Assembly (NCBI GenBank): GCA_029567325.1
Contig: JAKQLF010000117.1
Span: forward strand, 1 to 35,042
Direction of reading: 5' to 3'
Length of the DNA: 35,042 nt
DNA from: Bacteroidota bacterium
Lineage (GTDB): Bacteria > Bacteroidota > Bacteroidia > Chitinophagales > Saprospiraceae
Positions 1 through 35,042 of this stretch are shown here, one piece after another; position 1 is the stretch's first letter; each line of letters starts with the position of its first letter. The notes beneath the pieces were generated by a model that was not told the origin of the DNA, ran no database searches, and worked only from the letters and a program-made list of their open reading frames with translations. A program made the position numbers and the translations under genes.

Positions 1-1
1 A

Positions 2-430
2 AAGCCAGCGGCAAATGAGCAAATTGTCAACCAATGTTATGAATCTTTAAAAATTCTGAGATTATTACTCTGCAAAAAACTGATTGCTGACAAGTCGAAA
101 CAAAAAGCTGGTGGCTCACGGCTCAAAGCTCGTGGCTTTCCGGTTTCCGGTTTCACTGTCTCCGATTTCCGATTTCCGTCCTCCGATTTCCGATTTCCGA
201 AAAAAAGGTTGCCACAAATTCACGAAAAAAACAAAAAGCTGGCGGCCGGAAGCTCGCAGCTCGCAAGCTTTCCGGTCTCCTGTTTCCGGTCTCCGATTTC
301 CGATTTCCGTCCTCCGATTTCCGATTTCCGATTTCCGAAAAAAAGGTTGCCACGAATTCACGAAAAAAACAAAAAGCTGGCGGCTCGAAGCTCGCAGCTC
401 GTGGCTTCCCTGTTTCCGGTTTCCAAAAAA
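2..430. repeat. Modular GC-richer direct-repeat tract
   Basis: About 430 bases without a convincing gene. Three copies of a block start AAAAAGCTGGYGGC (near 107, 234 and 371) and carry a degenerate GCTCGAAGCTCGCAGCTCG-like segment. Runs of CCGATTTCCGATTTCCG follow the first two, and a GCCACRAATTCACGAA module follows these (211-226 and 349-364). The period is about 135-140 bp. Base composition is clearly richer in G+C than the flanking genes. All frames are low complexity, and one forward frame is open from base 2 to 514 only because the repeat lacks stops in it. The modules recur in inverted orientation at 16080-16400, so this is a dispersed genomic repeat family. Its function is unknown. Confidence 0.85.
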
Positions 431-787
431 TTACTGAGTTGCTTCCTCATGAGCCTCCGAAGTCTCTTTCAATTTCAAACTATCTGTAATTTGACTGTGA
501 ATGTCCTTATATAATTCAGGAAATTGAGCGAGTTGGACCATCGTTGTATCAAAAAGTACTTTATCAATTTTATGAATGGTGAAAATTTCGGTGATAAACA
601 TTTTGCGCATAGAATCTTGGTAGCTCTTTTCGTACTCCAATAATGCTGCTTCCGCTAAGTAAACATCTAGCAGCACACTGACTAATTTTTCACGGGGAAG
701 TTCAAAATTATAGGCAGGCGCCTTCAGCGTTTTCTTACAAGAAAGAACACTTAAGGCTAATAGAAATACCATTATGATTAAACGCAT
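431..787 (-). CDS. DUF4296 lipoprotein
   Basis: Small predicted lipoprotein of about 118 aa. The frame opens at a TTG at 814, but the ATG at 787 is preferred. From there the protein has a short hydrophobic signal ending in the lipobox LSVLSC, followed by KK, which predicts lipidation and membrane anchoring. The mature part has the pattern of the Bacteroidota DUF4296 family: a helical 'LVSVLLDVYLAEAAL' segment, then 'FTIHKIDKVLFDTTMVQLAQ' and a charged tail. Function is unknown in the family. It lies just after the SixA-like phosphatase gene on the same strand and is probably cotranscribed with it. The stop falls at the edge of the repeat tract. Confidence 0.75.
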   Translation of the reverse strand: MRLIIMVFLLALSVLSCKKTLKAPAYNFELPREKLVSVLLDVYLAEAALLEYEKSYQDSMRKMFITEIFTIHKIDKVLFDTTMVQLAQFPELYKDIHSQITDSLKLKETSEAHEEATQ

Positions 788-825
788 AAAAGGAGAATTA
801 CCATCAAAACGCAAAGGTAGGATAA

Positions 826-1320
826 TTAATCTTCCATTTTTGGATAAATATAGGAAATAAGGGTAATGTCGTGGGCTTCAATGTTGTGCCATGAGCTCAC
901 ATTGGCTTCCATGATGAGGATTCCCGCAGTGGCAATGTCATGAATATTGGCTTCACAAACAATATTGGCAAAATAAGTAATACCAGGGTTGTGGGCAAAT
1001 AAACAAACATGATCATACTGATCGTCTATGCCGTTGATGCAGGACATCAAGTCTTCAATATCTGCATGGTATAAATTTTTCTCAACTTTGAAATGTTCGG
1101 ATGGTGTATTGAAAACTTTTGAAAATAAAGTAGCAGTGTCAAAAGCTCTTTTTGCAGAAGAGGTTATCAATAGTTGTGGAACCTCAAATTGCTCCATAAT
1201 TCTAGTAGCCATAATAGGTGCGTCTTGTTCACCTCTATGATTGAGTGGCCTTTCGTGGTCATTGATACCAGAGTATTCCCAAGAAGATTTGGCATGGCGA
1301 ACCAAATATATTTTCTTCAT
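826..1320 (-). CDS. SixA-like histidine phosphatase
   Basis: Protein of 164 aa with the compact histidine-phosphatase fold. The catalytic RHA motif is at R8-H9 ('YLVRHAKSSW'), the second conserved histidine is H110 in 'LFAHNPGI', and 'SSAKRAFDTA' matches the SixA substrate loop. The small size, without cap insertions, fits SixA, which in Escherichia coli removes phosphate from phospho-histidine domains. Bacteroidota homologues are common but their substrates are mostly untested, so the target protein is unknown. The ATG at 1320 begins directly at 'MKKIYLVRHA', as usual for the family. It precedes the DUF4296 lipoprotein gene on the same strand. Confidence 0.88.
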   Translation of the reverse strand: MKKIYLVRHAKSSWEYSGINDHERPLNHRGEQDAPIMATRIMEQFEVPQLLITSSAKRAFDTATLFSKVFNTPSEHFKVEKNLYHADIEDLMSCINGIDDQYDHVCLFAHNPGITYFANIVCEANIHDIATAGILIMEANVSSWHNIEAHDITLISYIYPKMED

Positions 1321-1836
1321 TTATTGAATAAAGTAATCATGAAAAAGCTGCTAAACTAGTTAAAATTTATAATTCATTTAAAAAATTTTTCGCGCCATCT
1401 AATTATCTGATGAAGATCGCTTTTATACTAAAGGAAAAAATAAAAACATTTAAAATATTTGATATGCAAAATTTTATATAATGTATTTAATATATTCTCA
1501 AATTATTACTTAAGGTTTATAGCTTGATTTTTTTATGATTGATTTAATGTGAATTTTTATCGAACGTGGTATTTAGGCACTTACATTAGCAGAAGGTAAA
1601 AAGAGCATTTTTAACTATTTTAGCTATTGATATTGGTACCATCAGTTGAATTTTAATTAAAAAAAGGACAAGGTGTGCAGAGCTTATTTTATCTGATGTG
1701 CAGTTTTGGGTGAAATCAAAACATTACCCGATTAAAATCAAGGTGTATAAAGTCGATCCAAAGAAAGGCATGTTGCGCTTCTTTCAGGAAAAACACATTA
1801 AATTCAGTATCTTTGGAAAAATTCTCAATTCTGCAC
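1321..1836. other. AT-rich divergent intergenic region
   Basis: About 516 bases between the divergently transcribed SixA-like gene and the SWIM-protein gene. It is strongly AT-rich with many A and T tracts and presumably holds both promoters. I see no convincing RNA gene, hairpin terminator or repeat. A 63-codon frame at 1698-1889 overlaps the start of the downstream gene and is not supported. Confidence 0.5.
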
Positions 1837-3447
1837 ATGCCCAAATCAAGCGATCTAATCAATTCATTAGACCTACTTTTTTCACCTGAACTGTACGAGG
1901 CAGGAGAAAATCTCTTTGTGGAAAAATCCGTTTTGGAAATCAATAAGATGGACAACGACTTTTACACGGTTTATGTAAAAGATGGAGGCTTGTACGAAGT
2001 TGAAATTCAAAAGCCATTCAAAAAAAATCAAAAAGTTATTTGCGACTGTGTATTTTTTGTAAATAACAAGGCTTGCAAACACGTGGTTGCTGGTTTATTG
2101 GCCATCAAAGAGTTGAAACTTGAGGCCCAACCCAAAGGTCAAAAAGATAAAAAACCAAGATCTCTCAGTGTCAACAATATATTGAATAGTGTTACTCCTG
2201 ACGAGCTTTTACTTTTTGTAAAAAGCTATGCACAGAAAGACAAGAAATTTCTCAGTGCGCTTAAAATCAACTTTGCACGCAAGGTAGAACTTGAGCACAA
2301 TGAAGACAAGTATAAATTATTGTTGGACGGTTTCGTAAGACCAATTACTGGTGTGAATGGTGGCTTGACCAAAACAGAGCTGAAAAACTATTTCATCGTC
2401 ATTGAGGATTTATTGGCACAAGCAGAGGATGCTTTGGTTTTAAGGCAATATTTGGAAGTTTTTTACATCGTAAAAGCTGCTATTGTAAAAACCAGTTATG
2501 TGCTGAAGAATTACAAAGCCATGGTTTTTGATGAATTGCTGGAGGTTGCCCATCGATTTCACAGGGTGCTTGGACATCTTTTGGAAAGTGAAATCAGCCC
2601 AGAATTGCGAGAATCCCTCCAAGTGTTTTTTAAAGAATTGTTGAGTTTGTCGTATTATGAAATCATCTATCCGACAAATGATGCACTCAGCTTGGCCATC
2701 AGACAAAAGATCATTACGGTAGACGAAGCCTTGGATTTCGTCAACCATCGCATAGACCAATCCAAAAATGAAGTAGAAATCGGGATTTTATATGCCATAG
2801 CTATGAAGGCAAAAGGCGAACCCGTAGAAATTTTGCGAAAATATATGCAATACATCGACAAGATCATTGATCAGTTGCAATTGATGAATGCCACTGATAT
2901 TGCATTGGAATTGCTCAAAAAGAACCAAACAACCCATAAAGACCATATTCTAGCAAGAAAATATGCACAGCTCCAATTAAAAGTATCTGGTGAATCGGTT
3001 TTACCTTCTATCGCGCAACTTTATATCAACACCAAGGATCTGAAAATTATTGACGCCATTGATGATTACAACCCAGCCCTTAGAGAGAAGTTTATCAGTT
3101 TATTGGCTGAAAATGAGCATTTTGAAGAATTCAAAAAAAGCATTCATTATCCTTATTTGTTATTCAAAACAGGGTCATGGGATGATTTATTGACTTATTT
3201 AAATCAAAACCCTTCTTTTGATTTACTAAAAAGTTTTGATAAAGAATTGTATCAAATAAGGCCAAATCTAGTGACTTTATTGTATGAAAATTTACTACAT
3301 GAATATTTAGAAAGTCATGTTGGAGAGGTGTCAAATAGTTTTGTAAATGCTATATATTCTCACCTCTATTCCATCGGAGCTCCAAAAATTGTGAATAAAA
3401 TGCGGGAAATGATTGAAACTCATTTTGGCCACAGATCAAGTAAATAA
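1837..3447 (+). CDS. SWIM zinc-finger protein
   Basis: Protein of 536 aa. The frame is open from a TTG at 1813, but the ATG at 1837 gives the better N-terminus ('MPKSSDLINSLDLLFSPELY'). Residues 69-82 form a SWIM zinc-binding motif CxC-x8-CxH (C69, C71, C80, H82). The rest, about 450 residues, is helical and repeat-like with no recognised catalytic motif. SWIM domains bind zinc and are thought to bind DNA or proteins. In many bacteria such proteins sit beside an SNF2-type helicase, but none is adjacent here. Next downstream, 17 bp away, is mnmD on the same strand, probably cotranscribed. The specific role is unknown. Confidence 0.8.
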   Translation: MPKSSDLINSLDLLFSPELYEAGENLFVEKSVLEINKMDNDFYTVYVKDGGLYEVEIQKPFKKNQKVICDCVFFVNNKACKHVVAGLLAIKELKLEAQPKGQKDKKPRSLSVNNILNSVTPDELLLFVKSYAQKDKKFLSALKINFARKVELEHNEDKYKLLLDGFVRPITGVNGGLTKTELKNYFIVIEDLLAQAEDALVLRQYLEVFYIVKAAIVKTSYVLKNYKAMVFDELLEVAHRFHRVLGHLLESEISPELRESLQVFFKELLSLSYYEIIYPTNDALSLAIRQKIITVDEALDFVNHRIDQSKNEVEIGILYAIAMKAKGEPVEILRKYMQYIDKIIDQLQLMNATDIALELLKKNQTTHKDHILARKYAQLQLKVSGESVLPSIAQLYINTKDLKIIDAIDDYNPALREKFISLLAENEHFEEFKKSIHYPYLLFKTGSWDDLLTYLNQNPSFDLLKSFDKELYQIRPNLVTLLYENLLHEYLESHVGEVSNSFVNAIYSHLYSIGAPKIVNKMREMIETHFGHRSSK

Positions 3448-3464
3448 ACTTTGAATATTTTCCA

Positions 3465-4130
3465 ATGGCAAAAATCATCTTGTCAGACGATGGGTCCCAC
3501 ACCCTTTTTTCAGAGCAGTTTCAAGTTACTTACCATTCACATCATGGAAGCCTGCAAGAAAGTAATACCATATTCATTAATGCAGGTTTGAGATATTTGA
3601 TGGAAAAAGGCTATGAATCCATCCATATTTTTGAGATGGGCTTTGGTTCAGGTCTCAACGCTTTGCTTTCCTATCTATTTGGTAAAGAAGTAGTTATAGA
3701 AATAAATTACACTGGTATAGAGGCCTACCCTATTGATTTGGAGACAGCACAAAAACTCAATTATGCCGAAATACTTGGCTTAGATACAAAAGCTAAAAAG
3801 GTTTTTGATGAGATGCACCGACTTGCGTTTTTCACAGAAGATTCTTTTCAATTCAATAAAATCATCGATCGCATAGAAGATACCAACATTCAAACTAAAT
3901 TTGACGTCGTTTTTTACGACGCTTTTTCTCCAGAAATTCAAACAAACTTATGGGAAGCAGAATTGATGTCAAAAATGTATGATGCGCTCAATCCGGGAGG
4001 AATCTTAGTGACTTATTGCGCAAAAGGGGCTTTCAAAAGGGCATTAAAAAGTTGCGGTTTTATTGTTGAAGCACTTCCCGGTCCCAAAGGAAAACGAGAA
4101 ATTACTAGAGCAATAAAACCGCTTTTATAA
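3465..4130 (+). CDS. mnmD: tRNA mnm5s2U34 methyltransferase MnmD
   Basis: Protein of 221 aa corresponding to the methyltransferase half of MnmC. It is predicted to methylate 5-aminomethyl(-2-thio)uridine at the wobble position 34 of tRNA with S-adenosylmethionine. The SAM-binding motif 'EMGFGSGLNALL' is at about residues 57-68, and the family signature 'YDAFSP' follows at about 151-156. The FAD-dependent oxidoreductase domain of enterobacterial MnmC is absent, which is the stand-alone MnmD form usual in Bacteroidota. The ATG at 3465 gives a full-length N-terminus. It follows the SWIM gene by 17 bp and converges with the Kazal lipoprotein gene 9 bp away. Confidence 0.88.
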   Translation: MAKIILSDDGSHTLFSEQFQVTYHSHHGSLQESNTIFINAGLRYLMEKGYESIHIFEMGFGSGLNALLSYLFGKEVVIEINYTGIEAYPIDLETAQKLNYAEILGLDTKAKKVFDEMHRLAFFTEDSFQFNKIIDRIEDTNIQTKFDVVFYDAFSPEIQTNLWEAELMSKMYDALNPGGILVTYCAKGAFKRALKSCGFIVEALPGPKGKREITRAIKPLL

Positions 4131-4139
4131 AAGGAAAGT

Positions 4140-4745
4140 TTATTTTTTCTTAAATATCATTTGATCCTGATTTCCTTCATAATTAAATTTTAGAATCAAC
4201 AGATTACCCTTCAACTCATAATTTGTTGTTGCAGACATATTTGCCCAATAGTTGGCTTCATATATCAAATCATCAGGAGTGCCACCAATCTTGGTAATCC
4301 CAAAACTTGAAATACTTACCTTACCTTTTTGATCTCCACTAGATTTTACTTCATAAGCGCCGCCATAAAAATTGATAGCTGCTTTTCCACTTACTTTGAA
4401 AGCTGTTTCTGTATCTCCAAAGCTAGCATCAATTTCATACTTATGCTTTTTTACCGGACTTGATAAACTGATTTTGTCCTGTTTTTGATATCCAAGAAAT
4501 TCATAATCACCTTGAAGGACTTCTTTATCGACTCCACATGCTCCTTTTACAGCACTGATTCCAACACAAGAAGCAGCACAAGCATTGCTGTAAGTTACAC
4601 CGTCACAACCACAAACTGGGTCGTAATTTTGAGGACAAAAACAATCAGCATTTTCTTTGGCTACACACTCTTGTTCCTCTTCACAACCAATGGCAAAAAG
4701 CGCCAGAGCTACCACAAAAAGTAATTTTAACTTATTTAATTTCAT
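4140..4745 (-). CDS. Kazal + META domain lipoprotein (copy 1)
   Basis: Secreted lipoprotein of 201 aa, counting from the ATG at 4745; an upstream in-frame ATG at 4778 would add 11 residues before the signal peptide. The hydrophobic signal ends in FAIGC (C21). Next comes a Kazal-type domain with the signature 'YDPVCGCDGVTYSNAC' and the expected spaced cysteines. The C-terminal ~125 residues resemble a META/HslJ-like beta domain ('LQGDYEFLGY', 'VSGKAAINFYGGAYEV', 'GNLLILKF'). Kazal domains usually inhibit serine proteases by presenting a reactive loop, so an inhibitor on the cell surface or in the periplasm is plausible but unproved. It has a diverged tandem copy directly upstream. Confidence 0.85.
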   Translation of the reverse strand: MKLNKLKLLFVVALALFAIGCEEEQECVAKENADCFCPQNYDPVCGCDGVTYSNACAASCVGISAVKGACGVDKEVLQGDYEFLGYQKQDKISLSSPVKKHKYEIDASFGDTETAFKVSGKAAINFYGGAYEVKSSGDQKGKVSISSFGITKIGGTPDDLIYEANYWANMSATTNYELKGNLLILKFNYEGNQDQMIFKKK

Positions 4746-4825
4746 GTGTTTATTTTTTTTGAAAGACGTTTCATTCACATTAAAAGGTTGGTTTCAACAG
4801 AAAATTTTCTTTTAAATGTTGCTCT

Positions 4826-5419
4826 TTATTTTTTCCTAAATACCATGACATCGCTGCCATTATCAAACTCATAAGTGATTAGTAATAAGTTTTTTTGAAT
4901 GGCGTAATTTTTTGCATTATCCAACCTTTTGATAAAATTGGTTTCAAAGGTATTTGCTGCCGGACTACCACCAATTTCTGTCATCGTTTTTAAATCAATG
5001 ACAAGTGAACCGGTTTCATTTAAACTACCTAAGACTTCAAAATTTCCGCCGTAGATGTTGACTGCTGATCTTCCACCAACTTCCTTTTTCCCACTGCCAT
5101 CTTTGAACTCTACATAGACATCAAAGTCATGTTTTTTCTCAGGATTTGATAGGTTCACCTTGTCCAATGTTTTATAACCCAGGAAATCATAAGTTCCGTT
5201 GAGGATATTTTTATCAATATTACATTCACCTTTTACAGCTGAAATTCCTGCACATGCAGCAGCACAAGCATTTCCATAAGTTTTACCATCACAACCGCAT
5301 ACTGGTTCATATTGCAAGGTACAAACACAGTCGTCATTTTCTTTTGGAACGCAATTTTCATTGGAGTTGTCACAAGCAAACAGAGCCAAGCCAGCAAATA
5401 AAAGCAATGATTTCTTCAT
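4826..5419 (-). CDS. Kazal + META domain lipoprotein (copy 2)
   Basis: Lipoprotein of 197 aa, a clear paralogue of the gene immediately downstream. Signal peptide '[16 protein letters not shown]' has the lipobox cysteine at C16. The Kazal signature '[16 protein letters not shown]' follows, then a META-like domain with the same landmarks as copy 1 ('[19 protein letters not shown]', '[16 protein letters not shown]', '[10 protein letters not shown]'). Gene order and shared architecture point to tandem duplication. The inferred role is surface protease inhibition, with the META domain of unknown function. The two genes are 80 bp apart on the same strand and could be cotranscribed. lepA lies upstream on the same strand. 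Confidence 0.85.
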
Positions 5420-5534
5420 CAGTGTATCGTTATTTTATTCTAAAGACGAAGTTATGGCAATTAAAGTTTGCTCTAAACTTTAAAAATTTAGAATATTGCC
5501 CATGAAAAAATCGGAAAATGCTTTTAATCTGGCT

Positions 5535-7325
5535 TTAATCCAGTTTTAAAACGTCTAAGAAAGTTTTCTGAGGAACTTCTACAGTACCAATCTGTCTCAT
5601 TTTCTTCTTACCTTCTTTCTGCTTTTCCAATAATTTACGCTTTCTGGAAATGTCCCCACCATAACACTTGGCTGTTACGTCCTTGCGCATCGCAGAAATG
5701 GTTTCTCTTGCAATGATTTTTGCACCAACTGATGCTTGGATGGCGATCACAAACTGTTGTCTAGGGAGCAACTCCTTGAGCCTAGAGCAAATTTTTCTAC
5801 CAAGTGATTCTGCCTTAAGTTTATGCACCAAAGAAGACAATGCATCCACCGGTTCACCATTGAGTCTGATGTCTAGTTTCACCAAATCAGAAGCTCGGTA
5901 ATCTATTGGTGTGTAGTCAAATGACGCATATCCACGTGAAATAGATTTGAGTCTGTCATAAAAATCAAAAACGATTTCTGCAAGTGGTAATTCAAATGAA
6001 AGTTCCACTCTTTCTGTAGTCAGATAAGTTTGTTTTGTAAGTAAACCTCTTTTTTCGATACAAAGCGTCATGATTGCCCCAATGTATTCAGGTTTGGTGA
6101 TCACTTGCGCCCTGATGTATGGTTCCTCAACCTTTTCCAACATGGTAGGATCTGGTAACTCATTGGGCGTGTTGATTCTTTTTTTGCCATCTCTTTTGGT
6201 ATAGGCAAAGTAAGACACGTTGGGCACTGTGGTTATAACTTCTTGATTGAATTCTCTAGAAAGACGTTCTTGAATAATTTCAAGGTGCAACATACCTAAA
6301 AAGCCACATCTGAATCCAAAACCGAGCGCAATAGAGGTCTCTGGTTCGAAAACCAAGGATGCATCATTGAGCTGCAATTTTTCTAAACTGTCGCGTAAAT
6401 CTTCAAAATCGTCGTTATCAATTGGATAAATACCAGCAAAAACCATTGGTTTCACGTCTTCAAATCCATGAATAGCCTCTAAGCAAGGATTACTCAAAGT
6501 AGTAACAGTATCACCAACTTTGATTTCCTTACTTTCTTTTATGCCCGTGATGATGTAGCCTACGTTTCCGGCACTGATTTTGTCTTTTGGTATTTGAGTC
6601 ATCTGCAGAATACCAATCTCCTCTGCTACATATTCATTACCCGTGTTGATAAATCTTACTTTCTCACCTTTTGCAATGGTACCATTCATCACCCTGAAAT
6701 AAGCAACAACGCCTCGGAAAGGATTGAACATACTGTCAAAAATGAGCGCTTGTACGGGAGCCTTGGGATCACCTTTTGGAGCAGGAACTCTATTGACGAT
6801 TGCGTCCATGATGTCTTGGATACCAATACCGGTTTTTCCAGAAGCCAGAACTATATCGCCTCTTTTACAGCCTATCAAATCTATTACCTGATCTGCAACT
6901 TCCTCAATCATAGCGGTTTGCATATCAACCTTGTTGAGAATTGGGATAATCTCCAAGTTGTGCTCAATGGCCAAATATAGGTTTGATATCGTTTGCGCTT
7001 GAATACCTTGTGTAGCATCTACAAGTAATAGGGCACCTTCACAGGCAGCTATAGACCTAGATACTTCATAAGAAAAATCCACGTGACCAGGCGTGTCTAT
7101 GAGGTTGAATGTATACTCCTCGCCATCTGAATGTTTATAGTACATTTGAATGGCATGACTTTTTATGGTAATACCACGCTCACGTTCTAGATCCATATTG
7201 TCTAATGCTTGCGCAACCATGTCTCTTGCGGAGATGGTTTTGGTAAATTCCAGTAGTCTATCTGACAGTGTACTCTTGCCATGGTCAATATGGGCAATGA
7301 CACAAAAATTTCTGATGTTTTTCAT
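5535..7325 (-). CDS. lepA: Elongation factor 4 (LepA)
   Basis: Ribosome-associated translational GTPase of 596 aa, the expected length. All G motifs are visible: 'AHIDHGKST' (G1), 'RGITIK' (G2), 'DTPGH' (G3), 'NKVD' (G4) and 'SGK' (G5). The family-specific C-terminus is present, including '[20 protein letters not shown]'. LepA acts on the ribosome, affecting initiation or back-translocation depending on the study. The frame extends to a TTG at 7334, but the ATG at 7325 ('[14 protein letters not shown]') is the natural start. The gene is divergent from the GNAT gene, with the intergenic region at 7326-7542 likely holding both promoters. Confidence 0.97.
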
Positions 7326-7542
7326 GGGCGGCAAAGATAACTTTATTTCATAATTGTTGTGAACAGAAATATTTTGATTTTTCTGATTATGGTGTTAATT
7401 TTGGTTCCTTTTGCCTAACAAATGCGCTTTTAACGTATTTTATTTTGTTATTTGAATTTGTATATCTTTTGAAATCTTCAGAAGGCCCAATAAAATCTTG
7501 ACATAAAAAGACTCTAAATCTTAATCTCTTAGACAGTAAAAC

Positions 7543-8055
7543 ATGACCTTGCTTACATTCACTAAAGCAAAAAGCGACGACCTCAACACCATTCTCGACT
7601 TGTTTAAAGGTGCGGCGCAAGCAATGAAGGACAAACAAATCGATCATTGGCGACATTGGTTAGAGATTGATGAATCAAGAATAGGTCAGGTCAAAACGTC
7701 AATTGATAATGGCGAGTTTTTCTTAGTCTACGAAGAGGATACACATATTGGGATGTTCAAAATTATGGATGCAGATCCAGAATATTGGGGCGAACGATCT
7801 GAAGTTGCCAGATATGTGCATGCATTGGTTGTAAATCCACGATTTAAAGGACGTAATTTGGGTGAAAGGATTTTGGATCAAATCTCATCAGACCTGAAAG
7901 CCAAACACATAGATTTATTTCGGTTGGATTGCAATGCAAACAATCCATGGTTATGTCAGTATTATGAAAACAACGGTTTCGTAAAAGTCGGGGTGAAGGA
8001 AATGCCTTGGTCAACCAATAATTTGTATGAAAAAGTAATTTTCAGGGAAGTGTAA
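7543..8055 (+). CDS. GNAT family N-acetyltransferase
   Basis: Protein of 170 aa with a GNAT fold. The acetyl-CoA-binding core is 'VHALVVNPRFKGRNLGERIL', giving the beta4 strand and the R/Q-x-x-G-x-G/A pyrophosphate loop. Further C-terminal are 'LFRLDCNANNPWLCQYYENN' and 'GFVKVG', a common GNAT ending with the conserved tyrosine. It would transfer an acetyl group from acetyl-CoA to an amine, but the substrate cannot be told from sequence. It stands alone, divergent from lepA, followed by a 410-bp gap. Confidence 0.88.
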   Translation: MTLLTFTKAKSDDLNTILDLFKGAAQAMKDKQIDHWRHWLEIDESRIGQVKTSIDNGEFFLVYEEDTHIGMFKIMDADPEYWGERSEVARYVHALVVNPRFKGRNLGERILDQISSDLKAKHIDLFRLDCNANNPWLCQYYENNGFVKVGVKEMPWSTNNLYEKVIFREV

Positions 8056-8119
8056 AACACAAGCTGATTTATTTTATTCGGATAGCCTAAATTAAGAAAA
8101 TTTATATTTAAAAAATCCT

Positions 8120-8157
8120 AGAAAAATAAGGGGGCCTGCTACGTTTAGCCGCCCCCT
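8120..8157 (-). terminator. Rho-independent terminator reading on the minus strand
   Basis: The stem AGGGGGC (minus strand, plus 8151-8157) pairs with GCCCCCT (plus 8129-8135). Inside it is a second short stem, GCTA/TAGC, capped by AACG. On the minus strand the stem is followed directly by TATTTTTC, a U-run. On the plus strand it is followed by AAATACAG, which is not a U-tail. It therefore looks like a minus-strand terminator, although the only annotated neighbours (7543-8055 and 8465-9943) are on the plus strand. It may still act weakly behind the GNAT gene. Confidence 0.65.
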
Positions 8158-8245
8158 AAATACAGTATCCAAATAGTATAATTTTATATTTGGCAAACTT
8201 TATCAAGAAAGCCAAAATTTATTTATTTTTAGTTTTTCTTAGTGG

Positions 8246-8314
8246 TTAGAATGATTCCATTTTATCACCACCAATTCCACAAACAGCATTCAATATTATT
8301 AGTATAATTTCCAT
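8246..8314 (-). CDS. Possible 22-aa small peptide (speculative)
   Basis: Minus-strand frame ATG at 8314 to TAA at 8246, encoding 22 residues beginning MEIILIIL, with NAVCGIGGDK near the middle and ending MESF. A purine-rich GAAGAG immediately precedes the ATG, and an in-frame TAA lies a few codons upstream. A TAnnTTTG promoter-like box lies 19 bp further upstream, and a strong terminator follows 89 bp downstream. These flanks suggest a short minus-strand transcript. Whether it is translated, or is a noncoding RNA, cannot be told. The hydrophobic stretch with C and GG is not enough to call a peptide natural product. Confidence 0.2.
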   Translation of the reverse strand: MEIILIILNAVCGIGGDKMESF

Positions 8315-8332
8315 CTCTTCAGTAATTTAAGT

Positions 8333-8340
8333 CAAAAGTA
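8333..8340 (-). promoter_or_regulatory. Bacteroidota -7-like box on minus strand
   Basis: The minus strand reads TACTTTTG, matching the Bacteroidota primary-sigma -7 consensus TAnnTTTG. No clear TTG -33 element lies at the usual distance, so the match is partial. It sits 19 bp upstream of the 22-codon frame and about 175 bp upstream of the minus-strand terminator. Confidence 0.25.
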
Positions 8341-8464
8341 TGGCAACAATTAGTAGGTTTTATTATCTTATTATATATATTTGTGACATGCCTTTTAAAC
8401 AGGCAATGCTATTATTAAAAATTGCAACTAATTCATTTACAGTATCTTATCAAAGTCAAATAAT

Positions 8465-9943
8465 ATGCTCATCCCATCAAAATTAAGCCAAAAAGGGCTG
8501 ATTCAAGATCCATATGAACTATTTATGGGCGAAAAAAGTCAATTATTTCTCAAAAAATTGGAAGCTGAAGAGCATTTAAATGATAGAATCATCGAACAAA
8601 TCATCTATGGTAATACAGATAATAGCCAAACCTATAGAAAACTAAAGTCAAGATTCCGTCGCCGACTTATTGATGAGATATATTATGGGACTTTTGAAAA
8701 ATACAACACTGGAGTTAGAAATCAAACAATGGCCCTTTTACTGAAACAATTCTCAGTAGCAATGGCCTTAAAACTTGATTTATTTACTAATGCATACATA
8801 TATACGATCAAAGAAATTCACACAAAAGCAAAAAAATTTGATTTGACGATGATATCACAACTTACTGTTCATGAACTATTTTACTATTATGCCTTTGTAA
8901 ACCCAGATAAAAAATTGATGTTACAATATAAGACAGAAAAAGAAAAGGTCGCAGAACAAGTTGTTTATTCTGATAGGGCTGAGGTTATAAATGGTGAATT
9001 GTCCTATATTTTTACCCAAGAAAAATATAATCCTTCAAAAGAAAACAGAATTATCATACGAGACCGTATCCAGGAAATAAATGAACTTTCAAAACTTAGT
9101 GACAATTTCACACTAAATGTATACAAATATGATTTAAGTTACTATTATTATTTAGTAGAAAAGAAATACGAAGAACTATTGATACTCAGTGAAGAAGCAA
9201 AGATTTACTATGACAAGAAACAAATTCTTGATAAATTTTTTAAATGGAGTCAGGAATCCAATAAAATATATGCGCTCATTTTACTTAAAAGATATGAAAA
9301 AGCGGAGCTAGCTATAGAATCTACCTTTTCCTGGCTTACTCTAGGAGTTCGGGCATGGTTTTACCTCAGCGATTTTTTATTTATCTGTTATACTATGCAA
9401 TCCAAATTTGAAAGTGCAGCAGATTTAGTAAATAAAGTCCTTACTCAACCGTCGCTTAAAAATTTTACTTTTGAAATCACCCAATGGGAAAGTAGATTTA
9501 TTTTGTTGTCTTTACTGGCATCTGAGTCAAAAGTACAAGAAAAGTTTTCTGAAGTTAACTACAAACTAACACCACAGCGTTTCCTAAAAAAACACAGTGA
9601 TTTGTTGAAAGATAAGAAGGCAATGAACCTGACTTATCGTATTATAGAAATTGCTTTCTATATCAAAAACAACAAAATGGGCAAAGTTATAGATATTATA
9701 GAAAACCTTGGCCAGTTCAAGTATAAATACCTCAGAGACAATGATACATATCGTGCCCAATGTTTCATCAGGTTATTGGAGGTTTTGGCAAAATCAAACT
9801 TTCATCCTGTTAGAGTAAATTACCTTGCAGAGCCAATTTTAAAAAAGATGAAAACAAAAGAAGCAATAATATCAAGCGAAAATGCATATGCTGAAATTTT
9901 GCCATTTGAAGAAATCTGGCAAAGACTCATCAAACTTTTATAG
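8465..9943 (+). CDS. Unrecognised helical protein, TPR-like
   Basis: Protein of 492 aa that I do not recognise. It has no signal peptide or membrane span and is therefore probably cytoplasmic. It is rich in K, L, I and Y, with alternating amphipathic helices and several repeated two-helix patterns, such as 'YYYLVEKKYEELLILSEEAK' near residues 226-245 and 'IYALILLKRYEKAELAIEST' near 267-286, resembling degenerate TPR scaffolds. An N-terminal basic patch contains 'KLKSRFRRRLIDEIYYG'. The ATG at 8465 gives the whole frame. The stop is 9 bp before the GTG of an SF1 helicase, so the two are almost certainly one transcript. A scaffold or partner for the helicase is possible but is only inferred from position. 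Confidence 0.8.
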   Translation: MLIPSKLSQKGLIQDPYELFMGEKSQLFLKKLEAEEHLNDRIIEQIIYGNTDNSQTYRKLKSRFRRRLIDEIYYGTFEKYNTGVRNQTMALLLKQFSVAMALKLDLFTNAYIYTIKEIHTKAKKFDLTMISQLTVHELFYYYAFVNPDKKLMLQYKTEKEKVAEQVVYSDRAEVINGELSYIFTQEKYNPSKENRIIIRDRIQEINELSKLSDNFTLNVYKYDLSYYYYLVEKKYEELLILSEEAKIYYDKKQILDKFFKWSQESNKIYALILLKRYEKAELAIESTFSWLTLGVRAWFYLSDFLFICYTMQSKFESAADLVNKVLTQPSLKNFTFEITQWESRFILLSLLASESKVQEKFSEVNYKLTPQRFLKKHSDLLKDKKAMNLTYRIIEIAFYIKNNKMGKVIDIIENLGQFKYKYLRDNDTYRAQCFIRLLEVLAKSNFHPVRVNYLAEPILKKMKTKEAIISSENAYAEILPFEEIWQRLIKLL

Positions 9944-9952
9944 CAGATTTTT

Positions 9953-11851
9953 GTGAAGGACAGATATCAAATTCTTTTGGATGCCATTGAATTCGAAAGA
10001 AAAGAAGAAGAATTATTTTTTAAGAGTATGAATGCGTCTACTCCGATCAAACAAAGAGTGGCGGCAGGTTTTGCTTGGTACCCAGTTGATGTACTTTCTA
10101 CTCGGTACACAGTTGGAGAGTATCTTGAAATAGAAATTTCCAGAAAACCTGGAGACAGCGGCAGTCACAAAATGAAGGAAGGAGCTGGCGTAAACCTATT
10201 CTTCAATGTTGGCAGCGATAAAACTGAATTTGGCGGCATCATATCCTTTGTTAGAAAAGAAAAAATGCGCGTCATCTTGCGAAACGATGCAATAGACAAA
10301 GACGACATTCCAGAAAAAGGCTTGGCCGGAGTTGAGTTGGTTTATGATGCAAGACCTTACATCATCATGCATAAGACCATAAATACCGTCCGAGATAGTA
10401 AAGATGAATACATCAAAATATTACGAGAGGGTATAAGAAATACCTCTTTACTTTTGAATAAGGGTGGAGAGGAAATTGAAGTAAATGTAGACCAATTGCC
10501 TCCATACCTCAATCCTTCCCAAAAAACAGCCATCAGGGCTTGTATAGGTGTGGAATCCATTGGTATCATTCATGGGCCTCCTGGTACCGGGAAGACTACC
10601 ACACTCACCGCTTTGGTGAAAGCCCTTTCAAAAACAGAGAAAAGAATCCTTGTCTGCGCACCATCCAATAATGCGGTGGATTTATTGGCAGAGAGAATTT
10701 CGGAATTGCAAATTGATACCATTCGCATTGGCAACATTACCAGGATTGGTGACAAAGTCATGCATTTGACATTGGAGGATAAACTCAAAAATCATGGAGA
10801 TTGGTCACACATCAAAAAGGTAAAAATACAAGCCGACGAAGCCGAAAAAATGTCTTCAAAATATCGTAGAAGCTTTGGCCAAGTAGAACGCGAAGAACGA
10901 TTTGCTTACAAGAAAGAAGCCCGAGAATTGAGAAAATGGGCTCGGGAATTGGAATATAAATTAACAAGAGAAATTGTAGGAAATGCAAAAGTGGTTGTAT
11001 CTACATTGATTGGTGCCGCACATCCAGACATAGACGACCTATATTTCGACACGGTCATCATTGATGAAGCTAGCCAAGCTTTGGAACCAGAATCTTGGGT
11101 CGCTATGATCAAAGGCAAACGGACCATTTTGGCGGGAGATCATAAACAACTTCCTCCAACTGTAAAAAGCAGAAATGCTGCGCAACTAGGTTTGGAAACA
11201 ACACTTTTGGACATTCTCACCCTGGTAATCCACGATAGTTACCTACTCAACACACAGTACAGAATGAATGATACCATTTTAGGGTTTTCAAACCAAATGT
11301 TTTACAATGGCAAGTTGTTATCTAGTGAAAAAGTTGCCAACCGGCTACTAAGATCTTTAGCACCGCTCACCTTGATTGACACTTCAGGTACTGGATTTGA
11401 AGAAGTCATTGGTCAAGAAAACAGAAGTTATAAAAATGACGGTGAGTTTTTTCTGATGCGGGAACACATTTTGGCAAATAAAGAAAACTTGTTGGGTGCA
11501 TCCATTGGCGTCATCAGTCCATATGCAGAACAGATCAGAAACCTGAGAATAAGTTTTGAGGAAGAGACAGATTTTAGAAACATAGATTTTGAAATAGACA
11601 CCATCGATGGTTTTCAGGGCCAGGAAAAAGACGTCATTTACATCAGTTTGGTACGATCAAATGACAAAGGAGAAATTGGTTTTTTAGCTGATGAAAGAAG
11701 GTTGAATGTAGCGTTGACCAGAGCAAGATTTGCCTTGATTGTCATTGGCGATGGAAGCACATTGAGCAATCATGGTATTTTTAGTAAATTCTGGGATTAT
11801 GCAGAAGAAAACAAGGCTTTGGAATCAGCCTGGTCTTATATGAGCGGATAA
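9953..11851 (+). CDS. IGHMBP2/UPF1-like SF1 helicase
   Basis: Superfamily 1B DNA/RNA helicase of about 632 aa. Motifs in order: Q motif 'NPSQKTAIRA' (about 187-196), Walker A 'GPPGTGKT' (208-215), Walker B 'VIIDEASQALEPESW', motif III 'AGDHKQLPPTV', motif IV 'NTQYRMN', motif V 'DTIDGFQGQEKDVIYISLVR' and motif VI 'RRLNVALTRAR'. The N-terminal 'QRVAAGFAWYPVDV' segment matches the beta-barrel region of bacterial IGHMBP2-type helicases. It would translocate on or unwind nucleic acid using ATP; the substrate is unknown. The start is GTG at 9953, kept because the helical 'LLDAIEFERKEEELFF' before the first ATG (M26) fits the family N-terminus. It lies 9 bp after the 492-aa gene. Confidence 0.92.
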   Translation: MKDRYQILLDAIEFERKEEELFFKSMNASTPIKQRVAAGFAWYPVDVLSTRYTVGEYLEIEISRKPGDSGSHKMKEGAGVNLFFNVGSDKTEFGGIISFVRKEKMRVILRNDAIDKDDIPEKGLAGVELVYDARPYIIMHKTINTVRDSKDEYIKILREGIRNTSLLLNKGGEEIEVNVDQLPPYLNPSQKTAIRACIGVESIGIIHGPPGTGKTTTLTALVKALSKTEKRILVCAPSNNAVDLLAERISELQIDTIRIGNITRIGDKVMHLTLEDKLKNHGDWSHIKKVKIQADEAEKMSSKYRRSFGQVEREERFAYKKEARELRKWARELEYKLTREIVGNAKVVVSTLIGAAHPDIDDLYFDTVIIDEASQALEPESWVAMIKGKRTILAGDHKQLPPTVKSRNAAQLGLETTLLDILTLVIHDSYLLNTQYRMNDTILGFSNQMFYNGKLLSSEKVANRLLRSLAPLTLIDTSGTGFEEVIGQENRSYKNDGEFFLMREHILANKENLLGASIGVISPYAEQIRNLRISFEEETDFRNIDFEIDTIDGFQGQEKDVIYISLVRSNDKGEIGFLADERRLNVALTRARFALIVIGDGSTLSNHGIFSKFWDYAEENKALESAWSYMSG

Positions 11852-11861
11852 ATAAAATTCT

Positions 11862-12027
11862 ATATACCAATCGGAAATGAATTTGACCATTTTCTTGTTG
11901 CAAATTTAATCGATATCTTCATCGATCAATTTCGCCAGAGCTTAGGCTATGCCTCAATTTCTCTCTTCGATCTCGATCAAATTTTCTGCACAACAATTCT
12001 GGTCAATCCATATTCCGTTTGGTATAT
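11862..12027. mobile_element. Fold-back, MITE-like element
   Basis: A 166-bp imperfect palindrome fills most of the 198-bp gap between two convergent genes. The outer termini ATATACCAA (11862-11870) and TTGGTATAT (12019-12027) are perfect inverted repeats. Homology continues inward (CGGAA/TTCCG, TTGACCA/TGGTCAA, an AATTTRATCGA block) to a central AGGCTATGCCT. If the element proper is TACCAA...TTGGTA, it is flanked by TA on both sides, as expected for IS630/Tc1-type insertion. No ORF is present. It may also act as a bidirectional terminator for the convergent helicase and DUF2279 genes. Confidence 0.65.
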
Positions 12028-12049
12028 TTATTAAACTTATCGAAATTCC

Positions 12050-13060
12050 CTACCAAAACAGGAGATGAAAACGCCACTCTCCCCCACTGTATTCAATAGC
12101 CGGGGATGGAGTTTTGAAAATATTCAGACCGTCTAATAAGCCATTGATCAAGTGACTTTTGGTTCTTACTTTATGAAAATTTACATCCAGAGCCAGATAA
12201 TATTGCCTTTGTCGTTTCACCTGATTGCTTATATCAAATGAAACACCAGTTGCCTCATTTGTCCACTGATTATTGAATCCACCGAATAAACCACTGGCCC
12301 CATACCCAAATGCCACGTTTAGCCATTTGGGCCAAATAACTGGCTTCCCTAAAATTTCATGTACATCAATAGATGCCCAGTAAGTTTGTACATTATAGTC
12401 TTTCAAAGCCCTCTCCAAAGCGTTTGTACCAAATAAATCATCTGCACGTTCTTCAAGACTGGTTGTAGTAGAGTTATCTGATGAGAAAATGGGTGCTTTG
12501 CTATAAGTTACAGGTAAACTTGACTCCTTAATGATGATGTATTGGTGATCCCACAAACTTTCTTGAAGCACAAAAAGAGATGTCCCTCCTACATTGGCAG
12601 CTACGTCCTTCAAAGAAAAACCCCATTTAGAACTAAAACCGTCCATGGTCTCTATGGTCGTTTGCACCAAAGTCGAAATGGCTGCTGCCGTATATAAAGA
12701 AGGTGTTTTTTTGAGACCTGTCCATCTTGCAACTTGATATGAATACGCAGTTTGAAAATAGGCAGAAAACAGGTGGCCAGCTTTATCCATTTGCAACCAC
12801 TCTTTGCCGTCATCAAATAATCTGAAATCACCTTTTGGAAAATCTTTATACCAAGAATTGTATAAACCATAGCTAAATCCCCCATACATCGTTACTCCAA
12901 GGCCAGCCATGCCGTAAAACCTTTTCTTATTGAGCTCAGGACTTGGTTGAAAAAAAGAAACTTTTGCTGGTCCGGTTAAGGAATCTGCCAAAGTGACCGC
13001 TTGACCCAAGGCCAAAGTTTTCATCACTATAAGGACAAGAATGATATTCCACTTCAACAT
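12050..13060 (-). CDS. DUF2279 periplasmic/outer-membrane protein
   Basis: Exported protein of 336 aa. An N-terminal signal peptide ('LVLIVMKTLALGQA') is cleaved after ALGQA or nearby. The family core is 'KEWLQMDKAGHLFSAYFQT', followed by membrane-spanning or amphipathic segments 'TAAAISTLVQTTIETMDGFS' and 'FSLKDVAANVGGTSLFVLQE'. This is the DUF2279 pattern, widespread in Bacteroidota envelopes and without a defined function. The C-terminal half has alternating aromatic residues and ends in 'WRFHLLFW', with a terminal aromatic residue as in outer-membrane barrel proteins. It is divergent from the thioredoxin gene and convergent with the helicase. Confidence 0.82.
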   Translation of the reverse strand: MLKWNIILVLIVMKTLALGQAVTLADSLTGPAKVSFFQPSPELNKKRFYGMAGLGVTMYGGFSYGLYNSWYKDFPKGDFRLFDDGKEWLQMDKAGHLFSAYFQTAYSYQVARWTGLKKTPSLYTAAAISTLVQTTIETMDGFSSKWGFSLKDVAANVGGTSLFVLQESLWDHQYIIIKESSLPVTYSKAPIFSSDNSTTTSLEERADDLFGTNALERALKDYNVQTYWASIDVHEILGKPVIWPKWLNVAFGYGASGLFGGFNNQWTNEATGVSFDISNQVKRQRQYYLALDVNFHKVRTKSHLINGLLDGLNIFKTPSPAIEYSGGEWRFHLLFW

Positions 13061-13168
13061 AATGGCAAAATTAATATTAACTAAACGTCAAACTGACTCT
13101 AATTGGAGATTTAATTAAAATAAAACAGTAATATTGCTCAAAATTTAAAATAACGGATTTATAAATAA

Positions 13169-13711
13169 ATGATTTCCAAATTATTAAACATTGCACTCAT
13201 CATTTTAATAGCTGGTCTGATTGGCAATTATATTTATAAACTACCTAAATTCAGTAAGGGAAATGAGGTTCCTGCCCCAAGTATTATATTTAAGGATGGA
13301 ACACATTTCAATATTGATTCTATAAATAATAAATACATTTTGCTACATTTTTGGGGGTCTTGGTGTGCAACCTGCAGGAGAAAAAACCCAGAATTGGTTT
13401 CTATGTATAAAACCTATTTAGATGAAAATACCATTGACCCCAAATTTATGATATTGAGCATTGCCTTGGAGAAAAATCTGGATCAATATGAAGCTGCCGT
13501 GGGAATGGACAGTATTTTTTGGGATACACAAATAGTTGAAAAAGAATTATTTAAATCTGAAATCGCCAAACTTTATGGCATCAGAGAGATACCAACAACC
13601 TATTTAATTGGCCCTGATAAAAAAGTTTTGATGATAAATCCCAAAATTTCAAAATTGAAACATTTTGTCCAAAACATTGATTCAACCAGTCAACAAGGAC
13701 AAATTGACTAA
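13169..13711 (+). CDS. TlpA-like thiol-disulfide oxidoreductase
   Basis: Membrane-tethered thioredoxin-fold protein of 180 aa. An uncleaved N-terminal anchor spans residues 4-23, followed by 'VPAPSIIFKDGTHFNIDS' and 'YILLHFWGSWCATCRRKNPE', with the redox pair C66-x-x-C69 (CATC). The conserved cis-proline loop is 'IREIPTTYLIGPDKKV'. It is predicted to sit on the periplasmic face and to reduce or rearrange disulfides of exported proteins or cytochromes. The insert between strands is typical of the TlpA/ResA group. It lies alone, 117 bp upstream of grpE on the same strand. Confidence 0.85.
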   Translation: MISKLLNIALIILIAGLIGNYIYKLPKFSKGNEVPAPSIIFKDGTHFNIDSINNKYILLHFWGSWCATCRRKNPELVSMYKTYLDENTIDPKFMILSIALEKNLDQYEAAVGMDSIFWDTQIVEKELFKSEIAKLYGIREIPTTYLIGPDKKVLMINPKISKLKHFVQNIDSTSQQGQID

Positions 13712-13745
13712 GATTGGCTTTGTTTATTGACATTTTGACCGACTG

Positions 13746-13759
13746 TTGCCACATGGCAA
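13746..13759. promoter_or_regulatory. Short inverted repeat upstream of grpE
   Basis: TTGCC-acat-GGCAA lies between the thioredoxin stop and grpE, about 70 bp upstream of the grpE ATG. It could be an operator for the chaperone operon or a weak hairpin ending the upstream transcript. It lacks a U-run and does not match the CIRCE element of HrcA. Confidence 0.25.
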
Positions 13760-13827
13760 GACTATTGATATATCAGCGGTTGGTATAACCAATAAAAGAT
13801 TATTTAATCACTTATAAATCTGAAGAA

Positions 13828-14382
13828 ATGACATTTGATCCTCTTGCAGAAGAAAATGAAATGAACAATACAGAAGAAATAAATCAAACGACTGATCAAG
13901 AGATTACTGAAAACATGGTAGAAACTCAAGAACAGGAGATTGCCAACTTGAAGTCTCAAATTGATGAATTGAAGGATAAACACCTCAGGTTATTTGCAGA
14001 ATTTGACAATTATCGCAAAAGAACCATGAAGGAAAGCTTAGAAATTAGACAGACAGCAGCCAAAGACACCATTATTTCTTTATTAACAGTTTTGGATGAT
14101 TTTGAAAGAGCAAAAAAAGCAGCTGAAATTCCAGGGTCTTCAGAGGTTTTTCCTGAAGGTGTAAACCTTGTTTTCCATAAATTATTTTCTACACTTACGG
14201 CAAAAGGGCTAAAGGTTATGGAAAGCACTGGAAAAGAATTTAATGCTGAATTTCATGAAGCCATCACAGAAATACCTGCCCCATCTGATGATTTAAAAGG
14301 TAAGGTCATTGATACAGTTGAGAATGGTTACTTTTTAAACGATAAAATAATCCGATACGCCAAGGTCGTAGTTGGAAAATAA
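13828..14382 (+). CDS. grpE: Nucleotide exchange factor GrpE
   Basis: GrpE of 184 aa, the cochaperone that releases ADP from DnaK. The acidic, disordered N-terminus is followed by a long coiled coil ('QEIANLKSQIDELKDKHLRL', about residues 36-60). The family core is 'FAEFDNYRKRTMKESLEI'. The C-terminal beta domain includes 'FNAEFHEAITEIPAP', 'GKVIDTVENGYFLND' and the hallmark ending 'IIRYAKVVVGK'. The start is ATG 13828, preceded by the purine-rich GAAGAA; an internal ATG at 13861 is possible because the first residues are poorly conserved. The stop is 6 bp before dnaJ, so the genes form an operon. Confidence 0.95.
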   Translation: MTFDPLAEENEMNNTEEINQTTDQEITENMVETQEQEIANLKSQIDELKDKHLRLFAEFDNYRKRTMKESLEIRQTAAKDTIISLLTVLDDFERAKKAAEIPGSSEVFPEGVNLVFHKLFSTLTAKGLKVMESTGKEFNAEFHEAITEIPAPSDDLKGKVIDTVENGYFLNDKIIRYAKVVVGK

Positions 14383-14388
14383 GAATAT

Positions 14389-15543
14389 ATGGCAAAGAGA
14401 GATTTTTACGAGGTACTCGGTGTCACTAAATCCGCTGATGCAGATACCATCAAAAAGGCTTACCGTAAAGTAGCCATGCAATATCACCCCGATCGCAATC
14501 CAGATAATAAAGAAGCTGAGGAAAAATTTAAAGAAGCTGCTGAAGCTTATGAAATCCTCTCTGATGGCGATAAGAAAGCCCGATATGACCGCTATGGACA
14601 TGCAGGAGTTGATCCCAACATGGGAGGTGGAGGATTCAGAGGAGGCAGCATGAATATGGAAGACATCTTTGCTGATGTGTTTGGCGCTGAAGGAAGTCCA
14701 TTTGAGAGCTTTTTTGGAGGTGGCGGCGGAAGAACATCTGCAGGAGGCCAAAAAGGTGCCAACTTACGCATCAAAGTATCGATGACTTTGGAAGAAATTG
14801 AGTCTGGTGTTAAAAAGAAAATAAAGGTCAAAAAACAATCCACTTGTCAAACTTGTGGTGGATCAGGAGCAAAGGACAGTAAAAGTATGAACACATGCGG
14901 CACTTGTCAAGGTTCTGGGTATGTGAAAATGATCAAAGAGACCTTTATGGGTAGAATGGCGACGACATCCGTTTGTCCAACCTGTCAAGGAAAGGGCAAA
15001 ACTATTTCTGCGCATTGTTCAAGCTGTCGTGGAGAAGGAGTGACACTTAATGAAGAAATCATAGAACTGGAAATTCCTGCTGGTGTAGAAGACGGCATGC
15101 AATTATCTATGCGAGGCAATGGCAATGCTGGTAAAAATGGCGGACCTGCTGGTGATTTATTGATAACTGTCGAAGAAACTCCTCATGAATTCTTTACAAG
15201 AGATGGTCAAAACATCATCTACGATTTGTACCTCAATTTTGCAGACGCAGCGCTGGGTACTTCCGTAGAAATTCCGACCATCGATGGCAAAGCCAAAATA
15301 AAAATCCCTGAAGGTACACAAGCAGGCAAATTACTAAGGTTGAAAGGAAAAGGACTTCCATCTGTGCAATCATATGGCAAAGGCGACCAATTGATCAATG
15401 TCAATATTTGGACTCCCAAAAAAGTCAATGACGAAGAGCGTAAAATTCTGGAAAGAATCAAGGACATGCCCAATTTTCAACCCAATCCTTCTAAAGAAGA
15501 TAAAGGCTTCATAGATCGCATGAAAGATTTTTTCAAGGGATGA
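14389..15543 (+). CDS. dnaJ: Chaperone DnaJ
   Basis: Type I DnaJ (Hsp40) of 384 aa. The J domain has the HPD motif at 33-35 ('YHPDRNPDN'). A Gly/Phe-rich linker runs from about 80 to 125. Four CxxCxGxG zinc-binding repeats are visible: [24 protein letters not shown] and CSSCRGEG. The C-terminal substrate-binding domains include '[19 protein letters not shown]' and '[12 protein letters not shown]'. It stimulates the DnaK ATPase and delivers clients. grpE lies immediately upstream, and the stop codon overlaps the start of gldH by 4 bp (ATGA), so translation is likely coupled. Confidence 0.97.
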
Positions 15544-16040
15544 TTAAAAATATAAGATATCAACATAACAAACAAAAGTGGACAATGCTATTGACAATGT
15601 CTACTTTTGTTTTTTTAATCTCTTGCAACAATAATGTTGTATATCAAGGTAATTACCCAATAGAATCTCAACAATTAACTTATGCTGACTCCGTAGAGTT
15701 TGCATTTGAAATCGAGGATACCTCCAGTACTTATGACCTTGTACTTGGCATCACTTACGATGAAGTTGAATTCCCATATGAAAATTTATATACCACCATC
15801 AATACTTATTTCCCAGATGGCACGCTCATCAACGACTTAGTTTCTTTTGATTTCAGAACCGACAGTGCCATTGAAAATACCACTTGTAAATCAGGAAAAT
15901 GTACCATTCCCATTTACCTTCAAACTGGTATTGGCTTTAATCAAGTAGGAAACTATCGCATTTCATTTATACAAAACAGTCGGGATTCTATTCTGAGGGG
16001 TTTGCACAATTTTGAATTTGAGGTGGTTAGAGCTGAATAG
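15540..16040 (+). CDS. gldH: Gliding motility lipoprotein GldH
   Basis: Lipoprotein of 166 aa. The signal peptide has a long basic n-region and ends in the lipobox FLISC (C29). The mature part matches GldH: '[20 protein letters not shown]', '[18 protein letters not shown]', then '[19 protein letters not shown]' and '[13 protein letters not shown]'. GldH is needed for gliding in Flavobacterium johnsoniae, probably stabilising the motility and type IX secretion machinery in the envelope. An internal pair of cysteines (CKSGKC) is unusual in my experience of the family. The ATG at 15540 overlaps the dnaJ stop by 4 bp; an alternative ATG lies at 15585. The stop is followed immediately by a repeat tract. 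Confidence 0.85.
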
Positions 16041-16046
16041 CAGTCA

Positions 16047-16176
16047 GTGGTCAGCTATCAGTTATCAGCTTTTTTGTCGTGAGCTTCGAGCTCCTCGAGC
16101 AGTGAGCTTCGAGTTTTTGAGAATGCCAAAAGATCTGTTTTTATTTTTTTAGCTTGGATGGCTGGCTCCTCCACAC
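16047..16176. repeat. Direct repeat, copy A
   Basis: Starts GTGGTCAGCTATCAG, continues through GAGCTTCGAG and CAGTGAGCTT, and includes the exact segment GAATGCCAAAAGATCTGTTT (16121-16140) before ending TGGCTGGCTCCTCCACAC. It matches copy B at 16322-16450 over most of its length with small insertions and deletions. It begins 6 bp after the gldH stop. Confidence 0.8.
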
Positions 16177-16286
16177 GTATAATGTTGTACCTACGGCACG
16201 AAAGCTTCTTTTTATTTTTTGATGTACCAACAGCTTGTCCCTAGTGGCACAATTTGTCTTTTCTAAAGGTGATTGAATAAAATAAA

Positions 16287-16302
16287 TTCGTGAATTCGTG
16301 GC
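16287..16302 (-). repeat. Dispersed 16-bp module
   Basis: TTCGTGAATTCGTGGC on the plus strand is the exact reverse complement of GCCACGAATTCACGAA at 349-364, and differs by one base from the copy at 211-226. It links the two repeat tracts at opposite ends of a 16-kb interval. Confidence 0.75.
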
Positions 16303-16321
16303 ATCCATTGGCCAGCTATCA

Positions 16322-16450
16322 GTGGTCAGCTTTCAGCTATCAGCAATCATTTTTTTGCAGCGAGCTTCGAGCAGTGAGCTTGGAGTTTTTGAGAATGCCA
16401 AAAGATCTGTTTTTATTATTTTGGAATTGAATGGCTGGGCTCCTACACAC
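16322..16450. repeat. Direct repeat, copy B
   Basis: Second copy of the ~130-bp repeat: GTGGTCAGCTTTCAG, GAGCTTCGAGCAGTGAGCTT, the exact GAATGCCAAAAGATCTGTTT segment and ATGGCTGGGCTCCTACACAC. It starts 275 bp after copy A in the same orientation and begins 19 bp after the 16-bp dispersed module. Confidence 0.8.
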
Positions 16451-16495
16451 TGCGTCTCTGTATATTTTACACTCCCTAAACATTTTAATTCGCAC

Positions 16496-16559
16496 AGACG
16501 CAAGGCCTTGCGTCTCAACTTATTTAATACACGAAACCAAGGGCGAAAGCTTTTCGCCC
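16496..16559. terminator. Two hairpins downstream of convergent genes
   Basis: 16496-16515 is the perfect 20-bp palindrome AGACGCAAGGCCTTGCGTCT. 16541-16559 is GGGCGAAA-gct-TTTCGCCC, an 8-bp stem. Neither has a clean U-run. The second lies about 46 bp beyond the porin stop on the minus strand and about 500 bp beyond gldH on the plus strand, so termination of the porin operon is the more likely role. Confidence 0.4.
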
Positions 16560-16604
16560 CTTCTGTTCTTATCTCCATATTTACAAAAACTGATCTTTCT
16601 ATTT

Positions 16605-18521
16605 TCAATCTAACAATCTCCACCTGATGCCCAATCTCAATTTTCCGTCGTTCCATGGATGGCGATAGGTTTGAAAATAAATGGTGTCTGAAAAATAATC
16701 TTCCACATTGTCTAATCGCACAAACACACGAAAGGTGGATACTTTGGCATTTATGAAGGCAGATGTCATATTGAATGCAGGAACATTTGCATCTACGTTA
16801 TAAAACTGGCCGTTGAGCGGCATGAAAGCAAGGCCTTTGTAGGCAGGAATGATTTGTCGTTCTATGCCAATATCAACGTCCAAGACTTTTTTGAAAACTT
16901 TCCTACGCAGATATAAGGAGTGTTTAGAGAACCATGGTGGTAATTGGATATTTGCGTTGCTATAAGTCTGAAAGGTAAAGGAATTGTCGAGGTGGAAGCT
17001 CTTGAATTTAAAATTTTGTTCTACACTGATGACGGTCTGACTTACACTTTCATCAATTTGCTGAGGTCTTGCCTCTCCATCCCAATAAACCAAATTTTGA
17101 ACTACACCCTGCTTCAATGACAAATTGGTCTTTGTTACTGGCACTCGCAAATTGCCAAAAACTTGGAAACCAGTCATTCCTTTTTGGTCATTATCATAAA
17201 AAGTAGTACTGTTGATTGCTAAATTGGAGACCACATTTCCCGGCTCAAGATTAAATAATGCCAAGCCTGGATTTAAAGAAGCCCATTTACCAACATTCAA
17301 TAAAAATCCTCCCTGAGCATAAAATTTGCCCACATTAGAACCCAAACCTAGTTTCCCTTCAACATCCAAATTGAGTATTTTCCCGATGGGTACAATCCCT
17401 CTGGCATATGCAGTGATGTCATTTCTAGTATGATTCTCCGCTTCATTGTCAAATTTGATAAAATCATGAATGATTCCAACTTTACCGCTTATCCCTCCAT
17501 CTGTAGAATTGTATAACGAGAAATCGTTGGAAATTTTCAGGACTTTGTTATATAATCTAAGCCCTCTCTCTTCGACAAAATAATCGCCATAAAACGCGGA
17601 AGCGCCTTGGGTGACATCGTCGTAAAATTTATATTTATCTGTTTGGTAAATCAATCGATGTTGCACCACAAAATCGGATGGTTCTATGATGGAATCACCC
17701 AATCTCAATGTGTTCTGTATGATGATATTTTGCTGATCTTTTCGCACTTCTGCATTGGTTCTGAAAATGGGAATACGCTCTCTGAAATTAAAATTTGGCT
17801 GGTCAAAGAGTGAATCAGTCGTCACACCCCCATTGTTTTCCTCCGTATTTATGTTGTTGAGAATGACCACAAAAGTATTTAACCGACCTTGCATAGACTC
17901 CTTACGTACACCAAGAGCAACATTGGTCGTTTTTGCCCTTTGATTGATGTAAAAGCCTTTTTGGTTCACCCTGTGAAAATTGAGACTCATGGAGATACCA
18001 TTATCAAATCGTTGTCCGAAATCAGCTTTCACAATAAAGTTGTCCTGAGTCCCAAGAAATGGAGAAAAAAACAAGTCAGCCAAAGGCCTGTTTACATCGT
18101 AAAACCTGAAAGAATCAATGGTATAATTGTATACATTGTACTGATCAAAGCCCAAACTAAAACCTGTGTTTTTACCCAATTCTACCACACTTGACCGAGA
18201 GGCTGATCCAAAATTCCCCAAATTCAGATAAGGAAACTGCTGCCTTTCTGTTTCATCTACTAATGACCACCTTCTATTGTTGGTAGTATCACTGTAAATG
18301 ATTTTATCAAAAATGTTATTGAGCAAAATATAGTTGTACTCAAAGCTGTCTCGCTCTATAAATTCATTGATTAAATTGGAAGAATCAGGCTCAAATGCAT
18401 TGGGATTATCTGGATTTTGAGGCCTCGAAAGATCTTTGGGCGGTCCGATCTGCGTCATGGCAGTACCAGCCACAAAAACGACATTCAAAAAGATGCAAAA
18501 ATTTCTAAAAATTCTGTTCAC
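16605..18521 (-). CDS. Porin_10-type putative outer-membrane beta-barrel
   Basis: Large outer-membrane protein of about 638 aa. The signal peptide includes 'NFCIFLNVVFVAGTAMTQIG'. A Porin_10-like N-terminal region follows: 'FEYNYILLNNIFDKIIYSD', 'FPYLNLGNFGSASRSSVV', 'DVNRPLADLFFSPFLGTQD' and 'QRFDNGISMSLNFHRVNQKG'. The rest alternates polar and hydrophobic residues in beta strands, ending 'KLRLGIRWRLLD'. It is predicted to form a barrel of unknown substrate. The frame runs from a TTG at 18557 inside the preceding gene; the GTG at 18521, 2 bp after that gene's stop, starts a proper signal peptide and is preferred. It is the last gene of the HipA-DUF3037 operon. Confidence 0.82.
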   Translation of the reverse strand: MNRIFRNFCIFLNVVFVAGTAMTQIGPPKDLSRPQNPDNPNAFEPDSSNLINEFIERDSFEYNYILLNNIFDKIIYSDTTNNRRWSLVDETERQQFPYLNLGNFGSASRSSVVELGKNTGFSLGFDQYNVYNYTIDSFRFYDVNRPLADLFFSPFLGTQDNFIVKADFGQRFDNGISMSLNFHRVNQKGFYINQRAKTTNVALGVRKESMQGRLNTFVVILNNINTEENNGGVTTDSLFDQPNFNFRERIPIFRTNAEVRKDQQNIIIQNTLRLGDSIIEPSDFVVQHRLIYQTDKYKFYDDVTQGASAFYGDYFVEERGLRLYNKVLKISNDFSLYNSTDGGISGKVGIIHDFIKFDNEAENHTRNDITAYARGIVPIGKILNLDVEGKLGLGSNVGKFYAQGGFLLNVGKWASLNPGLALFNLEPGNVVSNLAINSTTFYDNDQKGMTGFQVFGNLRVPVTKTNLSLKQGVVQNLVYWDGEARPQQIDESVSQTVISVEQNFKFKSFHLDNSFTFQTYSNANIQLPPWFSKHSLYLRRKVFKKVLDVDIGIERQIIPAYKGLAFMPLNGQFYNVDANVPAFNMTSAFINAKVSTFRVFVRLDNVEDYFSDTIYFQTYRHPWNDGKLRLGIRWRLLD

Positions 18522-18523
18522 TA

Positions 18524-18709
18524 TTAACAAACGTCCAATTTGCCACAATAATACCAAACGCTCATAGATTTGTCCTCATTCTTACTGTAAATTTCCATAC
18601 CGTATACTCCTTTTGGTAAATTCTGTGCTTCGATCATTGGTAAATTACTAGGCCAAATTTCTGAGCTATTTTGCATTTGTGTTTTTTGAATCAAGAGAAC
18701 ACTGTCCAT
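18524..18709 (-). CDS. 61-aa hypothetical protein
   Basis: Small protein between DUF3037 and the porin. The ATG at 18709 lies 4 bp after the DUF3037 stop, and a TTG at 18721 is the only longer option. No signal peptide is seen. The C-terminal half, 'NLPKGVYGMEIYSKNEDKSM', resembles the last beta strands of type A type IX secretion sorting domains (LPKGVYxLxI...), but an isolated domain without a passenger would be odd. It could be a trimmed relic or an independent small protein. It is tightly packed in the operon, which supports a real gene. Confidence 0.5.
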   Translation of the reverse strand: MDSVLLIQKTQMQNSSEIWPSNLPMIEAQNLPKGVYGMEIYSKNEDKSMSVWYYCGKLDVC

Positions 18710-18713
18710 GATT

Positions 18714-19094
18714 TCAAACAAATTCTAGGAAAAGGGATGCTAAGGTAGCGTCCAAATTTTCGCTTAAGCCCGAATGTATGGCCGAAATTTGAACGATTGT
18801 ACTGCGTTTTGCGGTCAGCCAGCGGAATCTGGAAGGCGCATCATAAGTGGCTATCAATCCACCTTCTGGATGAGCAGCGACTATTTTTTCAAAAGCACTC
18901 AAATAACAAGCAAGATTTTCAAGGTCCAGGTCAGGAAAAAGGGCCAATGCTCGTTCACTTTTTACTTCAATTTTGCATTTGAGGTAATCGGTTCTTTTGC
19001 AGAATAATACAACTCCAATGTTGATAAATTCCTCCCTTTCTACTCTTGGGACTAACCTCAAAACGGCATATTCATATAATAATCTATCTTGCAT
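18714..19094 (-). CDS. DUF3037 protein
   Basis: Cytoplasmic protein of 126 aa matching DUF3037: 'YEYAVLRLVPRVEREEFINI' followed by 'GVVLFCKRTDYLKC', an acidic 'FPDLDLENL' segment, and 'APSRFRWLTAKRSTIVQISA', the family's conserved end. Its function is unknown. Genes of this family are often next to a HipA-like kinase gene. Here its ATG lies inside the kinase gene, overlapping by 11 bp, which suggests coupled translation and a shared pathway. No catalytic residues are recognised. Confidence 0.85.
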   Translation of the reverse strand: MQDRLLYEYAVLRLVPRVEREEFINIGVVLFCKRTDYLKCKIEVKSERALALFPDLDLENLACYLSAFEKIVAAHPEGGLIATYDAPSRFRWLTAKRSTIVQISAIHSGLSENLDATLASLFLEFV

Positions 19095-19854
19095 CGATCG
19101 CTTCTTTGGTGAATTGATCAGAAATAGCCAATCTTTTTAGCAGATAGTTGGCGTAAACTTGCCGAATTTCCTGTGGAGTTTCATAACCCTCCCTTTCAGG
19201 CAACCATTCATCAGGGATCAGATTGACTATTTCATTGATGATGTCCCCATTCAGTTCATTTTTCATGATTTCGTTGGCTTCATGTAGTTTGGTTGCTACA
19301 GGAAGTAAGACATGATTTTTTATCAATGGGTATGGTTTGGTTGCATGTTGTTCCCAAGAATCCCAATTATGGTGGAAGAATAGTGCGGCGCCATGATCAA
19401 TCAACCAAAGATCACCTTTCCACATCAACATATTGGTATTTCTCACGGTGCGGTCTACATTGGTGATGAAAGCATCCAACCAAACGATCATGGAGGCGAC
19501 CATTTCATTGATGGGAGTGACCACTGGATCAAAAGTAATTGCGCTTGATAAATAAGTGAGTCCGAGATTCAAACCAGTGCTTGCCTTGAGTAAATCTTGT
19601 ATTTCTTCGTCTGGTTCCGTTCTACCAAATCCTTCATCTAGGTTTGCAAAGACTATTTCAGGAACCAAAAAGCCAAGCCTTCGAGCAAGTTCGCCCCCAA
19701 TCAGTTCTGCAATCAAAGCTTTACTACCCTGCCCTGCTCCTTTAAACTTGATGACGTATTTTGCTCCGTCATCAGCTTCCGTAATGGCAGGCAGTGATCC
19801 ACCTTCACGAAGCGGTGTGATGTATCTGGTTATGTTGACTGATCTTAATTGCAC
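19084..19854 (-). CDS. HipA-like kinase family protein
   Basis: Protein of 256 aa with a HipA/PI-kinase-like fold. 'AKYVIKFKGAGQGSKALIAE' contains the ATP-binding lysine and a glycine-rich turn. 'WLDAFITNVDRTVRNTNMLM' carries the catalytic aspartate and asparagine, and 'DLWLIDHGAALFFHHNWDSW' carries the metal-binding aspartate. It is much shorter than toxin HipA (about 440 aa) and lacks its N-terminal subdomain. No HipB-like antitoxin gene is adjacent, so a toxin-antitoxin role is not supported. The substrate is unknown. It is first in the operon with DUF3037, the 61-aa protein and the porin; the divergent gap 19855-20066 should hold the promoter. Confidence 0.82.
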   Translation of the reverse strand: MQLRSVNITRYITPLREGGSLPAITEADDGAKYVIKFKGAGQGSKALIAELIGGELARRLGFLVPEIVFANLDEGFGRTEPDEEIQDLLKASTGLNLGLTYLSSAITFDPVVTPINEMVASMIVWLDAFITNVDRTVRNTNMLMWKGDLWLIDHGAALFFHHNWDSWEQHATKPYPLIKNHVLLPVATKLHEANEIMKNELNGDIINEIVNLIPDEWLPEREGYETPQEIRQVYANYLLKRLAISDQFTKEAIDAR

Positions 19855-20066
19855 ACTAATGTCTTATAAGTACCGGATAAAGATAAGGTTTTGCTTTCAG
19901 TTGAGCTATTTTTCAATATTTAAGAGCATAAAGGAAACAATTCAATAGATATTGCATTGTTCTGTTTTAATTCTGATTTCAAACATTAAATAAACACAGA
20001 AATTGCCTTCAATTCTTAATGGGCTAAAACACACCTTTTTCAAAATAAAATTCAATACCCAAACAT

Positions 20067-20783
20067 ATGACAATCCCAGAAATACTTCAAAAAACCAATC
20101 ACCGCCCATGGCCGCTTCCACCCAAAAAATGGAATTATTATCAAGAATGGCGTGATGTAGTTTTTTTACACTGGAAAGTAGATTTGGGCATGCTCCAACA
20201 ATTTGTCCCAAAAGAATTGACCATTGATACCTTTGAAGGCAGTGCCTATATTTCATTAGTTCCTTTCACAATGGAAAAGATCAGGCCTCGCTTTTTACCC
20301 CCATTTAGTCCTATCTCAACTTTTCATGAAGTCAATGTGAGGACTTATGTCAGTCAAGGCAGTAAAACAGGAGTATATTTTCTCAGTATTGAAGCTAGTA
20401 AAAGACTTTCTTGTTTTTTGGCTAGGAGCTTATCGGGACTTACTTATCGTCCATCATCCATAAACCGTAGCCAAAACCATTACTCCGCTTATAATTATGA
20501 ATTTACAGACCAACTTGAACTTCAATATGAGATCGGGTCGATCATCCAAAACAAAAGCCCACTTGACATTTGGTTGACAGAAAGGTACGCCCTCTATCAC
20601 GTGCAGGATCACAAGGTATTTGAATTTGAAGTGCATCATGCAGAGTGGCAAATGCAAGAGGCTGAAGTAAAAATTGCTACTTTACATTATGAAAGATTTG
20701 CCCAATTGTTTAGTGGTACTCCTGATTTGTGCCATTATAGCAAAGGGGTGGAGGTTCTATCCTGGGATAAGGTTTTGATATAA
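20067..20783 (+). CDS. DUF2071 (YqjF-like) protein
   Basis: Protein of 238 aa of the DUF2071 family, related in fold to acetoacetate decarboxylase. Family landmarks are 'WRDVVFLHWKVDLGMLQQFV', 'LTIDTFEGSAYISLVPFTME', 'FHEVNVRTYVSQGSKTGVYF' and 'SIEASKRLSCFLARSLSGLT'. The C-terminal 'WLTERYALYHV' is also typical. Bacillus YqjF has no established activity. The protein appears cytoplasmic. It stands as a single gene divergent from the HipA-like operon. Confidence 0.88.
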   Translation: MTIPEILQKTNHRPWPLPPKKWNYYQEWRDVVFLHWKVDLGMLQQFVPKELTIDTFEGSAYISLVPFTMEKIRPRFLPPFSPISTFHEVNVRTYVSQGSKTGVYFLSIEASKRLSCFLARSLSGLTYRPSSINRSQNHYSAYNYEFTDQLELQYEIGSIIQNKSPLDIWLTERYALYHVQDHKVFEFEVHHAEWQMQEAEVKIATLHYERFAQLFSGTPDLCHYSKGVEVLSWDKVLI

Positions 20784-20846
20784 AATAGATCTTTAAAATG
20801 AATGAATATATCATCGCTCAGATGAAAAGTAAATATATTTGAGGCT

Positions 20847-21392
20847 ATGAAATTACATATTTTGGGAGCAGCGGGAAGTGGTGTCACTACTTTAGGTCAA
20901 TCACTAGCTACAAAATTAGATCTGAAATATTTTGACAGCGATGACTATTTTTGGTTGAAAACAGAAACACCATTCACTCAAAGGCGAAATCCAAAAGAAA
21001 GAAACCAACTAATTTTAAACGATATTAGTGAATCAGAAAATTGGATATTGGGTGGTTCCATAATTCATTGGGGAGATGATATTTTTCCAGATTTTAACTT
21101 GATCATTTTTCTATACCTCCCAAAAGAAATAAGGATTGAAAGGCTGATTCAAAGAGAATTTGAAAGATATGGTGAAATTATCTACAGTGACCCAATCAGA
21201 TCAAAACAGTTTAATGACTTTCTCACTTGGGCATCTGATTATGATGACCAAACCGGTCTTGCAAATAGGACTTTAAATGCACACAATAACTGGTTAGACC
21301 ATGTTAAAAATCCGATTTTGAAAATTTCTGGAAACCTAAGCATGAACGAAAAGATTGATTTGGTATTGGAAAAATTAGCAATAACAAAATGA
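20847..21392 (+). CDS. P-loop kinase-like protein with atypical Walker A
   Basis: Protein of 181 aa resembling small P-loop kinases. The N-terminus 'MKLHILGAAGSGVTTLGQSL' has the shape of a Walker A loop, but the invariant lysine is replaced by valine (GSGVTT). Next come 'KYFDSDDYFWL', 'WILGGSIIHWGDDI' and 'NLIIFLYLPKEIRIERLIQR', the last with the LID-like arginines. I have seen the GVTT form repeatedly in this family, so it is probably functional rather than a degenerate copy. The reaction is unknown. It lies 63 bp after DUF2071 and 67 bp before the M1 peptidase start. Confidence 0.75.
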   Translation: MKLHILGAAGSGVTTLGQSLATKLDLKYFDSDDYFWLKTETPFTQRRNPKERNQLILNDISESENWILGGSIIHWGDDIFPDFNLIIFLYLPKEIRIERLIQREFERYGEIIYSDPIRSKQFNDFLTWASDYDDQTGLANRTLNAHNNWLDHVKNPILKISGNLSMNEKIDLVLEKLAITK

Positions 21393-21459
21393 AGAATCTA
21401 ATGAGTATTTGAAAATTAAAGCGATGGTTTTTTATCTTGCCACTCCTAACTATATAAAG

Positions 21460-23091
21460 ATGAAATCAAACATTTTTTATACTACCATATTTTTTGCGTG
21501 TTTGCAATTCATTCAAGCCAACGCACAACCATTCACTCATCAAGATACCTTGCGCGGCTCTATAACTGAAGAAAGAATCTGGTGGGATCTAACACATTAT
21601 GATTTAAATATACATGTAAATATCAATGAACGAAGCTTTTCTGGATCCAACACCATTTCTTACAAGGTTTTGAAACCAGCAGCATTGATGCAAATCGACC
21701 TACAACCACCAATGAAAATCACCACTGTTACTCAAGATAACAAGCCATTGAAATTTAGACAAGAGGGCAATGCTTGGTTTGTAACTTTGGATAAAAAACA
21801 GATCGCAGGAGCAGTCAATCAAGTTACCGTACATTATGAAGGGGTACCACAAGTCAGTAAAAGGCCACCTTGGGAAGGAGGCGTGACTTGGACAAAAGAC
21901 GAAAATGGATTGGATTTCATAACCACCACTTGTCAAGGAGATGGTGCGAGTCTTTGGTGGCCGTGTAAGGACCACATGTATGATGAAGCAGATTCTATGA
22001 CAATCACAGTTACGGTGCCCGATCATTTGATGGATATTTCTAATGGTAGGCTCCGAAAAATGGTCAAAAACAATGATGGCACCAAGACATTTGAATGGTT
22101 TGTTTCCAACCCCATCAATAATTACGGCGTAAACATCAACATTGGAGATTATGTACACTTTGATGAAAAATATCCAGGAGAAAAAGGAGTATTGGATTGT
22201 GATTATTATGTTTTACGCAATGACTTGAAGAAAGCAAAGTCACATTTTAAGGAAGTTCCCCGAATGCTCAAAGCCCTGGAGTATTGGTTTGGACCCTACC
22301 CTTTTTACGAAGATGGTTACAAATTGGTGCAGGTTCCATATTATGGCATGGAGCATCAAAGCAGCGTGACATATGGAAATGGTTTTCGTAATGGTTATCA
22401 TCAAACAGATTTAAGCGGCACTGGCTGGGGTTTTAACTTTGACTTCATCATTGTCCATGAATCCGGTCACGAATGGTTTGCCAACAACATCACTTACAAA
22501 GATGTTGCAGATATGTGGATCCATGAAAGTTTTACTGCCTATTCCGAAAACCTATTTTTGGATTATTATTATGGAACGGAGGCTGCTGCAGATTACGTCA
22601 TCGGCACAAGAAAAAGGATACAAAATGATGTGCCTATCATTGGTATCTACAATGTCAACAAATCTGGTTCTGGGGACATGTATTATAAAGGAGCAAACAT
22701 GTTACATACTTTGCGCCAGTTAGTAAATGATGACGAAAAATGGAGATCTATTTTGAGAGGAATGAATGTTACATTCTACCACCAAACTGTGACCACCAAT
22801 CAAATTGAACAATTTATTTCTGATAAAACAGGATTGGATCTAAAGGCATTTTTTGACCAATATTTACGGACCACTCAGATTCCTACCTTGGAATATAAAA
22901 TTGAATCCAATATACTTTCCTACAGGTGGTCAAACTGCGTGAAGGATTTAGCAATGCCAATCACTGTGATGATCAATGGAAAAGCCAAAAATTTGGAACC
23001 AAAAGAAACTTGGAGCAAATTGAAAAGTGAGGTTTCTGTGCAAGATTTTCAGGTAAAAAGGGATTTTTATGTGTTGTCAAAGCGAATTTAG
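21460..23091 (+). CDS. M1 family metallopeptidase
   Basis: Exported zinc aminopeptidase of 543 aa. The signal peptide is 'YTTIFFACLQFIQANAQ'. The substrate-recognition strand 'YYGMEHQSSVTYGNGF' corresponds to GxMEN, here GMEH. The zinc site is HExxH at H333-E334-H337 ('HESGHEWFANN') with the third ligand E356 in 'MWIHESFTAYSE', the exact M1 spacing. The N-terminal beta domain and a reduced C-terminal domain give the short form found in many Bacteroidota, with family substrates being peptide N-termini. The frame extends to a TTG at 21409, but the ATG at 21460 starts the signal peptide. Confidence 0.93.
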   Translation: MKSNIFYTTIFFACLQFIQANAQPFTHQDTLRGSITEERIWWDLTHYDLNIHVNINERSFSGSNTISYKVLKPAALMQIDLQPPMKITTVTQDNKPLKFRQEGNAWFVTLDKKQIAGAVNQVTVHYEGVPQVSKRPPWEGGVTWTKDENGLDFITTTCQGDGASLWWPCKDHMYDEADSMTITVTVPDHLMDISNGRLRKMVKNNDGTKTFEWFVSNPINNYGVNINIGDYVHFDEKYPGEKGVLDCDYYVLRNDLKKAKSHFKEVPRMLKALEYWFGPYPFYEDGYKLVQVPYYGMEHQSSVTYGNGFRNGYHQTDLSGTGWGFNFDFIIVHESGHEWFANNITYKDVADMWIHESFTAYSENLFLDYYYGTEAAADYVIGTRKRIQNDVPIIGIYNVNKSGSGDMYYKGANMLHTLRQLVNDDEKWRSILRGMNVTFYHQTVTTNQIEQFISDKTGLDLKAFFDQYLRTTQIPTLEYKIESNILSYRWSNCVKDLAMPITVMINGKAKNLEPKETWSKLKSEVSVQDFQVKRDFYVLSKRI

Positions 23092-23203
23092 GGCATTTTT
23101 AAAAATGGACTTTTAGTGTTAAAAACATGCATTTAGGATTTAATAATCCGTTATTCAAGATTTCCCAAGTCTCTGTTTATCTTTGGAAATCAAACCTATC
23201 CAA

Positions 23204-24454
23204 ATGCAAGAAACCATCAGTCCTGTCAAGGCACATGAACGTGAAATTTTCATGGATGTGCTGCGAGGATTTGCCATCCTAGGCATATTTATCGCCAATT
23301 TGAAATCATTTACCTGGTATGAAGAAAGCAGTCAAGCTGTTGGGCCACTTTTGGTACCCGAATTGGATGAAAAATTTGCTTTTCTACATCTTATGTTTAT
23401 AGAAGGGAAATTTTATTCCATATTTAGTTTGTTGTTTGGCTGGGGCATAGCCCTACAATTCAAAAGGGCAGAGGATAAGGGCGTCAATGCACTGCCCACC
23501 ATTCGTCGAAGATTGATTTTTATGCTGCTCTTGGGAGCCTGTCATTTACTGATCTGGCCTGGTGATATTGTCTTTTTTTATGCGCTGCTAGGTTTTGTGT
23601 TATTACCTCTGCGGAAATTATCCAACAAAACCATGTTGATCACAGGCATTCTTTTAGTGCTTTCTCCAATCCTCATATATGCCCTGAAATCGCATTGGCA
23701 ATGGTTGAATGCACCATCAGACTTGTTATATGGAATTGGTAGTAAGTTGGATGAGATGTTTTTTGGTGCTCAACTTGCAAGTGACGAAAGCATCGCCAAT
23801 TTTCTTAAAGATGCAAATTGGTGGCAAGTTTTAAAAGGCGATGTTTCAGGATTCTTCTACCGCTATGGCTATCTGTTTTTTGTAAGTCGCATCTCTAAAG
23901 TATTGGGCATGTTTCTCATTGGTTATGTTTTGGGAAGATCTGACTTTTACCAAAACATCTCCCAACACAAAACCATCTTATATGGCATCATTTTCTTTGG
24001 CATTGTCATTGGATTACCAGCAAATTATTTTCTGGCTGATCTGATGAAAAACCATATGGGCGATTACTGGGGTTTAAAAATCGAAGGTTTGTATTTAACT
24101 ATTTCCTACGCGCTTGGGGTCGTGCCATTGGGAATGACTTATGTTGCCCTATTTATGTTGGCCTTTCAAACCCAACTTGGCAAAAAATTATTGTCAGTGC
24201 TCGCACCAGTTGGAAAGATGGCATTTAGTAATTATATTTTGCAAACACTCATTGGAAATTTCGTTTTCTTAGGTGCTGGATTAGGTTATTTGGGTAAAAT
24301 AGGGCCAGTTTATTATACAATTTTTGGGATCATTGTATTCATCATACAAATCATTCTCAGCAAAATTTGGTTGAAATACTTTTATTTTGGTCCATTGGAA
24401 TGGATTTGGCGTAGCCTCACTTACAAGAATTTACAGCCAATGAAGCGGGTTTGA
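23204..24454 (+). CDS. DUF418 membrane protein (YeiB-like)
   Basis: Polytopic inner-membrane protein of about 416 aa. The N-terminal signature 'EIFMDVLRGFAILGIFIANL' and the loop 'FSIFSLLFGWGIALQFKRAE'-like segment (reading FYSIFSLLFGWG) are typical of the DUF418/YeiB family, related to acyltransferase-3-like proteins. Many hydrophobic helices follow, and the C-terminal DUF418 part contains 'GKMAFSNYILQTLIGNFVF' and 'GPLEWIWRSLTY'. The substrate is unknown; transport or envelope modification is only a suggestion. The frame opens at a TTG at 23183; ATG 23204 ('MQETISPVKAHEREIF') is preferred. Confidence 0.88.
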   Translation: MQETISPVKAHEREIFMDVLRGFAILGIFIANLKSFTWYEESSQAVGPLLVPELDEKFAFLHLMFIEGKFYSIFSLLFGWGIALQFKRAEDKGVNALPTIRRRLIFMLLLGACHLLIWPGDIVFFYALLGFVLLPLRKLSNKTMLITGILLVLSPILIYALKSHWQWLNAPSDLLYGIGSKLDEMFFGAQLASDESIANFLKDANWWQVLKGDVSGFFYRYGYLFFVSRISKVLGMFLIGYVLGRSDFYQNISQHKTILYGIIFFGIVIGLPANYFLADLMKNHMGDYWGLKIEGLYLTISYALGVVPLGMTYVALFMLAFQTQLGKKLLSVLAPVGKMAFSNYILQTLIGNFVFLGAGLGYLGKIGPVYYTIFGIIVFIIQIILSKIWLKYFYFGPLEWIWRSLTYKNLQPMKRV

Positions 24455-24593
24455 TTGGGAACATAAAGACTTTGGAGATATTTAAGTTATCTTAAAAAAC
24501 TGCCATTCAAAAAGAAACTTGGCTTGAATGAATATTAAAGGATAATTACCTTAATCTTGCAGTCATTTATTTATTTAATCAAAACTAATAATC

Positions 24594-25010
24594 ATGATTG
24601 TGCCATACATCGCCTACGATGGAAATGCAGAAGAAGCATTCAACTTTTATAAAACGGCGCTCAATGGCACCATTCTCACCATGATGCGCTTTGGAGATAC
24701 GCCACAAGGTGATCAATTGTCCGATGTGGATAAAAACAAAATCATGCATGTCACTTTGGAAGCACCTGGCGGCATTATGTTGATGGGCAATGATCACTTG
24801 GATTATATGGGAGAAACGTACAAAGTCGGCAATAATTTCTCACTTACCATTCACCCAGAAGACAAAGCTACAGCTGACGAATTATTCAATAATTTATCCA
24901 TTGGTGGTACCATTACCATCCCTATGAGCCAAGCGCCTTGGGGAGATTATTTTGGAATGTTTATTGATAAATTTGGCATCAAATGGATGATCAATCATCA
25001 AGCTGAGTAA
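24594..25010 (+). CDS. VOC family (PhnB-like) protein
   Basis: Protein of 138 aa with the glyoxalase/bleomycin-resistance (VOC) fold in the PhnB-like arrangement: 'PYIAYDGNAEEAFNFYKTAL', 'IMHVTLEAPGGIMLMGND', 'NFSLTIHPEDKATADELFNN' and the ending 'GDYFGMFIDKFGIKWMINH'. Such proteins act as metal-dependent enzymes or binding proteins; PhnB itself is not catalytically defined. No substrate can be assigned. It is a single gene with its own AT-rich upstream region. Confidence 0.9.
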   Translation: MIVPYIAYDGNAEEAFNFYKTALNGTILTMMRFGDTPQGDQLSDVDKNKIMHVTLEAPGGIMLMGNDHLDYMGETYKVGNNFSLTIHPEDKATADELFNNLSIGGTITIPMSQAPWGDYFGMFIDKFGIKWMINHQAE

Positions 25011-25056
25011 GCTTTTTGTAGATTGACTTTTTGAAGTTACGCAAAAAAAGCCGAAA

Positions 25057-25791
25057 ATGCGCATCATCTCTTGGAATTGCAACATGGCATTCAGAAAAAA
25101 GTATCATGCCATTATGGAATTAAAACCAGACGTTTTGGTGCTGCAGGAATGCGAAAACAAGGATAAATTGATCAAAATTTTGGAAGTCACCAATGCAAAT
25201 TGTTGTTATTGGCATGGCAACAATCCACATAAAGGAATCGCGGTTTTGGCGTTTAATGGTGTGCAAGTCAAGCTTATCAAAAATCACAATCTTGAATTTG
25301 AATACATTTTACCTTTGAAAGTTAGCTTTGGTAATGTAAAGTTCAATCTTTTTAATATCTGGGCAATGCCACATTTGACTTCCAATGCTCAGAGTTATGT
25401 GGGGCAAATTTGGTATGCCTTACCGCATTATGAAAAACTATTGAAGTCTCCAAGTATTTTGATTGGTGATTTCAACAGCAATGCCATATGGGATAAAAGT
25501 CGTAGAATGGGAAATCACTCCCATGTTGTATCCAAGCTCTCTGAGTATAAAATTCAAAGTCTTTATCACGATTTATACCTGATGGAACATGGTAAAGAAG
25601 CTAATCCAACCTTCTATCTGTATAAAAATATCAATAAACCTTACCATATGGATTACTGCTTTGCTAGTAAAAAACTTTTAAATCCAAATACCAGTCTGGA
25701 AATAGGTGGCCATGAAATATGGTCAAAGTTGAGTGATCACATGCCACTGATCATTGACCATATTGGGCCTGAAATCTCCATAAATCCATAG
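25057..25791 (+). CDS. Endonuclease/exonuclease/phosphatase family protein
   Basis: Protein of 244 aa of the EEP superfamily. Motifs: 'IISWNCNMAF' (metal-site asparagine), 'PDVLVLQECENKD' (metal-binding glutamate), 'SILIGDFNSNAIWDK' (catalytic D-x-N) and 'IWSKLSDHMPLIID' (terminal SDH). No signal peptide is visible. The family includes ExoIII-like DNases and phosphodiesterases; the substrate is not predictable, but the intact catalytic set supports an active enzyme. It lies 46 bp after the VOC gene on the same strand. The repeat array begins 6 bp after its stop. Confidence 0.9.
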   Translation: MRIISWNCNMAFRKKYHAIMELKPDVLVLQECENKDKLIKILEVTNANCCYWHGNNPHKGIAVLAFNGVQVKLIKNHNLEFEYILPLKVSFGNVKFNLFNIWAMPHLTSNAQSYVGQIWYALPHYEKLLKSPSILIGDFNSNAIWDKSRRMGNHSHVVSKLSEYKIQSLYHDLYLMEHGKEANPTFYLYKNINKPYHMDYCFASKKLLNPNTSLEIGGHEIWSKLSDHMPLIIDHIGPEISINP

Positions 25792-25797
25792 GATCAA

Positions 25798-25957
25798 GTT
25801 AATAAATTTAGCTAAATTTATGTATTACGGTTAATGAAATTAGCTAAATTTGTGTATTACAGTTAATAGATTTAGCTAAATTTATATATTATAGTTAATG
25901 TATTTAGCTAAATTTGTGCACTAGATGTTTTAAATTAGGTTAAATTTGATGATTATT
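25798..25957 (+). promoter_or_regulatory. 32-bp tandem operator-like array
   Basis: Four contiguous 32-bp units (25798-25829, 25830-25861, 25862-25893, 25894-25925) and a decayed fifth in exact register (25926-25957, 19 of 32 positions matching unit 1). Consensus core: TTAGCTAAATTTRTGTATTA. TTAGCTAA is invariant in units 1-4; unit 1 has the perfect 16-bp palindrome AAATTTAGCTAAATTT (25804-25819). A 32-bp period is close to three helical turns, so the palindromes lie on one face of the DNA. Units 2, 4 and 5 contain TAAATTTG, which fits the Bacteroidota -7 consensus TAnnTTTG (25845-25852, 25909-25916, 25941-25948). The last is 63 bp before the ATPase ATG. No spacers exist, so this is not a CRISPR. 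Confidence 0.85.
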
Positions 25958-26011
25958 TGATGTTCATTTAATTTTTCTCATTACCAAAGGTGTTTAGTCA
26001 ATAAAATTGAA

Positions 26012-27136
26012 ATGATTACAAGGCTTATAGAAAAAAATATTGAAAGTCAATTATTTAAAAATAAAGTAATTCTCATAACTGGTCCTCGGCAGACAGGAAA
26101 AACTGCTATAGCCAAATTATTTGCCAATAAATATCAAGGAACATACTATAATTGTGAACTAGGCGAAGTGAAATCGCTATTAGACTCCAATGCAGTAACA
26201 ACGTTAAGTCGATTGATTCCAAAAAGTAAAATGGTAATCTTTGACGAAGCCCAAGACATCCCTGATATTGGGAAAAAACTAAAAATATTATACGACGAAT
26301 TTCCAGAAATTCAAATCATTGCTACTGGATCTTCCTCTTTTGACCTTCTTCAAGAAACAGCAGAACCATTAACAGGGCGAAGTAGAGAATACAGACTTTA
26401 CCCTTTGGGACTAGAGGAAATAATTCAGACATCTGACATCATAGCAGCACAAGGTAATCTTGAAAATTTATTGAGATTTGGGGCATACCCAGAAGTTTTT
26501 TCGACATCAAACGAAAAAGAAAAAAAAGAAATCCTTCAAAATATTTCTAGTAATTATTTATACAAGGATACTTTAAAATTCCAAGACATACGCAAACCAG
26601 AATTGCTCAAAAAGCTACTTACTTTATTGGCATTGCAAATTGGAAATGAAGTAAGTTTGAATAAACTATCTAATGCTACCAATACTTCTGTGCAAACCAT
26701 AGAACGTTATCTTGATATTTTGGAGAAAAGCTTCATCATTTTTTCACTGTCTTCTTTTGCTAGAAACCTTTCCAAAGAAGTTGCAAAATCCAAAAAATAT
26801 TTTTTTTATGACTTGGGCATCAGAAATTCATTATTAAATAATTATAATACTCTACCACTAAGAAATGATGTAGGTCAATTGTGGGAAAATTTTTGCTTCA
26901 TCGAAAGAATCAAATTCAATGAATATAATCGATTAAATAAAAACATTTATTTTTGGAGAACTTATGATCAGCAAGAAATAGATCTTGTAGAAGAATTTGA
27001 TGGAAAATTGAATGCATTTGAATTCAAATTCAATTCCACAAAATTCAAGGCACCCGCCATTTTCTTGGATACATATGAAGGAAGTAAGATCAAAGTAATA
27101 AACTCCACGAATGTATTTGAAATACTAGAAGATTAA
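26012..27136 (+). CDS. AAA+ ATPase with DUF4143 domain
   Basis: Protein of 374 aa of the AAA_14/DUF4143 family. Walker A is 'GPRQTGKT' (24-31), Walker B 'MVIFDEAQD' (74-82), and 'IIATGSSSFDLLQETAEPLT' (102-121) is the sensor region. A winged-helix-like stretch, 'EVSLNKLSNATNTSVQTIER', follows, then the DUF4143 C-terminus 'QQEIDLVEEFDGKLNAFEFK', which resembles a PD-(D/E)xK nuclease core (ID...EFK). The family is abundant, often multicopy, and of unclear function. The ATG at 26012 follows the 32-bp operator-like array by 54 bp, so dedicated regulation, perhaps autoregulation, is likely. It converges with the LytTR regulator gene 27 bp away. Confidence 0.92.
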   Translation: MITRLIEKNIESQLFKNKVILITGPRQTGKTAIAKLFANKYQGTYYNCELGEVKSLLDSNAVTTLSRLIPKSKMVIFDEAQDIPDIGKKLKILYDEFPEIQIIATGSSSFDLLQETAEPLTGRSREYRLYPLGLEEIIQTSDIIAAQGNLENLLRFGAYPEVFSTSNEKEKKEILQNISSNYLYKDTLKFQDIRKPELLKKLLTLLALQIGNEVSLNKLSNATNTSVQTIERYLDILEKSFIIFSLSSFARNLSKEVAKSKKYFFYDLGIRNSLLNNYNTLPLRNDVGQLWENFCFIERIKFNEYNRLNKNIYFWRTYDQQEIDLVEEFDGKLNAFEFKFNSTKFKAPAIFLDTYEGSKIKVINSTNVFEILED

Positions 27137-27163
27137 TGACACACAACAATAAAAGTAAACACC

Positions 27164-27931
27164 TTAAATTTTAATACCCAATTTCCCAATCATTTCCACC
27201 AATTCATCTTTCCTCCTTCGAGCAACTTCAAGTTTTACACCTGAGGTCAATTCAACGAAAGTACCTTCAGATTTGATGAATTTTTTTAGATAATGTAAGT
27301 TAATTAAATGTGTATTGTGGATTCTGAAAAAGATAGATTTTGGTAGAATTTCTGCGAAATCTTTGAGCGATTTACTGCTCAACAAAGATTTTTGCTGATC
27401 TAGAAAGATATAAGTGTAATTACCACTTGCCTCCAAATAACAAATATTTTTGAATGGAATTACTTCCAATCCATTGGTAATGGGAACAACCATCCGATCT
27501 CGCTCAGGCTGGTTGGTTTGCATCAAGAGGAGCAATGAATCAATTTGGGTTTGTTGACTCATTTTATCCAACTGCTGTATGGCACGACTTACAGCTAGTC
27601 TCAACTCTGTGGCGTCAATTGGCTTCAATAGATAAGACAAAGCCGAGAGATTAATGGCTTCAATGGCAAATTGATTGTATGCAGTGGTAAAAATCAAAAT
27701 AAAATCTCGGTTTTCGCACTTTTCTATTATCTGCAAACCGCTCATACCAGGCATTTCAATGTCCAAAAACACGATTGATGGGCGCAAATTTTGTATACTT
27801 TCTAAACCAGATTCACCACTTTCACATTCTGCCACAATGGTCAATTCCGGACAAAACATTCCTATTTTTTTCACCAGAGCATTTCTGCTGTGATGTTCAT
27901 CGTCTACAATGATACAGTTGATTGATTTCAT
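27164..27931 (-). CDS. LytTR-family response regulator
   Basis: Response regulator of 255 aa. The receiver domain has the acidic pair in 'CIIVDDEHHSR', the phospho-acceptor D57 in 'IVFLDIEMPGM' and the conserved lysine in 'LLKPID'. The DNA-binding LytTR domain, about residues 150-250, includes 'ICYLEASGNYTYIFLDQQ', 'FFRIHNTHLINLHYLKKF' and 'VKLEVARRRKDELVE'. Phosphorylation by the adjacent histidine kinase would control binding at target promoters; the targets are unknown. Its start overlaps the kinase stop by 4 bp, so the two are translationally coupled. Confidence 0.95.
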   Translation of the reverse strand: MKSINCIIVDDEHHSRNALVKKIGMFCPELTIVAECESGESGLESIQNLRPSIVFLDIEMPGMSGLQIIEKCENRDFILIFTTAYNQFAIEAINLSALSYLLKPIDATELRLAVSRAIQQLDKMSQQTQIDSLLLLMQTNQPERDRMVVPITNGLEVIPFKNICYLEASGNYTYIFLDQQKSLLSSKSLKDFAEILPKSIFFRIHNTHLINLHYLKKFIKSEGTFVELTSGVKLEVARRRKDELVEMIGKLGIKI

Positions 27932-30843
27932 ACCAGTAATTTTATTTTCACAACAGTGCCTCTACCCTCTCCACTGATAACCTCCAAGGCATTTTTGACC
28001 ATTCCTTTATTGAATAAATCCACTCTTTCTTTGATCATTTCCATACCATAACTTTTGTGTCCGGAATTTGCTTGATTAGCAAAACCTTTACCATTGTCTT
28101 CAATGTTAAAAACCAACAAATTATCTACAATCCGAGCAGTTACAGATAACTTCCCTTCATCAACACCTTGCAATCCATGAATGATAGCATTCTCTACACA
28201 AGGTTGAATGATGAGGGGAGGAATGCGGTAGTGGCCATTGAGCACTTCTGGATCTACTTTGAATGAAGCCGTAAACCGATCATTGGATCTTAATTGTTCC
28301 AGATTTACATACCATTGAGTCGTCTGCCAATCTTCATGAAAAGGAACCACTTCATTTTTACTTGATTCCAATACTGCTCTCAGCAATCTAGCAAATTTGT
28401 TGAGGTAATCACTTGCACGAATAATGTCATTATCCAAGATCAGATTGTCGATACCCGACAAACAATTAAAAATAAAATGAGGATTCATTTGGGCACGCAA
28501 AGCTGCAGTTTTGTATTCATTGATTTTCCACTTTAACTCTGACTTTTGTTTCAGTGTTTTCAATCGTCGAGTTATGACATATGTAAATAAAAGAACTCCT
28601 AACACCAAGCAAAATAAGTAAAACGTCAAACTGTTGTACCAGGCAGGATGAATGGTCCAACTTGATTTCAACCATCGATTTTCCTCAGTATCACCGCTTA
28701 CTTTGATAAATAATTCATTAAAACCTGGAGAAATATTGCTCAAAGTGAGAGAGTGGTTTTGTTGTAAATTATGCCAAAAGTTTTCGTTACTGAACTTATA
28801 TTGAAAATGTGGACCATTTATATTATTTCCTGTCAATGCTCCAAAATACAGGGTCAATGCATTTTGAGTATATTTGAAATTTGCATTGTTTGGCCAAGGA
28901 ATTCTTGCTTCTCCCTGCATCGCATAATCTGCATATAATTTTGGCGTTTTATTTGGAAAATCAATGCCATCGGTTTTGATCCAAAACAAGTCATCTTTAG
29001 TGATTGCATAAAGTCGATTTCCTTTTATACAAATATTTTGAATTTGAGAAAGACGCTCATCCACTATAGAGACTATTCTATTATTTATTGGGTCTATGCC
29101 ATTGATACCTTCAGCAGAAAAAGTCCAAACAATGGCTTGATTATCAACTACAACCGTCTCATTGTGATTACTCAACATGCCGTCTTTAGCTGTAAATGAA
29201 CGCAAATTTCCTGTTTCTATATTCAATAAGGAAATACCATTGATGGCATCACTGATGATCAAAGTGCTGTCATCATATGTTTCAATATTTGCAATGTCTT
29301 GTGCATGTGGATAGTTGTTTAATGGCAGTTTTTGAATTTTCTTATCTTTTATTCGAAAGGAAAAGAGACCTCTATTGGTGGTGCTCCACACCAGATTTTG
29401 ACCACTATTGGTAAAAACCATGTCAGTAAGTGGTAATTCCTCCTTTGGTGAGAGCATCAATGGGATGAAAGTTTGCTGCTGTTTATCCCATTGATAAATG
29501 CCCTTATTTCTTATACGTAAAAATGTACCCAATTCATTTGAAATAACATTGCGAGGTAACATGCCCTCGCCAATTTGAATTTTTCGAGCTTCATTTTTTC
29601 CTTTATTTGCTTGCCAAACCTCGCTATCAGATATAATCCATCCATTCCCTTCATAATCTGTGGCTGTATATCGCAACTCCTTTATATTTTTGGAATCCTG
29701 AAGTGGTACGATTGATCTGGTATCATTATTTTCAAGTAGATACATTTTGTGAGATGTATAATCACTAATCAAAACACCTGGTCCCAAGGGATTGCCTTGA
29801 ACGGTAGCAAATGGCCCATCTTTCTTAGGAAGGTTTAGCTCCTGATTTAAATTGATATTTTGAGGGGTTAATAGGAGTAATCCAGTGCTAGTAGATACCC
29901 AATAATTGCCTTTAGAATAGCTAACACCTTGCACGATTCTACTGGATTCGGGTGCTTCCTCATAAATGGTTTCGAATTTCTCCGTGTTGTTATTGAATAA
30001 ATAAACTCGTGTCTCACTGGTACAAACGAATTGATCATCACTTATTCTTTTGAAAGATCTGATTGGGTCATAATGATGAGTGGCATGCTGCGTATTTACT
30101 TGATTAAATGTCCCTTTATCTATATCATACATCAATAGACCTTTATTGTAAGTTGTGATAAAGACCTTTTTGCGAATGCCATCGAAGTCAGTCACATAAG
30201 GTGATATACAGGTTTTGAGCAAATCTTTATTTAAAGGTTTTGTTTCATGGGTGCTAAGGTTGTATGAAAAATATTTCGAATCCAAATAAACGATCATCGT
30301 AACGCTATCTGTCCTTACAAACGAAACACTTGGATCATTAAAAAAAGGCAATTTTAAATAGGTTATTTTGTTTGATTTTACATCCAAAACAAAGATTCTT
30401 CGACTGGTTGATAAGACAAATTCATTTGATCTCCAATGCATGAAATTATTTAACAATTCGTTCTCTGACAAGCCAATTTCCTTGGTATTGATATGATCAA
30501 ATCCATTTACATCTTTGCGAAATTTACATAAGCCATTGGAGTGCAAAAACCACAATTCCTTATTTGGGGTCTCTATCATTTTGATGATAAAGTTTGAGCC
30601 AATAGAAAAGGTATCATTTGGATCCACTGTATAAGGAAAAAAATGATTTCCATCCCATCTATTTAAACCAAAATGAGCTTGAATCCATAAGAAACCAAAA
30701 CTATCTTCTTGGGTTTGAATGATGCGATTGGAGCTCAGCCCTTGTTCAGCACGGAATTGCCTTATCTGAAACTTTTGCGCAGATAAATAGCTTGAGCCAA
30801 CTAAAGCCATTGCTAAAACAAAGATGATTTTGCTTGCATTCAC
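27928..30843 (-). CDS. Two-component-propeller sensor histidine kinase (LytS-type)
   Basis: Membrane sensor of 971 aa. A signal peptide (1-22, ending SYLSAQ) is followed by a periplasmic region of about 640 residues with propeller repeats ('GLSSNRIIQTQEDSFGFLWI', 'GLLMYDIDKGTFNQVNTQ', 'RGLFSFRIKDKKIQKLPL'). A Y_Y_Y-like beta domain follows ('PHFQYKFSNENFWHNL'), then one membrane helix near 'SLTFYLFCLVLGVLLFTYVI'. The cytoplasmic His_kinase domain has H789 in 'QMNPHFIFNCLSGIDNLI', and the ATPase N-box is 'IIQPCVENAIIHGL' with 'EDNGKGF' as G1. Such sensors often read carbohydrate or envelope signals. It forms an operon with the LytTR regulator; no transport or glycosidase genes are adjacent. 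Confidence 0.94.
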   Translation of the reverse strand: MNASKIIFVLAMALVGSSYLSAQKFQIRQFRAEQGLSSNRIIQTQEDSFGFLWIQAHFGLNRWDGNHFFPYTVDPNDTFSIGSNFIIKMIETPNKELWFLHSNGLCKFRKDVNGFDHINTKEIGLSENELLNNFMHWRSNEFVLSTSRRIFVLDVKSNKITYLKLPFFNDPSVSFVRTDSVTMIVYLDSKYFSYNLSTHETKPLNKDLLKTCISPYVTDFDGIRKKVFITTYNKGLLMYDIDKGTFNQVNTQHATHHYDPIRSFKRISDDQFVCTSETRVYLFNNNTEKFETIYEEAPESSRIVQGVSYSKGNYWVSTSTGLLLLTPQNINLNQELNLPKKDGPFATVQGNPLGPGVLISDYTSHKMYLLENNDTRSIVPLQDSKNIKELRYTATDYEGNGWIISDSEVWQANKGKNEARKIQIGEGMLPRNVISNELGTFLRIRNKGIYQWDKQQQTFIPLMLSPKEELPLTDMVFTNSGQNLVWSTTNRGLFSFRIKDKKIQKLPLNNYPHAQDIANIETYDDSTLIISDAINGISLLNIETGNLRSFTAKDGMLSNHNETVVVDNQAIVWTFSAEGINGIDPINNRIVSIVDERLSQIQNICIKGNRLYAITKDDLFWIKTDGIDFPNKTPKLYADYAMQGEARIPWPNNANFKYTQNALTLYFGALTGNNINGPHFQYKFSNENFWHNLQQNHSLTLSNISPGFNELFIKVSGDTEENRWLKSSWTIHPAWYNSLTFYLFCLVLGVLLFTYVITRRLKTLKQKSELKWKINEYKTAALRAQMNPHFIFNCLSGIDNLILDNDIIRASDYLNKFARLLRAVLESSKNEVVPFHEDWQTTQWYVNLEQLRSNDRFTASFKVDPEVLNGHYRIPPLIIQPCVENAIIHGLQGVDEGKLSVTARIVDNLLVFNIEDNGKGFANQANSGHKSYGMEMIKERVDLFNKGMVKNALEVISGEGRGTVVKIKLLV

Positions 30844-31150
30844 TCGGTAAAGTTAATCAAGGAAAGCGAGTAGTAAAACATGCCTTTTTTGTTATTGAAT
30901 GATATTGACCATCGAATAATTGAAACTCACCGAACTTAATAAAAACACGACCGATTAAATTTTAAAAAAAATCTACCTGCCTAAGTTCCCACCCTAGATT
31001 ATGCTTGAAAGATGACTTTTCAATACTAAAATTAAAATTACCACCAAATAGGTCAAGTCGACCACACAACCTTGGTTTTCTACCAACAAAACAATGATTG
31101 AAAAAAGTGCTCGTAAGTTGGACTAATTTTGGAAAATAAATTTCAGAAAA
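30844..31150. other. Divergent intergenic region
   Basis: About 307 bases between the histidine kinase gene (-) and the lipoprotein gene at 31151 (+). AT-rich, without repeats, recognised RNA genes or convincing LytTR-type direct repeats. It presumably contains the promoters of both flanking units. Confidence 0.5.
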
Positions 31151-31675
31151 ATGATAAAGTTTAGTTTTAGTTTACTATTGATCGTCATGCTTTTGGGATG
31201 TGGAGCATCTACAGAACAGATTGAAGATGAGACAAAATCAGCATTTGATCAAGAATTATTGGGTTATTGGATCCTAGTAGAAGGCACAAGTCACGCTATA
31301 AATGACAAAGGTGAACAAATAACCACTGCCACCTTTAAGCCAAATACAGTAGCTCATGAATTCTTTAACGATGGCACTGCAACCGCTTATGATTTGACTG
31401 GGAGTTTTCCAGAAGACGAATATCAATGGGAGCTCAAAGTCACTCAATCCGAGAATTCCGAGATCGATGAAGGAACACTTACTCTTTGGAATGAAGAAAG
31501 TGGGAGTCTTGCAGGAACACTTTTTTATGACGACAAAGGCCATTTGACCTATGCCATTGAAACCCTCAAAAAATATTCTGGTACCGGGAAACCTAGGATG
31601 TACCTCAAAACGAAAAAATTTGAAGCATACCCATATAAGGAAAACTGGATATTCCTAACATATGAAAAAAAATAA
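31151..31675 (+). CDS. Hypothetical lipoprotein
   Basis: Lipoprotein of 174 aa with signal 'MIKFSFSLLLIVMLLGCGAS' and lipobox LLGC (C17). The mature part starts acidic and has 'LLGYWILVEGTSHAINDKG', 'EYQWELKVTQ', 'GTLTLWNEESGSLAG' and a basic C-terminus 'KTKKFEAYPYKENW'. The 'L(L)GxW.LVE' opening and beta-rich composition suggest a small lipocalin-like barrel, but no family is certain. It overlaps the start of the cupin gene by 14 bp if that gene starts at 31662, so the two are likely cotranscribed. Confidence 0.75.
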   Translation: MIKFSFSLLLIVMLLGCGASTEQIEDETKSAFDQELLGYWILVEGTSHAINDKGEQITTATFKPNTVAHEFFNDGTATAYDLTGSFPEDEYQWELKVTQSENSEIDEGTLTLWNEESGSLAGTLFYDDKGHLTYAIETLKKYSGTGKPRMYLKTKKFEAYPYKENWIFLTYEKK

Positions 31676-32324
31676 GATAAACGATATTGAAATGGCAAGC
31701 AGAAGAAATGCACTTAAAACATTAGCCCTTGGAGGTCTATTCATCAATGGCATTGGTGGATTATTGGCAAATGATCAAAAAACCTCCATTTCAGAAAATT
31801 GGGGAGGTATTTCACCCTTCCACCATCCTGCATTGCCCCCACTGGAAGCAGGTGAAGATGGCATGGCCATCAGAACCTTGGTAAAATCTAGCCAAACCAA
31901 TAACCAAATCTCCTGCGTTGAATGTGCAGTTGCTCCACGAAAGATGGGACCAGCGCCACATACCCACGAAGCATTGGATGAAATGATGGTGGTCTTGGAA
32001 GGTACAGCTTCTGTATTGGTAGGTGACCAGGTTTACCAGGTTGAAGCTGGAGGTTGGCACATGCGTCCTCGAAAATTGGTCCACACCTTTTGGAATGCCT
32101 CTGATAAACCGCTGAGATTTATTGACTTCTATCCCAACCAGGATTTTGACCTTTATCTAGAAGAAATCTTTCATGAAATTGGGCCTAAAGTTAAAAAGGG
32201 ACTGATCAAATACAGCGATCCAGAAGTGGTAGAAAGAATGAAATTCCTACATTCAAAGTATGGCATGGTTTCATTCCGTGACCAAAAACAAGCCATCATT
32301 GACAAGTACAATCTCATCGATTAA
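31662..32324 (+). CDS. Exported cupin-domain protein (Tat-like signal)
   Basis: Protein of 220 aa. The N-terminus 'EMASRRNALKTLALGGLFIN' has a twin-arginine motif (SRRNALK) followed by a hydrophobic stretch, suggesting folded export by Tat. The cupin core is 'RKMGPAPHTHEALDEMMVVL' with the two-histidine metal site H-T-H, then 'EGTASVLVGDQVYQVEAGGW' and the second cupin box 'RPRKLVHTFWNAS'. The enzymatic activity is unknown; quercetinase-like or storage roles are possible. The ATG at 31662 overlaps the previous gene by 14 bp; ATG 31692 would still include the RR motif. Confidence 0.85.
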   Translation: MKKNKINDIEMASRRNALKTLALGGLFINGIGGLLANDQKTSISENWGGISPFHHPALPPLEAGEDGMAIRTLVKSSQTNNQISCVECAVAPRKMGPAPHTHEALDEMMVVLEGTASVLVGDQVYQVEAGGWHMRPRKLVHTFWNASDKPLRFIDFYPNQDFDLYLEEIFHEIGPKVKKGLIKYSDPEVVERMKFLHSKYGMVSFRDQKQAIIDKYNLID

Positions 32325-32344
32325 TCTTCAAACCAGTTTGTTTC

Positions 32345-32920
32345 ATGAGTTATTCAAACAAGATAAAATGGTTTATCATTGGCATTTTCCTTTTTGCTAT
32401 AGGCTCAAGGTATGCTTATTTTGCTTTTACAAAATACGATGACAAGTCTGATAGACCTTGGGCCTACCAAAATGCTTCAGGTCATCAATTGACTGGAGTT
32501 TGGAAAGGAAATGTTACTGATCCAGACGGCATTGTGCATGAAGTAGAAATGGAAATAATTAATCCTTTTGATGAAGAAAAAGAGAAAAAAAGAATATTCA
32601 GCAAACGCATCAAACGCGATCGATCTGATAAGTCCTTTTTTGAAGGAACGTCAACCATCAAATGGAAGAGCAAGAGCAAAGATTATGAAGTTTGGGGAGG
32701 CCTCAGTGAGCCAGACGAGACAGATTTACATTTCCAATGGCGTCCTCTTGATGATGAACATTTACCTGGTTTTAATCTCAATTTAGCAAAAGGAAGTTGG
32801 GAGGGTGATCAATTAAAATTGTCGATTGAGTTTTCGTTTTTTACGAAAGAAGGTTTTAGTCGTTATGAGAGCGATAATCCTAAACACAATCAATTGGGAA
32901 GTTTGGTGATGAAGAAATAG
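32345..32920 (+). CDS. Membrane-anchored hypothetical protein
   Basis: Protein of 191 aa with an N-terminal membrane anchor ('IKWFIIGIFLFAIGSRYAYF', about 7-26). The soluble part has 'GHQLTGVWKGNVTDPDGIVH', a strongly charged 'EEKEKKRIFSKRIKRDRSDK' segment and 'FEGTSTIKWKSKSKDYEVWG'. No known family is recognised. The ATG at 32345 lies 20 bp after the cupin stop, so the three genes 31151-32920 may be one transcript. The stop is followed at once by a GGCAAT repeat tract. Confidence 0.7.
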   Translation: MSYSNKIKWFIIGIFLFAIGSRYAYFAFTKYDDKSDRPWAYQNASGHQLTGVWKGNVTDPDGIVHEVEMEIINPFDEEKEKKRIFSKRIKRDRSDKSFFEGTSTIKWKSKSKDYEVWGGLSEPDETDLHFQWRPLDDEHLPGFNLNLAKGSWEGDQLKLSIEFSFFTKEGFSRYESDNPKHNQLGSLVMKK

Positions 32921-32924
32921 GGAA

Positions 32925-33058
32925 ATGGGCAATGGTCTGCGACTGCAATTTGGCAATGGGCAATTTGGCAATGGGTAATGAGCAATGGGCAATTTGGCAA
33001 TTGGCAATTTGGCAATGGGCAATTCAGCAATTTCACAATATCGCAATTTCGCAATAAC
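32925..33058. repeat. GGCAAT-type short tandem repeat tract
   Basis: Some 130 bp built of a degenerate 7-8 bp pattern, GGCAATTT / GGCAATGG (for example GGCAATTTGGCAATGGGCAA near 32952-32971), drifting to GCAATTTCxCAATATC at the 3' end. It begins 5 bp after a stop codon and ends about 35 bp before the next possible start. The frames it opens are low complexity. Confidence 0.85.
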
Positions 33059-33111
33059 ACCTACCACTTAATATGCAACGAAAAATTTAAGCTGTGCGTC
33101 TAGTTGAGAAA

Positions 33112-34200
33112 ATGATTAAAATGGTGAACGTCAATTTCTCAAAACACTTAATAGTTGCATTTATTGTCGTAGTTTTTTTCTTTCCAAGTCAAAGCTTTGG
33201 ACAGACTTTAGAAAATAAAATAGATCAATTATTGGCTGAAAAATTTGGTGTTGAGGATCCGGGAGGTGTTTTTTTGGTAGCAAAAAAGGGTGAAACGCTG
33301 TACGAAAAGGCTTTCGGTCTTGCCAATTTAGAATTAGACGTGCCGATGACCTCTAAAAATGTCTTTGAAATTGGATCGATGACCAAACAGTTTACTGCGA
33401 TATCCATTTTGATGTTGGTTGAATCTGGGAAAATTCATTTGGAAGATGAAATCACAAATTTTATTCCAGACTATCCTACTCATGGAAATAAAATCACAAT
33501 TCATCATTTGTTGACTCACACATCTGGCATTAAAAATTTCACTACTTTAAAAACGCTCAACGACATTGCCCAGCAAGATATGACACCAAATGCTTTGATA
33601 GATTTTTTTAAAAACGAACCAATGGATTTTTTACCTGGGGAAAAGTTTCAATACAACAATTCGGGCTATGTTATTTTGGGATATATCATAGAACAAATAA
33701 CAGGCAAAACTTATGCGGATTTTGTACAGGAAAATATATTTGATAAATTAGAAATGAAAGCTTCTTCCTATGCCAATCACCATCAAATAATCAAAGAGAG
33801 AGCATATGGCTACCAACAAAAAGAGACTTTTGTCCATAAAAAGCACATCAGCTATTCACTACCCTACGCATCAGGCTCTTTGATGTCTACTGTTGGTGAT
33901 CTTTTAAAATGGCAGGAAGCTTTAAAGAATAATACATTGATCAATCCAAAAACTACTCAAATAGCATATACAAATTATACTTTAAACAATGGTGAACCAA
34001 TCAATTACGGCTATGGGTGGCACATAGTTTCCAACAATGACATTCAGAGCTACGAGCATGGCGGATCAATCTTTGGATTTAAATCAATGGCTGTTTATTT
34101 ACCTGAACACGACGTATATGTGGTTGGTTTGACAAATTGTGATTGTAATTCTCCAACTAAGATTGTGAAACAAATTGCAGAAATGGCTGTGCAGCCATAG
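33112..34200 (+). CDS. Class-C beta-lactamase-fold serine hydrolase
   Basis: Exported serine hydrolase of about 362 aa. The signal peptide is 'VAFIVVVFFFPSQSFGQ'. Counting from the first possible start (GTG 33094): nucleophile S95 in the SxxK motif 'EIGSMTKQF', Y187-x-N189 in 'FQYNNSGYV', and H322-G-G as the KTG equivalent in 'YEHGGSIFGF'. The set fits the beta-lactamase/PBP4*/esterase group, in which peptidases and esterases outnumber true beta-lactamases, so a resistance role should not be assumed. The start is ATG 33112 or 33121; GTG 33094 would extend the n-region. It follows the GGCAAT tract. Confidence 0.9.
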   Translation: MIKMVNVNFSKHLIVAFIVVVFFFPSQSFGQTLENKIDQLLAEKFGVEDPGGVFLVAKKGETLYEKAFGLANLELDVPMTSKNVFEIGSMTKQFTAISILMLVESGKIHLEDEITNFIPDYPTHGNKITIHHLLTHTSGIKNFTTLKTLNDIAQQDMTPNALIDFFKNEPMDFLPGEKFQYNNSGYVILGYIIEQITGKTYADFVQENIFDKLEMKASSYANHHQIIKERAYGYQQKETFVHKKHISYSLPYASGSLMSTVGDLLKWQEALKNNTLINPKTTQIAYTNYTLNNGEPINYGYGWHIVSNNDIQSYEHGGSIFGFKSMAVYLPEHDVYVVGLTNCDCNSPTKIVKQIAEMAVQP

Positions 34201-34295
34201 CTATTAAAGTAATTTTTGAAAAAAAAATTAAAATAAAACCTAAAAATGGGTTATCCTTTTTTGAATAGACATACTAAAATTAAAAATCAAATAAA

Positions 34296-34760
34296 ATGAA
34301 GTATTTACTATTCTCAGTTTTCTGTTTTCTTGGTAGCATCACTCTTTCTGCACAACAAGATTTAGTTTGGGATGCTTACAACATTGGCTTTACATTGGCT
34401 GATGATTTTGTTGAAACAAACAACACCGATGAGGAATATTCTGCTGATGGCGACGGAATGTCAATATCTATTGTTCCTTTTAGCAATGATGAGATCGATG
34501 AAACAGACATTACAGCCTTTACTATTTCCATTTTTGCTGAAATGGATATAACACGAACAGATGACATCAGCATGATCGAACTCAATGGTTTTTTGGGTGG
34601 GTATGCAGAAGGATCCTCTGATGGAACAAGGTTATTTGTGATGGGTTTGATGGATCCCAATTCCGCAACGAATTTCTTTGTAATTATTACTTTTCATGAT
34701 GATGACCAAAATGCGGTAGATGAAGCTGTTAATATCTGCAGAAGCATTCATAAATCTTAA
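34296..34760 (+). CDS. Small secreted hypothetical protein
   Basis: Exported protein of 154 aa: signal peptide 'LLFSVFCFLGSITLSAQ', then an acidic mature domain with 'AYNIGFTLADDFVETNNTDE', 'DGDGMSISIVPFS', 'ELNGFLGGYAEGSSDGTRLF' and 'NFFVIITFHDDDQNAV'. No family is recognised. The pattern of strands and the 'GYAEGSSDGTRLFV' segment suggest a compact alpha/beta domain. It stands alone, 95 bp after the hydrolase gene, and is followed by a long inverted repeat and the end of an insertion sequence. Confidence 0.75.
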   Translation: MKYLLFSVFCFLGSITLSAQQDLVWDAYNIGFTLADDFVETNNTDEEYSADGDGMSISIVPFSNDEIDETDITAFTISIFAEMDITRTDDISMIELNGFLGGYAEGSSDGTRLFVMGLMDPNSATNFFVIITFHDDDQNAVDEAVNICRSIHKS

Positions 34761-34771
34761 ACCAAACTACC

Positions 34772-34838
34772 ACAACTCGGCCATTGACAAATATATGCAA
34801 TATTGCTGATCACTGTTGCTTTATTTGGGCCGAGTTGT
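34772..34838. repeat. 67-bp inverted-repeat unit
   Basis: ACAACTCGGCC (34772-34782) and GGCCGAGTTGT (34828-34838) are perfect 11-bp inverted repeats around a 45-bp spacer holding the palindrome GCAATATTGC. It lies 11 bp after the preceding stop codon and is followed by a T-rich CCTTTCTTTC. It may be a large terminator for the gene ending at 34760 or a small relic of a mobile element. Confidence 0.5.
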
Positions 34839-34903
34839 CCTTTCTTTCGCATGGTGCATTTCAAATTTTCCTTTAAAACCCCAGAGGCGTTAAATATTAA
34901 TAA

Positions 34904-35042
34904 GAGGCTGTCTAAAAAGCCCCTTAAAAAAAATCCCTGGCACTTAAAAAAAGCGTCAGGGAAATTTCTTTGTTCCCAAAAAGAATCGTACCTTTTGGGT
35001 GCAACACAAAGAAGCATGAAAGTACAATTCAAATCGTTCCCA
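34904..35042 (+). mobile_element. End of an insertion sequence, truncated by window
   Basis: GAGGCTGTCTAAAAAG (34904-34919) resembles terminal repeats of IS1182-like and related Bacteroidota insertion sequences (GAGGCTGTCYCAAAAG type). Inside are two hairpins: TCCCTGGCACTT/AAGCGTCAGGGA (34934-34962) and CCCAAAA/TTTTGGG (34975-34999). The transposase start is at 35016. The other end and any target duplication lie outside the window. Confidence 0.55.
35016..35042 (+). CDS. Putative transposase, first 9 codons only
   Basis: ATG at 35016 begins MKVQFKSFP and runs off the window. The 'xxFKxFP/Y' opening about 110 bp inside a GAGGCTGTC terminus resembles the start of IS1182-family transposases, but nine residues cannot prove it. 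The two hairpins between terminus and start codon may limit read-through into the transposase. Confidence 0.35.

Follow-up and report, generated by a model that had tools for sequence, protein, structure and literature searches.

What reads a tandem array of palindromic 32-bp repeats in front of a DUF4143 AAA+ ATPase gene, and what might such an array do for the gene? The question is raised by a 35,042-nucleotide stretch of Saprospiraceae DNA (here called the window) from a genome assembly of 5.8 Mb in 402 contigs. The original prediction, made from the window alone, described four 32-bp units with an invariant TTAGCTAA and a fifth, decayed unit in register, some of them embedding a Bacteroidota-type -7 box, and proposed that the ATPase represses or autoregulates its own gene, possibly as part of a defence-like cassette. 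Repeat analysis confirmed the layout. Four contiguous units, the proposed operator array, occupy positions 25797..25924 (period-32 self-match score 56), and each contains TTAGCTAA, starting at 25808, 25840, 25872 and 25904. By inspection of the sequence, the degenerate fifth unit follows in the same register at 25925..25956, with ATTAGG and TTAAAT on the two sides of a dyad axis at 25939.5. Tandem Repeats Finder scored the array at 175, with 3.7 copies of period 32 and 85% matches. All 4 occurrences of TTAGCTAA in the window fall within the array; 100 dinucleotide shuffles of the window contained a mean of 0.65, and 1 of the 100 reached 4. The sequence TAAATTTG, which matches TAnnTTTG, the Bacteroidota -7 consensus, was found in units 2, 4 and 5 as predicted (25845..25852, 25909..25916 and 25941..25948, forward strand), the last and gene-proximal copy being the candidate -7 box of the promoter. 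Other short tandem repeats with units of 7-15 bp (TTTCCGA, CAGCTAT and GCAATTTGGCAATGG families) were seen in the window at 98-424, 16051-16385 and 32945-33055.

Some other explanations for the array were tried and rejected. A genome-wide regulon was rejected on 2 grounds: a search of the own genome with the whole array region returned only itself at E <= 0.001, so that the array is not one of many scattered intergenic copies, and TTAGCTAAATTT, allowing up to 1 mismatch, gave 86 matches in that genome as compared with 113 for the reversed control. An RNA element was rejected after an Rfam scan of 25500-26200 gave no match at E <= 1. One word of the array resembles a LytTR motif; regulation by the neighbouring LytTR response regulator (27164-27931) was rejected as the arrays of relatives use other words. 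That response regulator and a 971-aa histidine kinase together span 27164-30843 and are convergent with the ATPase gene.

The array proved to be a property of the gene family. A period-32 array (score at least 12) lies upstream of 131 of 229 close relatives; 170 of the 229 score at least 8 at period 32, and 59 score below 8. The threshold of 12 was reached by 63 of the first 119 distinct close relatives (those with scores >250 and at least 250 bp of upstream DNA, after L103, which is the same as locus L004, and exact duplicates had been dropped) and, in a replicate, by 68 of 110 further distinct loci (3 short and 25 duplicate loci dropped). As controls for the 119-locus set, a score of 12 was reached by none of 595 dinucleotide shuffles and by 1 of 207 regions upstream of the loci's other ORFs, and other periods reached it at a mean of 0.35 loci. 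The same period-32 test applied to the first 250 bp of the gene was positive in 0 of 229 cases, and applied after the stop codon in 7 of 226. In an initial search of 70 DUF4143 loci, near and distant, the best upstream period was 32 in 29, the next being 33 in 5. Among named loci from other genomes (Bacteroidota, Patescibacteria, Treponema and others; 80 sampled, 2 with short upstream DNA left out), the best period was 32 in 45 of 78, a count that includes L103, the repeat of L004. The original prediction had staked itself on close orthologues sharing the array, and an orthologue of 65% identity indeed has one.

Among the 131 arrays, 28 comprise less than about 2 units, 76 about 2, and 27 about 3 or more, and the median distance from the end of the array to the start codon is 23 bp. 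In the window this distance is 97 bp, as compared with a 10-90% range of 1 to 54 bp in relatives. The words themselves vary widely between loci, for example GGTGAATATATTCACC, GGAATATATTCC and TTTTGGATTATAATCCAAAA, and the exact period of 32 occurs with differing words in several phyla. The family conserves the architecture of the array, not its word. Since the words differ, the search for one DNA word that the original prediction suggested would miss most relatives.

We used 154 of the 229 loci, those with a period-32 score of at least 10 within 300 bp, to examine symmetry and covariation. A common frame was fitted to these arrays from DNA alone, with a palindromic model covering +-10 bp and with protein data unused; dyad 1 denotes the fitted axis and dyad 2 the axis 16 bp away. 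Mean palindromy was 3.76 bits at offset 0, partly by construction, and 3.00 bits at offset 16, and every other offset fell below -1.4 bits. Restricted to the innermost four to six pairs, which at offset 16 lie outside the fitted stretch, the mean there was 1.6 to 2.5 bits, compared with at most 0.05 bits at other offsets. It should be noted that any pattern of period 32 with one axis of symmetry must have another 16 bp from it, so that what we claim is symmetry of the whole unit. Judged by this symmetry, the 32-bp unit is to be read as 2 half-units of 16 bp. In the window, dyad 2 has TTTAG and CTAAA on either side of axes at 25811.5 + 32n. Its copy in unit 1, AAATTTAG followed by CTAAATTT, spans 25804..25819 about the axis at 25811.5, and repeats about 25843.5, 25875.5 and 25907.5, with the decayed copy about 25939.5. 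Dyad 1, an imperfect palindrome formed by TTATGTATTA and CGGTTAATGA, spans 25818..25837 about 25827.5, the axes again following at + 32n (25859.5 and 25891.5); its gene-proximal copy, about 25923.5, is decayed. As described below, dyad 1 is the proposed site of the winged helix and dyad 2 that of a nuclease-like domain. The core of dyad 2 is TTAGCTAA in only 11 of the 154 arrays.

The 2 dyads stand in a regular relation to the putative promoter. At 94 of the 154 loci TAnnTTTG occurs in the 130 bp upstream of the start codon. For 66 of the 94, the motif is centred +19 to +22 from dyad 1, where 12 would be expected from a uniform distribution. With 21 bp between its centre and the dyad 1 axis at 25923.5 (the decayed copy), the TAAATTTG at 25941-25948 has the phase usual in the family. 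A box at +19 to +22 overlaps dyad 2 and leaves dyad 1 over the spacer and upstream element. By consensus match, then, sites of the array appear to overlap the gene's own promoter.

The gene downstream, on the forward strand at 26012..27136, encodes a protein of 374 aa and is a DUF4143 AAA+ ATPase as originally predicted, with Pfam matches above cut-off to AAA_14 (residues 17-137) and DUF4143 (185-340) and a sub-threshold HTH_11 stretch at 200-241. NCBIfam gave no match for three proteins. An AlphaFold2 model made with 42 aligned relatives (mean pLDDT 92, pTM 0.90) has helices at 196-208, 216-223 and 227-239, which read as a winged helix, and a C-terminal domain with strands at 311-317, 322-329 and 332-338, which reads, from element order and motif, as PD-(D/E)XK-like. 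The top Foldseek matches to the model were the archaeal ATPase SSO1545 (2fna, E 1.3e-8), RuvB, and Cdc6/Orc1 on origin DNA (2qby, E 1.0e-6). Among the 229 relatives the Walker A/B residues K30 and D78 (numbered as in the window protein) are each kept in 229, and the PD-(D/E)XK-like residues E292, D324, E337 and K339 in 228, 229, 226 and 225, respectively; the window protein has all 6. Among named relatives of the gene, the nearest belongs to a Saprospiraceae MAG. Genes of this family are numerous within a chromosome, with 11 matches in one genome (G000).

The best PADLOC profile for the window protein, PDLC04789 (residues 1-372, E 4.5e-141), assigns it to PDC-S01, a phage defence candidate, and thereby to the same protein family. 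PMC12988326 likewise describes PDC-S01 as an ATPase fused to a PD-(D/E)XK domain and places it fourth in frequency among defence systems and candidates across prokaryotes, within a class of candidates most of which still await validation. The idea of a defence-like cassette gains a matched family from this assignment, and one of candidate status only; we use it as a lead to a predicted defence role.

If the ATPase itself reads the array, operator words should follow residues of the protein. Over the 154 arrays, operator and protein similarity were correlated with a Spearman coefficient of 0.33 (11,509 of 11,781 pairs, those below 60% identity). After removal of whole-protein similarity, the best protein segments fell within residues 219-235, and the single columns ranked 228 first, 188 second and 226 third; a pilot with 63 arrays, in which the winged-helix segment barely led, was too weak alone to localise the signal. 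By mutual information over 3740 column-position pairs, column 228 with base -6 was best and 226 with base -5 second. These columns belong to residues 226-228 (S V Q in the window protein; codons 26687..26695, forward strand), where the predicted recognition helix (227-239) begins, and the 2 bases lie in dyad 1. At base -6, N228 is accompanied by T in 37 of 38 arrays, K228 by G in 26 of 28, H228 by G in 5 of 5, A228 by A in 6 of 8, and E228 by C in 23 of 31 and A in 7. The least clear class is Q228 (C 10, T 3, A 2, G 1; n=16). D226 is accompanied by G at -5 in 73 of 74 arrays.

A second patch of residues tracks dyad 2. Base -13, which lies outside the fitted frame, follows residue 318: A with Y in 55 of 57 arrays and with H in 33 of 34, T with T in 24 of 28, and C with K in 15 of 17. 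With Q319, A is found at -15 in 33 of 40 arrays and T at -16 in 35 of 40. In the model, residues 318-319 (Y D; codons 26963..26968, forward strand) lie near D324, in the hairpin loop that joins strands 311-317 and 322-329 of the nuclease-like domain. The window protein, with S226, V227, Q228, Y318 and D319, is associated with the half-unit CTAAATTTATTAACTA. Its base -13 is A, as expected for Y318; base -5 is A, as at 16 of 42 S226 loci, and base -6 is T, as at 3 of the 16 Q228 loci.

These associations were also evident in controls for shared ancestry. Among 77 disjoint closest pairs, base -6 had changed in 27 of the 34 in which residue 228 had changed and in 5 of the 43 in which it was the same (p 1.3e-9; next of 314 columns, 4e-3), and the corresponding test of 318 with -13 gave p 1e-7 (next column, 2e-3). 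On a tree built without the 2 covarying protein regions, 28 of 46 changes at -6 shared a branch with a change of 228 (p 2e-12), 13 of 30 changes at -5 coincided with changes of 226 (2e-7), and 13 of 26 at -13 with changes of 318 (3e-6); 228, 226 and 318 were each the best column for their own base position. When bases were shuffled within protein clusters, the observed value was reached in 0 of 1000 shuffles for each of six pairs, these clusters being coarse (15 clusters, the largest holding 81 of the 154). Other positions behaved less simply. For base -7 the pair test ranked column 144 best and 227 second. In the same test, column 319 came outside the top four at -15 and tied with 309 for first at -16; on the tree, the best column at -16 was 146, and 319 reached no better than 5e-4 at -15. 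In dyad 2, the correspondence of 318 with -13 is the firm one, and that of 319 with -15/-16 is proposed less firmly. There was one observation in the tree test of the 154 arrays that we cannot explain: column 266 coincided with base -2 in 9 of 15 changes (p 2e-6), as strongly as 318 does with its base.

Loci held out from the fit, which lacked a good array, gave a further comparison. The dyad 1 test covered 42 of 75 such loci, the remainder having residue classes with fewer than five arrays, and in 22 of the 42 the class of site expected from residues 226/228 came first among eight. For dyad 2, at the 30 loci that also reached a site score of 8, base -13 agreed with residue 318 in 27 of 50 half-site bases, against a permuted mean of 16.2, and 1 of 2000 permutations reached 27. 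The agreement came largely with Y and H, for which A was found in 17 of 18, and was lower with T (5 of 14), K (4 of 10), Q (0 of 6) and V (1 of 2). The specificity of the sites is apparently set by the product of the same gene, a conclusion that these held-out results validate well for dyad 1 and only weakly for dyad 2.

Paralogues within a genome bear on the same point. Of 14 genomes, picked by hand because each has several close relatives, 11 offered at least two readable arrays; in each of the 11, whole units differ by eye from gene to gene, while dyad 2 halves are sometimes common to paralogues (L330 and L350, G307). In the own genome, proteins with the residues TSVQT/YD, ISSET/YT and IDAKT/TQ are found with three different arrays. 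Because words differ among the paralogues of a genome, a gene would have control of itself alone.

The reading that we consider probable on these grounds is that the ATPase represses its own gene by binding to the array, with one protomer on every 16 bp, and that specificity has diversified gene by gene. The array would be a private operator of its gene. The covariation points strongly to direct binding by the ATPase with its winged helix on dyad 1, and gives good reason to place the nuclease-like domain on dyad 2. Each protomer would span 16 bp, with its winged helix on one half-site of dyad 1 and a loop from its PD-(D/E)XK-like domain reading a half-site of dyad 2. Neighbouring protomers would then be head-to-head across dyad 1 and tail-to-tail across dyad 2, an arrangement that calls for a repeat of exactly 2 x 16 bp, and the resulting lattice would allow cooperative coating of two or more units. 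Since the units carry the promoter, with dyad 2 over the -7 box and dyad 1 just upstream, binding would block transcription, which leads us to infer autorepression of the ATPase gene. Such autorepression would restrain an effector that is likely to be costly, and a signal acting on the ATPase would release it; we speculate that a nucleotide state or a phage factor detaches the protein and so frees an active nuclease. The original proposal of autoregulation with overlapping operator and promoter thus finds good support in sequence (131 arrays among 229 loci, covariation at 2 protein patches and a phased -7-like box). It was largely right, and had missed the second dyad, the residue-base code and the changing words.

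A more far-reaching version, which we put forward only tentatively and consider less likely than not, takes the array as a lock. The nuclease would be stored there as an inactive lattice, its PD-(D/E)XK domains facing each other across dyad 2 and binding DNA sequence-specifically while leaving it uncut. A phage-triggered change in the state of the ATPase, or loss of the array DNA, would free promoter and effector together, and each paralogue would be keyed to its own array.

Could bound ATPase instead raise its own expression, or be held in store, the array being an activator or decoy platform? The window and some other loci have units upstream of the promoter unit (the 27 of 131 arrays with about 3 or more), and in a few genes, 7 of 152 by a clear margin, the own word recurs less than 400 bp downstream. 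However, the sites overlap the -7 box and the upstream promoter region, which is the usual layout for repression, and 104 of the 131 arrays have about two units or fewer. We regard this alternative as unlikely.

Another alternative, very unlikely in our estimation, is that a separate small repressor, for example one resembling RptR, binds the TTTAGCTAA words and that the ATPase is merely the regulated gene. RptR is the nearest described regulation that we found. According to PMC12255303, it represses the promoter of an E. coli defence island through three direct repeats of TTTAGCTAA, two of them over the -10 box; two repeats are enough for repression, and one represses only partially. The likeness to the window array is that repeated TTTAGCTAA palindromes lie over the known or putative promoter of a defence or candidate defence locus, and the dyad 2 word of the window is the RptR word itself. 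By the same source, RptR is a separate 9-kDa repressor of a restriction-modification island and its three 9-bp repeats lie within about 28 bp. In contrast, the words in the window are spaced at 32 bp in 32-bp units, words change from locus to locus, and the ATPase itself is the proposed reader. No ORF of at least 30 aa, and hence no RptR-type neighbour, lies between the flanking genes at 25057-25791 and 26012-27136. Moreover, the RptR-like word is rare as a dyad 2 core in the family, as noted above, and the words at dyad 2 vary with residue 318 of the ATPase; with units that differ among paralogues of one genome, each paralogue would need its own unlinked repressor.

We consider equally unlikely an iteron-like or origin-like array at which an Orc/Cdc6-like ATPase starts replication or recombination and promoter control plays no part. 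Arrays with a 22-bp period occur in a sister subfamily, and 22 bp is a length known for plasmid iterons. Orc1/Cdc6 proteins have an AAA+ core with a winged helix; we know of none with a PD-(D/E)XK-like reading loop, a promoter location or a two-fold lattice. Orc1/Cdc6, together with SSO1545 and RuvB, is among the nearest folds of the window ATPase by Foldseek, in the case of 2qby on origin DNA. Against an origin stand the many such genes per chromosome, the phasing of the array with a -7-like box, and the conservation of nuclease-type catalytic residues; Pfam searches of six neighbouring ORFs, one of them without a match, revealed no replication gene. Finally, neutral tandem duplications expanded by slippage in the promoter and read by no protein can be all but dismissed, for although the window has other short tandem repeats, an exact period of 32 with different words in several phyla and symmetry at one further offset only speak against slippage, and the residue-specific covariation already contradicts it.

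An ATPase that represses its own gene would have precedents, in that BirA, PutA and autoregulating DNA methyltransferases each combine an enzyme and the repressor of its own promoter in one protein. The proposed ATPase differs from these in its tandem 32-bp arrays and in a two-domain code diversified gene by gene. In our searches of open-licence PMC papers we found no description of such a code and lattice for DUF4143 ATPases, a family that is very common and little studied, and the passages of PMC12988326 and PMC13356809 that we consulted mention neither an operator array nor self-regulation for PDC-S01. With a readable operator one can tell where PDC-S01 genes are switched, expect the DNA-binding factor to be the protein itself, and know which specificity residues to change; it also offers the family a simple binding and reporter assay. 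The covariation further suggests that a nuclease-fold domain can read sequence alongside a winged helix, and that the code has changed many times. If the array is indeed a lock, one of the most widespread defence candidates would be a nuclease that docks at its promoter and gates itself, its two-part recognition code being open to evolution.

A single period for all DUF4143 subfamilies was rejected, as other periods, or no single one, were seen elsewhere. For PDLC04790, a phylum sample of 29 loci had 22 as its best period in 4, and in 19 nearer loci, partly overlapping those of the initial search, the top period was 22 in 4 and 23 in 2. For PDLC04788, period 33 was best in 7 of 14 loci, and 14 loci of PDLC04787 had no one shared period. 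Array period looks subfamily-specific, and an analysis of two-fold symmetry in these other subfamilies gave no clear signal. Many loci of the PDLC04788 and PDLC04790 subfamilies are without an array; the arrays that do occur there show that the association of array and DUF4143 gene is wider than the PDLC04789 subfamily. Long period-22 arrays (about two helical turns) with other words were seen at L374, L378, L379, L386 and L203, all with PDLC04790-type genes, and upstream arrays of period 33 and 40 at L213, L214, L223 and L226 (PDLC04788) and at L357, L366 and L368 (PDLC04787). PDLC04787 has archaeal members in Methanocaldococcus jannaschii, Sulfolobus acidocaldarius and Methanosarcina acetivorans.

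Two minor observations concern the neighbourhoods of individual genes. Neighbouring or divergent pairs of PDC-S01 genes were seen at L301/L355 (G180:C10) and at L353 and L354 (G080:C41, C81). The loci at which the operator word recurs within 400 bp after the ATPase stop codon, with a clear margin over 20 foreign words, are L345, L074, L316, L330, L254, L227 and L018; an operator on both sides of these few genes perhaps reflects a co-regulated next gene or a mobile cassette.
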